NCBI GenBank assembly: GCA_947567425.1
Contig: CANOLV010000001.1
Coordinates: forward strand, 62,001 to 126,000
DNA length: 64,000 nt
Source: an uncultured Porphyromonadaceae bacterium
GTDB lineage: Bacteria; Bacteroidota; Bacteroidia; Bacteroidales; Muribaculaceae
Reading direction: 5' to 3'
The notes beneath the pieces are model-generated. The model saw only the letters and a program-made list of their open reading frames with translations, was not told the DNA's origin and ran no database searches. Shown piece after piece: positions 1-64,000 of the stretch (within the stretch, counting starts at the first letter, position 1; every line of letters starts with the position of its first letter). Both the position numbers and the translations under genes were made by a program.

Positions 1-65
1 GTCAACCATTCCAATAAAGAATTCAACTATTACTTTATGACTCAATACTCCTCATTCAAAAGAAA

Positions 66-1325
66 ATGAAATCAAGGCAATTTTATATGTGGATTTATAT
101 GCTTTGCACGCTGATATGCGTGCAAGGCATAGTCGCTTGCGGTGACGACCCCGAGCCTGTAGTCGAGCCGGAACCCGACACACCCGACACACCCGATCCA
201 GTCATAACCGAATGGCACAGTTGGTTTGACACGGCGGGCGAATATAAATGGCCGATATTCTGGGCTTATGATGACGATCCGAGCTACATATATGGACCAG
301 GAAAATACGAATTTAATGTACCCTCAACCGGTACTGATTTTTCTTTCTTCTTCCCTCTTGGATCAAATCGAAGCATGTGGATGAATTTTAACGAAATGTT
401 CTATTTTTACAATCCACAAACACCAAATTCTGCAGCTCTCGCATCTTTTCTATATGGTGTAAAGTTTAAAGGCTCAAAATCTTCATATTCCTTTGAATTC
501 AGTGCCAATCATACAGATGAAAAGCGAGAATTGACCGTCTGTTTCCGCAACGGATATTACGGGTCTATTTCCTATCTGTTCGTACAAGATGCCGGGAATA
601 CGAATATCAAGACTAATGAAGGAAGCATGGCATGGAAATCGGAACGACATCTGATTGATGCAAAAAAACGAAAGACATTGTGCCATTCCGACGGAGAGAA
701 ATTCTCCATGCGCTGCATCAACTACGACAATCTCGAGATCGAATCACTTACCGTAAACAATGAGGCGGTCGACATCACCGACAGACATTATGTCAAATCC
801 GGAGAATCGACATTCTCCACCGACAATGACATACTGACATTCGATATTGCAAAAAACGATTCCGGGATTCAGCTCGACTATAAGATCTCAGTCAGATCCG
901 CCGGACAAGAATATTACCTGACTGTCCAACAGCCGGCCGACAGCCACACCACGACGGAATTCTGTGAGCGCCGTGACCCGGTTTGGACCATGGACGACGG
1001 CACAACATGGACCGGATCAAAAGTATTCAAGATTCCCTACGAAGGAGCCGAGTTTGAAATCACCAACACCAACTACTCCATATATTCCCGATTGGAAATT
1101 CTTATGAATGGAGAAGCCAATCCATTTCTCGGGCCCATCAGCAATTTTATGTATGTGGAGGGCGGGAAAAACGAACCGATTAAAATCAAGATCTTCCGCA
1201 ACTATTTCAATGAAGAGCATGTGTTTGAAGTAAAGATGCTGTCGACCAACGACTATCTACAATATGACGAATATTCCATTTTTACTTTTGTACAAGCTCC
1301 TAAATACGGCGTTTGGCAGGATTAA
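66..1325 (+). CDS. BACON-like secreted lipoprotein, function unknown
   Basis: A 419-residue protein starting at ATG 66. The N-terminus is a lipoprotein signal peptide with lipobox GIVAC and Cys25 as the expected lipidated residue, followed by an Asp/Pro/Glu-rich linker (residues 27-50). The rest looks like repeated beta-sandwich units, each ending in a F/L-x-V-Q pattern (SYLFVQ, YYLTVQ, FTFVQ). This resembles BACON/Ig-like domains common in Bacteroidetes surface lipoproteins; that assignment is inference from pattern. No catalytic motif is visible. Its stop codon lies in the loop of a terminator hairpin, so it ends its own transcript. The gene may begin upstream of the visible context, but the lipoprotein signal makes this start convincing. 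Confidence 0.75.
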   Translation: MKSRQFYMWIYMLCTLICVQGIVACGDDPEPVVEPEPDTPDTPDPVITEWHSWFDTAGEYKWPIFWAYDDDPSYIYGPGKYEFNVPSTGTDFSFFFPLGSNRSMWMNFNEMFYFYNPQTPNSAALASFLYGVKFKGSKSSYSFEFSANHTDEKRELTVCFRNGYYGSISYLFVQDAGNTNIKTNEGSMAWKSERHLIDAKKRKTLCHSDGEKFSMRCINYDNLEIESLTVNNEAVDITDRHYVKSGESTFSTDNDILTFDIAKNDSGIQLDYKISVRSAGQEYYLTVQQPADSHTTTEFCERRDPVWTMDDGTTWTGSKVFKIPYEGAEFEITNTNYSIYSRLEILMNGEANPFLGPISNFMYVEGGKNEPIKIKIFRNYFNEEHVFEVKMLSTNDYLQYDEYSIFTFVQAPKYGVWQD

Positions 1326-1338
1326 TATCCTGCCAAAC
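1311..1338 (+). terminator. Terminator overlapping the 3' end of the lipoprotein gene
   Basis: A perfect 12-bp inverted repeat (GTTTGGCAGGAT at 1311-1322, ATCCTGCCAAAC at 1327-1338) with a 4-base loop TAAT, followed by TTATTTT. The stop codon TAA (1323-1325) sits in the loop, so the last four codons form the left arm. Confidence 0.85.
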
Positions 1339-1506
1339 TTATTTTAAGAGCGATCTCTTCCGACCAGCTTATCCGACTAAGGGTGCACACACCGAATACT
1401 CACAGAATATTTATACATTAAAGACCTTTTAATTGATATTCATTAATTAATTTTTACATACATAAAAATTTATCGCCACAATCCATTGCCAATTCACAGA
1501 TTTCAT

Positions 1507-1514
1507 TACCTTTG
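1507..1514 (+). promoter_or_regulatory. Bacteroidetes -7 element for the GLUG protein gene
   Basis: TACCTTTG matches the Bacteroidetes -7 consensus TAnnTTTG. It lies 42 bases before the ATG at 1557, in an A/T-rich region with no gene. Confidence 0.7.
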
Positions 1515-1556
1515 CACAAAACCAACCTTAAAATAAATTATTAACCCTTAATCCTT

Positions 1557-4500
1557 ATGCGAAGATTTAAACTTCAACTGTCGCTGAGCATTGCCGTCCT
1601 GGCAACAATGCTCGCCGGACTGGCAGGATATCGCATCCAGGCCAACGTGACCGCCGAATCGCCAACGGCCACATTAAATACCGAGTCACTAACCCCGTTG
1701 CCCGACGACTTTGTTCCCAAGAAGATGCTTCGCAAAGGATCCGCAGCCAAAGCCATGGAGGCTTCCCAGGTCAGCGGACATTATGCCGAATGGGACGAAA
1801 TAGCCACTTCCAACGGCTCCACAGGCTATCAGAGCATGACTGAGATAATCGTTGCCGACGACAACAGTGTTACCGTCAAGAACCTCTATAACCTCGGATT
1901 CAACGTCACCGGAACTTTCGACCCCGAAGCCGCCACCATTACCGTACCCTCCCAGTTTGCCTTCAACGAGTCACCCTACGGCGACTTCTGGTTCTGCTAC
2001 TTCAACGGCACCGGATTCTCCTCGCAGCTCCCGGTGGTCATGCAGATCAATCAGGACGGCTCAATCACCACCCCAGGGAGCGGATGGTGCGTCATCATTC
2101 CCGACAAGCAGAGTGCATTCTACGGAAGCGCACTCATGGCCTGCACGGGATCCAAATTCGACCGTGCCAACGCCTCCATGTCTGCTTCAGTAAGGCAGGC
2201 CGACAAGACGTTCGTCGATCAGGAGTATCCGCTTTATGTCTATAAGTCGGCCGACGACATCATTTCCGTGGCCAACATGACCACACAGGGCAAAGCAGTC
2301 AACATACGCCTGATGACCGGCAAGAACGTCGAAGTCGAGCCGCAGGTGATGAGCTACAGTGCCCTCGTCGGGGCATACTGCATATACCCGGCACAGAGCT
2401 CCGGAACCACATTCAAAGGCCTCAACCAGAACCTTACGGGTGTCCACGAAGGACAGCAGATCACATTCGGCCCGTTCGGCGTATTTCAGGCTACCGCGCT
2501 GACTAAGATGATGTTCGGAGCAAACAGCGGTACGATCACTCTGCCCGACGGATTATCAGTGGAGCACCCCACCGGCGATGCTCCCGTATTCGAAGGCGAG
2601 GGAACCCAGGCTTCCCCATACGTCATAGCCACTTCCGACGACCTCATCAAACTATCGACTGCCGTCGAACTCGGCAACAATTTCGCCGAAAAGATCTTCA
2701 AACTGACGGCCGACATCGACATGAAGGGAATATCGTTCCGTCCTATCGGAAATGCCAAGACCTCTTTCGACGGCACTTTCGACGGCGACGGCCACACTAT
2801 ATCTTACCTCGAGCTTCGCCGCGGCTCTGTCGAGAACACCGGACTGTTCGGTGTCACAGGCAACTCGGCGCTGCTTAAGAACCTCACATTGAACCTCTGC
2901 ACCATTGAAGTCTACGGCAAATACGCCGGTATCCTCGTCGGCAATTCCAAGGGACGCATCGAGAATTGCCACACCACTGGAGTCCTCTCAAGCTCTGCCG
3001 ACTATCTCGGCGGAATAGCCGGCAACTCCGGCGTAGCTGGAAGCACCGGCGAAATCTCCATCACCGGATGTTCGTTCATCGGCACCATGAAAGGCGTAGC
3101 CTACACCGGAGGTATAGCCGGATATGCATTCGGAAAGATTTCCGGTTGCCATGTCATCGCGGCCATAAACACCTCTGTCGGATCAGCGAGCATCAGCCAT
3201 GGCGTGGGCGGTATCGCCGGCGGATTCAACGGCACCACATCTACGCCCGGCGTTCTGGAAGAATGCTTCTTTGTCGGCTCAGCCACTGACAATTCAGGAT
3301 ACGCCAATCTCGGCGGCATCGTCGGACAGCTCTCAGGAAAGACTACCGTCGTTCGCCGATGCGCCAACATGGCTCTCCTTACATCCAACGTCACCGACAA
3401 GAGCATCGGACGTTGCGGCGGTATCGCCGGATCATGCTCCGACGCCACCATCGAGGACTCATACTCCTCCAACAATATTCTCGCCAAGAACGTCACCAAA
3501 AAAGTTGCAGGCTTGACCGGATGGCTAACAGGAACAAGCCAGACCACTCCCACCATCCGCAATTCATACTTCTCCGGACAGGTGATAGAGACTGGAGGGT
3601 TCGCATCCGATAAGTCGATTGCCTACGAGCCGTCGGCCACCGCCGTGATCGAGAATGTCTACTTCGACGCCCAGATGCAGTGCGCCGCACCGGTCGACTC
3701 CGCTCTCACCACCGAAGCCCTCACATCGGGCAATCCGCTCAAAGGATTCAGCACCGACGTATGGAACTTCACCGAAGGACGCTACCCGACGCTGAAGTAT
3801 CTGCCCGAACCTTATGCCGGCTATTCAAGCGCCGCCCTTCACCTCTCAGGCACCCAGTCGGCCAGCAATGTAAAGTCCGACTTCCCGCTGACAGTCGTTC
3901 CCGATGTCACATGGAAGGTCCTCGACGACGACTCTCAGTATTCCGACCAGAACAGTCTGATAGCCATCGAGAACAATACCGTCAAGATCAAGGATAAGTT
4001 CGGCATATCGATCATAGCCGCATGCATAACCATACCCAACGGTACATTCCCGCGCCTCTATACACTGAGCGTGTCGCCGGCCATATTCGACGGTAAGGGC
4101 ACAGCCGACGATCCATATCTGATCAAGACCGTCGACGATGTAAAAGCCCTCAACACTGCCATCACCGTAGCCGGACAGCAGTTCCACGGTGACTTCTTCA
4201 AACTCGCCAACGACATCGACTTCACTTCTGTCGACGACTTCTGGGGCATCGGCGACGACAGCAACCCGAGTCACTATTTCAACGCCACATTCGACGGCGA
4301 CGGACATGCCATCCACAATTGGTGTCCCAAGGGAATAGTCTATGACGCTTCCGGAGCGGTCGATCCCAAACTCTCTCGCCAGACGCTCGGGTTCTTCGGC
4401 AATGTCGGTCCTCTCGGTGTGGTCAAGAACTTGACAATGGCCGCCGACTGCAACATCGAGGGATACGTAGGTGTCGGTGGTGTCGCTTCCATCGTCAACG

Positions 4501-7500
4501 GACGCCTTGAGAACTGCCGCAACTATGCCAAGGTCACCGGAATACTCCGCTACGTGGCCGGTGTCGCTTCCGCGCTCAACGAAGGCGCCTCGCTCCACAG
4601 ATGCTACAACGCCGGAACCATAACGGTCAACGGCCAATACGTGGCCGGAATATCAGCTAAAGTCGGTGAAAACACCACGATTTCCGAATGCCAGAACGAC
4701 GGACTCGTACAGGCCGCGCTCGTTGCCGAACCGTTTGACCCCACCCAAGCATTCTATGCCGGAGGTATAGCCTCGCACAATGCCAAAGGAAACTCCTTAG
4801 TGAACTGTGTCAACAACGGAACCATCAAAGGCTCAGCCTATGTAGGTGGCATAATTTCCGGCTATGCCACCGGATCTTCCATGACCGGATGCCTCAGTAA
4901 TGGACTTGTACTCAACAGCGTGACCTCCAAGAGCATCGGAGCCATCGCCGCCGAACCGCAGTCGAAGCTCGGATTGTCTGCCACATACTACAATCGCCAG
5001 ATCAATCCTATCGGCGCGGCAGCCTCACTCGAAGTCGACGGTGTCAACGGTGTGACATCCGCGGCCCTTACTGCTGGAACTCCGCTTGAAGGTCTTTCCG
5101 ATGAAGTATTTGACTTCACCGAAGGCTTGTACCCCGTGCTTAAAGCGTTTAAAGAAGAGAAAGCCTCAGTGGTACTCCGCTCGATGGTGGTGAAGTTTGC
5201 CGAAAACGACAGCCGTCTCGAAATGAACGAACCGGCCACGCTCGCCAAGAACGCCTCCTGGACACTGACTCCTGAAGGACTGCCGTTTGTGATTGCCGAC
5301 GGAATACTCAAGACCCAAGACATGACCGCACCCGCCGAAGTGACACTCGCCGGGACTGCCGACGGAATCTCTGTCAACATCCCCATAAAGGCGTTCGACA
5401 TTCCGTTTGAAGGCCTCGGCACCACGGAAAGCCCCTATCTGATAAAGACCGTGGCCGACATGAACACCCTCTCCACGTACACCTCGGAACACCTGTGCCG
5501 TTACACCGGCAAGTCATTCCGCATGGAGAACGACATCGACATGTCGACAATAGAGAACTTCCTCCCCATAGCATACGGCGAAGGCATCTTTGCCGGTTCT
5601 TTCGACGGTGCCGGCCATACAGTATCGCACCTGACCATCAACCGCGCCGAGTCCAACACTGACCAGAACGTAGGTCTGTTCGGCACCGTCTCAGCCTCCG
5701 GTTCAATAAAGAATCTCACGCTCGACCAGAGCCAGGTGACCGGATGGGGCGCCGCAGGCGGTATCGTGGGGGCTATGTACGGTTCGATGACCAACTGCGT
5801 CAACAAGGCCGCCGTGGCCACCGAAAGCATCAGCACCGCCGGAGGACTCGTTGGTTTCTTATATGCTCCCGGATCAATCACCGGATGTTCTAACGAAGGG
5901 ACCATCTACTCCGCAAACACTTACGCCGGAGGTATCTCCGGACAAGCAGCCAAGAACACTACCGTGACCTCTTGTGTAAACAAGGGCAAAGTCAGCACGG
6001 CCACCGGTAAGGGATATGCAGCAGGTATAGTGGCATGGAGCCAGGCCGACATCACCGACTGCGTAAACGACGGCGAGATAACGGCCAATGCCGACGCCGC
6101 CGGCATCTCCGCACAGCAGAGCAATCTGAGCACCGTGTCCGGATGTGTCAACAACGGCGCCATCAACGTGACCGCCAGCTACGTCGGAGGTATCGTAGCC
6201 GACCTGAACTCCTCCACTGTCACCAACTGTAAGAACAATTCCGACATTAAAGGCAACGGTTATGTCGGCGGAATCGTAGCATCGTCGAAAGAATCCACCG
6301 TAGAGCTATGCGAGAACTACGGAAATGTCGAAGCCATAAAGTCAGCATACGCCGGCGGTATCGTGGGTTCCATGTCCGGTGGTTCAGCCGACGATTGTGT
6401 CAACTACGGAGTGTCTGTCAAGAGCGTATCTAACGGCGTAGGCGGCATCGTCGGATCCGGATCCACCAACTACGCATCGATAAGCTCATGCATCAACTAT
6501 GCCGAAATAACAGCCACTACCGACAAGGGATACGCCGTAGGAGGAATAGCAGGAACTATGGCTTCCAACATCAGCGACTGCATCAATTTCGGTGACATAA
6601 CGGCCGAAAGCTACTCCATCGGAGGTATCTCCGGCATGGGTGCCGGACGTGCATACCGGTGCGTGAACGCCGGAAACGTCAAGACCACATACAATCTCGC
6701 CTCCAAGAAGAACGGCAATGCCGCCGGAATATGGGGCCACGCTGGCACTCTAATCGCAGACTGTATCAACTACGGCAATGTCGAGGGCATCAGATACGTA
6801 GGAGGAATATCGGCATATCCGTCGTCGACATCCGCCAAAATCAAGCGCTGCTACGTCTACGCAGGAGTCACAGGAACCGACCAGGCCACTACAGGCGCCA
6901 TTGCACCCAAGTGCGAGACTTCATGGAAACTGGTTGTCGACAGCGCATACTATTGTCCGCAATTGTGCCCGGCGCTCGTCCAGAGCGAAGCATCGGCCGC
7001 ATTGGCTACTCCGCTGACCGCACTGGAGATGCGCACCGCCAAACTCGGCGACGCATTCTCCTACCACAAGGCCGCGCTGCCCACCCTACCGGCCTTCGCC
7101 GAGAATCCCGACCTCAACTTCATGGCGGCAATGGTAGTGTTTGCCGACGGAGAGACGGTCGACGACGTGAAGAGCCCCTTCGAAATAGCCGACCTGCAGG
7201 GCATTTCCTGGATAGGAACAGCCAATCTTGAGATCCACGACGGTATCGTCAAGCCCAAACCATCCGCAAAGAACGAAGAAGCCACTCTAACTCTGACCAC
7301 CGCCGACGGCGGACGTGAACGCATCTACGAACTCGTCCTCACAGGCGACGTAGTCAGCGGCATCGACGGCATCACCGCCGACGGAGAAAAGACAGTGACT
7401 TCCCGCCGATACTTCGACCTGCGCGGCATCGAGACGGCCGAACCGCTCTCAGACGCTGTCACCATCGAAGTCGTGACATACGACGACGGCACATCGGCCA

Positions 7501-7529
7501 CACGCAAGCTGGCCCCCGTCAAGAAGTAA
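1557..7529 (+). CDS. Giant GLUG-repeat secreted surface protein
   Basis: A 1990-residue secreted protein. A signal peptide occupies about residues 1-29, ending near RIQA. After an N-terminal region come three large modules, each opening with a F-[ED]-G-x-G-T-x(3)-P-Y-x-I sequence (near residues 342, 841 and 1281). Each continues with a D-I-D-[MF] strand and then many GLUG-type repeats of the form G-G-I-x-G-x(4-6)-I-x-x-C. Modules 1 and 2 end with an F-T-E-G-x-Y-P-x-L-K segment. The repeats predict a long right-handed beta-helix stalk. The last about 55 residues (from SGIDGI) contain a YFDLRGIE segment and end K-L-A-P-V-K-K, resembling a degenerate type-IX-secretion C-terminal signal. The role is probably adhesion or glycan contact, which is inference. 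The promoter is at 1507; the terminator is at 7553. Confidence 0.85.
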   Translation: MRRFKLQLSLSIAVLATMLAGLAGYRIQANVTAESPTATLNTESLTPLPDDFVPKKMLRKGSAAKAMEASQVSGHYAEWDEIATSNGSTGYQSMTEIIVADDNSVTVKNLYNLGFNVTGTFDPEAATITVPSQFAFNESPYGDFWFCYFNGTGFSSQLPVVMQINQDGSITTPGSGWCVIIPDKQSAFYGSALMACTGSKFDRANASMSASVRQADKTFVDQEYPLYVYKSADDIISVANMTTQGKAVNIRLMTGKNVEVEPQVMSYSALVGAYCIYPAQSSGTTFKGLNQNLTGVHEGQQITFGPFGVFQATALTKMMFGANSGTITLPDGLSVEHPTGDAPVFEGEGTQASPYVIATSDDLIKLSTAVELGNNFAEKIFKLTADIDMKGISFRPIGNAKTSFDGTFDGDGHTISYLELRRGSVENTGLFGVTGNSALLKNLTLNLCTIEVYGKYAGILVGNSKGRIENCHTTGVLSSSADYLGGIAGNSGVAGSTGEISITGCSFIGTMKGVAYTGGIAGYAFGKISGCHVIAAINTSVGSASISHGVGGIAGGFNGTTSTPGVLEECFFVGSATDNSGYANLGGIVGQLSGKTTVVRRCANMALLTSNVTDKSIGRCGGIAGSCSDATIEDSYSSNNILAKNVTKKVAGLTGWLTGTSQTTPTIRNSYFSGQVIETGGFASDKSIAYEPSATAVIENVYFDAQMQCAAPVDSALTTEALTSGNPLKGFSTDVWNFTEGRYPTLKYLPEPYAGYSSAALHLSGTQSASNVKSDFPLTVVPDVTWKVLDDDSQYSDQNSLIAIENNTVKIKDKFGISIIAACITIPNGTFPRLYTLSVSPAIFDGKGTADDPYLIKTVDDVKALNTAITVAGQQFHGDFFKLANDIDFTSVDDFWGIGDDSNPSHYFNATFDGDGHAIHNWCPKGIVYDASGAVDPKLSRQTLGFFGNVGPLGVVKNLTMAADCNIEGYVGVGGVASIVNGRLENCRNYAKVTGILRYVAGVASALNEGASLHRCYNAGTITVNGQYVAGISAKVGENTTISECQNDGLVQAALVAEPFDPTQAFYAGGIASHNAKGNSLVNCVNNGTIKGSAYVGGIISGYATGSSMTGCLSNGLVLNSVTSKSIGAIAAEPQSKLGLSATYYNRQINPIGAAASLEVDGVNGVTSAALTAGTPLEGLSDEVFDFTEGLYPVLKAFKEEKASVVLRSMVVKFAENDSRLEMNEPATLAKNASWTLTPEGLPFVIADGILKTQDMTAPAEVTLAGTADGISVNIPIKAFDIPFEGLGTTESPYLIKTVADMNTLSTYTSEHLCRYTGKSFRMENDIDMSTIENFLPIAYGEGIFAGSFDGAGHTVSHLTINRAESNTDQNVGLFGTVSASGSIKNLTLDQSQVTGWGAAGGIVGAMYGSMTNCVNKAAVATESISTAGGLVGFLYAPGSITGCSNEGTIYSANTYAGGISGQAAKNTTVTSCVNKGKVSTATGKGYAAGIVAWSQADITDCVNDGEITANADAAGISAQQSNLSTVSGCVNNGAINVTASYVGGIVADLNSSTVTNCKNNSDIKGNGYVGGIVASSKESTVELCENYGNVEAIKSAYAGGIVGSMSGGSADDCVNYGVSVKSVSNGVGGIVGSGSTNYASISSCINYAEITATTDKGYAVGGIAGTMASNISDCINFGDITAESYSIGGISGMGAGRAYRCVNAGNVKTTYNLASKKNGNAAGIWGHAGTLIADCINYGNVEGIRYVGGISAYPSSTSAKIKRCYVYAGVTGTDQATTGAIAPKCETSWKLVVDSAYYCPQLCPALVQSEASAALATPLTALEMRTAKLGDAFSYHKAALPTLPAFAENPDLNFMAAMVVFADGETVDDVKSPFEIADLQGISWIGTANLEIHDGIVKPKPSAKNEEATLTLTTADGGRERIYELVLTGDVVSGIDGITADGEKTVTSRRYFDLRGIETAEPLSDAVTIEVVTYDDGTSATRKLAPVKK

Positions 7530-7552
7530 ATTACCACTTTTTAAGCATCATT

Positions 7553-7582
7553 ACGAGTCTCCGCGACAAAGCGGGGACTCGT
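7553..7582 (+). terminator. Terminator after the GLUG protein gene
   Basis: Stem ACGAGTCTCCGC (7553-7564) pairs with GCGGGGACTCGT (7571-7582) with one G-T wobble and a 6-base loop, followed by TTATTTTA. Confidence 0.85.
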
Positions 7583-7609
7583 TTATTTTAATACCTCGAA
7601 AAAAATGAT

Positions 7610-7617
7610 TAATTTTG
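7610..7617 (+). promoter_or_regulatory. -7 element for lysS
   Basis: TAATTTTG matches TAnnTTTG. It lies inside an in-frame upstream extension that could start at ATG 7605. This argues that translation begins at the later ATG, 7647. Confidence 0.75.
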
Positions 7618-7646
7618 CCAATTATATTGATAAATTGGCATTTAAT

Positions 7647-9380
7647 ATGAAGAACTTACTTGAACTTAGCGAACAGGAGATTCTACGCCGCGGCAGCCTC
7701 GACGAGATGCGCCGTCTCGGAATCGACCCGTATCCCGCACCTCTCTATCCCGTTGACGCATACACCACCGAAATAAAGGACACATTCAGCGACGATGCCG
7801 AACCCAGACAAGTATGTGTGGCCGGACGAATCATGAGCCGGAGAATAATGGGAAAAGCCTCATTTATCGAACTTCAGGATTCCAAAGGACGCATACAGGT
7901 CTACATCAGCCGCGACGACCTTTGTCCGGGCGACGACAAAGAACTCTACAACACCGTGTTCAAGAAACTTCTCGACATAGGCGACTTCATCGGCATCAAG
8001 GGCTACGTATTCCGCACACAGACCGGCGAAATATCGGTGCACGCCCAGGAACTCACCGTCCTTAGCAAGTCGCTCCGTCCGCTGCCCATCGTCAAGGTGA
8101 AGGACGGCGTGACATACGACGCTTTCGACGACCCCGAACTCCGCTACCGCCGCCGCTATGTCGACCTCGTGGTCAACGACCAGGTAAAGGACATCTTCAT
8201 CAAGCGCACCAAAGTGTTCAACTCCATGCGCTCATTCTTCAACGACCACGGCTACATGGAAGTGGAGACCCCGATTCTTCAAGCCATTCCCGGGGGTGCG
8301 GCCGCACGTCCCTTCATCACCCACCACAACGCTCTTGACATACCCCTGTATCTGCGCATAGCCGACGAGCTGTACCTCAAGCGCCTTATCGTAGGCGGAT
8401 TCGAAGGCGTGTATGAATTCTCCAAGAACTTCCGCAACGAAGGCATGGACCGCACACACAACCCCGAATTCACCTGCATGGAGATATACGTGGCCTATAA
8501 GGACTACAACTGGATGATGGACTTCACCGAGCGTATGATCGAGAAGATATGCCTAGATGTCAACGGATCGACAGAGGTCAAAGTCGGCGACAATGTGATC
8601 TCGTTCAAGGCTCCGTTCAAGCGCATCACCATGATCGACTCGATCAAGGAGCACACCGGCATCGACATCAACGGCATGGACGAGCAGGCTCTGCGCGAAG
8701 TGTGCCGCAAGCTCGACATTGAAGTCGACGACACAATGGGCAAGGGTAAGCTTATCGACGAGATCTTCGGCGAAAAGTGCGAAGGCAAATATATACAGCC
8801 CACATTCATCACCGACTACCCCATCGAGATGTCGCCGCTCACCAAGCGTCACCGCGACAACCCCGAGCTAACCGAACGCTTCGAACTGATGGTCAACGGA
8901 AAGGAACTTGCCAATGCATACTCCGAGCTTAACGACCCAATCGACCAATATGAGCGCTTCGTAGAGCAGATGCGGCTCGCCGAAAAGGGCGACGACGAAG
9001 CCATGATCATCGACAAGGACTTCATCCGCGCTCTTGAATACGGCATGCCCCCGACTTCAGGAATGGGCATAGGCATGGACCGCCTGGTGATGCTTATGAC
9101 CGGACAGACCACCATACAGGAAGTGTTGCTGTTCCCGCAGATGCGTCCCGAAAAGACCCAGGCCCGCGACAAGGACGAAGTCTACACCGCCATCGGAGTG
9201 CCGCAGGAATGGATAGCCCCGCTCCAGAAGGCCGGATTCTACACCGTGAGCCAGATGGCCGACGCAAATCCCGGAAAGATGTTCCAGGACATCTGCGGAA
9301 TAAACAAGAAATTCAAGCTTGAACTCAAGAACCCCACCCAGGACCAAGTAAAGGAATGGATAGCGGCGGCTTCAAAATGA
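7647..9380 (+). CDS. lysS: Lysyl-tRNA synthetase, class II
   Basis: Charges tRNA-Lys with lysine in the cytoplasm. The 577-residue product has an N-terminal OB-fold anticodon-binding domain (about residues 40-165) and a class II catalytic core. Motif 2 is visible in [14 protein letters not shown] and motif 3 in [14 protein letters not shown]-terminal extension of about 65 residues, with a helix-hairpin-helix-like sequence ([15 protein letters not shown]), exceeds the usual roughly 500-residue length; from general knowledge such extensions are usual in Bacteroidales LysS. ATG 7647 was chosen over ATG 7605 because the latter overlaps the promoter and adds residues unlike the family. The stop codon overlaps the gpsA start (ATGA), so the two genes are translationally coupled. 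Confidence 0.97.
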
Positions 9381-10399
9381 CAGATATGCACCACGGCACG
9401 AGCGGTACGTTTCCCGGCACGATTGCCGTGATGGGTGGTGGATCATGGGCCACGGCCCTTGCCAAACTGTTGCTGCAGAACTGCAGTTCGATAATTTGGT
9501 ATATGCGCCGGCCTGACCGGATAGCCGAATTCAAGCGTCTGGGCCATAACCCCGCCTACCTGTCGGACGTAGAGTTCGCCATTGACCGCATCGATTTCCG
9601 CGACAATATCAACGAGGCATGCCATGACGCAGACACACTGCTCATGGCCATGCCTTCGCCATATTTCAAAAGCCATCTCGAAAAGCTGACAGAGGACATA
9701 TCTGCCAAAAACATCGTGATAGCCACCAAAGGTATAATCCCTGGCGAAAACATGCTCGTCAGCGACTATCTCGAACACCGCTACGGCATCTGCCAGGACA
9801 GAATGACGGTAGTCTCCGGACCATGCCATGCAGAGGAAGTGGCTTTGGGCAGGTTAAGCTACCTCACTTCAGCCTCGGCCGACATGGACAAGGCGGAAGC
9901 CTTCGCCTCCATGCTCAGAGGTAAGGCACTGCGCACGCTCGTATCCTCCGACATTCGGGGCATCGAATATGCAGGGGTGCTGAAGAATGTCTATGCCGTC
10001 GGGGCAGGAATAATCCACGGCATGAAGGCCGGCGACAACTTCCTCGCCATAATGGTGGCCAATGCCGCCACGGAGATGAAGCGCTTCATCGACACAGCCG
10101 TGGGAGGCACCCGTGACATCACCCGCTCCGTCTATCTCGGCGACCTGCTGGTGACGGCCTATTCCAAATTCTCGCGCAACCACAACTTCGGATCCATGAT
10201 CGGACGGGGCATGACGGCCGGACGCGCCATCATGGAGATGGAGATGATCACCGAAGGCTACTATGCGGCAAAGTGCATGCACGAAATAAACGCATCGCTC
10301 AATGTCGACATGCCTATTCTCGAAGGCATATACGACATACTCTACCGAAACACACCTATATCGCTGGCCATCGACAAAATAGCGTCGCGCCTGATCTAA
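9377..10399 (+). CDS. gpsA: Glycerol-3-phosphate dehydrogenase [NAD(P)+]
   Basis: Reduces dihydroxyacetone phosphate to sn-glycerol-3-phosphate for phospholipid synthesis. The 340-residue product has an N-terminal Rossmann motif in which the family GxGSWG appears as GGGSWA, followed by the conserved SGPCHAEE segment, the catalytic-lysine region [13 protein letters not shown] and the NFLAIMV region. Start 9377 is preferred because its ATGA overlaps the lysS stop. An in-frame ATG at 9356 would instead overlap lysS by 25 bases. The short N-terminal tail before the Rossmann fold (about 15 residues, Gly/Thr/His-rich) is somewhat longer than usual. No promoter is seen between lysS and gpsA, so they form an operon. 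Confidence 0.95.
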
Positions 10400-10450
10400 A
10401 AGCACTTTAATTTAGTTTTAATAGGACTCAACACTTAATCCTACATAATT

Positions 10451-11797
10451 ATGAAGAAAATTCAAGTAAACATCAATTCCGTACTGAGCACCGTACCGGA
10501 AAATGAAATCCACGCTCTTGAAGCCGGAGCGGCCGCCGACGCCCTGAAAACCCTCAAAGATGGCACCGGACTCGGCAACGACTTCCTCGGATGGCTCGAC
10601 CTGCCCGAGCGCACTCCGATGACCCACCTCGACGAAATCATCAGCGTGGCCAACGACCTCCGCAACTCCTGCGACTACGTGGTCTCTGTAGGAATCGGCG
10701 GTTCATACCTCGGCGCAAAGGCCGTGATAGAAGCCCTCAACGACTCCTTCGACGCATACAAACCCGCCGTAGCCGGATCGCCCAAGGTGCTTTTCGCAGG
10801 ACAGAACATTGGCGAAGACTACCTCGAAGAACTGCAGAAATTCCTTGCCGACAAGCGTTTCGGCATCATCGTGATCTCCAAGTCCGGAACCACCACCGAA
10901 CCCGCCATCGCCTTCCGTCTGCTCAAGGAGCAGCTTGAAGCTCAGGTAGGCAAGGCCGAGGCATGCAAGCGCATAGTGGCCATCACCGACGCCAAGCGCG
11001 GCGCACTCCGCCAGCTCGCCACCGAAGAGGGCTACAAGACTTTCGTCATCGACGACAACGTAGGCGGACGTTTCTCCGTATTGACCCCCGTGGGGCTGCT
11101 CCCCATCGCTGTGGCCGGCTACGACGTGAAGAAACTTGTCAAGGGCGCACTCGACATGCAGAAAGAATGCGAACGTCCCTCCGACACCAACATCTGCCAG
11201 CTTTATGCCGCCACCCGCAACGCACTTTACCGTGCAGGCAAGAAGATTGAGATTCTCGTGAACTACAACCCCAAACTCCACTACTTCGGAGAATGGTGGA
11301 AACAGCTCTACGGCGAAAGCGAAGGCAAGGACAAGAAGGGCATATTCCCCGCCGCAGTTGACTTCTCCACCGACCTCCACTCCATGGGCCAGTGGATCCA
11401 GGACGGCGAACGCACCATCTTCGAGACAGTCCTGTCGGTAGAAAAGACTCAGCACGAGAAGCTTATCCCCTCCGATGAGGCTAACCTCGACGGTCTGAAC
11501 TACATCGCAGGCAAGCATGTGGACGAGGTCAACAAGATGGCCGAACTCGGCACCCGCATCGCCCACGTGGACGGTGGCGTACCTAACCTCCGCATCACCA
11601 TCCCCGAACTCAGCGAAGAGTATCTTGGCCAACTTATATATTTCTTCGAACTTTCTTGCGGAATATCCGGCTATATACTCGGTGTCAATCCGTTCAACCA
11701 GCCCGGCGTAGAGGACTATAAGCGCAACATGTTCGCTCTGCTCGAAAAGCCCGGCTACGAAGAAGCCACCAAGGCCATCCAGGCCAAAATCGGCTAA
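10451..11797 (+). CDS. pgi: Glucose-6-phosphate isomerase
   Basis: Interconverts glucose-6-phosphate and fructose-6-phosphate in glycolysis and gluconeogenesis. At 448 residues it is the short bacterial form, as in Firmicutes and Bacteroidetes, rather than the roughly 550-residue form. Family landmarks are [14 protein letters not shown], the sugar-phosphate loop [27 protein letters not shown] and the C-terminal [15 protein letters not shown]. It starts 51 bases after gpsA and is followed by a strong hairpin. No clear TAnnTTTG element is seen just upstream, so it may be cotranscribed with lysS-gpsA. Confidence 0.97.
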
Positions 11798-11817
11798 CCC
11801 CGCACTGCAAATCAACA

Positions 11818-11842
11818 AAGCCGGGCTGAAATAGCCCGGCTT
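11818..11842 (+). terminator. Terminator after pgi
   Basis: A perfect 10-bp stem, AAGCCGGGCT (11818-11827) and AGCCCGGCTT (11833-11842), with loop GAAAT. There is no long U-run after it, so termination strength is uncertain. Confidence 0.7.
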
Positions 11843-11896
11843 ACCCTATAACCTAAACTAATTTTTATCACCAACCTTAATACCATCAACCTTATT

Positions 11897-13132
11897 ATGA
11901 AACTAATCAATCGCTTATGCTCGACACTTGGGGCACTGATCTTATTCACAAACTCCACATCTGCCCTCGAACCTCTTAAGGACTATTCCCACATCCGGGG
12001 CGTATGCCATGGTCCAACCCGCGATCAGGCTCAGCTTGAGAAGGAATTAGGCTACGCGAAACGCCTGAATCTCAACAGCACACGCATCTGGCTTTCATAT
12101 CAAGCCTACCAGCGAAACCCGGAGGAATATCTTAAGAATCTCAAAAATTATATCCGCACGAGCTACGACAAATTCGGCATCACCACAATGCCTATACTAT
12201 TCAACGGCAACATGATGGATCCGGCAATTCTGGAACCTGAATTCAAAAAGCAAGGTGAAGCATACGTCAATGCCGTAATAAACGAACTTAAAGATGAACC
12301 AGGATTGCTGATGTGGGACATTATGAATGAACCCATGTGCAACGATTATATCTCACAAGCCACTCCTGAAGAGCGTCCGGCACGTGAAAAAAAGCTTTGG
12401 GATTTCGTGCGCCACTATTGCAAATATGTAAAAACAAAAGATTCAAAAAATGCCACCACAGTCGGCGTAATGTACCCGATTTACCTCGAACACGTGGCCG
12501 ATGTGGTCGATGTCCTTTCGTTCCATGACTATCTCGAAACCCGCGACCGCGTACAACGAAGCTACGACATAGCCAAGGAAATATCCGCAAAGAACGGCAA
12601 CAAGCCCTTAATAAACAGCGAAATGGGGTGTATCGCCAGGTCAAACCCATACGATATGGCCATAGAGATCTGCGAACGTAACGGAGCAGGATTCTACCTA
12701 TTCAATCTGATTGCAGGCGGATATTGGGGAGACATTCACGGGCTCGTATATTCCGACGGCACAGTGCGCGATCCCTCCATCGTATCTGCTCTGATGGGAT
12801 TCTACACTAACCGTGACGAGTCAAAAAGAGTACATTACAATCCCAACAAGGAAGGATATGCCACCGCCGCCCTCGACAATCTTCGTGAAGCCTTGAAAGA
12901 CAAAGTATCTGTATTTCATGCCGAACGTGGTTCGTCAGACAATCTCCTGGAAATGATGGAGGTATGCGCCAATCTTCTTGAAGGAGCGCAGATGGTGTCG
13001 ATGGACGAGATGCCGTCGGCCAAAATTATGGCATGGAAGGCCCAGCCCTCTTCTGAGCGCGACATTCGCGCCATACGCGAATATGCCTACAAATTAGCGA
13101 AAATCCTCGAAGAAAAGTGCCAAATTCTATAA
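11897..13132 (+). CDS. Secreted clan GH-A glycoside hydrolase (GH5-like)
   Basis: A 411-residue exported protein with a signal peptide at residues 1-23 (cleavage near TSALE). The body reads as a TIM-barrel retaining glycosidase of clan GH-A. The acid/base glutamate is in MWDIMNEP (Glu145), and the probable nucleophile is Glu242 in LINSEMG; early-barrel RIW and HDY segments also fit. The family could be GH5 or a close relative; substrate cannot be told from sequence, though mannan or glucan are common in this clan. The last roughly 110 residues are helical and carry no recognised domain. It follows the pgi terminator and is oriented the same way. No -7 element was identified with confidence. 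Confidence 0.75.
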   Translation: MKLINRLCSTLGALILFTNSTSALEPLKDYSHIRGVCHGPTRDQAQLEKELGYAKRLNLNSTRIWLSYQAYQRNPEEYLKNLKNYIRTSYDKFGITTMPILFNGNMMDPAILEPEFKKQGEAYVNAVINELKDEPGLLMWDIMNEPMCNDYISQATPEERPAREKKLWDFVRHYCKYVKTKDSKNATTVGVMYPIYLEHVADVVDVLSFHDYLETRDRVQRSYDIAKEISAKNGNKPLINSEMGCIARSNPYDMAIEICERNGAGFYLFNLIAGGYWGDIHGLVYSDGTVRDPSIVSALMGFYTNRDESKRVHYNPNKEGYATAALDNLREALKDKVSVFHAERGSSDNLLEMMEVCANLLEGAQMVSMDEMPSAKIMAWKAQPSSERDIRAIREYAYKLAKILEEKCQIL

Positions 13133-13176
13133 CAAAAGTTCACCGCCCTTAGAACATTTTGATATTATTCTTGTTT

Positions 13177-13184
13177 TAAATTTG
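13177..13184 (+). promoter_or_regulatory. Possible -7 element for the small membrane protein gene
   Basis: TAAATTTG fits TAnnTTTG, 87-111 bases before the candidate ATG codons (13271-13295), in a strongly A/T-rich gap. Confidence 0.45.
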
Positions 13185-13270
13185 ATTAAAGTTAATTATC
13201 AATCAATATTTTTTACATTATAAGAATGATTGAAAAATTTTGCAACTTGCTTTGCGGCTTCTGATGAGTA

Positions 13271-13717
13271 GTGAATTTTGGACTAATGAATATGATGGAT
13301 ACTATTTGGAAGAGGATTAACGGAGTGTCAGGCATCATTAAGAAGCCTGTGTTTACTGTTGTCGGATGCGTGATTGATTTGTTTCTAATATCTTATCTGC
13401 TTAATCCTGACATCTATCCTGTGATATTGACATTGACGGGCCTGGCATGTTTAGGCTGTCTTGTAATCAGATTTAAAACGAAAAGTCCGCGGTTTAATAT
13501 GAGCCGGGCTTGCCTGAAAGGAATCAGCAGGATCTCCAATGGAGTCATATTCACAATGGTGTTCGCCGGCATCATTCTCCTCCTTAAGTTCAGGATGGCC
13601 TCATATTTCTTTTTGGCACTGAGTGTCTTAATCCTATTTTTAGGATTCTCTGCAGTGGGACCTTGCGGCAAGAGCGACAATATGCGTAAAGAATGTCGGG
13701 AGTCTGCAACTGAATAG
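13271..13717 (+). CDS. Small membrane protein of unknown function
   Basis: A 148-residue protein I do not recognise. It contains two pairs of hydrophobic segments: about residues 26-47 and 50-65, then 83-102 and 108-128. A basic stretch (RFKTKSPRFNMSR) separates the pairs and the C-terminal tail is polar and Cys-containing (GPCGKSDNMRKEC). Four transmembrane helices are likely, placing it in the inner membrane. The start is ambiguous among ATG codons at 13271, 13286, 13292 and 13295. Codon use is more A/T-rich than in the neighbours, and the gene lies alone between an A/T-rich promoter region and a bidirectional terminator, so lateral acquisition is possible. No function can be assigned. Confidence 0.6.
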   Translation: MNFGLMNMMDTIWKRINGVSGIIKKPVFTVVGCVIDLFLISYLLNPDIYPVILTLTGLACLGCLVIRFKTKSPRFNMSRACLKGISRISNGVIFTMVFAGIILLLKFRMASYFFLALSVLILFLGFSAVGPCGKSDNMRKECRESATE

Positions 13718-13748
13718 GAGGCAAGTAGGTACCCGCAAACAAATGTGT

Positions 13749-13786
13749 AGCCGGATAATGCGCTTCAACTATCGCATTATCCGGCT
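13749..13786. terminator. Bidirectional terminator between convergent genes
   Basis: A perfect 14-bp inverted repeat (AGCCGGATAATGCG at 13749-13762, CGCATTATCCGGCT at 13773-13786) with a 10-base loop, between the membrane protein gene (+) and the GH3 gene (-). Confidence 0.8.
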
Positions 13787-13810
13787 TAACGTATTATGTC
13801 GGATAGAAAT

Positions 13811-16045
13811 CTATTTAAGAGTGAAGTCTACAGAGGAGCGGATGTCGTCGGATGCCGATGCCGCATGTGCGGTGAACTTGCCAGGCTCTGCCACCCACTC
13901 GTGCCTGTCGGCATCGAAGTAGCTCAGCGCGTCGCGTCCGACGGTGAAAGTCACAGTCTTGGTCTGTCCCGGTTCGAGATACACTTTCTCAAAACCCTTA
14001 AGCTCCTTAGCCGGCCTCAGAAACGAGCATTTCGGATCGGAGATATACAGCTGCACCACTTCCGCGCCGGCCACCTTCCCCGTGTTGGTCACCGGAATCT
14101 CAAATGTTATCGTTTCGCTCTCAGTCATCGACTTCTTGTCGGCCGTCAGCTTTCCATAAGCAAAGTCGGTATAGCTGAGTCCGTGGCCGAAGGCAAATAG
14201 CGGGGATATCTTCTTAGTGTCATGCCAGCGATAGCCCGTCAGCACGCCCTCATTGTACTTCTCGTCCCACACATCTTCGTCCGGACGCTTCACGCCCGGA
14301 TATTCCCCCACGGCATGCGCTCCGACATCCTCCAGACGGACAGGAAAAGTGAAGGGCAATTTACCCGATGGATTCACTCTGCCGGTCAGCACATCGGCCA
14401 GGGCATTGCCCGTCTCTGAACCGAGATACCAAGCCTGGACTATCGCAGGAACCTTGACTACCCATGGCATCGCCACAGCGTTGCCGCTGACATTGACCAC
14501 CACAAGATTTTTATTGACTCCGGCAAGCGCCTCAATCACCGCATCCTGTCCGTATGGCAGCCCGTACTGCTCACGGTCGGAATCCTCACAGTCCTGATGC
14601 CAGCTCTTGTTGAGTCCGCCCACGAATATCACGTAGTCGGCATCCTTGGCCAGCTCCACGGCCTCGGCTATAAGCACATCCGCCGGGCGCCCGTCGGCCA
14701 GATTCTGTCCGGTGGCCACACCGTCCTGTCCGGTATTCACATCGCCGACATAACCGCGTGCATAGCTCACTTCGGCTTTGCCGTCAAGAGCCTCGCGAAG
14801 TCCGTCGAGCGGAGAGATCTCATGCTGGGCTTTCAGCGACGAGCTTCCGCCACCCACGGTCATCATCTTAATGGCATTCTCCCCGACCACGAGCACCTTG
14901 CGCGGAGCCGTAAGGTCAAGAGGCAGTACGCCGCCCTCATTGCGCAGAAGCACTATGCCCTCGACTCCGATCTCACGCGCCGCCGCGTAGTGGTCCGGAC
15001 TGCACATGGATCCGTAAGGACGGTCGGGACTCATCGACGTTCGGAACATCAGCCGAAGCACACGCCGCACTTTGTCGTCAAGTTCCTCGGTTCCTACTTT
15101 GCCCGATCTGATCAACTCCAGATACGGATCGGCCATAAAGTAACTGTCGTAGGCATTGGTCTTCCCCATGGTGCGCCCGTCGGTCCAGGTGCCGAACTCA
15201 AGATCGAGGCCGTTGGCGATAGCCTGCGCGGTGTCGTGCGTACCGCCCCAGTCGCTCACCACAGCGCCGTCAAAGCCCCATTCTCCCTTCAGGATATCGT
15301 TAAGCAGATATTGATTGTGGCACACGTGCTGATTCTTATACAGATTATACGACCCCATGATCGACCATGTTCCGCCATCGACTACTGCGGCCTTGAACGC
15401 CGGCAGATATATCTCATACAGAGTGCGGTCGTCTGGCATGGCGTTGGTGGTGTGGCGGTGCAGCTCCTGATTGTTCAGCGCATAGTGCTTGACACAAGCG
15501 GCCACCCCGTTTGACTGTACGCCCCTTATGTATGGCACCACCATTTGCGAAGCCAGATAAGGATCCTCGCCCATATATTCAAAGTTGCGGCCGTTGAGCG
15601 GTGTCCGGTACATGTTTACACCCGGGCCGAGCAGCACGTTCTTGTTGCGGTAGCGGGCCTCCTCGCCGATTGATTTTCCATAAAGCGCGGCCATATCCGG
15701 ATTCCATGTGGCCGCCAGGCATGTCAGAGCCGGGAAAGCCACACATGAATCATTTGTCCATCCGGCCTGGTGCCATTCGTCCCACATCACTTCGGAGCGT
15801 ATGCCGTGCGGGCCGTCGGTAGTCCACAATTCAGGAATACCCAGACGAGGAACACCGCGCGACGAGAACTTCGACTGCGCATGGATAAGCCCGACCTTCT
15901 CTTCGAGGGTCAGTCTCGACAGGGCATCTTCGACACGATCTTCAATAGGCTTAGTGCAGTCCAGATACGCCGGTATGCCGGAAGCTTGGGCCAAGGCCGC
16001 CACCGACAGCGAAAATGCGATTACCGCGATAAAAAACTTTCTCAT
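13811..16045 (-). CDS. Secreted GH3 beta-glucosidase-type hydrolase
   Basis: A 744-residue exported enzyme with a signal peptide at residues 1-20 of the chosen start (MRKFFIAVIAF, cleavage after ALAQA). It has the three GH3 parts. The N-terminal barrel carries KHYALNNQE substrate-site residues and the nucleophile in GAVVSDWGGTHD (Asp265). A second alpha/beta domain runs about 350-560, and a C-terminal fibronectin-III-like domain contains GEVVQLYISD-type sequence. Activity is probably release of glucose or xylose from beta-linked oligosaccharides; the exact sugar is not known. The in-frame extension up to 16075 is discounted because the signal peptide starts at 16045. A -7 element lies at 16107. 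Confidence 0.92.
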   Translation of the reverse strand: MRKFFIAVIAFSLSVAALAQASGIPAYLDCTKPIEDRVEDALSRLTLEEKVGLIHAQSKFSSRGVPRLGIPELWTTDGPHGIRSEVMWDEWHQAGWTNDSCVAFPALTCLAATWNPDMAALYGKSIGEEARYRNKNVLLGPGVNMYRTPLNGRNFEYMGEDPYLASQMVVPYIRGVQSNGVAACVKHYALNNQELHRHTTNAMPDDRTLYEIYLPAFKAAVVDGGTWSIMGSYNLYKNQHVCHNQYLLNDILKGEWGFDGAVVSDWGGTHDTAQAIANGLDLEFGTWTDGRTMGKTNAYDSYFMADPYLELIRSGKVGTEELDDKVRRVLRLMFRTSMSPDRPYGSMCSPDHYAAAREIGVEGIVLLRNEGGVLPLDLTAPRKVLVVGENAIKMMTVGGGSSSLKAQHEISPLDGLREALDGKAEVSYARGYVGDVNTGQDGVATGQNLADGRPADVLIAEAVELAKDADYVIFVGGLNKSWHQDCEDSDREQYGLPYGQDAVIEALAGVNKNLVVVNVSGNAVAMPWVVKVPAIVQAWYLGSETGNALADVLTGRVNPSGKLPFTFPVRLEDVGAHAVGEYPGVKRPDEDVWDEKYNEGVLTGYRWHDTKKISPLFAFGHGLSYTDFAYGKLTADKKSMTESETITFEIPVTNTGKVAGAEVVQLYISDPKCSFLRPAKELKGFEKVYLEPGQTKTVTFTVGRDALSYFDADRHEWVAEPGKFTAHAASASDDIRSSVDFTLK

Positions 16046-16106
16046 ATATGTATATTTGCTCTTAAGGTTATACAATAGTCATCGGCTCACGCCCGTGATA
16101 CAGATA

Positions 16107-16114
16107 CAAATATA
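16107..16114 (-). promoter_or_regulatory. -7 element for the GH3 gene
   Basis: On the minus strand the sequence is TATATTTG, matching TAnnTTTG. It lies 62 bases upstream of the GH3 start at 16045. Confidence 0.7.
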
Positions 16115-16686
16115 CATATTTTCAACCCAAGGCCAACTCTCTATTGACCAAAAAGATATTGAGAGGTAAAAGAATTTCCCGTCGGGAAAGGATACGGCAA
16201 TAAATCGACATTGCATCGTCCGGATGTCTCGACCGCATACTTTCGAGGAGTCTGATTCGCCGAAAGTGCCGTCTACACGTTTAAGCCACGCCGCATGCAA
16301 GCGCATCAAGGCTCCGAAGTCTCGCGCAAAGGCTACTGCCCGTCCCGATCCCGACTGAAAAAATTCCTGACCGAAGCTGGCCGCGGACCAGTATCAGTCA
16401 CGACGGCCGCCATTGAGAATTTACAACTGAAGGCCATAGTCTGCCCGGATCCGTTGACAAGCCATATCCTCCCATCATACTTCTCTCCGACAAGCCGTCG
16501 CTACAGCCGGATTAATCTGACAATGCAAAGTTACAACCACAATCGGCGGTTGATACTGCAAAATTGGGAAAAAATTTTTCGATCGGCATAAACGCGAATT
16601 CAATCTCGCTGAAAAGCAGACTAATACGTTGATATGTCCGATTTTTGATGTAACTCCGACGTTGAAACCAATCCCCTGTCTCCCAA
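16115..16686. other. Stretch without a supported gene
   Basis: About 570 bases with short open frames on both strands that lack recognisable protein features. The one structured signal is a perfect minus-strand TAACTTTG at 16526-16533, with no supported gene directly downstream of it. Together with the broken KilA-N fragment beside it, this looks like decayed sequence. Confidence 0.5.
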
Positions 16687-16825
16687 ATGGCAAAAATCAC
16701 AGTTCAAAAACACTCCAATTGCCGGTCTCAACATCGAGAAGCAGGACTATATATCACTGACCGACATGGCTACTGCCAAAGATGGAGACAGAAGAAATCA
16801 GTCCGGTGCTTCTAACCGCCAATAG
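16687..16825 (+). pseudogene. Frameshifted, truncated KilA-N domain gene fragment
   Basis: ATG 16687 opens MAKITVQ, then the frame is lost at a run of five A (16706-16710). From 16718 the +1 frame reads IAGLNIEKQDYISLTDMAT and continues to a stop at 16823. The QDYISLTDMA segment is the characteristic N-terminus of Bacteroidetes KilA-N / RhuM-type DNA-binding proteins, which normally run to about 250-300 residues. One A too many restores the family reading VQNTPIAGLN if removed. Only about 45 codons remain, so this is a relic of a phage- or plasmid-type accessory gene. Identification rests on a short motif. Confidence 0.65.
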
Positions 16826-16840
16826 AGATTGTGCCGTCGT

Positions 16841-17758
16841 TCATAAGGCATAATTTATGGCGACTTGTATAAATGGACGCGTAGGAATCGGAAGTTCAAT
16901 GTATTTTTTAGTGCCTGAAATTCCAGTGACGCGACTTGACATTTTCAATATCACACCACTCTGCACTTCTGCATAAAAGTTTGCGGCGAGCCTACGCTTG
17001 TATTTTATTCCTGGACGAAAATCTGTATTGGTATACCGGCACCTTTCCGGCAGATCCGGATGTTCCGGGCGAAAGTAAAACGAACGCACGTCAATATCCC
17101 CTCCTACAGTGATAAGGTCTGACACTGAAGGCGTGTATTCGACACCAAACATCCCGCCGTATAGATTGACGGCCCAAAGGTCATTGAAACGATGACGGTA
17201 AATGAACACAGGAAATGCAGGCACCTTCGTGGTGGAATTCAGTAATACGAGAGGACCTATTCCAAACTGGGTGTCGCGATTGGCTCGGAGCAAGAACAGC
17301 CCCATAGCTATTCCCGATACCCTTTGGAAACGCCTGTCACCCCAATCTGCCGACATCATTCCGAACGCCATGAAAGGGCATCCGAAAAGTCGGCCGCGAA
17401 ATGACCCGGATAACCCCAGATGTCCGTAGATATGAGTCTTATTCATTCCCATAAGCCCAGGATCATAACCGGTGGGGAGATCGTCGGCAGAAAAATCCAC
17501 GTTCAACGAACTATAATTCGCATTAGCCGTCAGAGTAAACTTGCCGCTCTTTAAAAACTCATAGGACACTCGCGCATTGAAATGATCCGATATCGACCCG
17601 TCGGTATATCCATAAGACACCTTCATATTTGTCTTGACCATTCCATAACCATCGGCCGGGACATCACGCCTCTCTTGAGCCATGCAGTATGACCCAATGT
17701 CCATAACCAAAGCTATGAACATCAACAAAACGGCACAGCGACACACTAATGCACTCAT
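16841..17758 (-). CDS. Putative outer-membrane beta-barrel protein
   Basis: A 305-residue protein with an N-terminal hydrophobic signal (about residues 8-27, cleavage near YCMAQ). The body is rich in alternating amphipathic strands ending in aromatic residues, for example KFTLTANANYSSLNVDF and LAANFYAEVQSGVIL. It finishes with AINYAL, compatible with a barrel closing strand. No catalytic motif is visible. It resembles the DUF6268-type outer-membrane proteins of Bacteroidetes, but I hold this loosely. It stands alone, beside the KilA-N relic and divergent from the two-gene cassette at 17982. No convincing promoter element was found upstream. Confidence 0.7.
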   Translation of the reverse strand: MSALVCRCAVLLMFIALVMDIGSYCMAQERRDVPADGYGMVKTNMKVSYGYTDGSISDHFNARVSYEFLKSGKFTLTANANYSSLNVDFSADDLPTGYDPGLMGMNKTHIYGHLGLSGSFRGRLFGCPFMAFGMMSADWGDRRFQRVSGIAMGLFLLRANRDTQFGIGPLVLLNSTTKVPAFPVFIYRHRFNDLWAVNLYGGMFGVEYTPSVSDLITVGGDIDVRSFYFRPEHPDLPERCRYTNTDFRPGIKYKRRLAANFYAEVQSGVILKMSSRVTGISGTKKYIELPIPTRPFIQVAINYAL

Positions 17759-17944
17759 AATAACGATGTTTTAAATGACTACAGTCCAATCAAGATAAAC
17801 CGTGCGCCACAAAACAGTCTCACTTCGGATATATCTATGCCTCAGACATTAAACATAACGCCACCAACTATAGAATATTGCCGATGATTGGCCTATTCGG
17901 ATATTTTAACGTAGCAGTACTTGCATTTTACCCATACAATGTTG

Positions 17945-17952
17945 TATATTTG
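17945..17952 (+). promoter_or_regulatory. -7 element for the two-gene cassette
   Basis: TATATTTG matches TAnnTTTG, 30 bases before ATG 17982, in an otherwise empty 220-base divergent gap. Confidence 0.75.
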
Positions 17953-17981
17953 CAACACAACAACAAAACACATCACACATT

Positions 17982-18398
17982 ATGCAAGTTAACCACAGCA
18001 TGAAACACACCCAAAATCGTCGGCACCGCGATTTCCTACAGACCTGCCGACTAATCATCAGGCACTCAGCACGCAGACTGCGACCTGAGGAATTGGCCCG
18101 GAAGGCCTTGTCGCGCCAGGCCCCTGAGTACTACATAAATGACGACTATGCCTACCGGATGGTGCTCGACAGCATAAACCATGGTAAAATACCCATCAGA
18201 GAATCAACCAGACAGATGTGCCGCGAACTCACCGACAGAATCGCCGAACTGAAGTCAAGAAAGGAAGGGCTTAGCACGATGCTTGCGCTAAAGACCGTAC
18301 TTGAATCTGGAAAAGCTTCCCGATACTTCATGTCGGCCAAAACGGCCACCAATCTTATCAAACGTAATTACAGACTTCTATACGACACCGCAATATGA
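17982..18398 (+). CDS. Small basic protein, first gene of an unknown coupled pair
   Basis: A 138-residue protein, predicted soluble, with no signal peptide and no membrane segment. It is rich in Arg and Lys (RRHRDFLQTCRLIIRHSARRLR near the start in two pieces) and mostly helical. A YYINDDYAYRMV segment lies near residue 50, and a C-terminal ASRYFMSAKTATNLIKRNY region ends the protein. The start could be 17982 or 18000 (both ATG, same frame). I do not recognise a named family. The basic helical character would suit nucleic-acid contact, which is inference only. Its TGA overlaps the next gene's ATG (ATGA at 18395), so the two are translationally coupled. Confidence 0.65.
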   Translation: MQVNHSMKHTQNRRHRDFLQTCRLIIRHSARRLRPEELARKALSRQAPEYYINDDYAYRMVLDSINHGKIPIRESTRQMCRELTDRIAELKSRKEGLSTMLALKTVLESGKASRYFMSAKTATNLIKRNYRLLYDTAI

Positions 18399-18790
18399 TG
18401 TACTCCGAACCTCAGAAACTGACCTTGGCACTTTCGATCGAAGCCATAGAACGCACTATACGAGCCGAAAACGCCCTGCGCATGTACAGCGCACAGCTCG
18501 CCGACGGGCAAGAATTGCTCCGCCCCGAACAGCGCCATACGCTCCACGATGCCATACGCCATGCGATAGCCTTAACCCTGCTCAGGCTGGCCAAACATGT
18601 AGAAGATACCGACATCGACTTCGGCGGCCCGATAGTGCACGTCAGCATGACTGCGCCGAAGGGATGCTTCACTTCGGAACTGCACCTGCTGAGGCATACG
18701 GTGGAGGAAGCCACGGTGGCATGCGTCATGCGCGAATGGCTGGGACACTCCACACCGTTCGACCCTCTCGAATCACTTCCCGGACTATAA
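18395..18790 (+). CDS. Small protein, second gene of an unknown coupled pair
   Basis: A 131-residue protein starting in the ATGA overlap with the previous gene. It is mainly helical in the first 75 residues (KLTLALSIEAIERTIRAEN, then HDAIRHAIALTLLRLAKHV). A beta-like acidic stretch (EDTDIDFGGPIVHVSM) and another helix near HTVEEATVACVMREWLG follow. There is no signal peptide, membrane segment or recognised motif. Its last six bases overlap the 3' end of the convergent MalY/PatB-type gene. Because the pair shares a promoter and an overlap, the products probably act together; their role is unknown. Confidence 0.62.
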   Translation: MMYSEPQKLTLALSIEAIERTIRAENALRMYSAQLADGQELLRPEQRHTLHDAIRHAIALTLLRLAKHVEDTDIDFGGPIVHVSMTAPKGCFTSELHLLRHTVEEATVACVMREWLGHSTPFDPLESLPGL

Positions 18791-19975
18791 TCCGGCTCCC
18801 TCCACGCAGGCGACAAGGGTGTCCATGGCCTCGCGTATCACAGACCTGGGCGAGCCGAGGTTGAGCCGCATGAACCCTTCACCCTCATCGCCGAACATGG
18901 CTCCGTCGTTAAGTGCGAGATGCGCCCTGTCGACAAAGAGGTCTATCAATTCCTGATGCGTCAATCCCAGGCCACGGCAATCGAGCCATGCCAGGAACGA
19001 TGCATTGGACCGGATCATCTTTACGGCAGGGAGACGCTCGGCCAGAATGCGCTCCACCATGTCAAACGACCCTTCGATATACTCCAGCACTTCGTCGAGC
19101 CAATCATCACCGCATCTGTAGGCTATCTCAGTACCCAAAGTGGCCACAAAAGTCGGCGCGCTGAATTCGTTGATCTCAAGCCATTCAAAGAAGGAATTTC
19201 TCAACGCAGGATTCTTGACCACGCACCATGAGCTGACCAGTCCGGCGATGTTAAACGTCTTAGACGGCGCCCCGAAAGTCACCGCCACTTCGGCAGCATC
19301 GTCAGAAACCGATGCGAACGGAATGTGGCGCGTGCCACGAAGCATAAGGTCGCCGTGGATCTCATCGCTCACCACCACCACACCATACTTCCTGGCAAGT
19401 GATGCCACCCTGCGCAGCGACTCTTCATCCCACTGGAGTCCGGCAGGGTTATGGGGATTGCACAGTATCATCATCCGCGGACGATGGTCGCGGAATTTAG
19501 CTTCAAGATCGTCAAAGTCCATCCGGTAAGTGCCCGACTCCTCGTCGAGCAGAAGCGGATTCTTTATCATCACACGTCGGTTGCCCTCGATCAGCCGGCG
19601 AAACGGGTGGTAGACGGGGGGCTGTATCAGAATGGACTCGCCGACGGCCGTGAAATGGTTGATGGCATAGCCGATTGCCTTCACCACACCGGGTATATAG
19701 GTAAGTTCAGAACGGTCGACTTTCCAACCGTGCCTACGGTCGAGCCACGATATGATGGACTCCCAATAACTGTCGGGGACTGTAGCGTAGCCATAAATCG
19801 GATGGCGCATCCTCGCCACCAAGGCATCGCAGATACACGGCGACACGGCAAAGTCCATATCAGCTATCCAAAGAGCCAAAAGGTCATGCCTTCCATAAAA
19901 TTCATCCAACGCATCGACTTTCATCGCGCCGGATCCACGACGGTCAATCACTCGGTCAAAATCATATTTACCCAT
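18785..19975 (-). CDS. patB: MalY/PatB-type cystathionine beta-lyase (PLP enzyme)
   Basis: A cytoplasmic pyridoxal-phosphate enzyme of the class I/II aminotransferase fold. The MalY/PatB subfamily cleaves cystathionine or cysteine conjugates to give homocysteine or H2S, pyruvate and ammonia. The 396-residue product shows NPHNPAG (Asn173), SDEIH (Asp204) and the PLP-binding lysine in FGAPSKTFNIAGL (Lys239), and opens with the family's WIADMDF. MGKYDF at 19975 is chosen as start; a longer frame to 20068 runs through the promoter at 20039 and is rejected. The 3' end overlaps the convergent small-protein gene by six bases. The symbol is by subfamily, not proven orthology. Confidence 0.88.
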   Translation of the reverse strand: MGKYDFDRVIDRRGSGAMKVDALDEFYGRHDLLALWIADMDFAVSPCICDALVARMRHPIYGYATVPDSYWESIISWLDRRHGWKVDRSELTYIPGVVKAIGYAINHFTAVGESILIQPPVYHPFRRLIEGNRRVMIKNPLLLDEESGTYRMDFDDLEAKFRDHRPRMMILCNPHNPAGLQWDEESLRRVASLARKYGVVVVSDEIHGDLMLRGTRHIPFASVSDDAAEVAVTFGAPSKTFNIAGLVSSWCVVKNPALRNSFFEWLEINEFSAPTFVATLGTEIAYRCGDDWLDEVLEYIEGSFDMVERILAERLPAVKMIRSNASFLAWLDCRGLGLTHQELIDLFVDRAHLALNDGAMFGDEGEGFMRLNLGSPRSVIREAMDTLVACVEGAGL

Positions 19976-20038
19976 ACTGCGTAATCCATTTTTTAAGGTT
20001 AACCGCTTCCGTAGAGCCACGCCCACAGAACGCACATG

Positions 20039-20046
20039 CAAATATA
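20039..20046 (-). promoter_or_regulatory. -7 element for the MalY/PatB-type gene
   Basis: The minus strand reads TATATTTG, 64 bases upstream of ATG 19975. It lies inside the rejected longer reading frame, supporting the shorter start. Confidence 0.7.
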
Positions 20047-20092
20047 GCCTTTTCAATCTTACCGACACCGCTAAGCTTTAAAAAAATTTAGC

Positions 20093-20100
20093 TATCTTTG
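20093..20100 (+). promoter_or_regulatory. -7 element for the DUF2807 gene
   Basis: TATCTTTG is a strong match to TAnnTTTG, 72 bases before ATG 20172. It is arranged back-to-back with the minus-strand element at 20039. Confidence 0.75.
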
Positions 20101-20171
20101 CCATTATTACGGATATGCCGTGCAACTTTTCTGTCTGCCACGACATCCAAACAAAAAAACTCAATACAGAT

Positions 20172-21089
20172 ATGAAAAAACTAACCACCATCCTCGCAGT
20201 CATGCTGCTTTCCTTATGCACATGGGCGGCATCGCCGAAAAACCATCAGATCACACCCAGCCGCACCTACACCACAAAGACATTTGACTTTAAGGGATTC
20301 ACGGCTATAGCCTCCAACTCGATAATCGATGTAGAATACACCCAAAGCCCCGGATTCACAAAAGTGGAGGTGAGTGCTCCGGAAAACCTCATGCAGTATG
20401 TCAGGCTCAACGTGGACAATGGGACGCTGAACATCAACTTCGAGAGCTTCTCGGGGAAAAACTTCAGCGGGAGCTACAAAATCATCGCTAAAATAAGCGC
20501 ACCTTCAGTAAACGTATTCACTACCAACGGCACCGGTGACATCACCCTGCGCAACGCGCTCAACGCCAGCAAAGACATCAAACTAACCACCAACGGTACC
20601 GGTGACATCACAGGACCCACCGTCGTTTGCGGCTATCTTGAGACATCGGTCAACGGCACCGGTGACATCGAAATAGTCTCGGCCACATGCACGACACTCA
20701 ACGCCAACCTATCCGGCACAGGAGACATAGAGATGAAAAGCCTAAAGTCTACCGATACGAAACTCAGCCTTCACGGCACCGGTGACATCGAAATTAAGAC
20801 CGTCTCGACCAAATCGCTTAATGCCAACCTTTCGGGTACAGGCGACATCGACCTGCTCGGCGGCACTGCCGAGAACGCCATATACGTGCTGACCGGAACG
20901 GGCGACATCAACGCAAAGAATCTGAGCGCCCGCGAGGTCAACGCCACCAACCACTCCACGGGCGACATCGAATGCCACGCCACTGAATCGCTGACCGTAA
21001 AGAGCAACAGTGTAGGCTCAGTGCACTATAAAGGCACGCCCCGCAAAGTGGACATAATCAACGGCCGAGGAATCAAACGAATCAAATAA
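20172..21089 (+). CDS. Secreted DUF2807 (head-GIN) repeat protein
   Basis: A 305-residue exported protein with a signal peptide at residues 1-20 (MKKLTTILAVMLL, cleavage near TWAAS). After a head segment typical of DUF2807 (FDFKGFTAIASNSIIDVEY) it carries about eight successive units with the core G-T-G-D-I or S-T-G-D-I, about 20 residues apart. These predict a right-handed beta-helix or solenoid. Start 20172 is chosen because it begins the signal peptide and leaves room for the promoter at 20093; an upstream in-frame ATG at 20115 sits almost on the predicted transcript start. Function is unknown. upp follows after 14 bases, so they may be cotranscribed. Confidence 0.88.
   Translation: MKKLTTILAVMLLSLCTWAASPKNHQITPSRTYTTKTFDFKGFTAIASNSIIDVEYTQSPGFTKVEVSAPENLMQYVRLNVDNGTLNINFESFSGKNFSGSYKIIAKISAPSVNVFTTNGTGDITLRNALNASKDIKLTTNGTGDITGPTVVCGYLETSVNGTGDIEIVSATCTTLNANLSGTGDIEMKSLKSTDTKLSLHGTGDIEIKTVSTKSLNANLSGTGDIDLLGGTAENAIYVLTGTGDINAKNLSAREVNATNHSTGDIECHATESLTVKSNSVGSVHYKGTPRKVDIINGRGIKRIK
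20523..20970 (+). repeat. Tandem GTGDI-encoding repeats inside the DUF2807 gene
   Basis: The core GGCACCGGTGACATC or close variants recurs near 20531, 20593, 20654, 20714, 20774, 20834, 20894 and 20954, about every 60 bases. Several copies (20531, 20654, 20774) are identical at the nucleotide level over the core, indicating recent duplication or conversion. Confidence 0.85.
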
Positions 21090-21103
21090 TCTCCGTATAC
21101 ACA

Positions 21104-21757
21104 ATGGAAATAATCAATTTTGACCAGACCCCATCGGTGATCAGCCAATACATGATGGAACTGAGAAACGTGGACATCCAGTCGGACATGCTGCGCTTCC
21201 GTCGTAATCTTGAACGCATAGGCGAGCTTATGGCATACGAGATAAGCCGCACGCTCAACTACACGAAGAAGGAGATCACGACCCCTCTCGCCAAAGCGCA
21301 ATGCGACGTGATAGCCGACAGCGTGGTTCTGGCCACGATATTCCGCGCCGGGGTACCGTTTCATGTAGGATTCCTCAACATACTCGACCAGGCGCAAAAC
21401 GCATTCGTGTCGGCCTACAGGAAATACCGCGAAAAGGAGAACTTCGACGTGTTCATAGAGTACATAGCATCGCCCCGTATCGACGGCAAGACCCTGGTGA
21501 TAGTGGATCCGATGCTTGCCACAGGTACATCCATGGAACTCAGCTACCGGGCGCTCCTCACAAAGGGCACACCGGAAAAGATCCATATAGCATCCGTAAT
21601 AGCGTCGCAACAGGCCATCGACTATGTGAAAAAGACGTTTCCGGAAGATAAAACGACGGTATGGGTGGGAGCCATCGACCCTGAAATCAATTCGCACAGC
21701 TACATAGTGCCCGGACTCGGCGACGCCGGCGACCTGGCCTACGGCATCAAAGAATAG
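21104..21757 (+). CDS. upp: Uracil phosphoribosyltransferase
   Basis: Converts uracil and PRPP to UMP in pyrimidine salvage. The 217-residue product has the PRPP-binding motif in VIVDPMLATGTSM (the family usually reads DPMLATGGS) and the C-terminal uracil-binding region IVPGLGDAGDLAYGIKE, both diagnostic. Length matches the family (about 208-220). It starts 14 bases after the DUF2807 gene. Its final 19 bases overlap the end of the convergent phosphopantetheinyl transferase gene, so no terminator separates the two. Confidence 0.95.
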   Translation: MEIINFDQTPSVISQYMMELRNVDIQSDMLRFRRNLERIGELMAYEISRTLNYTKKEITTPLAKAQCDVIADSVVLATIFRAGVPFHVGFLNILDQAQNAFVSAYRKYREKENFDVFIEYIASPRIDGKTLVIVDPMLATGTSMELSYRALLTKGTPEKIHIASVIASQQAIDYVKKTFPEDKTTVWVGAIDPEINSHSYIVPGLGDAGDLAYGIKE

Positions 21758-22326
21758 TCGTCAGAAGACAACGGTAATGCCAGCGTAAGGCATCCACCGG
21801 CATACAGCGCACTGTGAAGCTCATAGTGCGCTTCATTTTTGCTACGACGCACCACCACCGTCCCGATGCCGGGCGATGAGTCCTTGTCAGGCAACACGAC
21901 TTCGCGGGCAAAGTCCACCCCTCTTTCTCCGGCGGCCTTATACATGGCCTCCTTTATGGTCCATGCCCGGAGCAAATCGGCCATAGAGGTCCATAGCTCC
22001 AGCTCACGCTCCGACAAAAATCGCCGGGCCACGCGCATCAGCGTGGATCTGGGCATCTCGATGTCTACCCCTATACGCGAGGTGCCTCCAACTGCGAGAG
22101 CCGCCATACCTGCGCAGTGGCTTACAGAAATCTCCCGCCGCTCACCTACCGCCACGGGCGATCCGTCGGCACGGTGCGACAGTCCTGCCCCGTCTCCCAG
22201 CACTTCCCGAAGCATACGGCTTACGGCAAGCTTCTGCCCGGCGATTTGCCCGGCGGCAATCTCTTCAGGCAGGAACTTAGCCACGTAGACTTCAACTCCA
22301 TTTATGTCAAGAATCTTTTCCATCAT
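21739..22326 (-). CDS. 4'-phosphopantetheinyl transferase (Sfp-type)
   Basis: Transfers the phosphopantetheine arm from coenzyme A to a carrier protein. The 195-residue product has the Sfp-type signature: GVDIE (Asp88, Glu90) and W-T-I-K-E-A (Trp122, Lys125, Glu126), with basic EISVSHC before it. The start ATG overlaps the gldD stop as ATGA (22323-22326), so it is the third gene of a gldE-gldD-PPTase operon. The carrier protein served is not in the window. The C-terminal region after the signature is short, as in the AcpS/Sfp-like group of Bacteroidetes. It overlaps upp convergently. Confidence 0.9.
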   Translation of the reverse strand: MMEKILDINGVEVYVAKFLPEEIAAGQIAGQKLAVSRMLREVLGDGAGLSHRADGSPVAVGERREISVSHCAGMAALAVGGTSRIGVDIEMPRSTLMRVARRFLSERELELWTSMADLLRAWTIKEAMYKAAGERGVDFAREVVLPDKDSSPGIGTVVVRRSKNEAHYELHSALYAGGCLTLALPLSSDDYSLMP

Positions 22327-22898
22327 ATCGGCGCAAGAGTCCGGCCAAGGTGCAGGAGATCGGCGTATACGGCATCGACCGCAGGCGACACCTCTTCGGC
22401 AGAAGATGGAATGCGCTTAAGCTCCAACGCGCCGGAGAGAATGAACGAAGAGCCGTCAGTGGCCATAATGTTAAGCGGAGTCAACACTGTTCCATAGGCA
22501 CGGCCGATCCAGATCTCGGCAAATTCATTGTCAACAGTGGTGACCACTACCTTCATTCCGTCCATGTCACGGCCGAAACGCTCCTCGCGGTTGGCCATCA
22601 TCGACATCAGGCGGTCACCCGAAGCATGGTTGAGAGTGAGATGCAGCACGGCACCATAACGCGGATAATCGACATCTATCCACACAGTGCCGCCACTGTC
22701 GCGGGGCACCTTCACGAGGGCACCCGCATTAGCCTCGATACGCAGTCCTGAGCTACCTCCGGCATCCACGTAGACCGAATCATACGGTTCAAGCCGGGGA
22801 TAGGCAAACCGCCGCGGCACAGGCGCGCCGCCGTCATTGACGCATCCGCACAGTGCCGACACGATAGCAACCAACAGCAAGAGGAGTATGGCTCGCAT
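22323..22898 (-). CDS. gldD: Gliding-motility lipoprotein GldD homologue
   Basis: A 191-residue lipoprotein. The signal peptide ends in lipobox ALCGC with the lipidated Cys at residue 19. The body matches the GldD pattern: an N-terminal YPRLEPYDSVYV segment, the DYPRYGAVLHLTLNH core, and a late FILSGALELKRIPSS stretch resembling the family's FLRGALYF. In Flavobacterium GldD is needed for gliding and stability of the type IX machinery; in non-gliding Bacteroidales its role is less clear. ATG 22898 is preferred to an upstream TTG (22910) that overlaps gldE. gldE lies upstream and the PPTase gene downstream. Confidence 0.82.
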   Translation of the reverse strand: MRAILLLLLVAIVSALCGCVNDGGAPVPRRFAYPRLEPYDSVYVDAGGSSGLRIEANAGALVKVPRDSGGTVWIDVDYPRYGAVLHLTLNHASGDRLMSMMANREERFGRDMDGMKVVVTTVDNEFAEIWIGRAYGTVLTPLNIMATDGSSFILSGALELKRIPSSAEEVSPAVDAVYADLLHLGRTLAPI

Positions 22899-22906
22899 GG
22901 CAGGGC

Positions 22907-24265
22907 TCAATTCTGCTTGGAATCGATCTCCTCGGGCATGACCTTCACGCGCACGCTGGCGATGCGGTGGCGTTCAATGGACAGGATCAGGAAACGGAAG
23001 CGACCGTAGACTATGGACTCCTTGGCCTTGGGGAAATCGCCCTTCAGCGCAAGCAACATTCCGGCAAGGGTGTCACAATCCTCGGTAATGTCGGAGTAGG
23101 ACTCCTCGTCCACCTCCGTGATGCGGAAAAAGTCGGTAAGCAGAGTCTTGCCGTCAAAGACAAACGTGTCGTCAGGCAACCGCTTGTATGTAGTCTCCTC
23201 CTCGTCGTATTCGTCGTTTATGTCGCCGACAATCTCCTCAAGCACATCTTCAAGGGTCACAAGCCCCTGAGTGCCGCCATATTCATCGACCACTATGGCC
23301 ATGTGTATGCGACGGCGACGGAAATCTTCCAGAAGATCGTCGATCATACGCGATTCGGGCACGAAATAAGGGTCGCGCACGAGCGACTGCCATTCAAAAT
23401 CAGTGGTGTCCTTACCAATATACGGAAGCAGGTCGCGACTGTAAAGCACACCCTTTATATTGTCGTCGGTGCCATCGTAGACCGGCAGTCTGGAGAAGCC
23501 GCTGCTCAGCACCACGTCCATCACCTGCTGGAATGTCGACTTTATGTCAAGGTCAGTCATGTCGATTCGCGGCGTCATCACCTCGGAAGCCGTGGTGTCG
23601 CCGAATTCAAGGATACCTTCAAGCATCTCCTTGTCATCCTTGGCTTTGACGTCGGTGATCTCAAGAGCCTGGGTAAGATCGTCGACCGATATGTTCTCCG
23701 ACTTCTTAGTGACTACCTTGTTGACCAGCGATGTGCTCCGCACAAGCATTGAAGATATGGGATAGAAAAGCTTCACCGCCGAGGATATGCCACCGGAGGC
23801 CATCTTGGCCCACTGGACATTATAGGTGTTGGCATACAGCTTGGGCAGGATTTCGCCGAAAAGCAATATGAGGAATGTCAGAATAACCGACTGAAACACG
23901 AAGCTCAACACTCCGCTATGAAACTCAAAAATCTGGTTGAAGGCGAAATTACAAAGAATCACTATGGTCACGTTGACCAGATTATTGGCAATAAGAATCG
24001 TAGCGAGCAAACGCTCAGGCATGGCGAGGAGTCGTTCGACAGCCGATCCCTTAGGAGATTCGGCGATGTCCACTCGTTGATCGGGCGTCAGGGAAAAATA
24101 CGATATTTCACTTCCTGACACAAATCCGGAAACTATAAGCGCCAGACCGGCGCAAACAAGAGCACCTATGCTCCCGACAGAGGGAGCGACAACAGTCACG
24201 AGCTGTTCGGAAGCCAAAATCAATCCCAAAACGGGATGTGTGGCTGGCAATGGGTCGATATCCAA
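22907..24265 (-). CDS. gldE: GldE-type CNNM/CorC transporter-like membrane protein
   Basis: A 452-residue inner-membrane protein with a DUF21/CNNM domain (hydrophobic segments about 30-52, 87-110 and 118-140). Two CBS domains follow (about 225-350, with SRLPVYDGTDDNIKGVLY and AIVVDEYGGTQGLVTLED). A C-terminal CorC/HlyC domain (about 365-445) includes the acidic GDINDEYDEEE loop. Proteins of this type are linked to metal ion export, and gldE sits with gldD in gliding bacteria. The start appears to be TTG at 24265, because no ATG is available in frame near the N-terminus and the -7 element is at 24313. It is the first gene of the gldE-gldD-PPTase operon. Confidence 0.9.
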   Translation of the reverse strand: MDIDPLPATHPVLGLILASEQLVTVVAPSVGSIGALVCAGLALIVSGFVSGSEISYFSLTPDQRVDIAESPKGSAVERLLAMPERLLATILIANNLVNVTIVILCNFAFNQIFEFHSGVLSFVFQSVILTFLILLFGEILPKLYANTYNVQWAKMASGGISSAVKLFYPISSMLVRSTSLVNKVVTKKSENISVDDLTQALEITDVKAKDDKEMLEGILEFGDTTASEVMTPRIDMTDLDIKSTFQQVMDVVLSSGFSRLPVYDGTDDNIKGVLYSRDLLPYIGKDTTDFEWQSLVRDPYFVPESRMIDDLLEDFRRRRIHMAIVVDEYGGTQGLVTLEDVLEEIVGDINDEYDEEETTYKRLPDDTFVFDGKTLLTDFFRITEVDEESYSDITEDCDTLAGMLLALKGDFPKAKESIVYGRFRFLILSIERHRIASVRVKVMPEEIDSKQN

Positions 24266-24312
24266 AACGAAGTTAATTAGTTAAACAAAGTAATGTCTGA
24301 GATTACGGAGTG

Positions 24313-24320
24313 CAAATTTA
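24313..24320 (-). promoter_or_regulatory. -7 element for the gldE operon
   Basis: Minus strand TAAATTTG, 48 bases upstream of the TTG start at 24265. Confidence 0.7.
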
Positions 24321-24396
24321 ATGAATCTTTCGCTAACGGCGCAACCGAATCGGACTTTTTCACGCCGTCTGCCCTCCGAAGGGATTCAAAGAGCAG

Positions 24397-24436
24397 AAAA
24401 AAAGAACGCCATAGGCAAAGTCAGCCTGTGGCGTTC
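24397..24436 (-). terminator. Intrinsic terminator of the tRNA-Glu/rpsT operon
   Basis: On the minus strand a 13-bp stem (24436-24424 with 24416-24404, one G-U pair) with a 7-base loop is followed at once by seven U (24403-24397). It ends the transcript from 24966. Confidence 0.9.
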
Positions 24437-24459
24437 ATTGGTCAAAGTTAAGAATTTGG

Positions 24460-24531
24460 TAGCCCATAGGAGAATCGAACTCCTCTTTCAAGAATGAAAA
24501 TCTTGCGTCCTAACCGATAGACGAATGGGCC
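24460..24531 (-). tRNA. tRNA-Glu (UUC), second copy of the operon
   Basis: A 72-nt cloverleaf. The anticodon stem CAAGA/TCTTG encloses loop TTTTCAT, giving anticodon UUC. A T-arm GTTCGATTC is present and a G-U pair opens the acceptor stem. It is identical to the copy at 24867. Here CCA is encoded directly after the discriminator (24459-24457). Confidence 0.95.
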
Positions 24532-24563
24532 ATAAGGGTCTGGCCAAAAAGCCGAATCCTCTA

Positions 24564-24827
24564 TTAAGCCTTAGCTGCAAGCTTGTTCAGGTGCAGAGCC
24601 AAAGAACTCTTCAGGTTAGAAGCCTTGTTCTTTGAGATAGTGCCCTTTATAGCCAAGCGGTCAAGAAGTGAGCTAACTTTGGGAAGAGCAGCTTCTGCCT
24701 CAGCCTTGTCAGTCATAGCGCGAAGACGACGCACGGCATTGCGGGCGGTCTTGGCATAGTAGCGGTTACGGAGTCTGCGAGACTCAGTCTGGCGAATTCT
24801 CTTAATAGATGATTTATGGTTTGCCAT
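24564..24827 (-). CDS. rpsT: 30S ribosomal protein S20
   Basis: An 87-residue, strongly basic protein that binds 16S rRNA and helps assemble the 30S subunit. The sequence opens [15 protein letters not shown] and continues [20 protein letters not shown], typical of S20, with long helical repeats and a C-terminal [11 protein letters not shown] longer open frame to 24980 exists but runs across the upstream tRNA-Glu gene, so the start is ATG 24827, which has the family N-terminus. It sits between two identical tRNA-Glu genes under one promoter (24966) and one terminator (24397). Confidence 0.97.
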
Positions 24828-24866
24828 TATAAAAAAAACTCTTTTGTTCTTTATTATGATTAATTG

Positions 24867-24938
24867 TAGCCCATAGGAGAATCGAACTCCTCTTTCAAGA
24901 ATGAAAATCTTGCGTCCTAACCGATAGACGAATGGGCC
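24867..24938 (-). tRNA. tRNA-Glu (UUC), first copy of the operon
   Basis: A 72-nt cloverleaf identical in sequence to the copy at 24460, anticodon UUC. No CCA is encoded after the discriminator (the next bases are CAA), unlike the other copy. Confidence 0.95.
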
Positions 24939-24965
24939 GTCTGACGCTTTGTCGGAAATCGAGTG

Positions 24966-24973
24966 CAAATGTA
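24966..24973 (-). promoter_or_regulatory. -7 element for the tRNA-Glu/rpsT operon
   Basis: Minus strand TACATTTG, ending 28 bases upstream of the first tRNA-Glu base. Confidence 0.75.
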
Positions 24974-25051
24974 AGCACAATTTTCCACACCTGCAAATAT
25001 TTCGCTTAAATTAGCGTCATTTTCGACAAAAAAAGTCTAAACCTGCGCATT

Positions 25052-25741
25052 TTACCATAACGAATAGCGGATTCCATGGTCGAACGTGTCGATATTCTCA
25101 GCCCTTTTGACCCGCCTCACCATCCATATAGTCACCGGCAGGACTATGATCTCATATACCGTCTTCAGCACGGTCTGAGCCACAATCAGTTCCAGCACGA
25201 CATCCCAAGGGAGCATGCCTCCGAACGCCAAGGGGAAAAATATCACGGAATCAACTCCCTCGCCGAACAGAGTGCTGACGATGGCACGCACGGAGAACCG
25301 CCGGCCTCCTGACATCACCTTCATACGGCTCATCACAAACGCATTGACCATCGATCCGCAGACAAACGCCAGAAACGATGCGGCGAGTATGCGCGGAACT
25401 CCGCCATAAATGGCCTCCATGGCCTCCTGAAGCTGCCATTCGGGCGATCCCGGAAGGATAATGGCAAGACGCAGCATCAACGTCACAAGCAGATTGGCGG
25501 CGAATCCGAGCCATATCACAAGTCTGGCCCGCCGGAATCCGTAGACCTCGACTATGCAGTCATTGATTATATAACTTAAGGGAAACACGACCATTCCGGC
25601 CGTCACGGTGGCAAACCCCATGTCGACCGTCTTTATCTCTACGATATTAGCAATAATCAGGCACACGCAGAACATAACTGCGAGCACAAGGAACGGCACG
25701 GTGATACGTGCAGAATCGTCAATAACGCTGTTTTTATCCAT
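25052..25741 (-). CDS. yhhQ: Queuosine-precursor transporter (YhhQ/VUT family)
   Basis: A 229-residue inner-membrane protein of the YhhQ/DUF165 family, which imports the tRNA-modification precursors preQ0/preQ1 (or queuine in some lineages). About six hydrophobic helices are seen. Family features include IINDCIVEVYGFRRAR after helix 2 and the charged FGEGVDSVIFFPLAFGG segment. It is preceded by a preQ1-I riboswitch whose last pseudoknot pair ends three bases before the ATG, so expression should fall when preQ1 is abundant. This context strongly supports the substrate. The start ATG 25741 is fixed by the riboswitch. It is a single gene, with promoter at 25800. Confidence 0.93.
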   Translation of the reverse strand: MDKNSVIDDSARITVPFLVLAVMFCVCLIIANIVEIKTVDMGFATVTAGMVVFPLSYIINDCIVEVYGFRRARLVIWLGFAANLLVTLMLRLAIILPGSPEWQLQEAMEAIYGGVPRILAASFLAFVCGSMVNAFVMSRMKVMSGGRRFSVRAIVSTLFGEGVDSVIFFPLAFGGMLPWDVVLELIVAQTVLKTVYEIIVLPVTIWMVRRVKRAENIDTFDHGIRYSLW

Positions 25742-25743
25742 AA

Positions 25744-25773
25744 TCTTGTTTTTTACGAGGTAGCAAGCACTCG
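25744..25773 (-). promoter_or_regulatory. preQ1-I riboswitch
   Basis: On the minus strand: P1 5' arm CGAG (25773-25770), loop TGCTTGCTAC (25769-25760), P1 3' arm CTCG (25759-25756), A-rich strand TAAAAAA, then CAAG (25748-25745). Loop CTTG can pair with CAAG to form the H-type pseudoknot. The layout matches the known preQ1-I aptamer (loop UUCUAGCUAC, tail AUAAAAAACUAA), with the pseudoknot pairs changed on both sides. The tail ends three bases before the ATG, pointing to translational control. Confidence 0.9.
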
Positions 25774-25799
25774 GTGTGGTTATTTGTATGATTTCGGTG

Positions 25800-25807
25800 C
25801 AAAGTTA
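25800..25807 (-). promoter_or_regulatory. -7 element for the riboswitch-yhhQ transcript
   Basis: Minus strand TAACTTTG, about 27 bases upstream of the riboswitch P1 stem. Confidence 0.8.
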
Positions 25808-25896
25808 CGACTTTTTTCCGACTTTCGTGCATCTGCATAAAAAAGCTCCCGCGACCGGCTGAACCATAGTCGGCACATAGCGTTTTTATTAACAAA

Positions 25897-26799
25897 ATGA
25901 TGGGTACACTCGCACATAACATCGGCATATTCATCACGGCCGGAATCTGCGCCGCCACTCTCCCCGGATGCATCTATGAGGAGATGAAGCCTTGCGGCCC
26001 TGCGGAAGTGCTTCTCGAACCTGACTGGGCACTATCGCCCGGCGCATCGCCCGACGGCATGGCCTACTGCTTCTATCCCTCCGACGGCGGCGCACCATGG
26101 CGATTTGACTTTTCCGGACGCGAGGGAGGCCGCATCACCCTGCCCGAAGGTACATACGGGCTTATCGCATTCAACGACGACACCTCGGGAGTCCTATTTT
26201 CCGGCCTTGACAGCTACAGCGACGCCGAGGTTTACTCCAGAGAGGTGACACTCATGCACTCCCCCGGGCAGCCACAACCGCCGTCGTCGTCAGGACATCT
26301 GGACCCGGACATCATGTGGACTGCTTCATGCACTCCGATCGAGGTTACGGCAGGATGCGTGGTGAGATGCGAGCCCCACCAACTGACACCACGCATAAAC
26401 GTGGAAATCCAAGGCATCAAAAACATGAACTCAGCTAAGACATACGGCGCCATGCTGTCCGGGCTGTCTGAATCGGTGACACTCAGCAACAGCCGCACAG
26501 AAGGATCCACAACAATGCCTTTCATAGTCAATCCGCAGGGAAGCGACAAGCTGGCCGGATCGTTCTATTGCTTCGGCATTTCATCCGACCGCCAAATGCT
26601 TTCGCTTTTTGTGGTCATGTCTGACGGCAACAGAATCCGCTATACCTACGACGTGCACGAGCAGATAGAATCGGCACCAGACAGCATGAACATAGACATC
26701 ATAGTGCCGGGTCCGTCGCTTCCTGATACGGGAGAATCCGACAATGACACATTTGACGTAGAAGTCGACGGCTGGCATACCATACACATCTACTATTGA
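25897..26799 (+). CDS. DUF5119-type fimbrial lipoprotein
   Basis: A 300-residue lipoprotein with lipobox TLPGC (Cys25) after a hydrophobic signal. The body resembles the DUF5119 / FimB-Mfa2-like group that accompanies fimbrillins. It opens with CIYEEMKPCG and contains an LPEGTYGLIAFNDDTSG segment and beta-rich stretches. The likely role is anchor or accessory subunit of a surface fimbria; this is inferred from the group and from the adjacent fimbrillin gene. The fimbrillin gene starts 23 bases downstream in the same direction. The signal sequence has an unusually long pre-hydrophobic part (MMGTLAHN). Confidence 0.78.
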   Translation: MMGTLAHNIGIFITAGICAATLPGCIYEEMKPCGPAEVLLEPDWALSPGASPDGMAYCFYPSDGGAPWRFDFSGREGGRITLPEGTYGLIAFNDDTSGVLFSGLDSYSDAEVYSREVTLMHSPGQPQPPSSSGHLDPDIMWTASCTPIEVTAGCVVRCEPHQLTPRINVEIQGIKNMNSAKTYGAMLSGLSESVTLSNSRTEGSTTMPFIVNPQGSDKLAGSFYCFGISSDRQMLSLFVVMSDGNRIRYTYDVHEQIESAPDSMNIDIIVPGPSLPDTGESDNDTFDVEVDGWHTIHIYY

Positions 26800-26822
26800 A
26801 CCGCCCGGCGGACCGATTTGTT

Positions 26823-27872
26823 ATGAATAAAAACAACACGACAATCATGAGACCTACCAGCCTACTAACATTATCGGCAACGCTACTGATAGCAGCAAGT
26901 TGCTCAGAGAATGATCCGGACGGAGTCATCGATCCGACGAACGCCATAACATTCAACGCGACATCGCCCAAAGCATCCCGCGCCGGAACCACCACCACGG
27001 CCACATTAAAATCGTTCAACCTATACGCCTACGCAGGCGACAAACTATATATGGACAATGTGACAGTAAGCAAAGAATCCGGCTCCTGGAGCTACTCACC
27101 CAAGAAGTATTGGCCTTCAGACCCCGTAAGCTTCTTTGCATTCAGCCCCGCCGTGAAAGGCTATACCGAACCGACCTCCACATCGGCGCCTAAAATAGCC
27201 AATTATACCGTAGACGGATCAGACCTGCTGTACGCCACCAACATAAACGAAATACCCAAACCTCAGCCGGTACAGATCAACTTCAGGCACGCTCTGTCGA
27301 AAATCGACATCATGCTGTCAAGCTCCAATCCGGAAATTACGGTAAAGGTGTACCACGTGCTGCTGTGCGGCATCAACAGCACGGCGACATTCCTCTATCC
27401 GGGCGCAACGACATCCGCCGAAGCCCCGAACGTGACCGGAAGCTGGACAGGACAGAGCAATCCGCTCAGCCACATGGTGTTCTACGCGATGGCAGCCGGA
27501 GATGAAGTGACGCTCAACACGGTTCCTACCAATCTGTCGGAGGGGAATCTCGAATGGTACTTTATGATACCTCAGACCCTGAGCGACGTCACCGTGACCG
27601 ACGGCAAGTATGCCGGCCAATACATAGCGGTAGAATGTGTGATCTACGACAAGAACACGGGTGCCAAGATTTGGCCGAACTCACAGACGCCACCATATCA
27701 GCAACTTGAAGAATCGGAAGCCGGACGACTCGTCTATCCAGTGAAGACAGCCACACTTACCGACTGGGCACCGGGGTACAACTACGTATACTCCATAGAC
27801 ATCAAGAGTCCTAAGGAGCTTGACGAAATAGACTTCGACGTGACTGTCGACGAATACAACCAGAATTTATAA
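26823..27872 (+). CDS. Fimbrillin family lipoprotein
   Basis: A 349-residue fimbrillin-like lipoprotein. The lipobox LIAASC follows the signal beginning MRPTSLLTLSATLL. After it come an IDPTNAITFNAT strand and the KASRAGTTT segment with Arg, where Bacteroidales fimbrillins are processed by an Arg protease before polymerising. The family's WPSDPVSFFAFSP and FRHALSKIDIML segments follow. Two in-frame ATGs are possible (26823 and 26847); either gives the signal peptide. It acts as a fimbrial shaft or tip subunit on the cell surface, exported through the lipoprotein route. It pairs with the DUF5119 gene before it and ends at the hairpin at 27909. Confidence 0.88.
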   Translation: MNKNNTTIMRPTSLLTLSATLLIAASCSENDPDGVIDPTNAITFNATSPKASRAGTTTTATLKSFNLYAYAGDKLYMDNVTVSKESGSWSYSPKKYWPSDPVSFFAFSPAVKGYTEPTSTSAPKIANYTVDGSDLLYATNINEIPKPQPVQINFRHALSKIDIMLSSSNPEITVKVYHVLLCGINSTATFLYPGATTSAEAPNVTGSWTGQSNPLSHMVFYAMAAGDEVTLNTVPTNLSEGNLEWYFMIPQTLSDVTVTDGKYAGQYIAVECVIYDKNTGAKIWPNSQTPPYQQLEESEAGRLVYPVKTATLTDWAPGYNYVYSIDIKSPKELDEIDFDVTVDEYNQNL

Positions 27873-27908
27873 GATTCATCCCGAAAAAGACTCTACCAAA
27901 CCCCAAAT

Positions 27909-27957
27909 ACGGCGTATGCCACCGGAATGCGACTCACCATCCGACGGCATACGCCGT
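27909..27957 (+). terminator. Probable terminator of the fimbrial operon
   Basis: A perfect 12-bp inverted repeat (ACGGCGTATGCC at 27909-27920 and GGCATACGCCGT at 27946-27957) with a 25-base loop, followed by CAATTTA. Confidence 0.65.
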
Positions 27958-28044
27958 CAATTTATCGAGACTCTACATGGGATTACGGAAATGCGACTTT
28001 TTCGACTTTTTAAGCTTGATTTTTGGGATTTCAGAAAAATGTCG

Positions 28045-28052
28045 TAACTTTG
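28045..28052 (+). promoter_or_regulatory. -7 element for the SRP RNA gene
   Basis: TAACTTTG, ending four bases before the first paired base of the RNA. Confidence 0.8.
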
Positions 28053-28056
28053 CATC

Positions 28057-28153
28057 GGGTAAGTCCTACACGACCAGCTCCCCGGGAACTCCGCCAGGCC
28101 TTGATCGGAGCAACGGTACCGGGTTGTAGCGGTGCGATGTAGTAAGCTTACCC
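28057..28153 (+). ncRNA. ffs: Signal recognition particle RNA (4.5S, small bacterial type)
   Basis: About 97 nt. Terminal stem GGGTAAG (28057-28063) pairs perfectly with CTTACCC (28147-28153), followed by six T (28154-28159). The apical part carries the SRP helix 8 signature GCCAGGCC...GGAGCAACGG with the matching GGGAACTCC and GGTACCGGG strands around it. It is the RNA partner of Ffh in co-translational membrane targeting. The compact promoter-RNA-U-tract layout defines both ends. Confidence 0.92.
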
Positions 28154-28257
28154 TTTTTTCGTATATATGGGTATCGTAGGCCGACACACAGCCATCCAGT
28201 CTATCCGTTTTATATAAATTAACTATCGAGTACACAGTTTTCGCCCAATCCCGGAGG

Positions 28258-28265
28258 TAAATTTG
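28258..28265 (+). promoter_or_regulatory. -7 element for the small protein gene
   Basis: TAAATTTG, 31 bases before ATG 28296. Confidence 0.6.
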
Positions 28266-28295
28266 CCCTGTAATTAATTTTAATCTCTCACAATT

Positions 28296-28547
28296 ATGGG
28301 CAAAATCAACACCACAGACATAATCTTCGCCACCATCACCCAGCGCGGCAAGCAAATAGGTTCGTTCAAGTTAAGCGGACTGGAGTCTTTTTCCGAAATA
28401 GTCGGAGCGGTGCGACGTCTGTCGAACGGAGCAATCGGTCTGGTCACCGTGACACTGCGCAACGGCACGCAAGGTTGGCGCCACTCGCGCTCGATAATGC
28501 TCAATCCGGCACGGAAGCAACCCGTGCAACTCTCATTCGCATTCTAA
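28296..28547 (+). CDS. Small conserved-looking protein of unknown function
   Basis: An 83-residue soluble protein (MGKINTTDIIFATITQRG onward) with alternating beta strands and one helix (LESFSEIVGAVRRLSNG). A strongly beta GLVTVTLRNGTQGW segment follows, then a C-terminal strand PVQLSFAF. It has no signal or membrane segment. I do not recognise the family. It has its own promoter immediately upstream, a hairpin after it, and lies directly behind the SRP RNA gene. Clean codon use and a compact promoter support a real gene. Confidence 0.7.
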   Translation: MGKINTTDIIFATITQRGKQIGSFKLSGLESFSEIVGAVRRLSNGAIGLVTVTLRNGTQGWRHSRSIMLNPARKQPVQLSFAF

Positions 28548-28611
28548 GATTCTAATACTCGGCACACACCGCCGCGCGACTACGCGGACGGAAACACTGT
28601 CTTATCTGCAT

Positions 28612-28648
28612 ATCCCCGTGCATACGTCAAAAGCGTGTGTGCGGGGAT
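28612..28648 (+). terminator. Hairpin after the small protein gene
   Basis: A 15-bp stem with three G-U pairs (28612-28626 with 28634-28648) and loop TCAAAAG, followed by TTTGG. It stands between the small gene and the end of rnhB, and may work in both directions. Confidence 0.55.
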
Positions 28649-28673
28649 TTGGCATGCGCTCAGAACAGAGTAA

Positions 28674-29300
28674 TCAGAACAGAGTAAGCTGTTCAGGGGG
28701 AAGAAGCCTGAAACTCATACGATGCAACGGGGAAGGCCCATGCTTGGCGATGGCGTCGCGGTGGGATTTTGTGGGGTATCCCTTGTTGATACGCCACCCG
28801 TAGGCTGGATACAGCGAGTCAAGCCGGCGCATCTCTTCGTCGCGGTGGGTCTTGGCAAGAATCGATGCCGCGGCAATGTTTCCGAATCTGCCGTCGCCCT
28901 TTACGAAAGTCCGGCAGGGCAGGTCAAGATATGGCGTAAATCTGTTGCCGTCGACAATAACTGCACCCGGACGAACCTCCAGACCGTCAAGAGCACGATG
29001 CATGGCGAGTATCGAAGCACGCAGTATGTTTATCTCATCAATCTCCTTGGCCGAAACGATTCCTACAGCCCATGCCACCGCTTCGGCTTCAATGACAGCT
29101 CTCAGCGTGTCGCGGGCCGATTCAGACAGCTTTTTAGAGTCGTTCAGCATGGGGTGAGAGAATCCGTCGGGTAATATCACCGCCGCGGCATACACCGGAC
29201 CGGCCAGGCATCCGCGCCCGGCTTCGTCACATCCGGCCTCCATCACACCTGCCAGATGGCAGGCCGGGAGCATGGCCGGCACTTCATTCGACATAGCCAT
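28674..29300 (-). CDS. rnhB: Ribonuclease HII
   Basis: Removes RNA primers and single ribonucleotides from DNA by cutting the RNA strand of RNA-DNA hybrids. The 208-residue product has the family start [19 protein letters not shown] (Asp25 and Glu26 as metal ligands) and [11 protein letters not shown]. Later segments are [17 protein letters not shown] and the C-terminal [16 protein letters not shown]. Its start lies inside the last codons of the upstream response-regulator gene (17-base overlap from ATG 29300; ATG 29294 is the alternative), so it is translated from the same message. Confidence 0.96.
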
Positions 29301-30027
29301 AGCCGAATCCCATACGGTTGACGAGGTACATGGAATTGTGTCCGATCTTCTTCTGAAGGCTTCTGATATATTTTTCGATCACCATGTCGTCGACAACCTC
29401 CTCATCAGGCCATACATTGTCGAAAATCACATCGGCATCATATATATTGTTGCGGTTATGCATCAGAAATTCGAGCAGGTCATATTCGTCGGCTTCAAGC
29501 GGTATAGTGTCGCCGTTAAGGCTTGCCGTCTTGGTGTCTGTGTCGAGCCTAAGACCATGGTGAGTGATGACCACCGGCTTCGACGGCGATGACATCCTCT
29601 TCCGGCGCAACAGAGCATTGACCCTCGCCGTCATCTCGCGCATCGAGAAAGGCTTCAGGAGATAATCGTCGGCACCGAAGTCAAGGCCGTTAATAATCGA
29701 CTCTTCACACTCGACCGATGAACAAAATATAAGCGGGATCCGCGAAGTGACCGCCCTCTGTTTAAGGTATTGAGCCAGATACATGCCGTTTGCCGTCTCT
29801 GAGGCCACATTAATTATATATAGGCAGTAGATTGTAAGGTCGTGGTCGATGGCTTCATCGCATGAATTGAACACGTCGACAACATATCCGTCATGTTCAA
29901 GATTAAATTGCATCAGCTCGCACCCCATCATATCATCGTCCAAAATCAGTATACGACGTTCGTCGGCCCCTTTTTCGGAGGCCGACTTGGAGGAGTTAGC
30001 TGAATTCTTCTTAAAAAATAATGACAT
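29284..30027 (-). CDS. OmpR-type response regulator with a non-phosphorylatable receiver
   Basis: A 247-residue protein with a receiver domain (about residues 25-140) and a C-terminal winged-helix DNA-binding domain (about 155-245, with [14 protein letters not shown] and [18 protein letters not shown]). The receiver keeps the acidic cluster Asp30-32, the Ser in LIFCSS and the Lys in YLLKPF (Lys125). The position that normally holds the phospho-acceptor Asp reads Asn73 in LYIINVASE; codon AAT is unambiguous. It may therefore act without a kinase. No histidine kinase gene is nearby. ATG 30027 is used; an upstream ATG at 30060 gives a longer, less typical N-terminus. rnhB overlaps its end. Confidence 0.9.
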
Positions 30028-30072
30028 CTTGATCTCTATGAATGGGGGTACTTTTCCCATTTTTCACATACA

Positions 30073-30080
30073 CAAAAATA
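30073..30080 (-). promoter_or_regulatory. -7 element for the response regulator-rnhB operon
   Basis: Minus strand TATTTTTG, 46 bases upstream of ATG 30027. Confidence 0.6.
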
Positions 30081-30240
30081 GAAATCACAGATAAATTAAC
30101 AAAATTATTTAGAATTTCGTATCGGCACTGTGTCTGAAATGTCACATGGAAAAAGGTTTGTAACAAGTGCAACAGAAATGATATTCAATAGTAATCATTT
30201 TGACATTTCCCGCTTTTAAAAACGCCCAATCTATATCAAA

Positions 30241-30879
30241 TCAGAGCAAACCCTGTTCGACCATGACACATACACGCTCTATAATGGCATCTTCGTCGTT
30301 TTTGTCGGGATTATATGCCGACTTAAGGTTCACGCCGAAAAAGCGCCCGAACGTCTGCCAGAATCCAGCCCTGAAAGTTCCGAGAAAAGCCTTAAGAATC
30401 GAGTAGCTGCTTTGGTTCGTCTCCCTGTTGATCAGCTTCACGAGCATCTTCCCCTGCGACTTCGTAAATCTCTTCAGATGGGGCTTATATTGTTCGAAAA
30501 CCGCCTTCTCCATATTCGACAGGTGCTCCTCGCGCTCCTTCTGCGTAGGGAAAGTCTCGATGTATTCATACGTCTCCAGAAGCGTTTCCGAAATCAGCTT
30601 CGCATATGGCAGCGTCCGCTTGACATCGCGCACGGTGCGCCAATAAAACTCCTCCTGCTTCTTGTTCTTGAACTTAAGCGGAGGAAATACGGTGACATTA
30701 TTGAGCACCACCATCACCGCCGTGTCGCCCTGCTCGGTCAGGAAATGGTATTTTCCTTCGACAGGACGCTGCAACGGAGCCGGCAACGAAAGGTCGTCAT
30801 CGCCACCGTCAGGCACTGTCAGGGCCCAAGCCGGGCAAAGCGCCATCACTGCAAAAAGCATGCACAATAATACTCTCAT
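30241..30879 (-). CDS. DUF4294 family protein
   Basis: A 212-residue exported or membrane-anchored protein with an N-terminal signal (MRVLLCMLFAVMALC, cleavage near AWALT). Sequence features match DUF4294: EQGDTAVMVVLNNVTVFPPL, then a helical region with FYWRTVRDVKRTLPYAKLI. A late KFTKSQGKMLVKLINRETN-like stretch follows. The function is unknown. It follows nadB by 73 bases on the same strand and has no clear promoter of its own, so cotranscription with nadB is likely. An upstream in-frame start at 30933 would extend the protein without making a better signal peptide. Confidence 0.8.
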   Translation of the reverse strand: MRVLLCMLFAVMALCPAWALTVPDGGDDDLSLPAPLQRPVEGKYHFLTEQGDTAVMVVLNNVTVFPPLKFKNKKQEEFYWRTVRDVKRTLPYAKLISETLLETYEYIETFPTQKEREEHLSNMEKAVFEQYKPHLKRFTKSQGKMLVKLINRETNQSSYSILKAFLGTFRAGFWQTFGRFFGVNLKSAYNPDKNDEDAIIERVCVMVEQGLL

Positions 30880-30952
30880 ACATATATTAACGTCCGGGCG
30901 GACAAAAGATTGCACGAAAATCGTGCAAATCATCCGATTGTGGCGAAAACGA

Positions 30953-32530
30953 TCACTTTCTGTGGTCGACGTGCGGATAGTCGACGGTGTAATGCAGTCC
31001 GCACGACTCCTTACGTTCCATGGCCTGGCGCATGATGAGATAGCCTACATTGATTATATTGCGAAGCTCGCATATCTCGCGGCTCGCGGTCGAACGTTTG
31101 AACAAGCGCTCGGTCTCCTCGTAGAGTATGTCGAGCCGGTTCCAGGCGCGCTTTAGGCGGAGGTCGCTTCTCACTATGCCCACGTATGCCGACATGATCT
31201 GCCCCACCTCCTTTATACTTTGCGTGATCAGCACCATCTCTTCAGGCAGGCGGGTACCCTCGTCGTTCCACTCCGGCACGTCATGGCGGAATTGATAATT
31301 GTCCTTTACCTGCATGGCATGGCGAGCGGCCGCGTCGGCATATACCACAGCTTCTATCAGCGAATTGGAAGCGAGGCGGTTGCCTCCGTGCAGACCCGTG
31401 CACGAACATTCGCCCACGGCATACAAGCGCTGTATCGACGACTGCGCATCGGTGTCGACCTTTATGCCGCCGCAGAGGTAGTGGGCGGCCGGAGCCACCG
31501 GTATATAATCCTTCGTTATGTCGATTCCGAGCGACAGGCACTTTTTGTAGATGTTCGGGAAATGGCGCTTGGTCTCCTCGGGATCCTTATGCGTAACATC
31601 GAGATACACGTGGTCGTCGCCATAGAGCTTCATTTCGGAGTCAATGGCCCGTGCGACTATGTCGCGCGGTGCGAGCGACAGACGCGGATCGTACTTATGC
31701 ATAAACTCCTCGCCTTTGAGATTGCGGAGCACTGCCCCGTATCCTCTCATGGCCTCAGTGATCAGGAATGAAGGGCGGTCGCCGGGATGGTACAACGCCG
31801 TCGGATGGAACTGTATGAACTCCATGTCCTGAACCGTACCCTTGGCGCGGTACACCATGGCGATGCCGTCGCCGGTGGAGACAAGCGGATTTGTAGTGGT
31901 GGTGTAGACGGCACCGACACCTCCCGTGGCCATAAGCGTGATCCGCGACAGGAACGTGTCGACTTTACCCGTCGTGGGATTGAGCACGTATGCCCCGTAG
32001 CAGGTTATGTCAGGTGTACGGCGGGTCACTATCTTGCCAAGGTGGTGCTGGGTTATGATCTCGATGGCGAAGTGGTCCTCGAAGATGTCGATATTGGGAT
32101 TCGCCTTTACGGCCTCGATAAGGCTTTGCTGAATCTCCGCTCCGGTGTTGTCCTGATGGTGCAGTATACGGAATTCAGAGTGTCCCCCCTCGCGGTGCAG
32201 GTCAAACCGGCCGTCGGGATTCTTGTCGAACTCGACCCCCCAGCGGATCAATTCGCAGATTTGTCCGGGAGCTTCCCTGACGACTTTCTCTACGGCCACG
32301 CGGTCGCTCAGCCAGTCGCCGGCTATCATGGTGTCCTCGATGTGCTTGTCGAAATTGTCTACTTCAAGGTTAGTGACCGACGCCACACCTCCTTGCGCAA
32401 AATAGGTGTTGGCTTCTTCAAGTTTGGTCTTACATATCAGAGCCACTCTTCCGGTAGCGGCCACTTTCAGGGCGAAACTCATTCCGGCAATACCGGAACC
32501 TATCACCAGATAGTCATATTCGTATGTCAT
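30953..32530 (-). CDS. nadB: L-aspartate oxidase
   Basis: Oxidises L-aspartate to iminoaspartate, the first step of de novo NAD synthesis. The 525-residue flavoprotein has the FAD-binding N-terminus DYLVIGSGIAGMSFALKVA, the TYFAQGGVASV loop and the active-site region GGHSEFRILHHQD. Further on are TGGVGAVYTTTTNPLVSTGDG and GLHGGNRLASNSLIEAVVY, ending with the helical C-terminal domain. Start ATG 32530 (MTYEYDYL) fits the family; an in-frame ATG at 32560 is rejected. nadA and nadC are not in the window. A promoter lies at 32583; the DUF4294 gene follows. Confidence 0.96.
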   Translation of the reverse strand: MTYEYDYLVIGSGIAGMSFALKVAATGRVALICKTKLEEANTYFAQGGVASVTNLEVDNFDKHIEDTMIAGDWLSDRVAVEKVVREAPGQICELIRWGVEFDKNPDGRFDLHREGGHSEFRILHHQDNTGAEIQQSLIEAVKANPNIDIFEDHFAIEIITQHHLGKIVTRRTPDITCYGAYVLNPTTGKVDTFLSRITLMATGGVGAVYTTTTNPLVSTGDGIAMVYRAKGTVQDMEFIQFHPTALYHPGDRPSFLITEAMRGYGAVLRNLKGEEFMHKYDPRLSLAPRDIVARAIDSEMKLYGDDHVYLDVTHKDPEETKRHFPNIYKKCLSLGIDITKDYIPVAPAAHYLCGGIKVDTDAQSSIQRLYAVGECSCTGLHGGNRLASNSLIEAVVYADAAARHAMQVKDNYQFRHDVPEWNDEGTRLPEEMVLITQSIKEVGQIMSAYVGIVRSDLRLKRAWNRLDILYEETERLFKRSTASREICELRNIINVGYLIMRQAMERKESCGLHYTVDYPHVDHRK

Positions 32531-32582
32531 ATCGCAGAAAAGGGGGAAACCGACCTGCAACAGTGTAGATCATTTGCCGGTG

Positions 32583-32590
32583 CAAATTTA
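32583..32590 (-). promoter_or_regulatory. -7 element for nadB
   Basis: Minus strand TAAATTTG, 53 bases upstream of ATG 32530. Confidence 0.7.
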
Positions 32591-32665
32591 CACATAATGA
32601 GCATAACTCCGCACCGGAATGATTAAAAATTTCGCATATCGCCGGACACAGGCCGAATCGACAGC

Positions 32666-32929
32666 CTACCATCTCGGGCCACCGGGGAGGATTCCCGGGC
32701 CGGGGCCGGGGCCACCAGGCCCGCCAATGCCGGGGCCAAAACCGGGTCCACCCGGCCCCGGGCCGATAGGCACGCCTATGGTTCCGCCGACTACGGGACC
32801 ACCGGGGCCTGAGTTAAAATCAGTGCCGAGCCAGAGTGAATCAAGTCCCATACATGACGACAGTCCGGCAGAAGCGGTCAATAAGGCCAATGCCAAGACG
32901 ACCTTCTTTACAAATCTTCGAGCGTCCAT
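32666..32929 (-). CDS. Small Gly/Pro-rich lipoprotein
   Basis: An 87-residue protein with a clear lipoprotein signal (FVKKVVLALALLTASAG then lipobox LSSC, Cys26). The mature chain, about 60 residues, is almost entirely Gly, Pro and a few Ile/Phe in a low-complexity run (about residues 42-84), with repeated GPG and GGP. It has no known domain. The opposite strand also has an open frame here, but it lacks the signal peptide and is only a shadow of the repeat. The gene sits between nadB (-) and argS (+). The function is unknown; an extended, flexible cell-surface tether is one possibility. Confidence 0.72.
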   Translation of the reverse strand: MDARRFVKKVVLALALLTASAGLSSCMGLDSLWLGTDFNSGPGGPVVGGTIGVPIGPGPGGPGFGPGIGGPGGPGPGPGILPGGPRW

Positions 32930-33059
32930 AATTCAGTGTCTTTTCAATATATAACAATTTTCCGGCCGTTTTTTCTTCTGTGACACCGCCTTAGAGTCCA
33001 TCCGACAATAAAAATCAGCGTCGTAGAGCCTGAAATGCGCGAGTTTGGCACGATTTTTG

Positions 33060-33067
33060 TATCTTTG
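33060..33067 (+). promoter_or_regulatory. -7 element for argS
   Basis: TATCTTTG, 56 bases before ATG 33123. Confidence 0.75.
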
Positions 33068-33122
33068 CGGAATAAATATATAACCCCTGCAAATAATTAT
33101 AATCCAAAGATAATCAAGAATT

Positions 33123-34931
33123 ATGTCAATAGATGTGATCATTGCGGAAGCCGTGGCCCGTGCGGTAAAAGCACTCTACGGCATCGAGGCCGATGCGGCG
33201 TCGATAGTGCCTCAAGCCACGAGGAAAGAATTCGAGGGCAATCTGACCGTAGTAGTGTTCCCCTGGGTGAAAGCCGCGCGCAAATCGCCCGAGGCGGTAG
33301 GCAAGGAGATAGGCGACTGGCTGACGGACAACGAGCCGGCCGTGAACCGCTACAACGTGGTCAAGGGATTCCTGAACATAGTCATCGAGCCGACCTACTT
33401 CACCTCGATGCTCCGCCATATAGACGGCACACCGGACTTCGGCATGACCAAAGCCACTCCGGAAAGCGAACTGTACATGGTGGAATACTCCTCGCCGAAC
33501 ACCAACAAGCCTCTTCATCTGGGCCACGTGCGCAACAACCTGCTCGGATTCAGCCTGTCGCGCATACTTAAGGCCTGCGGCTACAATGTGGTCAAGACCA
33601 ATATAGTCAATGACCGAGGCATACACATCTGCAAGTCGATGCTGGCATGGAAGAAATGGGGCGAAGGCATCACCCCGGAAAAGGCCGGCAAGAAGGGCGA
33701 CCACCTGATCGGCAACTTCTACGTGCTTTTCGACAAGCACTACAAGGCCGAGCTAAAAGAGCTTACCGCCCGATACGTGGCCGACGGACTTAACGAAGAG
33801 GAGGCACAGAAGAAAGCGGAAGCCACATCGCCCCTAATGCTCGAAGCCCGCGACATGCTGCGCCGCTGGGAACAGAAAGACCCTGAAATCCGCGGACTTT
33901 GGGAGATGATGAACGAATGGGTCTATGCCGGATTTGACGAGACATACAAGCGTATGGGCGTGGACTTCGACAAGATATATTACGAATCCAACACTTATCT
34001 GGAGGGCAAGGACAAAGTGCTCGCAGGTCTTGATAAGGGCATCATGTATAGAAAAGAGGATGGTTCGGTATGGGCCGACCTTACGGATGCCGGACTTGAC
34101 CACAAGCTGCTTCTCCGCAGCGACGGCACTTCGGTGTACATGACCCAGGACATCGGCACCGCCAAACTGCGCTATCAGGATTACCCGATCGACAAGATGA
34201 TATACGTGGTGGGCAATGAGCAGAACTACCACTTCCAGGTGCTTTCACTCCTGCTCGACCGTCTCGGCTTCAAATGGGGCAAGGACCTGGTACACTTCTC
34301 ATACGGAATGGTCGAACTGCCGGAAGGCAAGATGAAGAGCCGCGAAGGTACCGTGGTCGACGCCGACGACCTTATGGACGAGATGATCCAAGGCGCCCGC
34401 GACGTGGCCGCCGAACGCGGACGCGGCGACATGTCGGCCGAAGAGTCGGAGGAGATAGCCCGCATAGTGGGTCTGGGCGCCCTCAAGTACTTCCTGCTGA
34501 AGGTGGATCCCCGCAAGAACATGACATTCAATCCGAAAGAGTCGATAGACTTCAACGGCAACACCGGTCCGTTCATCCAATACACCTACGCTCGCATACG
34601 CTCGGTGCTCCGCAAGGCCGCCGAAGCCGGTTACAAGGCCGAAGGCTACGACATGGTGGCTCCGAACGACAAGGAGATCTCGCTCATCCAGCATCTGGCC
34701 GACTTCCCCGGTACAGTGAAGGAAGCAGGACGCACATATTCGCCTGCCCTCATAGCCAACTACGTGTATGACCTGGTCAAGGAGTACAACCAGTTCTACC
34801 ACGACTACAGCATCCTCAACGAGAACGATGCGGCAGTACGCTCACTTCGTCTGGCACTTAGCCACGCAGTGGCCGAAGTGGTCAAGAACGGCATGTGGAT
34901 GCTGGGCATCGAAGTGCCGGAACGGATGTAG
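33123..34931 (+). CDS. argS: Arginyl-tRNA synthetase
   Basis: Charges tRNA-Arg with arginine. The 602-residue class I enzyme has the N-terminal additional domain (about 1-115), the HIGH signature as HLGH in NKPLHLGHVRNNL, and a KMSKS-like loop in GKMKSREGTVV. It ends with the DALR anticodon-binding domain (YARIRSVLRKA onward, last residues near IEVPERM). Length is at the upper end of the family (about 550-600). It has its own promoter at 33060. The BI-1-like gene follows after 85 bases with no terminator between them. Confidence 0.96.
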   Translation: MSIDVIIAEAVARAVKALYGIEADAASIVPQATRKEFEGNLTVVVFPWVKAARKSPEAVGKEIGDWLTDNEPAVNRYNVVKGFLNIVIEPTYFTSMLRHIDGTPDFGMTKATPESELYMVEYSSPNTNKPLHLGHVRNNLLGFSLSRILKACGYNVVKTNIVNDRGIHICKSMLAWKKWGEGITPEKAGKKGDHLIGNFYVLFDKHYKAELKELTARYVADGLNEEEAQKKAEATSPLMLEARDMLRRWEQKDPEIRGLWEMMNEWVYAGFDETYKRMGVDFDKIYYESNTYLEGKDKVLAGLDKGIMYRKEDGSVWADLTDAGLDHKLLLRSDGTSVYMTQDIGTAKLRYQDYPIDKMIYVVGNEQNYHFQVLSLLLDRLGFKWGKDLVHFSYGMVELPEGKMKSREGTVVDADDLMDEMIQGARDVAAERGRGDMSAEESEEIARIVGLGALKYFLLKVDPRKNMTFNPKESIDFNGNTGPFIQYTYARIRSVLRKAAEAGYKAEGYDMVAPNDKEISLIQHLADFPGTVKEAGRTYSPALIANYVYDLVKEYNQFYHDYSILNENDAAVRSLRLALSHAVAEVVKNGMWMLGIEVPERM

Positions 34932-35016
34932 CCAACATTATTTAACATATCCGGGGACATATAATGCGCCGGGTATCCGTTGTTATAACAAGAAACAAAC
35001 CAAACATCAGTTATTT

Positions 35017-35721
35017 ATGAACAATTATCAAATGAATCCTTACGGATCTTCTTCGCTGGACATGGAAGTGTCGCAGGTGATGAAGCGTGTCTATCTGAAG
35101 ATGTTCCTCGCCCTGCTGGTGACCTCGGCCGCCGCATGGATCTGCACAACAATACCCCATATTCCCTATTTTCTGGTGTCACACAGATGGGTCTACTGGG
35201 GACTTCTGATAGTGGAACTTCTGATGGTGTTCGGCATCTCGGGAGCGGTCCGCAAGATCAGCTCACCGGTGGCGTCGATGCTGTTCTATCTGTTCGCCAT
35301 ACTTAATGGAGTCACGTTCTCGCTTATCTTCCTGGCGTATACGCCGGTGTCGATATTCAAGACGTTCCTCATCACGGCCGGAGTGTTCGGTGCCATGACC
35401 ATCTACGGCTACTTCACCGAACGCGACCTGACCAAGATGGGCAATTTCCTGTTCATGGCGCTCATAGGACTTATCATAGCGAGCTTGGTCAACCTGTTCT
35501 GGGCCAACAGCACCCTTGAGTGGATCGTGTCGATAGGCGGTGTGCTTATCTTCATCGGCCTGACAGCATGGGATACGCAGAAGATCAAGCAGATGGCGCA
35601 ATATGGAGGCGGAGGCCTTGAGCTGTCGCGCCTTGCCACAATCGGAGCGCTGAGCCTCTATCTGGACTTCATCAACCTGTTCCTTTATCTGCTCCGCTTC
35701 TTCGGAAGCTCCCGCGACTAA
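35017..35721 (+). CDS. Bax inhibitor-1 / YccA family membrane protein
   Basis: A 234-residue inner-membrane protein with about seven hydrophobic segments from residue 25 onward. The family features are an N-terminal VYLKMFLALLVTSAAAW helix, GVTFSLIFLAYTP, FGAMTIYGYFTERDLTKMG, and the C-terminal LTAWDTQKIKQMA with FLYLLRFFGSSRD. Members are proposed to leak calcium or modulate membrane protease activity; the role in this organism is unknown. ATG 35017 is chosen over an in-frame codon at 34768 inside argS. It is followed by a strong terminator and is likely cotranscribed with argS. Confidence 0.9.
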   Translation: MNNYQMNPYGSSSLDMEVSQVMKRVYLKMFLALLVTSAAAWICTTIPHIPYFLVSHRWVYWGLLIVELLMVFGISGAVRKISSPVASMLFYLFAILNGVTFSLIFLAYTPVSIFKTFLITAGVFGAMTIYGYFTERDLTKMGNFLFMALIGLIIASLVNLFWANSTLEWIVSIGGVLIFIGLTAWDTQKIKQMAQYGGGGLELSRLATIGALSLYLDFINLFLYLLRFFGSSRD

Positions 35722-35745
35722 AGAACAGAGAGCTAATCAGACATA

Positions 35746-35791
35746 ACATCCCCCCTGCGGAATGAGCTTACCGCTACCGCAGGGGGGATGT
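35746..35791. terminator. Strong hairpin terminator between convergent genes
   Basis: A perfect 15-bp inverted repeat (ACATCCCCCCTGCGG at 35746-35760 and CCGCAGGGGGGATGT at 35777-35791) with a 16-base loop, then CATTTTTC. It lies between the BI-1-like gene (+) and the DUF3857 gene (-). Confidence 0.85.
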
Positions 35792-35816
35792 CATTTTTCA
35801 AAAAAGACTCTATCTT

Positions 35817-37997
35817 CTACTTTTCAAGCAGAACGGTCTTAGCGCCCCAGGCTACGGCCGCATCCAGCACATCGACCAACAACGGCCAGTTGGAGGCCGG
35901 CTCTATCTTATGCTTGTAGACTTTCTCAACTGAGATCTTCAGCTTATCCCCGTCGACCGACGCCACAGCTTTAAATGCTCCGGCCTCATTATCGACATCG
36001 GCAGACAGCGCATCGAGCGACTTATCGGAGACCCTGTATCCGGCGGGAATTTCAAGTTCAATCTCCGTACGGTATGTCCTCGGCGACGACATATACACGT
36101 CGTCGGTACGATTCCGGTCTGACCCGAGTATCTCCATCTGCCCGCTTATCAGCTTACCCACCGGCACTACCAAATTGGGTCCCGCCCGACGCACCATATT
36201 ATCCATCGAATAGTCGACAGTGTATGACATCACTGAATCGGCCGGATCAACTCCGAGATTCAGGACCTTCAGATCCCTGACTTCGGCCGGATCTTCCTTA
36301 TGATAGGAATAGACCTCCGCTTTCGCAACGTCGATCCGGGCCTTGCGGATGTCGGCATATCTCGCTTCCCTATCAGCCGCGGCTTTCTTGTTTTCCTTGG
36401 GCGCAACGGTGAGTCCATACCGGTTCAGGAAAGCCGCATATCCCTCTACGATATCCTCTTCGGAGAGAACGGACATTGAACCCATTTTGCACGAACCGAC
36501 GGCATCTTCCCTACGAGTTATGACGAGGCGTGTGCCATTGATCCGCGCAACGAGCGACGACGTGCCGACATTGTCTGCCGGATCAGACATCGGAAACAGA
36601 ACCGACGCATCGGGGTTGGCCCTGCGCTCCTTGCCGGTCAACGCCGGAACGCCCCTGCGCCCCTGTATAGTATAAGGCACCTCGTCAGGAGCGAAGAATC
36701 CTATCGGAGCAAAATAATAGCGTGAACCATTCCCCTGATCGAGATACCACACGGCATCGCGATAGGATATCAGCTGGTCGACAGGCTCGCAATCCTCGTC
36801 GGTGGTTATGCCGTAGCCGACATTCAGCTTCGCCTGGTTAAACGTCTTATGCAGATCGGAGACCATGCTCCGTGAAGAGTATCGCCGATTGCCCGACACG
36901 ATGGCATACATCCATAGATTATATATATAGTCGGTCAATTCCACATCGCTTATCTTCTTCTGTTGATGGAGTTTGAAAAGCTCCTTCTTCAGTTTTTTGC
37001 CATCTTTTATACAGAATGATATCCAGTCGCCATTGAATTTCGGATCCACCAAACCTATGTCCCACAGATCCTCATGTATCAACCGCGCATCCGGATTGGC
37101 ATGCATGCCGTCTTTTTTCGCACTCGGAGGCGTATATGTATATGAATTGGCACGCCTGTTGAACACCTGGAACAGAATCACGGGCGACTGCTGCATCTCA
37201 TTGTACCACAGGCGGGGATTTTTCCCGTCGATATTCTTCAGCCCGAGGTCGAGTATGTAGTTCTTCTTGTCGTCGACTGATATATCGAAGTCCGGCGCAC
37301 CGTTGAGCGTGCGGTACTGAGTGGTAAGATCGTCGTCAAGTTCGCAGTGTATCCTGTAGTCGAGAATCGGATAATCGTCTTTCAACACAAACGCCACCGG
37401 GGGCAGATGCATGTTCTGAAGCTTAAGCGACGTAAAAACGAATAGGTCGAGTCTGTCACCTATCTCAAGGCCCGGCACCGCAAGCTTCTGACGCTGTTCC
37501 TGTCCTTTTTTACCCTGCAGCACATCAATATAGTCGTCGGTATCGACCTCAACCACCCGCCCGTCAGGCTTTATGATTCTGGCACCAAGCGCCTTCCGGG
37601 TGTCTTCGCTCTTAAACCCCACATAGTCAGTCTTGTCTCTGACAGAAAAATCAAATTCAGAATAATTTTCAAGAGCCGCCTTGTCGTTGATCAGCACAAG
37701 CATGCGGGTAAGCATATCGGCATGTATCTTGGCGTTATTGCCAAGACCGATTATAGAGGAATTAAAGCCGAAAGAGGTCTTTTTCTTAGCATTAATCTCC
37801 TGGTACATGGCCAGTATGACCGCCGATTCGCCCTTATATTTATCAGGAATTTCCCCGACGACAAACGAAGGCATGTCGCGTGCATATACTTCGGACTTCA
37901 CTTCATCCATGAATTCCTTGTATTTCAGGAAATCATCGGCGAAAGAGTGCGCCATTGCCATGGTCAGGCACACGGCAGATATCAGCAAACGTTTCAT
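35817..37997 (-). CDS. DUF3857 protein with a degenerate transglutaminase-like region
   Basis: A 726-residue exported protein with a signal peptide at residues 1-20 (cleavage near SFADD). An N-terminal DUF3857-type beta domain (about residues 120-300, with ARIIKPDGRVVEV) and a central helical region follow. The stretch where a transglutaminase fold would carry Cys-Gly-x-Cys-type residues reads RRYSSRSMVSDLHKTF, so the nucleophile Cys appears missing. It is followed by a C-terminal beta domain (about 560-726). It is the larger paralogue of the gene at 38017, directly upstream on the same strand, and the two lie 19 bases apart. Function is unknown; possibly non-catalytic. Confidence 0.78.
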   Translation of the reverse strand: MKRLLISAVCLTMAMAHSFADDFLKYKEFMDEVKSEVYARDMPSFVVGEIPDKYKGESAVILAMYQEINAKKKTSFGFNSSIIGLGNNAKIHADMLTRMLVLINDKAALENYSEFDFSVRDKTDYVGFKSEDTRKALGARIIKPDGRVVEVDTDDYIDVLQGKKGQEQRQKLAVPGLEIGDRLDLFVFTSLKLQNMHLPPVAFVLKDDYPILDYRIHCELDDDLTTQYRTLNGAPDFDISVDDKKNYILDLGLKNIDGKNPRLWYNEMQQSPVILFQVFNRRANSYTYTPPSAKKDGMHANPDARLIHEDLWDIGLVDPKFNGDWISFCIKDGKKLKKELFKLHQQKKISDVELTDYIYNLWMYAIVSGNRRYSSRSMVSDLHKTFNQAKLNVGYGITTDEDCEPVDQLISYRDAVWYLDQGNGSRYYFAPIGFFAPDEVPYTIQGRRGVPALTGKERRANPDASVLFPMSDPADNVGTSSLVARINGTRLVITRREDAVGSCKMGSMSVLSEEDIVEGYAAFLNRYGLTVAPKENKKAAADREARYADIRKARIDVAKAEVYSYHKEDPAEVRDLKVLNLGVDPADSVMSYTVDYSMDNMVRRAGPNLVVPVGKLISGQMEILGSDRNRTDDVYMSSPRTYRTEIELEIPAGYRVSDKSLDALSADVDNEAGAFKAVASVDGDKLKISVEKVYKHKIEPASNWPLLVDVLDAAVAWGAKTVLLEK

Positions 37998-38016
37998 AGC
38001 AAATAGTATTAATGAT

Positions 38017-39831
38017 TTAATTAGTGATTATTTCTATCTGTTGGCCACAGGCATCTTTCCACGCCGACACAGCGCTGTTCCATTCGGGCAACCCCTCCAA
38101 AGGAATATCCACGTCATGTATCTCGACCCACTTTTCCATAGTCAGCATGTCGCCGTGGCGGGAAAAAGTGCATGAGAACACCGCATTGGGAGTCTCTGCA
38201 CGGTATCCGTCGGGCAGATTCACGTCCTTTGCCCCGTCGGGCAGGCGCAGAGAAAACGTGCGCACTATACGGCATGGAAACGGGAGCGCGTAGCCAAGCA
38301 CACGTCCGTCGGTATCGACCCTGTCAATGAACGGATCGGAAGCCGTGTTCAGATCCACATAGCAGGATCCGTCGGATAGAACCACCGTTTCAGGCACTTT
38401 CAACCTACCTTCGAGAGTAGCAACCGTACCGCCGTCGGCGTCGGCATCAAACGCCAAAGTATCTGAAGATATCGATGCACGTACCGACGGAGACATCGCC
38501 CTCTTAAGGAATTCCGGACGAAGATGCGTCTTCAGTCTTTCATAAGCCCCGACAAAGTATTCCTTCATATCACCGCTGACTTTACGCACGCCGCATCCTT
38601 CAAGCACCCCTTCCTCGCCTATAGTGTAATCGTAGCCTATGGAGTCGGAAGATGCCGAAGGTGCCTGCTTCGGGAATACGCAGTGTGAGAACCTGTCGGG
38701 CGCACCCATATCCACCAAAGCATCCTTACCCTGTATGCTGAAAGGGACGTGTCCGGCGGGAATATATTCATTTGTAGCATCGAGCACAATCACGCCGTCA
38801 TCTTCCGGCACTACGCATACCATGTGGTCATTGGCCGCCAGACAGGGTATGTCGGATATGCCGAACGGTATCTGCCTCGTACCCACCGAAGCGGGATAGG
38901 CCTCGATGCCGGCTCCGGACAGCAACGTCGACAGCAACAGGGCCATACCTTTACAATCGCCATACCTTTTCCGCACCACTTCGGCCGGAGTGTCGGGCCT
39001 GAATCCGGCCTCTCCCTCCTCATAGGCCACGTAGCGGATATTGCGCTGCACCCATCGGTATATGGCCTCGATTTTTTCCCGCCGACCGCCGGCCTCCTTG
39101 CATATATCCCCCAGCAAAGCATCCATGCCGGGAATTGACGTGTCGACCACACCAAGTTCATGATGCCATCGGTAAAGCGAATCCACATCAGGGAAATAGC
39201 CGGCCACAATCACGGTAGGCTCTGACTTAAGCACCGACGGGCTACCAGGCTCTTCGACAAAGGGACGCAACCCGGCCATACTGTAGGTAATCACTCTGCC
39301 TCCGTCAGGCAGACGCTCATCTGTGCGCACAATACCCTCTTCGGGGAAATTCAGATCTACAAGCCTCAGGTCAGGCATAGAGGCCGGAATCTTAACCTTA
39401 AGCGACTTGGCCGCCACAGGGCAGTCCGCAGTCAGAACTATCCGGGACAGGAATGCGGCATCGGTCCAAGTCCGCTTAAACTCCACCTTGGCTTTCTTGC
39501 CTTTTTGCCGGAGATAAATGTCGAAGAAGCATACCTTGCTGTCATCGTGGAACACCGAGGGTGAATTGACATTCTTGTACTGGGCCTTTCCTCCCGAAGC
39601 TTTGTCGAGCTTTATGACATCGTTGTAAAATACGTGCGGCTGAACCGATCCGGCACGTCGCGTGGCCTCATACTCATGCCTGACGGTGTTTTTAACATGC
39701 ACTTTATCTCCGGCAGGAACAAATTCATACTCCTCGTAGCCGAATACTATGACAATGTTCTGTTCGGGGATCCGCGCCACTGCAACAATGGACGAAACTG
39801 CACAAAACAACAAAAGACTCTTTCTTAACAT
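38017..39831 (-). CDS. DUF3857/transglutaminase-core secreted protein
   Basis: A 604-residue exported protein with a signal peptide (MLRKSLLLFCAVSSIVAVA). A DUF3857-type N-terminal domain (about 30-210) is followed by a transglutaminase/peptidase core (about 240-360). That core has a complete catalytic triad: Cys293 in YGDCKGMALLL, His336 in ANDHMVCV and Asp351 in IVLDATNEY. A C-terminal beta domain follows. Proteins of this type act in the periplasm or outer membrane; the substrate is unknown. It is the first gene of a two-gene operon with the degenerate paralogue at 35817; the promoter is at 39857. Confidence 0.85.
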   Translation of the reverse strand: MLRKSLLLFCAVSSIVAVARIPEQNIVIVFGYEEYEFVPAGDKVHVKNTVRHEYEATRRAGSVQPHVFYNDVIKLDKASGGKAQYKNVNSPSVFHDDSKVCFFDIYLRQKGKKAKVEFKRTWTDAAFLSRIVLTADCPVAAKSLKVKIPASMPDLRLVDLNFPEEGIVRTDERLPDGGRVITYSMAGLRPFVEEPGSPSVLKSEPTVIVAGYFPDVDSLYRWHHELGVVDTSIPGMDALLGDICKEAGGRREKIEAIYRWVQRNIRYVAYEEGEAGFRPDTPAEVVRKRYGDCKGMALLLSTLLSGAGIEAYPASVGTRQIPFGISDIPCLAANDHMVCVVPEDDGVIVLDATNEYIPAGHVPFSIQGKDALVDMGAPDRFSHCVFPKQAPSASSDSIGYDYTIGEEGVLEGCGVRKVSGDMKEYFVGAYERLKTHLRPEFLKRAMSPSVRASISSDTLAFDADADGGTVATLEGRLKVPETVVLSDGSCYVDLNTASDPFIDRVDTDGRVLGYALPFPCRIVRTFSLRLPDGAKDVNLPDGYRAETPNAVFSCTFSRHGDMLTMEKWVEIHDVDIPLEGLPEWNSAVSAWKDACGQQIEIITN

Positions 39832-39856
39832 GGTGTGACAAAAATTGGTACTTCCG

Positions 39857-39864
39857 CAAAAATA
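39857..39864 (-). promoter_or_regulatory. -7 element for the DUF3857 operon
   Basis: Minus strand TATTTTTG, 26 bases upstream of ATG 39831. Confidence 0.6.
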
Positions 39865-39897
39865 GCACTACTATACCAATAAAATCTAAACTAATGT

Positions 39898-40470
39898 TTA
39901 TAGTCCGGGATTTCCGCTCATTTTTCTACGCATCCGGCTTAAATGTACGGGGGAAACCATAAGGATCGACGCTATATCCTTAAGCGACACGATGTCGAAT
40001 ATCTCCGGGTGTTCGGCAAGCAGAAGATTATAGCGTTCTTCGGTAGAATATCTATAGATCTGAACATACCGCTTATATATGGTGCGGTACAACGCCCCGA
40101 GCATGGCCTGCTCCAACATCGCTTCCTTACACGAAATAAGTTTTTTAAAGGCAGAGATCGGCACTCTGTATACCTCTGAAGTCCGGCCGGCTATTATAGA
40201 CACTTCCGATGGAGCCCCAGAACAGGAATTGTAGAAATCAGTCACATATTCGCCGGCAAAAGCAAAGCCACAAACCGCTTCCTCGCCGGATGAGCGCAAT
40301 GTGGCATATTTAAAATATCCCGAAGCCACATACCCGAAATGTTTCCCGACCTCACCCTCCTGAACGAATTTCTCACCACGCTGATAGACAGTCAGAGAAC
40401 CGTGTTCCATACAGAATGCATGAACATGGGTCATGTCGATTAGATCGAGGTATGAATTAAACCGCTCCAT
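39898..40470 (-). CDS. Crp/Fnr family transcription regulator
   Basis: A 190-residue DNA-binding regulator. A cyclic-nucleotide-binding-like barrel fills about residues 15-115 (VYQRGEKFVQEGEVGKHFGYV, then VCGFAFAGEYVTDF). A linking helix and a C-terminal helix-turn-helix (SLKDIASILMVSPVHLSRM) follow. The cAMP-contact residues of Crp are not clearly conserved, so the effector is unknown; many Bacteroidetes members of this group act without cAMP. It stands alone with its own promoter at 40499 and is divergent from lptD. Confidence 0.88.
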   Translation of the reverse strand: MERFNSYLDLIDMTHVHAFCMEHGSLTVYQRGEKFVQEGEVGKHFGYVASGYFKYATLRSSGEEAVCGFAFAGEYVTDFYNSCSGAPSEVSIIAGRTSEVYRVPISAFKKLISCKEAMLEQAMLGALYRTIYKRYVQIYRYSTEERYNLLLAEHPEIFDIVSLKDIASILMVSPVHLSRMRRKMSGNPGL

Positions 40471-40498
40471 ATATTTAAACCTATGTGAAAGGTATATG

Positions 40499-40506
40499 CA
40501 AATATA
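40499..40506 (-). promoter_or_regulatory. -7 element for the Crp-family gene
   Basis: Minus strand TATATTTG, 29 bases upstream of ATG 40470. Confidence 0.7.
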
Positions 40507-40634
40507 ATCTTTTCAAACGTCCCGACGACCGGGTTAACACTCTTTAACTCCGGAGAATAAAAGCACTTTCTGTTAAAATATTCTGAAATCTCCGAATCGG
40601 AGGTAGATAATTTTCAAAATATGCCGCCAAGTGT

Positions 40635-40642
40635 TATCTTTG
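40635..40642 (+). promoter_or_regulatory. -7 element for lptD
   Basis: TATCTTTG inside an in-frame extension that could begin with GTG at 40631. Its position means the true start must lie downstream, and TTG 40676 fits. Confidence 0.75.
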
Positions 40643-40675
40643 CAGTCACATTTTGATTTATCGCAGGTAAAAAGC

Positions 40676-43462
40676 TTGAGACGATCTCATTTATATATAA
40701 TACTTTTGGTGCTATTATGCGCTATCAGCGCGAGCGCGGTAACGAAGCCGATGCCACAAATCCCTGACGGAAACTCCGCAACATCAGGTGCGGAATCCGA
40801 TTCGATTGTCGGCGAACCGGGCCGTACACTCATAAGCGAGATCGACTCCGACTCCATCGCGGCGGCCTCGCTCCCGGTCTGGGATCCACAGTCAGGGTCG
40901 GAGTCCAAGCCGATGATCAGAAAAGAAAAAGTGGACATCGACAATGTGGTCAACTTTTCGGCCAAGGATTCAATGATTATGATCGGCCAGAACAGCGCGT
41001 TCATGTACGGCGACGGAGTGATCACCTACGGCGACATCAAACTTGAGGCCGCGGAAATCTCGATGGACCTCAAAAACAACAATGTCTATGCCAACGGAGT
41101 ACCCGACTCAATAGGAGAGCTTACCGGAACTCCAGTGTTCTCGGATAAAAGCGGTGAGTATGAGTCGAAAACGATGAAATACAACATCCAGTCGGAACGC
41201 GGTTTCATCACCGACGTCAACACCCAGCAGGGGGAAGGCTACCTGACCGGAGGCCAGACCAAAAAGATGGAGACAGGCGAATACTACATTAAAGACGCCC
41301 ACTATTCGACATGCGACCTGCCGACCGACAAGCAGCATTTCTGGTTTCAGCTCACCAAAGGCAAAATGACCCCGGGAAGCAACGTAGTGACCGGACCCGC
41401 CTACATGGTGCTTGCCGGACTGCCGTTGCCGCTGGCCGTACCGTTCGGATATTTCCCATTCTCCAAAAGCTACTCTTCAGGTATAATATTCCCTACATTC
41501 GGCGACGACTACAACCGTGGATTCTATCTCAGCAACGGAGGCTACTACTTCGCCATCAACGACAATATCGACCTGGCGCTCACCGGGGAAATCTACACCA
41601 AAGGATCATGGGGACTCAACGCCCAATCGTCATACGTGAAGCGATATAAATACAACGGCAGCTTCCGCATGAGCTATCTGACCACAATCTACGGCGAGAA
41701 AGGGAATCCTGACTACTCGAAGCAGACCAACTTCCAGTTTTTGTGGAACCACTCGCAGGACTCCAAGGCCAACCCGAACATGACACTTTCGGCCAGCGTC
41801 AACTTCACCACCAGCGGCTATTCGCGAAACGACCTTGGCAGCTACTATTCAAGCTCATTTACCGAGAACACCAAAAGTTCGACCGTCAACATGACTTACC
41901 GCGTGCCCAACTCGAAATGGTCGTTCTCGACCACGGCCAACCTGTCGCAACGCACTTCTGACTCGACCCTGACCGTATCGTTCCCCAACCTGACGGTCAC
42001 GATGTCGCAGGTCTACCCGTTCAAGCGCAAACGCGCCGTAGGCAAGGAGCGTTGGTATGAAAAAATCAAGATGTCATACTCCGGTCAGTTCCAAAACTCC
42101 CTGACCGCCAAGCAGGACGTATTCTTCCAGAAGAGCCTGATCAAGGACTGGCGCAACGGCATGAAACACTCCGTGCCCATCTCCGCCACCTTCAACCTGT
42201 TCAAATATATCAACTTGACTCCGTCAATCTCACTTAACGACCGCATGTACACGTCAAAAGTGCGCCGTCAATGGGATCCGGGAGCATCGGCCGAAGTGTG
42301 CGACACCACTTACGGATTCTACAACGTGTGGGACTTCAACGCTTCAGTGTCGCTGGACACCAAGATATACGGATTTTTCCAACCGATGAAGTTTCTCGGC
42401 GACAAGGTCAAGATGATCCGCCACGTGCTCACGCCTACTGTGTCATTTTCGGGCGCCCCCGACTTCTCGTCGTCATTCTTCGGATACTACGGCAACTACG
42501 AGTATATGAACGCCAACGGCGAAATGGTGCGCAGGAAGTACTCGATGTTCCCCAACGGCCTTTACGGAGTACCCGGGCAGGGAAAATCCGGGACTGTAAG
42601 CGTGTCGCTCGCCAACAACCTGGAGATGAAAGTGAAATCGGACAACGACAGCACTGGAGAGAAAAAAATCTCCCTAATTGAGAATTTCACTGTGTCGCAG
42701 AGCTACAACTTCGCCGCCGACTCGATGAACTGGAGCAACATCAACACATCGCTTATGCTCCGTCTGACCAAGAACTTCAATCTAAACCTCAATGCCACCT
42801 GGGACGTGTACACCTACCAGCTATCGCCGACCGGCGCTCCGGTGCGCGTCAACGTGCCGCGATGGAAGGCGGGAAAGGGCATCGGTAAGCTGTCGAGTAC
42901 AGGAACGTCATTCTCCTACACGTTCAACAACAACACCTTCAAGCGAGGAAAGGACAAGGATAAGAAGAACGGCAAAAACAACGACGACGAAGAGGAAAAC
43001 TGGGACGGCGACCAACGGTTTGACAACAAGAGAAACCGCAACGGACATTCACACGACGACGATGAAGAGCCGGAGATGGGTGCCGACGGCTATATGAAAT
43101 GGAGCGTGCCGTGGAGCTTCACGTTCAACTATTCAGTCAACTACAGCTATGGATCATTCAACAAAGAGAAGCTCGAATACAACGGCCGGATTACCCAGAA
43201 CCTCAGCTTCTCCGGAAGCATACAGCCCACCAAGAACTGGAACTTCGGCTTCTCAGCCAGCTATAACTTCGACACCAAGAAGATAGCCTACATGAACTGC
43301 AACATATCACGCGACCTGCACTGCTTTGCCATGACGGCGAGCTTCATACCCGTGGGTCCGTACAAAAGCTACAACTTCCACATAGCCGTCAAGTCGTCTC
43401 TTCTATCAGATTTGAAATACGACAAGCGGTCATCCTACTCCAACGGCGTTACCTGGTATTAG
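40676..43462 (+). CDS. lptD: LPS assembly protein LptD homologue
   Basis: The outer-membrane lipopolysaccharide translocon, Bacteroidetes type, 928 residues. A signal peptide (RRSHLYIILLVLLCAISASA) leads into a periplasmic OstA/beta-jellyroll domain (about residues 90-230, with VITYGDIKLEAAEISMDL). A large beta-barrel follows to the C-terminus, with many alternating-strand repeats. A charged low-complexity insert (about 770-815, Lys/Asp/Glu-rich) lies between late strands. Start TTG 40676 is chosen because the -7 element at 40635 makes a more upstream start impossible and the signal peptide begins there. The LptE partner and the lptA gene are not in the window. The terminator is at 43535. Confidence 0.88.
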   Translation: MRRSHLYIILLVLLCAISASAVTKPMPQIPDGNSATSGAESDSIVGEPGRTLISEIDSDSIAAASLPVWDPQSGSESKPMIRKEKVDIDNVVNFSAKDSMIMIGQNSAFMYGDGVITYGDIKLEAAEISMDLKNNNVYANGVPDSIGELTGTPVFSDKSGEYESKTMKYNIQSERGFITDVNTQQGEGYLTGGQTKKMETGEYYIKDAHYSTCDLPTDKQHFWFQLTKGKMTPGSNVVTGPAYMVLAGLPLPLAVPFGYFPFSKSYSSGIIFPTFGDDYNRGFYLSNGGYYFAINDNIDLALTGEIYTKGSWGLNAQSSYVKRYKYNGSFRMSYLTTIYGEKGNPDYSKQTNFQFLWNHSQDSKANPNMTLSASVNFTTSGYSRNDLGSYYSSSFTENTKSSTVNMTYRVPNSKWSFSTTANLSQRTSDSTLTVSFPNLTVTMSQVYPFKRKRAVGKERWYEKIKMSYSGQFQNSLTAKQDVFFQKSLIKDWRNGMKHSVPISATFNLFKYINLTPSISLNDRMYTSKVRRQWDPGASAEVCDTTYGFYNVWDFNASVSLDTKIYGFFQPMKFLGDKVKMIRHVLTPTVSFSGAPDFSSSFFGYYGNYEYMNANGEMVRRKYSMFPNGLYGVPGQGKSGTVSVSLANNLEMKVKSDNDSTGEKKISLIENFTVSQSYNFAADSMNWSNINTSLMLRLTKNFNLNLNATWDVYTYQLSPTGAPVRVNVPRWKAGKGIGKLSSTGTSFSYTFNNNTFKRGKDKDKKNGKNNDDEEENWDGDQRFDNKRNRNGHSHDDDEEPEMGADGYMKWSVPWSFTFNYSVNYSYGSFNKEKLEYNGRITQNLSFSGSIQPTKNWNFGFSASYNFDTKKIAYMNCNISRDLHCFAMTASFIPVGPYKSYNFHIAVKSSLLSDLKYDKRSSYSNGVTWY

Positions 43463-43534
43463 ACACAGTATAATAAATAATAATCCAATTAACAAAAACG
43501 CCTTTTATTTGCAAAATATGGTTATATAATGCTT

Positions 43535-43562
43535 AAGCGGCGACCTTTTTAGGCCGCCGCTT
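43535..43562 (+). terminator. Terminator after lptD
   Basis: Stem AAGCGGCG (43535-43542) pairs with CGCCGCTT (43555-43562), extendable inward past one mismatch, with a T-rich loop, followed by TGTTTC. Confidence 0.75.
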
Positions 43563-43838
43563 TGTTTCATTTCAAAGCTTCCTGATAAAGCCGGTCCGGA
43601 TGCAGGCATACAGCCTGGCATCGACCTGGACAGGCGGGGGCTTATATTGAGAGTGATGATGTTTTAAGTTTTGAAGCCAGACGGCTTCTGCAGTGGATGT
43701 TTTTTATAGACCCGATCAGGTCCGGTGGAATCTCTGACCATCGGACCTGACGGCTTTTAACCGCCGACCGACACCTGCGATATCTGATACAAAGCATTAG
43801 TACTTTGGCAGATAATTGCTTTTTAAATGAAAAAGTCA
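43563..43838. other. Intergenic stretch without a supported gene
   Basis: About 275 bases between the lptD terminator and the peptidase promoter. A 65-codon minus-strand frame at 43642-43839 shows no family features and runs into the promoter region. Nothing else was recognised. Confidence 0.6.
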
Positions 43839-43846
43839 TAACTTTG
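43839..43846 (+). promoter_or_regulatory. -7 element for the C69 peptidase gene
   Basis: TAACTTTG, 93 bases before ATG 43939; an unusually long leader follows. No known riboswitch fold was recognised in it. Confidence 0.65.
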
Positions 43847-43938
43847 TGAATAATAATCCGCCCTCAGCGGACTGTCAATGTCCAGCACCGCGAATATAGT
43901 CGGATTACAGACCAATTAAAGACAATAATAGACTGATT

Positions 43939-45582
43939 ATGCTTCAACGAATCACAACACTTGCTGTCGCCACCCTGACAGCCACCGCCTCGGCCCTCGC
44001 ATGCACGAGCCTTATCGCCGCTCCCGGCGCGACCGCTGACGGAAGTTCACTGATCACTTACGCGGCCGACTCCCACAGCTTATACGGCGAACTGTACAGC
44101 ACACCTGCCCAGGACCATAAAAAAGGTGCCATGAGAAAGGTATATGACTGGGACAGCGGTAAATATCTCGGCGAGATACCCCAGCCACGCCATACATACG
44201 CTACCATAGGCAACATGAACGAGCACGGTCTGGCCATCAGCGAGAGCACATGGGGAGGCCGCGAGGAACTTATGGACACCACCGGAATCATTGACTACGG
44301 ATCGCTGATATACATCACTCTCGAACGCGCCAGAACAGCCCGTGAAGCCATCAAGGTGATGACCGACCTGGTAAAGGACTACGGCTATGCCAGCGAGGGC
44401 GAATCATTCTCCATAGCCGACGGCAAAGAGGCCTGGATCATGGAGATGATCGGCAAAGGCGGCAAAAGCAAGGGAGCCGTATGGGTGGCGCGTCGCATAC
44501 CCGATGGCATGATCTCCGGACATGCCAACCATGCCCGCATACATACATTCCCGCTCAATGACCCCGAGACTCTCTATTCTCCCGACGTCATCGACTTTGC
44601 GCGATCGCAGGGATATTTCGACGGTAAAAACGAGGACTTTGACTTTTCACGCGCATACGCTGTCACCGACTTCGGAGCACTCCGCGGATGCGACGCCCGC
44701 GTGTGGTCGTTCTTCAAAAAGCAGGGAGCCGACATGGACAAGTATCTGCCGTGGATCATGAGCGGCGACGGCGAGCCGATGCCCCTGTGGGTCAAACCGG
44801 CCAAACCGCTCAGCGTCCGCGACATGCAGTGGGCCATGCGCGACCACTTCGAGGATACACCGTTTGACATGACCGGAGACATAGGCGCAGGCCCGTTCAA
44901 AGTGCCCTACCGCTGGCGTCCGATGACATTCACCGTAGACAGCGTGGAATACACCCATGAACGCGCAATCGCCACACAGCAGACAGCGTTCACCTTCGTG
45001 GCCCAGCTCCGCGACGACGTCCCCGCCGAGATGAAAGGAATCCTATGGTTCGGAGTCGACGACACGAATACCTGTGTCTACGTGCCGATGTACTGCTGCG
45101 TCACCGAAGTGCCCCGATGCTACGCACCCGGCAACGGCGACATGCTCACCCTGTCGTGGGACGCCGCCTTCTGGGTGCACAACTACGTCGCCAACCAGGC
45201 TTATAACCGTTATTCCCAGATGATACCCGACATACGACGTGTGCAGAATTCACTTGAAGACCGCATGGAAGCCGGCGTAAAGGAGATTGAGGCCAAAGCT
45301 TCGTCAATGAACGCCACCGACCGCAGCCTCGCGCTCAGCAGATTTTCCGACGAATGGGCGGAACAGTCGACCAAAGAGTTCAAACAGCTCGGCGACTATC
45401 TGTTTGTGAAATTCCTCGACGGCAACATCAAGAAAGAGACAGCCCCCGGAGAATTCATGCGCACACCCGAAGGCCAGTGCGCATCACCCCAGTTCGGCGG
45501 CTACTCCGACGACTACTTCCGTTCGGTAGCCGAAGATGCCGGCGAACGTCTGAAAGTTAAAGAACCTACGTTTAACAAATAA
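43939..45582 (+). CDS. Secreted C69 family dipeptidase
   Basis: A 547-residue exported peptidase of the N-terminal-nucleophile C69 (PepD/U34) family, which cleaves dipeptides. The signal peptide ends at LALA, leaving Cys22 as the new N-terminal residue and nucleophile ([17 protein letters not shown]). Other family segments are [38 protein letters not shown] and [11 protein letters not shown]. The C-terminal part is mixed alpha/beta with a late helical stretch. It is transcribed from 43839 and followed after 11 bases by queF, so queF is probably in the same operon. Confidence 0.92.
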
Positions 45583-45593
45583 CATTCGCCGTT

Positions 45594-46067
45594 ATGTCAA
45601 GAATGCCGGAGGAGATGCCCGACATCACGTTGTTGGGCAACCAAGGAACAAAATATCCCACGGAATATGCACCGGAAGTGCTTGAGACCTTCATCAACAA
45701 GCATCCTGACAATGAATATCTCGTGACATTCACATGTCCGGAATTCACATCGCTTTGCCCAAAGACCGGACAACCGGACTTTGCCAAAATAATCATCAAC
45801 TATATCCCTCGGGAGAAAATGGTGGAGAGCAAAAGTCTGAAACTTTACCTGTTCAGCTTCCGCAATCATGGCGACTTCCACGAAGACTGCGTCAACATCA
45901 TCATGAAGGATCTCGTGAAGCTTATGGATCCAAAATATCTTGAAGTCATAGGGCTGTTCACGCCACGAGGGGGGATCAGCATCTATCCGTTTGCCAACTA
46001 CGGCGACCGTGAACATCAGGACCTGGTAAAGTCGAGGCTTCTGGCATCGTTCAGGAATAACTTCTAA
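45594..46067 (+). CDS. queF: NADPH-dependent preQ0 reductase (QueF)
   Basis: Reduces preQ0 (7-cyano-7-deazaguanine) to preQ1 in queuosine synthesis. The 157-residue product is the short, type I form. It shows the family motif in [13 protein letters not shown] with Cys55 and Asp62, the [22 protein letters not shown] region with Glu97, and the ending [13 protein letters not shown]. Length and residue numbers match Bacillus QueF. It starts 11 bases after the C69 peptidase gene with no promoter between them, and no riboswitch is seen in that leader. queA lies 5 kb downstream; queC, queD and queE are not in the window. Confidence 0.95.
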
Positions 46068-46088
46068 CCGCACGCAACATCGACCATC

Positions 46089-48368
46089 ATGCATATTATA
46101 AAGACAGCATTGACACTTCTGACGGCATCGGTATGCGCTTCGGCAGCATCGGCCGAAGAACCGCTTAAATATGTCGATACCCGTGTCGGGACCGCGGCCA
46201 GCGAGACTCATACCGCCGGACTGTTCGGCAAAAGCACCGAGGAGTACGGCCAAACGCTGCCCGCAGTGCTCGAACCCAACGGCATGAACTTCTGGACCCC
46301 GCAGACGCAGGACACCGAACAGAAATGCAAGGCTCCGTACTACTACAAGCACGACCGTATGCAGGGATTCCGCAACAGCCATTGGATCACAGGCGGCTGC
46401 ACCCAGGACTACGGTAGCATGACGCTCATGCCGCTGAGCGGCCTACTTGTGTGTCAGCCCGAAGCCCGCGCCGCCAGATTCAGCCACGACAGCGAGACTG
46501 CCACACCCGCCTACTATTCCGTAGAGTTTCCCGACGAAGGAATCACCTCGGAGCTGACCGGAAGATCACGTTCGGCCATGTTCCGCTTCACTTACGACAA
46601 TGGGGGCGACGCATACATAGTGGTCAATCCCAACAGCGACGAGGGTGAAGGATACATAAAAGTCGACTCCGTAAACCGTCGTATCATAGGCTATAACCCT
46701 GTCCACCGAATCTATCAAGGATGGGGAGAGGCCGCCGGATTCAACGGCTACTTCATCGTGGAGATAGACCATGAACTTACCGGTGCAGGCACGTTCAAGG
46801 ACGAGAACGTGTATCAGGGACAGCACGACATAAGCGGAACCACCGGCATAGGTGCCTACTTCAAATTCAAAGTAAATCCCGGCGAACAGGTCAAGGTCAA
46901 AGCAGCGTCGTCGTTCACAGACATTGACGGAGCCATGGCCAATCTGCGTGCGGAAATACCGCATTGGGATTTCGACAAGACCCGCTCAGAACTTGAAAGT
47001 ATCTGGAACCGCCATCTAAGCTCAGTGACCGTAGAGTCGCCCTCCGACATAGAAAAGTCGAAATTCTACGGAGCCATGTACCGTGCATCGTTCCTACCGC
47101 GCACCATGAACGACGTCGACGGGCGCTATCCCTCGTTCGCCACAGGCAATCCCATACTCACCATGGCCGACGGCTCCACATATTACGACGACTACAGCAT
47201 GTGGGACACATACCGCGCCCTGCATCCGCTCATCACCCTTCTCGAACCCACGAAAAGCGGGGATATGATGCAGTCGCTCGTGCTGAAAGCCGAACAAGGT
47301 GGATGGTTGCCGATATTCCCCTGCTGGAACAGCTACACCGCAGCTATGATAGGCGACCACTGCATAGCCGCCATAGGCGACGCATACGTCAAAGGTGTCC
47401 GTAATTTCGACATCGCCACCGCTTACAGATATATGAGGAAGAATGCCTTCGAATCGCCGTCAGACTCAGCCGACTACAAAAACGGAATGGGACGACGCGC
47501 ACTCACCTCATATCTCAAATACGGCTATATACCGCTTGAAGACAGCGTAAAGGAAGCATTCCACCAACGTGAACAGGTGTCGCGCACGCTTGAATACGCC
47601 TTTGACGACTTCGTGCTGTCGGAGGTGGCCCGGCGCCTGGGCAAGACCGCGGATGCCGCCGAGCTGGCGTACCGATCAAAAAACTACCGCAACGTAATCG
47701 ACCCCTCTACCGGCTATGCCCAGGGGCGCCATGCCGACGGCCGATTCCTCACCGACGACAATGCATTTGACTTTGCAAAATTCATCACTGAGGGAGCACC
47801 GTGCCACTACACATGGTATGTGCCCCACGATCCGGCAGGACTCATGGAAGCCATGGGCGGCCGCGACATGTTTGCCGCCAAGCTTGACTCCATGTTCACC
47901 GAACGGCGCTACTGGCACGGCAACGAGCCATGCCATCAGGTGGCCTGGATGTTCAACTATGCCGGAAAACCCTGGCGCACACAAAAAGAGGTGCGCCACA
48001 TTATGGATACCGAATATTTCAACTCTCCCGGAGGCCTGTCGGGCAACGACGACGCCGGCCAGATGTCGGCCTGGTACATATTCGCGGCCCTCGGCTTCTA
48101 CCCGGTGTGCCCCGGCACCCCATACTACATGATCGGCTCGCCGACTTTCCCGAAAGCCACCATCCATTTTGACGACGGCAAAGAATTCGTAATCGAAGCC
48201 CGTGGGGCATCGTCCGAAAACATCTACATCCAGTCGGCGCTCCTCAACGGACAACCATACGACAAGAACTACCTCAGCCATTCCGACATAACCGGGGGCG
48301 GACGGTTTGAAATCCAGATGGGACCTGAGCCAAACCCGCATTGGGGCACCGTCAGTTTAACAGATTAA
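46089..48368 (+). CDS. Secreted GH92 alpha-mannosidase-type hydrolase
   Basis: A 759-residue exported enzyme with a signal peptide (residues 1-22, cleavage near ASAEE). The two-domain architecture is typical of GH92: an N-terminal beta-sandwich with YVDTRVGTAASETHT and a C-terminal (alpha/alpha)6 barrel. Family segments include NGMNFWTPQTQ, QGFRNSHWITGGCTQDYG, YDDYSMWDTYRALHP, GNEPCHQVAWMFNYAGKP (Glu613) and LSGNDDAGQMSAWYIF (Asp654, Asp655). GH92 members release mannose from alpha-linked N-glycan or yeast mannan in a calcium-dependent way; the linkage here is not known. GH28 follows after 15 bases. Confidence 0.95.
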   Translation: MHIIKTALTLLTASVCASAASAEEPLKYVDTRVGTAASETHTAGLFGKSTEEYGQTLPAVLEPNGMNFWTPQTQDTEQKCKAPYYYKHDRMQGFRNSHWITGGCTQDYGSMTLMPLSGLLVCQPEARAARFSHDSETATPAYYSVEFPDEGITSELTGRSRSAMFRFTYDNGGDAYIVVNPNSDEGEGYIKVDSVNRRIIGYNPVHRIYQGWGEAAGFNGYFIVEIDHELTGAGTFKDENVYQGQHDISGTTGIGAYFKFKVNPGEQVKVKAASSFTDIDGAMANLRAEIPHWDFDKTRSELESIWNRHLSSVTVESPSDIEKSKFYGAMYRASFLPRTMNDVDGRYPSFATGNPILTMADGSTYYDDYSMWDTYRALHPLITLLEPTKSGDMMQSLVLKAEQGGWLPIFPCWNSYTAAMIGDHCIAAIGDAYVKGVRNFDIATAYRYMRKNAFESPSDSADYKNGMGRRALTSYLKYGYIPLEDSVKEAFHQREQVSRTLEYAFDDFVLSEVARRLGKTADAAELAYRSKNYRNVIDPSTGYAQGRHADGRFLTDDNAFDFAKFITEGAPCHYTWYVPHDPAGLMEAMGGRDMFAAKLDSMFTERRYWHGNEPCHQVAWMFNYAGKPWRTQKEVRHIMDTEYFNSPGGLSGNDDAGQMSAWYIFAALGFYPVCPGTPYYMIGSPTFPKATIHFDDGKEFVIEARGASSENIYIQSALLNGQPYDKNYLSHSDITGGGRFEIQMGPEPNPHWGTVSLTD

Positions 48369-48383
48369 CATCATACTTCCCAA

Positions 48384-49826
48384 ATGACCATGACAAGTAT
48401 AAAGACTGTATTAGCGACCGCATCCATGGCCCTATGCCTGGCCGGATGCACAGGGTCAGGACAAAACAACGTATATGACATCACCGACTACGGCGCGGTG
48501 GCAGGCGACTCGGTCGACAATGCCCAGGCCATACAGAAAGCCATCGCCGAATGTTCGGCCAACGGAGGCGGCACGGTAGTTGTGCCGGCCGGCAAAAGCT
48601 TCATGGCCGGACCCTTTCATCTGGCCTCATACGTAGAACTGCGGCTGGAACCAAACTCGCGCATTTTAGCCAATCCCGACGAGAGCGTGTACACAGAGAG
48701 CGCATTCGGCGACAATCGCGGCGAAGGTATGATGTGGATCTCCGGGCGCGACCTGACGCAGGTGTCCATCACCGGCACAGGTACCCTCGACGGCAACGGA
48801 GTGGCATTCATGGGCGCCGAACTCGACGATTCCTACGAGCTTAAGCCGGTGACCGACTTCGATCCACGCCCGCACCTGCTGACTTTGATCAATGTCGACC
48901 GTACCGTGATCCGCGACATCACCATACGCAATTCGGCATATTGGACAGTGCACCTGATCGGATGCTACGACGCCACCATCGACGGCATATCGCTGCTCAA
49001 CAACCTGAAGATACGTAACGGCGACGGCATCGACCTGGACCACTCCCGCAAAGTGCGGATCACCGGATGCTTAATCGAGAGCGGCGACGACTGCATCTGC
49101 CTTAAGAACCGCCGCGAATGGGAGCAGTATGGACCGTGCGAGGACATCGTGGTGACCAACTGCATAATGACTTCCCGCTCATGCGCCGTAAAAATAGGAT
49201 CCGAGAACATGGACAGCATCGACAACGTGCTTTTCGACAACTGCATCATCAAGGACAGCAACCGCGGCATAGGCATCCAGAACCGCGATGAAGGAACCGT
49301 GACAAACGTCACGTTCGCCAATATGCACGTGGACTGCCATCTGTACTCCGACGTGTGGTGGGGTAAATCCGAGCCGATCTACGTCACTTCCTATCCCCGC
49401 GCCGTGGGCAACCACAAGGATGCCGGCTGGCGTTTTCCCAAAGGCGCCACCGAAGGCAAATGTGGCGAAGTCAGCGACATACGGTTCATCAACATATCCT
49501 GTATCAGCGAAAACGGAGTGTTTATCGGATGCGACACCCCCGGAAAAGTGCGCGGGCTTGAGTTTGACAATGTAGACCTGAAACTTATCTCACGCACCGA
49601 CTTTCCGAAAGGCGTCTACGACAAACGCCCATGCGTGGGTGAGGGTTTCGTCAACGACGATATCTACGGCTTTTACATCGACAATGCCTCCGACATTGAC
49701 ATAGACCGGTGCACACTGACATGGGGCGCCCCTTCGCTGGCAAAACAGGGAGGATTCTCCACTCAGCTGAATGCCCGACGCGTGAAAATCAAGAATGAGG
49801 AGATCAGAATCGAATCAAACAAATAA
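48384..49826 (+). CDS. GH28 polygalacturonase-type lipoprotein
   Basis: A 480-residue lipoprotein; lipobox CLAGC (Cys22) follows a short signal. The body is a right-handed beta-helix glycoside hydrolase with GH28 landmarks. It has an N-terminal DYGAVAGDSVDNAQAIQKAI segment, the NGDGIDLD motif (residues 212-219) and the ESGDDCICLKN motif (Asp235, Asp236). A RGIGIQNRDEGTV segment sits where R-I-K is usual. The third motif reads S-C-A-V-K-I-G-S, without the GHG histidine of classic polygalacturonases, so this is likely one of the exo- or rhamnogalacturonan-type branches. It follows GH92 by 15 bases and is probably cotranscribed with it. Confidence 0.9.
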   Translation: MTMTSIKTVLATASMALCLAGCTGSGQNNVYDITDYGAVAGDSVDNAQAIQKAIAECSANGGGTVVVPAGKSFMAGPFHLASYVELRLEPNSRILANPDESVYTESAFGDNRGEGMMWISGRDLTQVSITGTGTLDGNGVAFMGAELDDSYELKPVTDFDPRPHLLTLINVDRTVIRDITIRNSAYWTVHLIGCYDATIDGISLLNNLKIRNGDGIDLDHSRKVRITGCLIESGDDCICLKNRREWEQYGPCEDIVVTNCIMTSRSCAVKIGSENMDSIDNVLFDNCIIKDSNRGIGIQNRDEGTVTNVTFANMHVDCHLYSDVWWGKSEPIYVTSYPRAVGNHKDAGWRFPKGATEGKCGEVSDIRFINISCISENGVFIGCDTPGKVRGLEFDNVDLKLISRTDFPKGVYDKRPCVGEGFVNDDIYGFYIDNASDIDIDRCTLTWGAPSLAKQGGFSTQLNARRVKIKNEEIRIESNK

Positions 49827-49847
49827 CTGACAAAAACAATCTACGAT

Positions 49848-51026
49848 ATGAGAAATATAATCCTCTACGACGACCCGGATCTTCGGGAGAACCTTCTGCC
49901 GATAACGTTCACCCGTCCGATGGCCGACATAAGGTTCGGCATAATGACCATACGCCAGAAATGGGAACTCGCATTCCCCGGCCAATACTCCTACAGCACG
50001 GCCGACTACCTTACCGTCAAATTTCCGGTCAAAGAGGTCAACACACTCGACGACTACTACATAGCTGGAAATGTCTGTCCGAACGACGAGCTGGTACGCT
50101 GTCTTGAGACTCTGCCTCAGAACACCGCCATAAAGTGCGGCGACCGAATATTGGCCCGCCATGGAAAGTCGTATGACACATCGGTGGAAATCACCGAGAT
50201 GCCGATGATGCTCAATTCGCTGACCGACATATTCATGCATAATGAGGAAGCTCTCGTCATGGACTTCAAGGCCATGACACGCGGACGCTATTCGCAACCG
50301 CTAAGCCCGACATGTACCGTGATCGGCGACCCGCTCTTCCCCGACGGCACTCCCAAGATATTCCTCGAACCGGGAGCCACCGTGGAAGGTGCCATCCTCA
50401 ACGTGTCGAAAGGCCCGGTCTATGTGGGCAATGATGCCGAGATCATGGAAGGGTCATGCGTCAGGGGGCCGTTGGCGCTCTGCGAACATGCATACGTCAA
50501 CATGGGCACTAAAATTTATGGAGCCACCACCATAGGCCCATACTGCAAGGTCGGCGGCGAACTCAACAATGTCGTTATGATAGGCTACAGCAATAAGGCC
50601 CACGACGGATTTTTAGGCAACGCGGTGATCGGCGAATGGTGCAACCTCGGAGCCAACTGCGTGGCTTCAAACCTCAAGAACGACTACTCCGAAATCAAGC
50701 TCTGGAACTATCCTGCCCACCGCTTCCTCCGTACCGGACTTCAGTTCTGCGGACTGATCATGGGCGACCATACAAAGGCCGGAATAAACACCATGTTCAA
50801 CACGGCCACAGTGGTCGGTGTCGGATGCAACATCTACGGCTCCGGATTTCCCCGCAACTTCGTGGCCTCGTTCAGCGAGGGCGGCGCTTCTGGATTCGAC
50901 GACGTGTCGCTCAACAAGTTCTTCGACATAGCCCGCAGGGTCATGGCCCGCAGGCACGTCGAGCTGACGGAAGCCGACATGGACATATTCCGCTCAATAT
51001 ATGAGATAGCCGAGACATATAAATGA
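49848..51026 (+). CDS. GlmU-like sugar nucleotidyltransferase/acyltransferase
   Basis: A 392-residue cytoplasmic protein matching the Bacteroidetes alternative GlmU group (UDP-GlcNAc pyrophosphorylase-like N-terminus, left-handed beta-helix C-terminus). The opening MRNIILYDDPDLRENLLPIT and the F-T-R-P-M-A-D-I-R segment are typical. Hexapeptide-repeat character begins near residue 165 (EPGATVEGAILN, VYVGNDAEIMEGS, GPYCKVGGELNN) and includes GVGCNIYGSGF. It probably makes or modifies a nucleotide-activated amino sugar for the cell envelope. queA begins in its ATGA stop overlap. Confidence 0.85.
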   Translation: MRNIILYDDPDLRENLLPITFTRPMADIRFGIMTIRQKWELAFPGQYSYSTADYLTVKFPVKEVNTLDDYYIAGNVCPNDELVRCLETLPQNTAIKCGDRILARHGKSYDTSVEITEMPMMLNSLTDIFMHNEEALVMDFKAMTRGRYSQPLSPTCTVIGDPLFPDGTPKIFLEPGATVEGAILNVSKGPVYVGNDAEIMEGSCVRGPLALCEHAYVNMGTKIYGATTIGPYCKVGGELNNVVMIGYSNKAHDGFLGNAVIGEWCNLGANCVASNLKNDYSEIKLWNYPAHRFLRTGLQFCGLIMGDHTKAGINTMFNTATVVGVGCNIYGSGFPRNFVASFSEGGASGFDDVSLNKFFDIARRVMARRHVELTEADMDIFRSIYEIAETYK

Positions 51027-52246
51027 TGAATCCCAACGACGTATTCAACATCCGGATCGAGGATTTCAACTATCCTCTGCCCGACGAGCGGATAGCAAAA
51101 CATCCCCTCGCCGAACGCGACAGCTGCAAGCTCCTGCTGAGGCGCCACGGAGGCCACATCTCGGAACATGTGTTCAAGGAGGTGGCCGGACTGCTTCCCG
51201 ACGACTCGATGCTCGTCTATAACGACACCCGCGTGATCAATGCCCGCCTGCGCTTTCAAAAGGCGGAAGGAGGATCCACTATAGAGATATTCTGTCTGGA
51301 GCCGGTTCTGCCGTCGGACTACGCGCTCAACCTGTCGTCGGCCTCGTGCTGCGAATGGCTCTGCTTCGTCGGAAATTCAAAACGCTGGAAATCGGGCAAT
51401 CTGACCCGTCAGGTAAGCATCGACGGCAACGAAGTCCGGGTAAGCGCCGAACGGGTGCGCCGCGACGGCAACGCCTCAGTCATCCGGTTCAGCTGGGACT
51501 CGACTGACGCCACATTCTCCGACATACTTCTGGCCATGGGGGAAATACCGATACCTCCCTACCTCAACCGTGCCACCGAACAGTCGGACACCACCGACTA
51601 TCAGACAGTCTACAGCCACTATGACGGCTCAGTGGCAGCGCCCACTGCCGGACTGCACTTCACCGACAACCTGCTGTCGGAAATCGCGGCACGTGGCATA
51701 CCTTCGCGACAAGTCACACTGCATGTCGGCGCCGGAACGTTCCAGCCCGTAAAGAGCGAGAGCATCGGCGAACATGACATGCACAGTGAATTCATAGCCG
51801 TGAGCAGAGATTTCTTAGCCGAACTCGCCGCTACCGACCGCAGAGTGATCGCCGTAGGCACCACCTCGGTACGCACACTCGAAAGCGTTTACCATATCGG
51901 ATGCCTCATCAGTCAAGGCAAATGGACCGGACAGGTGCCGCAATGGTACCCCTATTCGTCAGATCACCCAGGTCTAAGCACTGAAGAAGCCTTGCGCCAC
52001 GTGGTCAGCTATCTCGACCGTGAAGGCTCGGACACGCTCATAGCATCTACCCGCATAATCATAGCCCCCGGCTATACCTTCCGCATAGTGAAGGGAATGA
52101 TCACCAACTTCCATCAGCCACAGTCCACACTGCTACTGCTGGTTTCGGCATTCGTAGATGGAGAATGGAGAGAGATGTACGACTTCGCGCTGTCCAACGA
52201 TTTCCGCTTCCTGAGCTACGGAGACGGATCGCTGATTTTTCCATGA
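51023..52246 (+). CDS. queA: tRNA preQ1(34) S-adenosylmethionine ribosyltransferase-isomerase
   Basis: Transfers the ribosyl part of S-adenosylmethionine to preQ1 in tRNA to form epoxyqueuosine, a late step of queuosine synthesis. The 407-residue product has the family segments FNYPLPDERIAKHPL, MLVYNDTRVINARL, GEIPIPPYLNR, SVAAPTAGLHFTDNLL and GTTSVRTLESVYHI. It ends in FRFLSYGDGSLIF. Length is longer than many QueA (about 345), mainly through an internal segment around residues 95-150. The start ATG overlaps the glmU-like stop as ATGA. With queF (45594) and the yhhQ transporter (25052) it forms a scattered queuosine pathway. Confidence 0.95.
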   Translation: MMNPNDVFNIRIEDFNYPLPDERIAKHPLAERDSCKLLLRRHGGHISEHVFKEVAGLLPDDSMLVYNDTRVINARLRFQKAEGGSTIEIFCLEPVLPSDYALNLSSASCCEWLCFVGNSKRWKSGNLTRQVSIDGNEVRVSAERVRRDGNASVIRFSWDSTDATFSDILLAMGEIPIPPYLNRATEQSDTTDYQTVYSHYDGSVAAPTAGLHFTDNLLSEIAARGIPSRQVTLHVGAGTFQPVKSESIGEHDMHSEFIAVSRDFLAELAATDRRVIAVGTTSVRTLESVYHIGCLISQGKWTGQVPQWYPYSSDHPGLSTEEALRHVVSYLDREGSDTLIASTRIIIAPGYTFRIVKGMITNFHQPQSTLLLLVSAFVDGEWREMYDFALSNDFRFLSYGDGSLIFP

Positions 52247-52358
52247 TGCCAAAATCATAGAAGGGTACAAATTAGAGAGCAAATCAATTATTTGTCAATT
52301 AACCCCATACACATGGTATTTTAAGCCTATATTAAGCCATAATAATGCCGTCGGTTAA

Positions 52359-52400
52359 TAGGAGCAGGATACTTTTGCATCAAAAAGCATCCTGCTCCTA
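52359..52400. repeat. Perfect inverted repeat around the lyase promoter
   Basis: TAGGAGCAGGAT (52359-52370) and ATCCTGCTCCTA (52389-52400) form a perfect 12-bp inverted repeat with an 18-base spacer. The left arm ends at the first base of the -7 element and the right arm falls just after the expected transcript start. It could be an operator for a dimeric regulator, or a hairpin ending queA transcripts; no U-run follows it. Confidence 0.7.
52370..52377 (+). promoter_or_regulatory. -7 element for the polysaccharide lyase gene
   Basis: TACTTTTG fits TAnnTTTG, 60 bases before ATG 52430, within the spacer of the inverted repeat at 52359-52400. Confidence 0.65.
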
Positions 52401-52429
52401 CTTTAAATAACCATAACCTTAACAAAGAA

Positions 52430-55400
52430 ATGACAGCGATACATTGGATCAAACAGTCCGGCCTGCTTCTGGCTATATGCACAGGCCTTTGCGGAACCGG
52501 CACCATGAACGCGGCGTCCGATTACTGGAATTCCAATACACATTTGATGCCCCTACGCCTGCCTCCGGCCCCAAAAGGACATAAGCCGGAGTATCTCGAC
52601 CTGAATAAGGATGGCAAAGTCGATGCCATAAAGACTATGACCCATGGCGGCGTACCGGTTCTGTGGCTTGACGACGACGGCAACATGAGGCCCGGCGACA
52701 CAGAAGGCGACATGATCAACGACTGCCTTCTTATAGACCGCAATAAAGACGGCTTATTCGGAAGTCACGGCGACCTTATCATAGATTGGGTGGACGAGAA
52801 CGGCGACGGCAAAGCCGACATGCAGATAGTGATCGACTATCCGGATAAGAAATCGGAAACAGGAGGACACTACATGATTATCCGCGACCTCGACAATGAC
52901 AACATATTCAACTACATCAACTTCAACGACTTCAAACTTCACTGTTGGGACCACGTGGGTCTGTCGGATTTCTATGAAGACTACAGCGGACATACCATGT
53001 TTATGAAAGTACATGCGCCGACATACGCTCTTAAAGACCTCCGACTCAACTGGGAAAATCCATTCCTGTTTTATGATCCGGACCGCGACGGACTGACGGA
53101 AATGGCCATAAGAATCATGGATTCACCCAAACCCCGAGGCAACGCCGACTGGGTCTCCATAGCCGTGGATCTCGACAACGACAACACCACGGGCAACGAA
53201 TTTGACTTCGACATGACCATAGGATTCCAGGGCGGAGGATTTGACTATAGCGATCAAGTACATCCGGTGAAAAATGTTCAGGGGCTGCCAGAATCGGATC
53301 AATTCTTCATGGACCCGCGTTTCCGCCAATTGACCGAGCTGGTCTATCCCGACCACGAAGCGGCTTGGAACCTGATATTCAACCGAGGCAAGTGGAAACG
53401 AGTAAACTTCGTCTATGACGAGGACGACGACAACGGCCGATGGGAGCGTGTCGAGTTCTATGAACCGCGCGACCCATTTAATATCGGATGGAAAAACCTT
53501 GGCGTGGACAACAACAAACAGAGCGACGCATCAGGCGACAGAGGCGAATGGGACCTCGACAATTCCGGCGGGGGCAAGCTCTATCTAAGCAAGTTTGACG
53601 GCAGGCTCCACCTATACGGAGCCGAATCCGGAGTATGGCGCATCGACCAGAATGCCTCTTACTTCCAAGGATGGGACCGCCTTTGGATGGGGCAGGACTT
53701 CTATCCAAAATCGTTCGCCACCGTACTGTACAGCGACACCAACGGCAACGGATTCATAGACCATATCGAATATGACCTTGACGGCGACACCGCGACAGAG
53801 ACAAAAATAGACTTCAACGAACTGGGCATCGACGACCGATGCGAGCTGATCGACATATCCGGATTCAACTACTCCGACTTTAACGGCCTTGCGTCGCGTA
53901 TGGCCGACGGCATCTGGTCAAATGCCATGGAAGCCGTCAAGGTGGCACGGCAATACGGACTCAACCCCAACTGGTATGCGAAATGGATGACAGCCAGCAC
54001 CACACGCGAGAAATATGCCCATGGATATTGGCTCGCATTCTATATCTACAAAGATCTTGAGGACATGTTCGTCTCCAGAGGCGACGAAGAGAGCCTTAAG
54101 CTACTCAACCGCGCATACTATGGCGGCGACTGGAGTGTTGTCGCCACGAAAGGAGAAGAAGGGTTCGCCTTCTTCACACCCGAGGAGACGGCCACCATCA
54201 GAACCTCGGCAAAAACCGCATGGGGAAAAAAGATAGTCAAGCAAATGCAACGCAACATCAATGAACGCCGGAGACATGAGCTTCAGGTGCCGGATATACC
54301 AGGAGGACATTTCCATGACTACTTCTGCCCGCTACACAATCAGCAGCTCACATTCAGGTGGGACTCACCTAAAGCCCACCTGTGTACGGCCTGCGGCAAA
54401 GCATGGGAAGGCAATGATCGTTTTGACTGGGCCTGGATATATCAGATCCACTTCCTCAACCGCGACTACATGTATCAATGCATGTACCTGTACCTGGCCA
54501 CCGGCGACCGTAAGTATGCCGGCTACATAAAGGATATGCTGCTTGACTATGCTTCGAAATACGACGGATGGTTTGAACACAACTCCGGACGGCAAGCCAC
54601 CGACAAGCACAGCGGCAAAGCCTTTGCCCAAAGCCTCGACGAGGCATCATGGGCCACAAAGACCGCAATGGCCTACAAAGCGATAAAATCCACACTTAAC
54701 GACAAAGAAATTAAAGCAATCGAAGATGGCTATCTGCGCCCGGCCTCCAGACTACTGCTAAACCGTCCGGCGGAGGCCAACTGGCAGATGTGGCACAACA
54801 GCGGCCTCGCGGCATTAGGCATAGCTCTTGAGGATGACTCCATCGTGGATATAGCCGTCAATAAGCCCCGCTACGGCTACCACTATCTTGTAGGAAAACA
54901 TAAAAATGCCGACGGATGGATCAACGAGGGTTCGCCCCACTACCATTATTATCCTCTTGAGGCACTGATATTCACGGCCAGGGCAGTGGACTGCCGCGGA
55001 TACGCACTGTTCGATCCGGATCTGCACGACATGTTTGCGGAACCTGTCAAGGGGACGTATCCCGACCTCTCGTTTCCCGCTCATAGCGACGGATGGTACG
55101 GAGCCAACCTGCTGTCACAAACCGCACTGTATGAACTTGCATCCGCAAGATTTACCGACAGGCTTATGCACGACGTACTCTCAATGGCTTACAACCATAA
55201 AAAACGTTGGGATCCGGAAGCACTCCTCAACGGCCACGACTACGGAAAAAGCTCCGTCGGAAGACTGATCCAGCCAAGCTATTCATTTGACCAATCCGGC
55301 TTCTGCCTACTGCGCAACGGCGGACGCACCGTAGTGCTTAAGTTCGGAGGTAACGGAATCGGGCACGGACATCCGGACAAACTGTCGCTCACCATCCATG

Positions 55401-56035
55401 ACGGCCACCGTGAACTTATATCCGACTTCGGGACATCAGGCTACGGGACTCCCGACTATCTCGGTTGGTATAAACGGTCATTGTCGCACAACACAGTCAC
55501 CGTCGACGGCAAAGACCAGCAACGAAGCACGGGACGTCTTCTGAAATTTGAGCCATCGGCCACCGGCGGATATGCCGAAATGGCTACTTCCGACGCATAT
55601 CCCGGAGTGAACATGAGCCGAAGCGTCAGACTTGACGGGAAAGAGATAACCGACAGATATACATGCACATCCGACTCCTCGCATACTTATGAATATGTAT
55701 TATTGTTCAACGATCGACCTACCGCAGATGCGATACCGGCAAAAGGACCTGAATACACGGCCGAAGTCTATGACCGCATCCGCAATACCGAGACATATCC
55801 CTACAACGGCGGAGGCATCACATTCACCACTCCCGACCTGACCCTGTCCATTACAATAGGCGACGGTAATGTAGAAAGCATCACTCTCGGAGAAGCACCA
55901 GGCATACCATCCAATCCTACCGTCAATGACGGACCCGGAGCAGGCGACCACCCTGCCCTACCATGCTATCCGCTGATAATTAAGATGACTGGGAAGAGCA
56001 TGGCTGTCGATGCGAAATGGGTCATGGCCAATTGA
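52430..56035 (+). CDS. Large secreted heparinase II/III-type polysaccharide lyase
   Basis: A 1201-residue exported protein with a signal peptide ending near TMNAA. The N-terminal half (about 50-500) is rich in Asp-x-Asn-x-Asp-type loops (DLNKDGKVDA, DRNKDGLFG, DENGDGKADM, DPDRDGLTEM), suggesting calcium-stabilised repeats. Around residues 625-660 there is a Cys/His cluster (FCPLHNQQ then LCTACGKAW), a possible zinc site. An (alpha/alpha) toroid and a C-terminal beta-sandwich follow with family features GIGHGHPDKLSL (near 979) and RSLSHNTVTVDGK (near 1019). The fold suggests cleavage of an acidic polysaccharide by beta-elimination; the exact substrate is unknown. It stands alone behind a promoter flanked by a palindrome. 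Confidence 0.85.
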   Translation: MTAIHWIKQSGLLLAICTGLCGTGTMNAASDYWNSNTHLMPLRLPPAPKGHKPEYLDLNKDGKVDAIKTMTHGGVPVLWLDDDGNMRPGDTEGDMINDCLLIDRNKDGLFGSHGDLIIDWVDENGDGKADMQIVIDYPDKKSETGGHYMIIRDLDNDNIFNYINFNDFKLHCWDHVGLSDFYEDYSGHTMFMKVHAPTYALKDLRLNWENPFLFYDPDRDGLTEMAIRIMDSPKPRGNADWVSIAVDLDNDNTTGNEFDFDMTIGFQGGGFDYSDQVHPVKNVQGLPESDQFFMDPRFRQLTELVYPDHEAAWNLIFNRGKWKRVNFVYDEDDDNGRWERVEFYEPRDPFNIGWKNLGVDNNKQSDASGDRGEWDLDNSGGGKLYLSKFDGRLHLYGAESGVWRIDQNASYFQGWDRLWMGQDFYPKSFATVLYSDTNGNGFIDHIEYDLDGDTATETKIDFNELGIDDRCELIDISGFNYSDFNGLASRMADGIWSNAMEAVKVARQYGLNPNWYAKWMTASTTREKYAHGYWLAFYIYKDLEDMFVSRGDEESLKLLNRAYYGGDWSVVATKGEEGFAFFTPEETATIRTSAKTAWGKKIVKQMQRNINERRRHELQVPDIPGGHFHDYFCPLHNQQLTFRWDSPKAHLCTACGKAWEGNDRFDWAWIYQIHFLNRDYMYQCMYLYLATGDRKYAGYIKDMLLDYASKYDGWFEHNSGRQATDKHSGKAFAQSLDEASWATKTAMAYKAIKSTLNDKEIKAIEDGYLRPASRLLLNRPAEANWQMWHNSGLAALGIALEDDSIVDIAVNKPRYGYHYLVGKHKNADGWINEGSPHYHYYPLEALIFTARAVDCRGYALFDPDLHDMFAEPVKGTYPDLSFPAHSDGWYGANLLSQTALYELASARFTDRLMHDVLSMAYNHKKRWDPEALLNGHDYGKSSVGRLIQPSYSFDQSGFCLLRNGGRTVVLKFGGNGIGHGHPDKLSLTIHDGHRELISDFGTSGYGTPDYLGWYKRSLSHNTVTVDGKDQQRSTGRLLKFEPSATGGYAEMATSDAYPGVNMSRSVRLDGKEITDRYTCTSDSSHTYEYVLLFNDRPTADAIPAKGPEYTAEVYDRIRNTETYPYNGGGITFTTPDLTLSITIGDGNVESITLGEAPGIPSNPTVNDGPGAGDHPALPCYPLIIKMTGKSMAVDAKWVMAN

Positions 56036-56109
56036 GCGCAGGCGGGGAGCTTGAACTTTATTAAGCGGTAATTTGTTAAAAGTTTATGTTTAAAATTACG
56101 AAAATTTCG

Positions 56110-56117
56110 TAATTTTG
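56110..56117 (+). promoter_or_regulatory. -7 element for the winged-helix gene
   Basis: TAATTTTG, 47 bases before ATG 56164, in an A/T-rich gap. Confidence 0.75.
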
Positions 56118-56163
56118 CGATGAAGACCACTATACATTGTCTAACATAAACTTTTTTACTACA

Positions 56164-56373
56164 ATGAACATCGACACTATCGGCTATAATGCCGGACTTA
56201 TCTGGAATGCCCTCAACGAGGCAGACGCTCTTGGCGTAAAGCAGCTTAAAAAAGTCACTAAGCTGAAAGACAAAGAGATGCATCTGGCTTTAGGCTGGCT
56301 GGCTCGTGAAGGCAAAATCCTGATTGCTGAGAACGAGGACGAAAAGGACCTCATAATCTCGTTGGCTAAATAA
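56164..56373 (+). CDS. Small winged-helix domain protein (DUF2582-like)
   Basis: A 69-residue cytoplasmic protein made of a single winged-helix domain: MNIDTIGYNAGLIWNALNE, then GVKQLKKVTKLKDKEMHLAL, then a wing in AREGKILIAENEDEKDLII. Similar stand-alone domains (DUF2582, winged helix family) occur widely in Bacteroidetes and may bind DNA or proteins. ATG 56164 is chosen; an in-frame codon at 56137 is not needed and lies close behind the -7 element. It is monocistronic, between promoter 56110 and the hairpin at 56401. Confidence 0.85.
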   Translation: MNIDTIGYNAGLIWNALNEADALGVKQLKKVTKLKDKEMHLALGWLAREGKILIAENEDEKDLIISLAK

Positions 56374-56400
56374 CATAGCACTACCTACAAAACTTTTCAG

Positions 56401-56437
56401 ACGGCTAAAGCGACTGGACGACAGCGGCTTTAGCCGT
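56401..56437. terminator. Hairpin terminator between convergent genes
   Basis: A perfect 11-bp stem (ACGGCTAAAGC at 56401-56411, GCTTTAGCCGT at 56427-56437) with a 15-base loop, between the winged-helix gene (+) and the acyltransferase gene (-). Confidence 0.75.
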
Positions 56438-56455
56438 TGTTGCCACTATATGACG

Positions 56456-57499
56456 CTAACGGACCTGAAAACGCCGTCCGACAACATTCCATGAAAACAG
56501 CGCCAGGCATACGGTGACTACTGCAATTGTCAGCAACAGCCATACGGCCCCCATCCTTTCAGGCAGACCAAGCCATACGGCGGACTGTATGACCGGAAAA
56601 TGAAACAGATAAATGTCGTAGGACAGGTCATCGCCCCGGCTCAATCGCGCACCCCAACTTCCGACAAGCGAAACCCATACCACTAACGAACCGGCAACAA
56701 ATGGCTGGAGAACCGTATGATATACCAACGAATCGCCACAGAACGCCACCAGAAGCAGACATACCGCCAATATCCACCACTTATATCTACGGAACTCATT
56801 CCAATAGCTGTTGATAAGGGCACCTACGTAGAAAAACACGAACACCGTGCCGAACTGACGCGCCAGCATAGCATATACGGAGTGTTCATCGGAGGCAAAG
56901 CTGAGCAACAACATTCTGAGGCATATCAAGGAACCGACAATGCCCCACAACAGCATCCTTCCACGGTCACGGCCAAGCCGCACGACGAGCCGATAGACCA
57001 ACGGCACGGAAAGATAACACAGCCATTCGCCTTTCATCGTCCATAATGATCCGTTGACAGCATCGGTTACAAAATCCGGACCTTGAAACACACCGGGCAA
57101 ATCAGGTTGAAGGAAATTAAGGAAAGCCAAATTGGCCATCAGATACTTATAAAATCCTGAATCGCAGAAATACTCCGTTACCGAAAGCGTGCTGACCGCT
57201 ACAAGCGAAACCGCGGCCACGACCACTATAAATATATATGAGGGCATAATCTTACGGACACGCCTGGAAAGATATCCGCGCATCGACGGATGCCTGTCGA
57301 AAGATGGAAACATCAAGAATCCGCTCAATGTAAAAAAGCACCCTACCACGACGTTCACACTCTGCAACGCGGGATAAGCGATGCCCGTAAGCACCGAAGC
57401 ATGGGATATCAGCACACAGAAACTAAGATAGTATCTCACGACATTCATATTATTGTCGCGTGATATGGAATTAAATATTAACCCATTGCCGTTTCTCAT
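56456..57499 (-). CDS. Acyltransferase 3 family membrane protein
   Basis: A 347-residue integral inner-membrane protein with about ten hydrophobic helices. The family opening is visible in SRDNNMNVVRYYLSFCVLISHASVL in short pieces (RDNN then the ISHA histidine), followed by GCFFTLSGFLMF and RRVRKIMPSYIF, which are acyltransferase-3 landmarks. Such enzymes O-acetylate or O-succinylate surface sugars such as LPS O-antigen. Start ATG 57499 is used; the in-frame codon at 57553 adds unrelated residues. It stands alone, between the hairpin at 56401 and the terminator of tRNA-Pro. Confidence 0.88.
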   Translation of the reverse strand: MRNGNGLIFNSISRDNNMNVVRYYLSFCVLISHASVLTGIAYPALQSVNVVVGCFFTLSGFLMFPSFDRHPSMRGYLSRRVRKIMPSYIFIVVVAAVSLVAVSTLSVTEYFCDSGFYKYLMANLAFLNFLQPDLPGVFQGPDFVTDAVNGSLWTMKGEWLCYLSVPLVYRLVVRLGRDRGRMLLWGIVGSLICLRMLLLSFASDEHSVYAMLARQFGTVFVFFYVGALINSYWNEFRRYKWWILAVCLLLVAFCGDSLVYHTVLQPFVAGSLVVWVSLVGSWGARLSRGDDLSYDIYLFHFPVIQSAVWLGLPERMGAVWLLLTIAVVTVCLALFSWNVVGRRFQVR

Positions 57500-57551
57500 C
57501 CTGACGTTCCGGAAAAATGTGCATATATTAGGGATTGATACCTTATGATGC

Positions 57552-57581
57552 AAAAAAAGAGCCTAACTCGTTGAGTTAAGC
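57552..57581 (-). terminator. Intrinsic terminator of tRNA-Pro
   Basis: Minus strand: 9-bp stem (57581-57573 with 57569-57561, one G-U pair) with loop AAC, then TC and seven U (57558-57552). Confidence 0.85.
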
Positions 57582-57600
57582 CCTTTCGCTTGATGCTCAG

Positions 57601-57673
57601 TCGGGGTGAGAAGACTCGAACTTCCGACCTCCACGTCCCGAACGTGGCGCGCTGCCAACTGTGCTACACCCCG
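57601..57673 (-). tRNA. tRNA-Pro (CGG)
   Basis: A 73-nt cloverleaf on the minus strand. The acceptor stem CGGGGTG/CACCCCG has discriminator A. Anticodon stem CCACG/CGTGG encloses loop TTCGGGA, giving anticodon CGG. The T-arm contains GTTCGAGTC. CCA is not encoded. Confidence 0.95.
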
Positions 57674-57690
57674 AGCGCGATTTGCGGAGG

Positions 57691-57698
57691 CAAAGTTA
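57691..57698 (-). promoter_or_regulatory. -7 element for tRNA-Pro
   Basis: Minus strand TAACTTTG, ending 18 bases upstream of the tRNA 5' end. Confidence 0.75.
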
Positions 57699-57742
57699 AT
57701 GCTTTTTTGTGAATTGACAACTAAAAATGGCAAAAATTTTCT

Positions 57743-57750
57743 TACCTTTG
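57743..57750 (+). promoter_or_regulatory. -7 element for the Ig-like lipoprotein gene
   Basis: TACCTTTG, only five bases before ATG 57756. This makes ATG 57780 the more likely start (30 bases downstream). Confidence 0.75.
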
Positions 57751-57779
57751 TCTCTATGAAAGGTAACGATGGGAAATAT

Positions 57780-59897
57780 ATGCGCCTGCTGCTCGGTGTA
57801 GCGGCTCTGTTCATATTGGCCGCCTGCGCCTCAATAGGGCGTCCCGGCGGTGGCGAATATGACTATGTCCCCCCGAAATTCGTAAAAAGCACTCCGGCCA
57901 TAGGTGAAAAGAACGTGAGCCGCAACCGTATAAACATCGAGTTTGACGAAAACGTACAGATAGAGGATGTCATAAACAAAGTGGTAGTGTCGCCGGCACA
58001 GAAGACTATGCCGGCCATCAATGCCAACGGCCGCCACGTGTCGGTCGAGCTCCGCGATACGCTCCTGCCCGACGTCACCTACACCATCGACTTTTCCGAC
58101 GCCATACGCGACCTTAACGAAAGTAATGTGCTCGACGGATTTGCCATCGACTTTTCGACTGGAAACACCATCGACTCCATGCGCATCTCCGGCATGGTGT
58201 TCGAGGCAGGCACACTCGAACCTGCCCAGGGAATGCTCGTAGGGGTCTACAGCGACCTCTCAGACACAGCCATAACCACGCTGCCGATGGAGCGCATAGC
58301 CAAGACAAACCAGTTGGGACAGTTCACCATCCGCGGACTCAAACCCGGCGAATACCACATATTCGCGCTCAACGACCTCAACCGCGACTACCATTGGGAC
58401 CGCACGGAAGACATAGCATTCTACGACATGACCATATCGCCCGCCATACGCGATTCAGTGGTGGCCGACACTATAGTCAACGCCGTAGGTCAGGATTCAA
58501 TAGTGTTCAGGACACTGAGATACTACACACCCGACGACATCCTACTGACATGGTTCAACGAAGGATATCAGGCGCAGTACCTTAAGGACTACTCGAGGCC
58601 GACCCAGCGCCGGCTGCTCATCAACTTAGGCGCACCTTCGGACACGCTCCCGGAAATCACACTGGCCAACGGCCCTATGTCAGGGCTCAACATACGCGAA
58701 TGGGCAAAACTGAACTCCAATCCCACCCGCGACACTCTGGAATATTTCATCACCGACACCACCCTTCTGGCACAGGACACCCTCATGCTGGCCATGCACT
58801 ACCTGCGTACGGACACAGCCCAGATGCTCACCTGGGGCGACGATACGGTCAAAGCCATATACAAAGCGCCGCATGTAAGCAAAAAAGAGGCCAAAAAGCA
58901 GCAGAAAGCCAAAGAAGAAGCCAAGGAGAAGCGCCGTCTGAAAATGGCACAGTCGCTTCTGCCCGACACTCTGCGTGAGGATACCCTGTACCTGAATCCG
59001 CTCCTTCGCGACACTCTGCGGCTCGATTCCCTTATAGGCCCCGACTTGACATTCATCAACTTCCAGTCAAAAGGGAGCTCGACCCAAGAGATATATCTGC
59101 CCTTGCGCTTCACTGTCGACCAGCCGCTCGACACGATAATCCAAAGCGGCATCCACTTCGAGATGATGCGCGACACGCTCTGGGACACCATCGCGGCCCC
59201 GGCACTCGTTCCCGACGACTCATTAGGCCTGGGACTTCTCAAATACCGGATGGACTACACATGGAAACCGGGTACAAAATACAGACTGACGATCGATTCG
59301 GCGGCGATAGTAGGCATATATGACGAATGGAACAAGCCGTACAGTCTTGAATTCACCACCCGTGCGCTTGAGGACTATTCGGCCCTGTTCTTCAATGTAA
59401 CAGGAGTTACCGACTCCGCTATAGTAGAAATAATCGGCAAGGACGACAAACCGGTGATGAGCGCCCCGCTTAAGAACGGAGTGGCAGAATTCCCCTATCT
59501 GCAGCCCGGCGACATATATGCGCGCCTGTTCATCGACCGCAACGGCAACGGCAAGTACGACACCGGAAACCTGCTTGAACATATCCAGCCGGAAGAGATG
59601 TTCTATTTTCCAAAGAAACTGACCTTAAAGAAAAACTGGGATGTGGAACAGTCGTGGAATATCTATGAGACTTCTGTAGACATGCAGAAGCCCAAAGAAC
59701 TGGTAAAGAACAAGCCGAAAGAGAAGAAGAAACGACGCCGCAACCCCGACGGATCATACGTCAAGGAGGACAACGACGAAGAATATGACGATGAAGAGGA
59801 GGACTACGGCTATGACGAAAACTTCTTCGGCCCCGGCAACCGCAACGGCACAAGCAATGTAGGCGACTATAACTATCTGAACAACCTGCGCCGCTAA
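57780..59897 (+). CDS. Large Ig-like lipoprotein
   Basis: A 705-residue lipoprotein. The signal MRLLLGVAALFILAAC ends at Cys16 with lipobox ILAAC. The region after about residue 30 resembles an Ig-like (Big_5) fold: PKFVKSTPAIGEKNVSRNR then INIEFDENVQIEDV, with VTYTIDFSDAIRDLNES. A middle prealbumin-like FTIRGLKPGEYHIFALND segment and a similar late one (about 560-620) suggest repeated beta-sandwich modules. The end is very charged (Lys/Arg-rich then Asp/Glu/Tyr-rich, about 640-690). The function is unknown; Bacteroidetes cell-surface lipoproteins of this kind are common. The frame is open further upstream across tRNA-Pro, but the promoter rules this out. Confidence 0.82.
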   Translation: MRLLLGVAALFILAACASIGRPGGGEYDYVPPKFVKSTPAIGEKNVSRNRINIEFDENVQIEDVINKVVVSPAQKTMPAINANGRHVSVELRDTLLPDVTYTIDFSDAIRDLNESNVLDGFAIDFSTGNTIDSMRISGMVFEAGTLEPAQGMLVGVYSDLSDTAITTLPMERIAKTNQLGQFTIRGLKPGEYHIFALNDLNRDYHWDRTEDIAFYDMTISPAIRDSVVADTIVNAVGQDSIVFRTLRYYTPDDILLTWFNEGYQAQYLKDYSRPTQRRLLINLGAPSDTLPEITLANGPMSGLNIREWAKLNSNPTRDTLEYFITDTTLLAQDTLMLAMHYLRTDTAQMLTWGDDTVKAIYKAPHVSKKEAKKQQKAKEEAKEKRRLKMAQSLLPDTLREDTLYLNPLLRDTLRLDSLIGPDLTFINFQSKGSSTQEIYLPLRFTVDQPLDTIIQSGIHFEMMRDTLWDTIAAPALVPDDSLGLGLLKYRMDYTWKPGTKYRLTIDSAAIVGIYDEWNKPYSLEFTTRALEDYSALFFNVTGVTDSAIVEIIGKDDKPVMSAPLKNGVAEFPYLQPGDIYARLFIDRNGNGKYDTGNLLEHIQPEEMFYFPKKLTLKKNWDVEQSWNIYETSVDMQKPKELVKNKPKEKKKRRRNPDGSYVKEDNDEEYDDEEEDYGYDENFFGPGNRNGTSNVGDYNYLNNLRR

Positions 59898-59953
59898 AAC
59901 CTTGCGCATCCCGGATACCATAACACATAAACTACCAATCATTTTCAACGGCA

Positions 59954-60787
59954 ATGGCGATATTGGACAAGGAGACAGTAAAATCCCCGCAACGCTCACG
60001 GTTAGGCTTAAGCATCGACCGCGGATTCCTGCACGTCATGGTCAAGGACTCCATAGCCGATGCCCCGCTATATGCCGGATTTCCGCTCGACATGAGCGTC
60101 GGATCGGAATCAAAGGCTCTGGAAGAGATAATATACAGTAACCCTATCCTGCTGTCGGACTTTGCAGGCGTCGACGTGACCCTGCGGTCGGCCGACTTCA
60201 TCCTGATACCGGACGAAGCGGCAGACGGCGGCATCGAATTCTGCGAGACACTGGTCAACGCGTCGGTGGCCGACGGCGACTCCGAACGGCTCACCACCAT
60301 TGAATCGCCTATAGGCAGATGCGGATGCACGCTGCTGGCAAAGGAGTCGCGCGAACTCGTCGACTTTATACGGCGCACCTTCAACAACCCCACGATCAAG
60401 CATTCGCTCGCCGTACTCGCCGACCACTTCGCCCGCAACTCAGCGCTCGGATCGTCGGGAAAAATGCACGTGCATCTGCACGACGACAGTCTTGACATAG
60501 CCATTTTCGGAGAAAACGGGCTATCGTTGCTGAACACGTTTGCATATACCGACCCTATGGATGCCGTGTACTATATCATGGCCACCCGCTCTGCGCTGGA
60601 CATCGAACAGACCTCAGGCGAACTGTTCATCTCCGGCGACCCCCAGTTGCGGAATGCCGTCACCCCCATATTAAGAGAGTATCTGGGCTACGTCATGCCG
60701 ATGGTGCTTCCTGCGCAAGTGATCCGCGCGGGGGCCCCAGCCATGGAAGCCCCTTTTGACTTAACACTATTAATGCTATGCGAATAA
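59954..60787 (+). CDS. DUF3822 family protein
   Basis: A 277-residue cytoplasmic protein with no signal peptide. Its two similar halves (about 15-130 and 150-270) each carry beta strands around a helix, for example RLGLSIDRGFLHVMVKD and HVHLHDDSLDIAIFGENGL. This is compatible with an actin/ASKHA-like fold, as suggested for DUF3822; that is inference. It overlaps rsmD by ten bases, and this pairing is common in Bacteroidales. The function is unknown. Confidence 0.85.
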   Translation: MAILDKETVKSPQRSRLGLSIDRGFLHVMVKDSIADAPLYAGFPLDMSVGSESKALEEIIYSNPILLSDFAGVDVTLRSADFILIPDEAADGGIEFCETLVNASVADGDSERLTTIESPIGRCGCTLLAKESRELVDFIRRTFNNPTIKHSLAVLADHFARNSALGSSGKMHVHLHDDSLDIAIFGENGLSLLNTFAYTDPMDAVYYIMATRSALDIEQTSGELFISGDPQLRNAVTPILREYLGYVMPMVLPAQVIRAGAPAMEAPFDLTLLMLCE

Positions 60788-61320
60788 TCCGAGGCAAATT
60801 CGGCCGTCGGCGCTTCAATGTGCCGACCAACATATCCGCGCGTCCCACCACTGACTTCGCGCGCGAAAACATATTCAACGTCATCGACAATCTTATAGAC
60901 CTTGAAGGATGCGACGCGCTCGACCTATTTGCAGGCACCGGCGCCATCAGCTTTGAATTTCTGTCGCGCGAATGCCGCACTGTGACAGCTGTGGAAAAGG
61001 CCGCCACTCAATTCAGGTTCATCAAAGAGGTGGCGCAACAGCTCAACGTGAACAACTTACGGCTGGTGCGCGGCGACGTGTTCAAATATATAAGCACCTG
61101 CGACCAGACGTTCGACATCATCTTTGCCGATCCACCATACGACCTGCCCAACTTCGCCGACGTACCGAAGGCCATACTTGAAAGCTCAATGCTTAAAGAA
61201 GGCACATTAGTTATCGTCGAACATTCCAAGGCCTACGACTTCTCGTCACTGCCCCACTTCATGGAACACCGGGCATACGGATCTGTCAATTTTTCCATAT
61301 TCCAAATAAACAGCATCTGA
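60778..61320 (+). CDS. rsmD: 16S rRNA (guanine(966)-N2)-methyltransferase
   Basis: Methylates G966 of 16S rRNA. The 180-residue product has the RsmD N-terminus RIIRGKFGRRRFNVPTN, the RPTTDFARENIFNVI helix, and the SAM-binding motif ALDLFAGTGAISFEFLSRE. The catalytic DPPY is in IIFADPPYDLPN. Length matches the family (about 180-200). The start overlaps the DUF3822 gene by ten bases. Its stop overlaps the next start in TGATG (61318-61322), so the three genes are translationally linked. Confidence 0.95.
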   Translation: MRIIRGKFGRRRFNVPTNISARPTTDFARENIFNVIDNLIDLEGCDALDLFAGTGAISFEFLSRECRTVTAVEKAATQFRFIKEVAQQLNVNNLRLVRGDVFKYISTCDQTFDIIFADPPYDLPNFADVPKAILESSMLKEGTLVIVEHSKAYDFSSLPHFMEHRAYGSVNFSIFQINSI

Positions 61321-62654
61321 TGAACAAACCACTTGCACTGTCACTTTGCGTGGCACTCCTTGCCCTACCGTATCTCTTAAAGTCATGCCCGAAAGCTCAG
61401 GCCGAACCGTCAATCACGTCAAGACTCGTCAAAGTGGCCGACAACGGATGGAGCGACAATTCAGTCAATACCACAGTGTTCCGCAACAGTCCGCTGGCTA
61501 CATTCGGCGACAACCAGTATGTCAGCTACTACGACTCCGACGGATACCTTACGCTGGGCCGACGCAACCTGAACGACACCGTATGGACCGTAAGCCGCAC
61601 CCAGTACACAGGAAATGTCAACGACGCACATAACGTGATCAGCATGGCGGTCGACGGCGACGGCTATCTGCACCTGTCGTTTGACCATCACGGACATCCG
61701 CTTAAATACTGCCGCTCGACCGCTCCTGAAAGCCTGCAGTTAGGCGAGCTGGAGCCGATGACCGGCATCGACGAAGGCAACGTCACCTATCCCGAATTCT
61801 ACACATTGAAAAACGGCGACATACTGTTTGCCTACCGGTCCGGATCATCCGGGCGCGGCAATCTGGTGATGAACCGCTACGACATCCGGCAAAAGAGCTG
61901 GAGCCGAGTGCAGGACATATTGATCGACGGTGAAGACGAACGCAATGCATACTGGCAACTGTATGTCGACGCGCAGGGAGTCATACATGTGTCGTGGGTG
62001 TGGCGCGAGACATGGCTTGTCGAGACCAACCACGATCTATGCTATGCACGTTCACGCGACAACGGCATGACGTGGGAACGGTCGGACGGTACTCCGTACC
62101 AACTCCCCATAAACCAGACCAACGCCGAATATGCATGGCGCATACCCCAGAACTCCGAGCTAATCAACCAGACCAGCATGTGTACCGACACCGCCGGCAA
62201 TCCGTACATAGCCACATATTGGCGCGACGCTGACAGCGACGTGCCGCAATACCGGCTCGTATGGCACGACGGCGAAAAGTGGCAGTCGCGGCAGGTGGGC
62301 GAGCGCACGCAACCCTTCTCGCTCTCAGGAGGAGGCACAAAGATGATACCCATAGCACGTCCGCGGATGGCGGTCGACGGCGACGACATATTCTATCTGA
62401 TGCGCGATGCCGAACGTGGAGGCAAGGTGTCGCTGGCCCATACCTCGGAAGGAGCCGACGGCGAATGGACCATCACCGATCTGACCGACTTCTCCGTAGA
62501 CGCCTGGGAGCCTTCGATCGACACCGAACTCTGGAAACATGGACACCGGCTCCACGTGTTCGTTCAGCCTACGGTACAAGGCGACGGCGAGACCACGATC
62601 AAAAACGGTCCCAAACCGATCTATGTGCTTGAAATAGAAAAATCACCCATCTAA
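61320..62654 (+). CDS. Secreted BNR-4 beta-propeller protein (possible lyase/rhamnosidase)
   Basis: A 444-residue exported protein with an N-terminal signal (MNKPLALSLCVALLALPYLL, cleavage near AQAE). It carries repeated propeller-blade segments: QYVSYYDSDGYLTLGRRNL, NVISMAVDGDGYLHLSFDHHG, GDILFAYRSGSSGRGNLVM and IHVSWVWRETWLVETNHDL. BNR-4 propellers of this kind include ulvan and rhamnogalacturonan-side-chain lyases and alpha-L-rhamnosidases of GH145; the pattern suits one of these, but the active site cannot be fixed by eye. It starts in the TGATG overlap with rsmD and is followed by a GH51 gene, supporting a role in pectin or arabinogalactan breakdown. Confidence 0.8.
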   Translation: MNKPLALSLCVALLALPYLLKSCPKAQAEPSITSRLVKVADNGWSDNSVNTTVFRNSPLATFGDNQYVSYYDSDGYLTLGRRNLNDTVWTVSRTQYTGNVNDAHNVISMAVDGDGYLHLSFDHHGHPLKYCRSTAPESLQLGELEPMTGIDEGNVTYPEFYTLKNGDILFAYRSGSSGRGNLVMNRYDIRQKSWSRVQDILIDGEDERNAYWQLYVDAQGVIHVSWVWRETWLVETNHDLCYARSRDNGMTWERSDGTPYQLPINQTNAEYAWRIPQNSELINQTSMCTDTAGNPYIATYWRDADSDVPQYRLVWHDGEKWQSRQVGERTQPFSLSGGGTKMIPIARPRMAVDGDDIFYLMRDAERGGKVSLAHTSEGADGEWTITDLTDFSVDAWEPSIDTELWKHGHRLHVFVQPTVQGDGETTIKNGPKPIYVLEIEKSPI

Positions 62655-62678
62655 CTAATAACCAATTATTACTATCCA

Positions 62679-64000
62679 ATGAAATTAAAACATCTGACAC
62701 CATTACTACTATTGCCCGCAATAGCCTTAGTACAGTGCAAACCAAACGGGACGAATGCCGGCACCGACAACCATGCCACACTCCCCGACAGTGTGGACAT
62801 GCTCGCTTATTCCGCGGCCAACGGCACTACCGGACTCCGCCTTGCCTGGCGCTCCGACGCCAACGCCGACTGGCACAAGATAGGGCCGAACTATAACTTC
62901 GTAAACTCCGACTTCGGTCCTTGGGGAAGCCACAAAAAGATGTTCAATCCCTCGCTGACACGCAACGACGACGGTTCATGGACCGCCGCATGGATCGCCG
63001 ACACCACCGGTGCGGTACTCGCCACCGTGTCGTCGCCCGACTTGAAGGAATGGCGTTCGCAACGCTACGAAATGACCCCCTCGGCTGAACGCTCGGCCTC
63101 GACCATGTATGTAGTCGACGGCGACACCGTCAAGGGAAATGTCATCAAAGTACCGGGCGTATTGATAAACGACCTTGAACTTTTCACCAGCCAGCGCAAT
63201 GCCCTCGGCAAGCTTTACGGCGAACGCATGAAAGACGACGCCGAGCGGTTTGCCGGACTTGAGTCGCCGACCTACGTGATCAAAGCCCGTCCGTCGAAAG
63301 CCTACCCCATCACCGACAAACTTATGGGAATATTCTTCGAGGACATCAACTACGCGGCAGACGGTGGACTCTACGCCGAACTTGTACAGAACCGCGACTT
63401 TGAGTATGCACCTACCGACCGAGGCAATGACAGCAACTGGAACTCGATGACAGCATGGACCGTAGAAGGCGACGCCAAACACTCCATCAAGACCGAGAAC
63501 CCCATCCACGCCAACAATCCCCACTACATAAGCCTCGAGCTTGAAAAGCCGGGAACCACTCTGTCAAACAGCGGCTTTGACGGCATACCCGTAAAAGCCG
63601 GAGAGACTTACGACCTGTCGATGCGCCTCCGCACCTCGGCCGACTCTAAGATCAATGTCAGCCTGACCGACACCACCGGCACCACCGTGGCCTCAGCCGT
63701 CATCGACGTAAAGGGTGCTGCCGGATGGCAGACAGTAGATGCCTCGATGACACCGCAGAACGCATGCACTGAGACGGTGCTCAACATCACCCCCGAGACT
63801 GCCGGCACATATGACATCGACTTAGTGTCGCTCTTCCCCCGCAACACCTTCAAAGGCCGCAAGAACGGCCTGCGCCAGGATCTGGCCCAGACTCTGGCCG
63901 ACCTCAAGCCCCAATTCGTGCGCTTCCCCGGCGGATGCGTGGCCCACGGCAACGGAGTTGACAACATCTATGACTGGAAAGGCTCCATCGGACCTCTCGA
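62679..64000 (+). CDS. GH51 alpha-L-arabinofuranosidase-type lipoprotein (3' end beyond window)
   Basis: Open from ATG 62679 to the window end (440 codons, no stop). A lipobox ALVQC (Cys20) follows the signal. Residues about 40-135 form an added domain with blade-like sequence (GLRLAWRSDANADWHKIGP, SWTAAWIADTTGAVL), not part of the catalytic domain. The GH51 catalytic region starts near residue 198 (YVIKARPSKAYPITDKLMG, then FFEDINYAADGGLYAELVQN). A carbohydrate-binding-like insertion (about 255-400) follows, then the conserved FVRFPGGCVAHGNGVDNIY. The acid/base and nucleophile glutamates lie beyond the window. It acts on arabinose side chains. It lies 24 bases after the BNR-4 gene, likely the same transcript. 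Confidence 0.88.
   Translation, partial: MKLKHLTPLLLLPAIALVQCKPNGTNAGTDNHATLPDSVDMLAYSAANGTTGLRLAWRSDANADWHKIGPNYNFVNSDFGPWGSHKKMFNPSLTRNDDGSWTAAWIADTTGAVLATVSSPDLKEWRSQRYEMTPSAERSASTMYVVDGDTVKGNVIKVPGVLINDLELFTSQRNALGKLYGERMKDDAERFAGLESPTYVIKARPSKAYPITDKLMGIFFEDINYAADGGLYAELVQNRDFEYAPTDRGNDSNWNSMTAWTVEGDAKHSIKTENPIHANNPHYISLELEKPGTTLSNSGFDGIPVKAGETYDLSMRLRTSADSKINVSLTDTTGTTVASAVIDVKGAAGWQTVDASMTPQNACTETVLNITPETAGTYDIDLVSLFPRNTFKGRKNGLRQDLAQTLADLKPQFVRFPGGCVAHGNGVDNIYDWKGSIGPL

Follow-up and report, generated by a model that had tools for sequence, protein, structure and literature searches.

According to the accessible text of a 2024 review, types I and II of the preQ1-I riboswitches are found in several phyla, Bacteroidota being one of them (PMC11625349), so the class as such is not new to this phylum; an Rfam-based survey, in the part of it available, describes preQ1 riboswitches as mostly limited to Firmicutes (PMC3766115). 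The bases by which preQ1-I aptamers contact their ligand include the G-C pair on top of P1, the U after the 5' strand, the specificity C before the 3' strand and the L3 adenine next to P2 (PMC10622847, available text), while type II members are told by the dinucleotide that immediately precedes the P1 3' strand, AC in place of UC (PMC11625349). The same review, as far as its available text goes, predicts translational riboswitches in organisms that do not use the Shine-Dalgarno (SD) sequence, and points out that a missing SD weakens the searches for them (PMC11625349). No description of the motif presented here was found in the literature on preQ1 and queuosine (Q) riboswitches in Bacteroidota, the coverage of which is short on subscription papers, nor in the accessible parts of PMC2258182, PMC6593275, PMC11130926, PMC8752633, PMC9495176, PMC10570037, PMC10043782 and PMC11651100, and a paper on the B. 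thetaiotaomicron transcriptome mentions, in its available text, TPP riboswitches and has no word beginning with “preQ” (PMC7366714). The part that looks to be new is a Bacteroidales sequence subgroup together with its expression platform. The element described below is very probably a preQ1-I-class riboswitch of a type II-like Bacteroidales subgroup which shuts off the translation of YhhQ when preQ1 is plentiful, where we infer both the ligand and the “OFF” logic at the level of translation.

In the window (the whole 64,000-nt stretch of DNA that was analyzed), the minus strand carries a P1 of 4 bp, a loop with the sequence UGCUUGCUAC, a linker rich in A, and a tail (CAAG) able to pair with the loop, the order from promoter to start being TAACTTTG, 24 nt, AC CGAG TGCTTGCTAC CTCG TAAAAAA CAAG ATT ATG (Table 1). 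All of the parts that the preliminary description had listed (P1, loop, A-rich strand, CAAG and promoter) do lie where it had put them, including the end of the putative pseudoknot three bases before the yhhQ ATG. The open reading frame (ORF) that follows scores 118.9 bits against TIGR00697 (cut-off 50.95) and 170.1 bits against Pfam Vut_1 (cut-off 27.2), and the L3 adenines occupy positions -8 to -13 relative to its start. A 28-base pattern of the motif, allowing for up to 3 mismatches, has a single occurrence in the window and none in 100 window shuffles. As for the promoter, the Bacteroidetes -7 consensus TAnnTTTG is quoted in the available text of PMC7366714, and 62 of the 81 leaders, which are distinct but related, have TANNTTTG no more than 100 nt upstream of the motif (mean of 4.1 under single-base shuffling), which indicates that the motif usually lies within a short 5' leader. 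Nested folding of the leader is ordinary (z of -1.28, with 21 of 200 shuffles folding as well) and favours other weak hairpins of -3.2 to -5.9 kcal/mol, a result that says little since the structure in question is a pseudoknot. Further along the window, two tRNA genes of the same sequence (24460-24531 and 24867-24938, both on the minus strand; anticodon UUC, Glu, as judged by eye) flank rpsT.

Table 1. Features of the yhhQ leader and gene in window coordinates (A4, alignment of 60 leaders; R2, covariance model; both are described in the text).
Feature	Position	Strand	Basis or remark
TAACTTTG, match to the Bacteroidetes -7 promoter element TAnnTTTG	25800-25807	-	Sequence and published consensus
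Whole preQ1-I-like motif (31 bases)	25745-25775	-	As matched by model R2
P1 5' strand CGAG	25770-25773	-	Pairs with 25756-25759
U directly 3' of the P1 5' strand; putative counterpart of the preQ1-contacting U in known aptamers	25769	-	U in 60/60 A4 rows
Loop TGCTTGCTAC	25760-25769	-	Sequence
P2 5' strand CUUG (CTTG), putative pairing	25764-25767	-	UUG in 60/60 A4 rows, C in 58/60
C before the P1 3' strand, with A preceding; counterpart of the specificity cytosine	25760	-	A and C in 60/60 A4 rows
P1 3' strand CUCG	25756-25759	-	R2 match, P1 covariation
L3 linker, U and six A; proposed second role as translation-enhancer A-tract	25749-25755	-	
P2 3' strand CAAG, putative pairing; ends 3 nt before the start codon	25745-25748	-	Complementary to CTTG 25764-25767
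Spacer ATT	25742-25744	-	ATG ends at 25741
yhhQ, queuosine precursor transporter, 229 aa	25052-25741	-	TIGR00697, Pfam Vut_1

A search with the Rfam PreQ1 model (RF00522, gathering score of 39 bits) had been proposed as a check, and it gave no significant match: at gathering thresholds, cmscan reported three tRNAs and an SRP RNA alone in the window, nothing matched RF00522 at E≤10 in the 201 bases of 25680-25880, and its one match in the own genome at E≤10 (14.8 bits) is located away from the yhhQ leader. The preliminary description was prepared to abandon its reading if both a significant covariance-model match and covariation of either helix were missing; the former is indeed missing, whereas the latter is seen in CGAG/CTCG. 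Seven motif-bearing loci compared with all of Rfam at E≤10 likewise gave no PreQ1 match, in a scan that returned one at 50.7 bits for a further locus, L142, and among 395 Bacteroidia genomes RF00522 rose above its cut-off in a single one (G395), at that very locus, where the aptamer of the RF00522 type precedes a Vut_1 family gene. Another one, below the cut-off at 27.1 bits, lies about 110 nt before queC in G310 (L144). As model R2, introduced below, matches neither L142 nor L144, and RF00522 misses the motif, these look like separate sequence subgroups.

The Rfam model thus failing as proof, two models of our own were built. The first one, R1, was built from 31 leaders, the window site included, and, over the 395 Bacteroidia genomes, gave 9 matches with E<1e-4 in six genomes, all of the order of the window and all nine before yhhQ, queC or queD, one of them being the window's own training sequence. 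Three of the six genomes had two strong matches each, the second one standing before queC-queF in two genomes and before queD and then a radical SAM gene in one. That last gene is presumably queE. In these six genomes RF00522 had no match at E≤0.1. Relaxing R1 to E≤0.5 produced 46 rows, 37 of them weaker than E<1e-4, and none of the six weaker ones inspected by their ORFs preceded a Q gene.

To avoid circularity, the covariance model R2 was trained on 14 leaders of families other than that of the window, as assigned by family codes for 8 leaders (f26 and f27 versus f1 for the window) and by record titles for 6, leaving out L046, L047 and L051 as possible members of the window's family. With the filters off, R2 finds the site in the window at 48.7 bits (E of 1.6e-7; the next match at 11.3 bits), and the site ranks first in the own genome as well (E of 7.0e-6, followed by a match of 21.9 bits with an E of 0.88). 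Across 295 Bacteroidales genomes, where 24 candidates per genome were scored under strict filters and some sites were possibly missed, 45 matches at E≤0.01 were obtained, one each in 33 genomes and two each in 6 (39 genomes in all), so that a genome carrying the motif has one or two sites of it. Every one of these 45 matches, of which 5 (in G133, G167 and G398) are R2 training sequences, precedes a queuosine-precursor gene, namely yhhQ in 37 cases and queC in 8, often followed by queC or queF, the downstream gene being the one matched first over the 2,200 nt that follow the site (Pfam scores of the reference proteins: 257.7 bits for QueC, 115.8 bits for QueF and 111.8 bits for the PTPS family, i.e., QueD). 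As the leaders are related, the leader counts given throughout represent non-independent events.

The motif is not universal, given that R2 found no match in 256 of the 295 Bacteroidales genomes and that 41 of the 66 yhhQ relatives fetched by protein do without it, while 25 have it. In several of the motif-less relatives (e.g., L020, L014 and L023), yhhQ seems, by eye, to sit close behind another ORF, which suggests riboswitch loss or gain within the order, and in others a promoter appears to lie close upstream of the gene. Two strict motif patterns had 0 matches in viral contigs. There is also an odd yhhQ leader (L062, around 2940-3000) whose stem is GGTGA/TCACC and whose tail is A7-CAAG; it has no AC before the 3' strand, is matched weakly by R2 (13 bits) and is perhaps a decayed or divergent copy of the motif.

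The two helices differ in the kind of evidence that speaks for them. Alignment A4 consists of 60 leaders, 58 of them distinct, with two rows (L085 and L095) lacking the tail through wrong slicing, and 99.1% of all its pair cells are standard pairs. One of the P1 pairs is U-A in 35 rows and A-U in 23, and another is C-G in 41, A-U in 13 and U-G in 2, L135 having a T-T mismatch there. Changes on both sides affect 36 cells, compared with 12.3 in shuffles, and sliding the partner strand by up to 3 columns leaves at most 10 such changes; two of the five covariation measures (pairs with a double change and further pair types) stay at the level of the shuffles because just two pairs vary. P1, as read from the aligned letters, thus has comparative support through covariation. 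In P2, 98.7% of the cells are paired, three of the pairs are the same throughout and the fourth deviates by loss alone, the outer pair being C-G in 54 of 57 rows, with genuine mismatches in L192 and L194 and a slicing artefact in L095. P2 is therefore a putative helix that draws on invariance and on analogy with known aptamers, there being no compensatory change in it. The compensatory changes that the preliminary description had asked for in related leaders were, in this set, encountered in CGAG/CTCG and not in CTTG/CAAG. Its remark that the pseudoknot bases have changed on both sides relative to the Bacillus aptamer is in keeping with the Bacillus sequence. L192 and L194 (both yhhQ leaders of family f104) have a GUUG loop and a CAAG or CAAA tail, which leaves three P2 pairs, and are natural variants bearing on how much of P2 is needed.

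The positions that contact preQ1 in the known aptamers are kept in the motif: the G-C pair atop P1, the U after P1 and the A and C before the 3' strand are present in 60 of 60 A4 rows, and the L3 adenine before CAAG in all 58 rows that have a letter there. The conserved U is followed by G in 49 rows, A in 10 and T in 1, the sole UU occurring in L095. Together with the covariation of P1 and the association with yhhQ, queC and queD, these conserved bases (contacts as per the available text of PMC10622847) support the assignment to preQ1-I, and by the AC rule the motif is, judged by its letters, type II-like.

As to how such an element might act, an ATG lies 1-6 nt after the tail in 77 of the 81 leaders distinct in letters (at 4 nt in 46 of those 77), too close for a terminator to fit in ahead of the gene, which makes control at translation initiation most likely. 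Without ligand, the A-rich linker and the tail would be single-stranded and would constitute an SD-independent initiation region, and with preQ1 bound, the linker would pack on P1 and CAAG would pair with the loop CUUG, so that a compact pseudoknot 3 nt before the AUG might block the access of the 30S subunit. The proposal that ligand binding “hides the ribosome entry site” would have to be narrowed accordingly in one respect: the hiding of an SD is unlikely, as Bacteroidia ribosomes are reported not to recognise it (PMC9976891, available text) and a weak SD-like 4-mer was seen in the last 20 nt of merely 3 of 77 leaders. Window ORFs of at least 200 aa with an ATG show such a 4-mer in 3 of 39 cases, compared with 4.2 in shuffled sequence, on start calls that are rough.

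What might take the place of the SD is a matter for more cautious wording. In Flavobacterium johnsoniae, initiation is tuned by adenines at -3, -6, -12 and -13 (PMC6847099, available text). When the spacing between the tail and the start was varied from 0 to 12 nt, 4 nt let the aptamer letters provide A-6, A-12 and A-13 jointly in all 77 leaders, and the same held for 48 of the 77 with 3 nt, for a single one with 5 nt and for no leader at any other spacing; the prevailing 4-nt spacing is, in other words, the one at which all three adenines are supplied by the aptamer. In the leaders as they are, all three are present in 55 of 77 and A-3 in 42 of 77. The A-tract itself is uninformative here, as the aptamer needs it anyway, and only the spacing is informative; the argument is weakened further by A-3 being found in just 42 leaders and by the enhancer positions stemming from another order. 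An SD-free design, in which the L3 adenines would double as the upstream-A enhancer of Bacteroidia, and preQ1 binding, by docking them into P1, would both remove the enhancer and set a pseudoknot right beside the AUG, is accordingly offered as a tentative idea, which we hold to be more doubtful than not.

Could a preQ1 aptamer of this kind act instead on transcription, by way of termination or of pausing stabilised by the pseudoknot, or on the stability of the mRNA? The Bsu preQ1-I riboswitch controls both termination and pausing (PMC11625349, available text), and four queC leaders (L183, L184, L187 and L191) have their aptamer 73-170 nt before the queC match, not at 1-6 nt; the A-tract of L184 can pair with a downstream U-run, making another expression platform possible there. 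No terminators were evident by eye in these four leaders, and in three of the four genomes concerned a close-spaced copy is also carried before yhhQ. The close spacing seen in nearly all of the 81 leaders speaks against termination, though pausing or decay may still play a part, and a transcriptional or stability-based mode of action is, all in all, unlikely.

Homologues of QueC, QueF, Tgt and QueA over the cut-off are encoded in the own genome, which is 92% complete, so this bacterium probably makes preQ1 and would repress the importer whenever its preQ1 suffices. The queF gene (window 45594-46067, plus strand) has no motif, and neither has a gene for a QueA-like paralogue of 407 aa (51023-52246, plus strand; 326.6 bits to Queuosine_synth); a second QueA match, of 432 bits, lies elsewhere in the genome, and R2 gave no match in the queC, queF and QueA-like loci of this genome. 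It is conceivable that preQ0, queuine or another 7-deazapurine is sensed in place of preQ1: E. coli YhhQ salvages both preQ0 and preQ1, the preference of the type II Tte aptamer for preQ1 is just 17-fold relative to preQ0 (both from the available text of PMC10622847), and the base after the conserved U, mostly G here and C in the pocket ceiling of Tte, implies that the ceiling may differ. Set against this are the preQ1 contact positions of three subtypes, all of them conserved in the motif, and the many sites that lead yhhQ-queF or yhhQ-queC-queF runs. The product of the queC-queF pathway is preQ1. A ligand other than preQ1 is, on balance, improbable, slightly more so than a mode of action outside of translation.

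Being almost invariant and situated near the AUG of genes with related functions, the element could, in principle, equally be the binding site of an RNA-binding repressor or some other protein coordinating the Q genes, with no small-molecule ligand involved, which is hard to reconcile with the invariant bases being precisely the preQ1 contacts of known aptamers and with the P1 pairing being kept while its sequence changes, and we regard it as very improbable. Shared ancestry or chance without function, for which the flanking sequence common to close relatives might be adduced, can practically be dismissed, as the element recurs before unrelated yhhQ, queC and queD genes while the flanks differ, 0 of 100 shuffled windows hold it and 45 of 45 R2 matches fall at Q-precursor genes.

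A preQ1-I-class riboswitch acting on translation would make this motif group a compact Bacteroidales candidate for the SD-less translational riboswitch that has been predicted, and one which the current Rfam model misses. Confirmation would tell us how an aptamer class that is among the smallest known operates on ribosomes blind to the SD, and would render the regulation of Q precursors annotatable in an order common in the gut.

Compared with the described systems, the motif is closest in its traits to type II (Thermoanaerobacter tengcongensis, Bacillus subtilis), with which it shares the H-type pseudoknot layout, the G-C pair atop P1 and the U after it, the AC before the P1 3' strand, an A-rich L3 and an inner P2 pair made by a loop G and a tail C (PMC11625349, PMC10622847, available texts). 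It departs from type II in that CUUG/CAAG allows for four Watson-Crick P2 pairs, whereas 2 of 4 are canonical in Tte (PMC11625349), and in having G, A or T after the conserved U, where Tte has C7 (PMC10622847). Its tail, moreover, is devoid of an SD, and RF00522 fails to detect it. In many relatives the loop contains GUAAC, as it does in Tte. Type III, as known from E. coli yhhQ, resembles the motif in standing before yhhQ and in having AC at the specificity base (PMC11625349, PMC10622847, available texts), and differs from it in a pyrimidine-rich stem-loop, UU after P1 and a buried AAGG SD, whereas the motif has UG, UA or UT after P1 and a CAAG or, in L194, CAAA tail; neither the UU (L095 apart) nor the AAGG tail was found in the A4 rows. 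Type I forms the same small pseudoknot, and control by pseudoknot formation more than by SD burial has been proposed for it as well; it differs in that it binds two ligands and has UU after P1 and UC (AC in the motif) before the P1 3' strand (PMC11625349, available text). The TPP riboswitches of Bacteroides, finally, have an unrelated aptamer and ligand. By the title of a preprint by Costliow, Degnan and Vanderpool, they reportedly act on transcription or translation, which means that there is some precedent for translational riboswitches in hosts that do without the SD.
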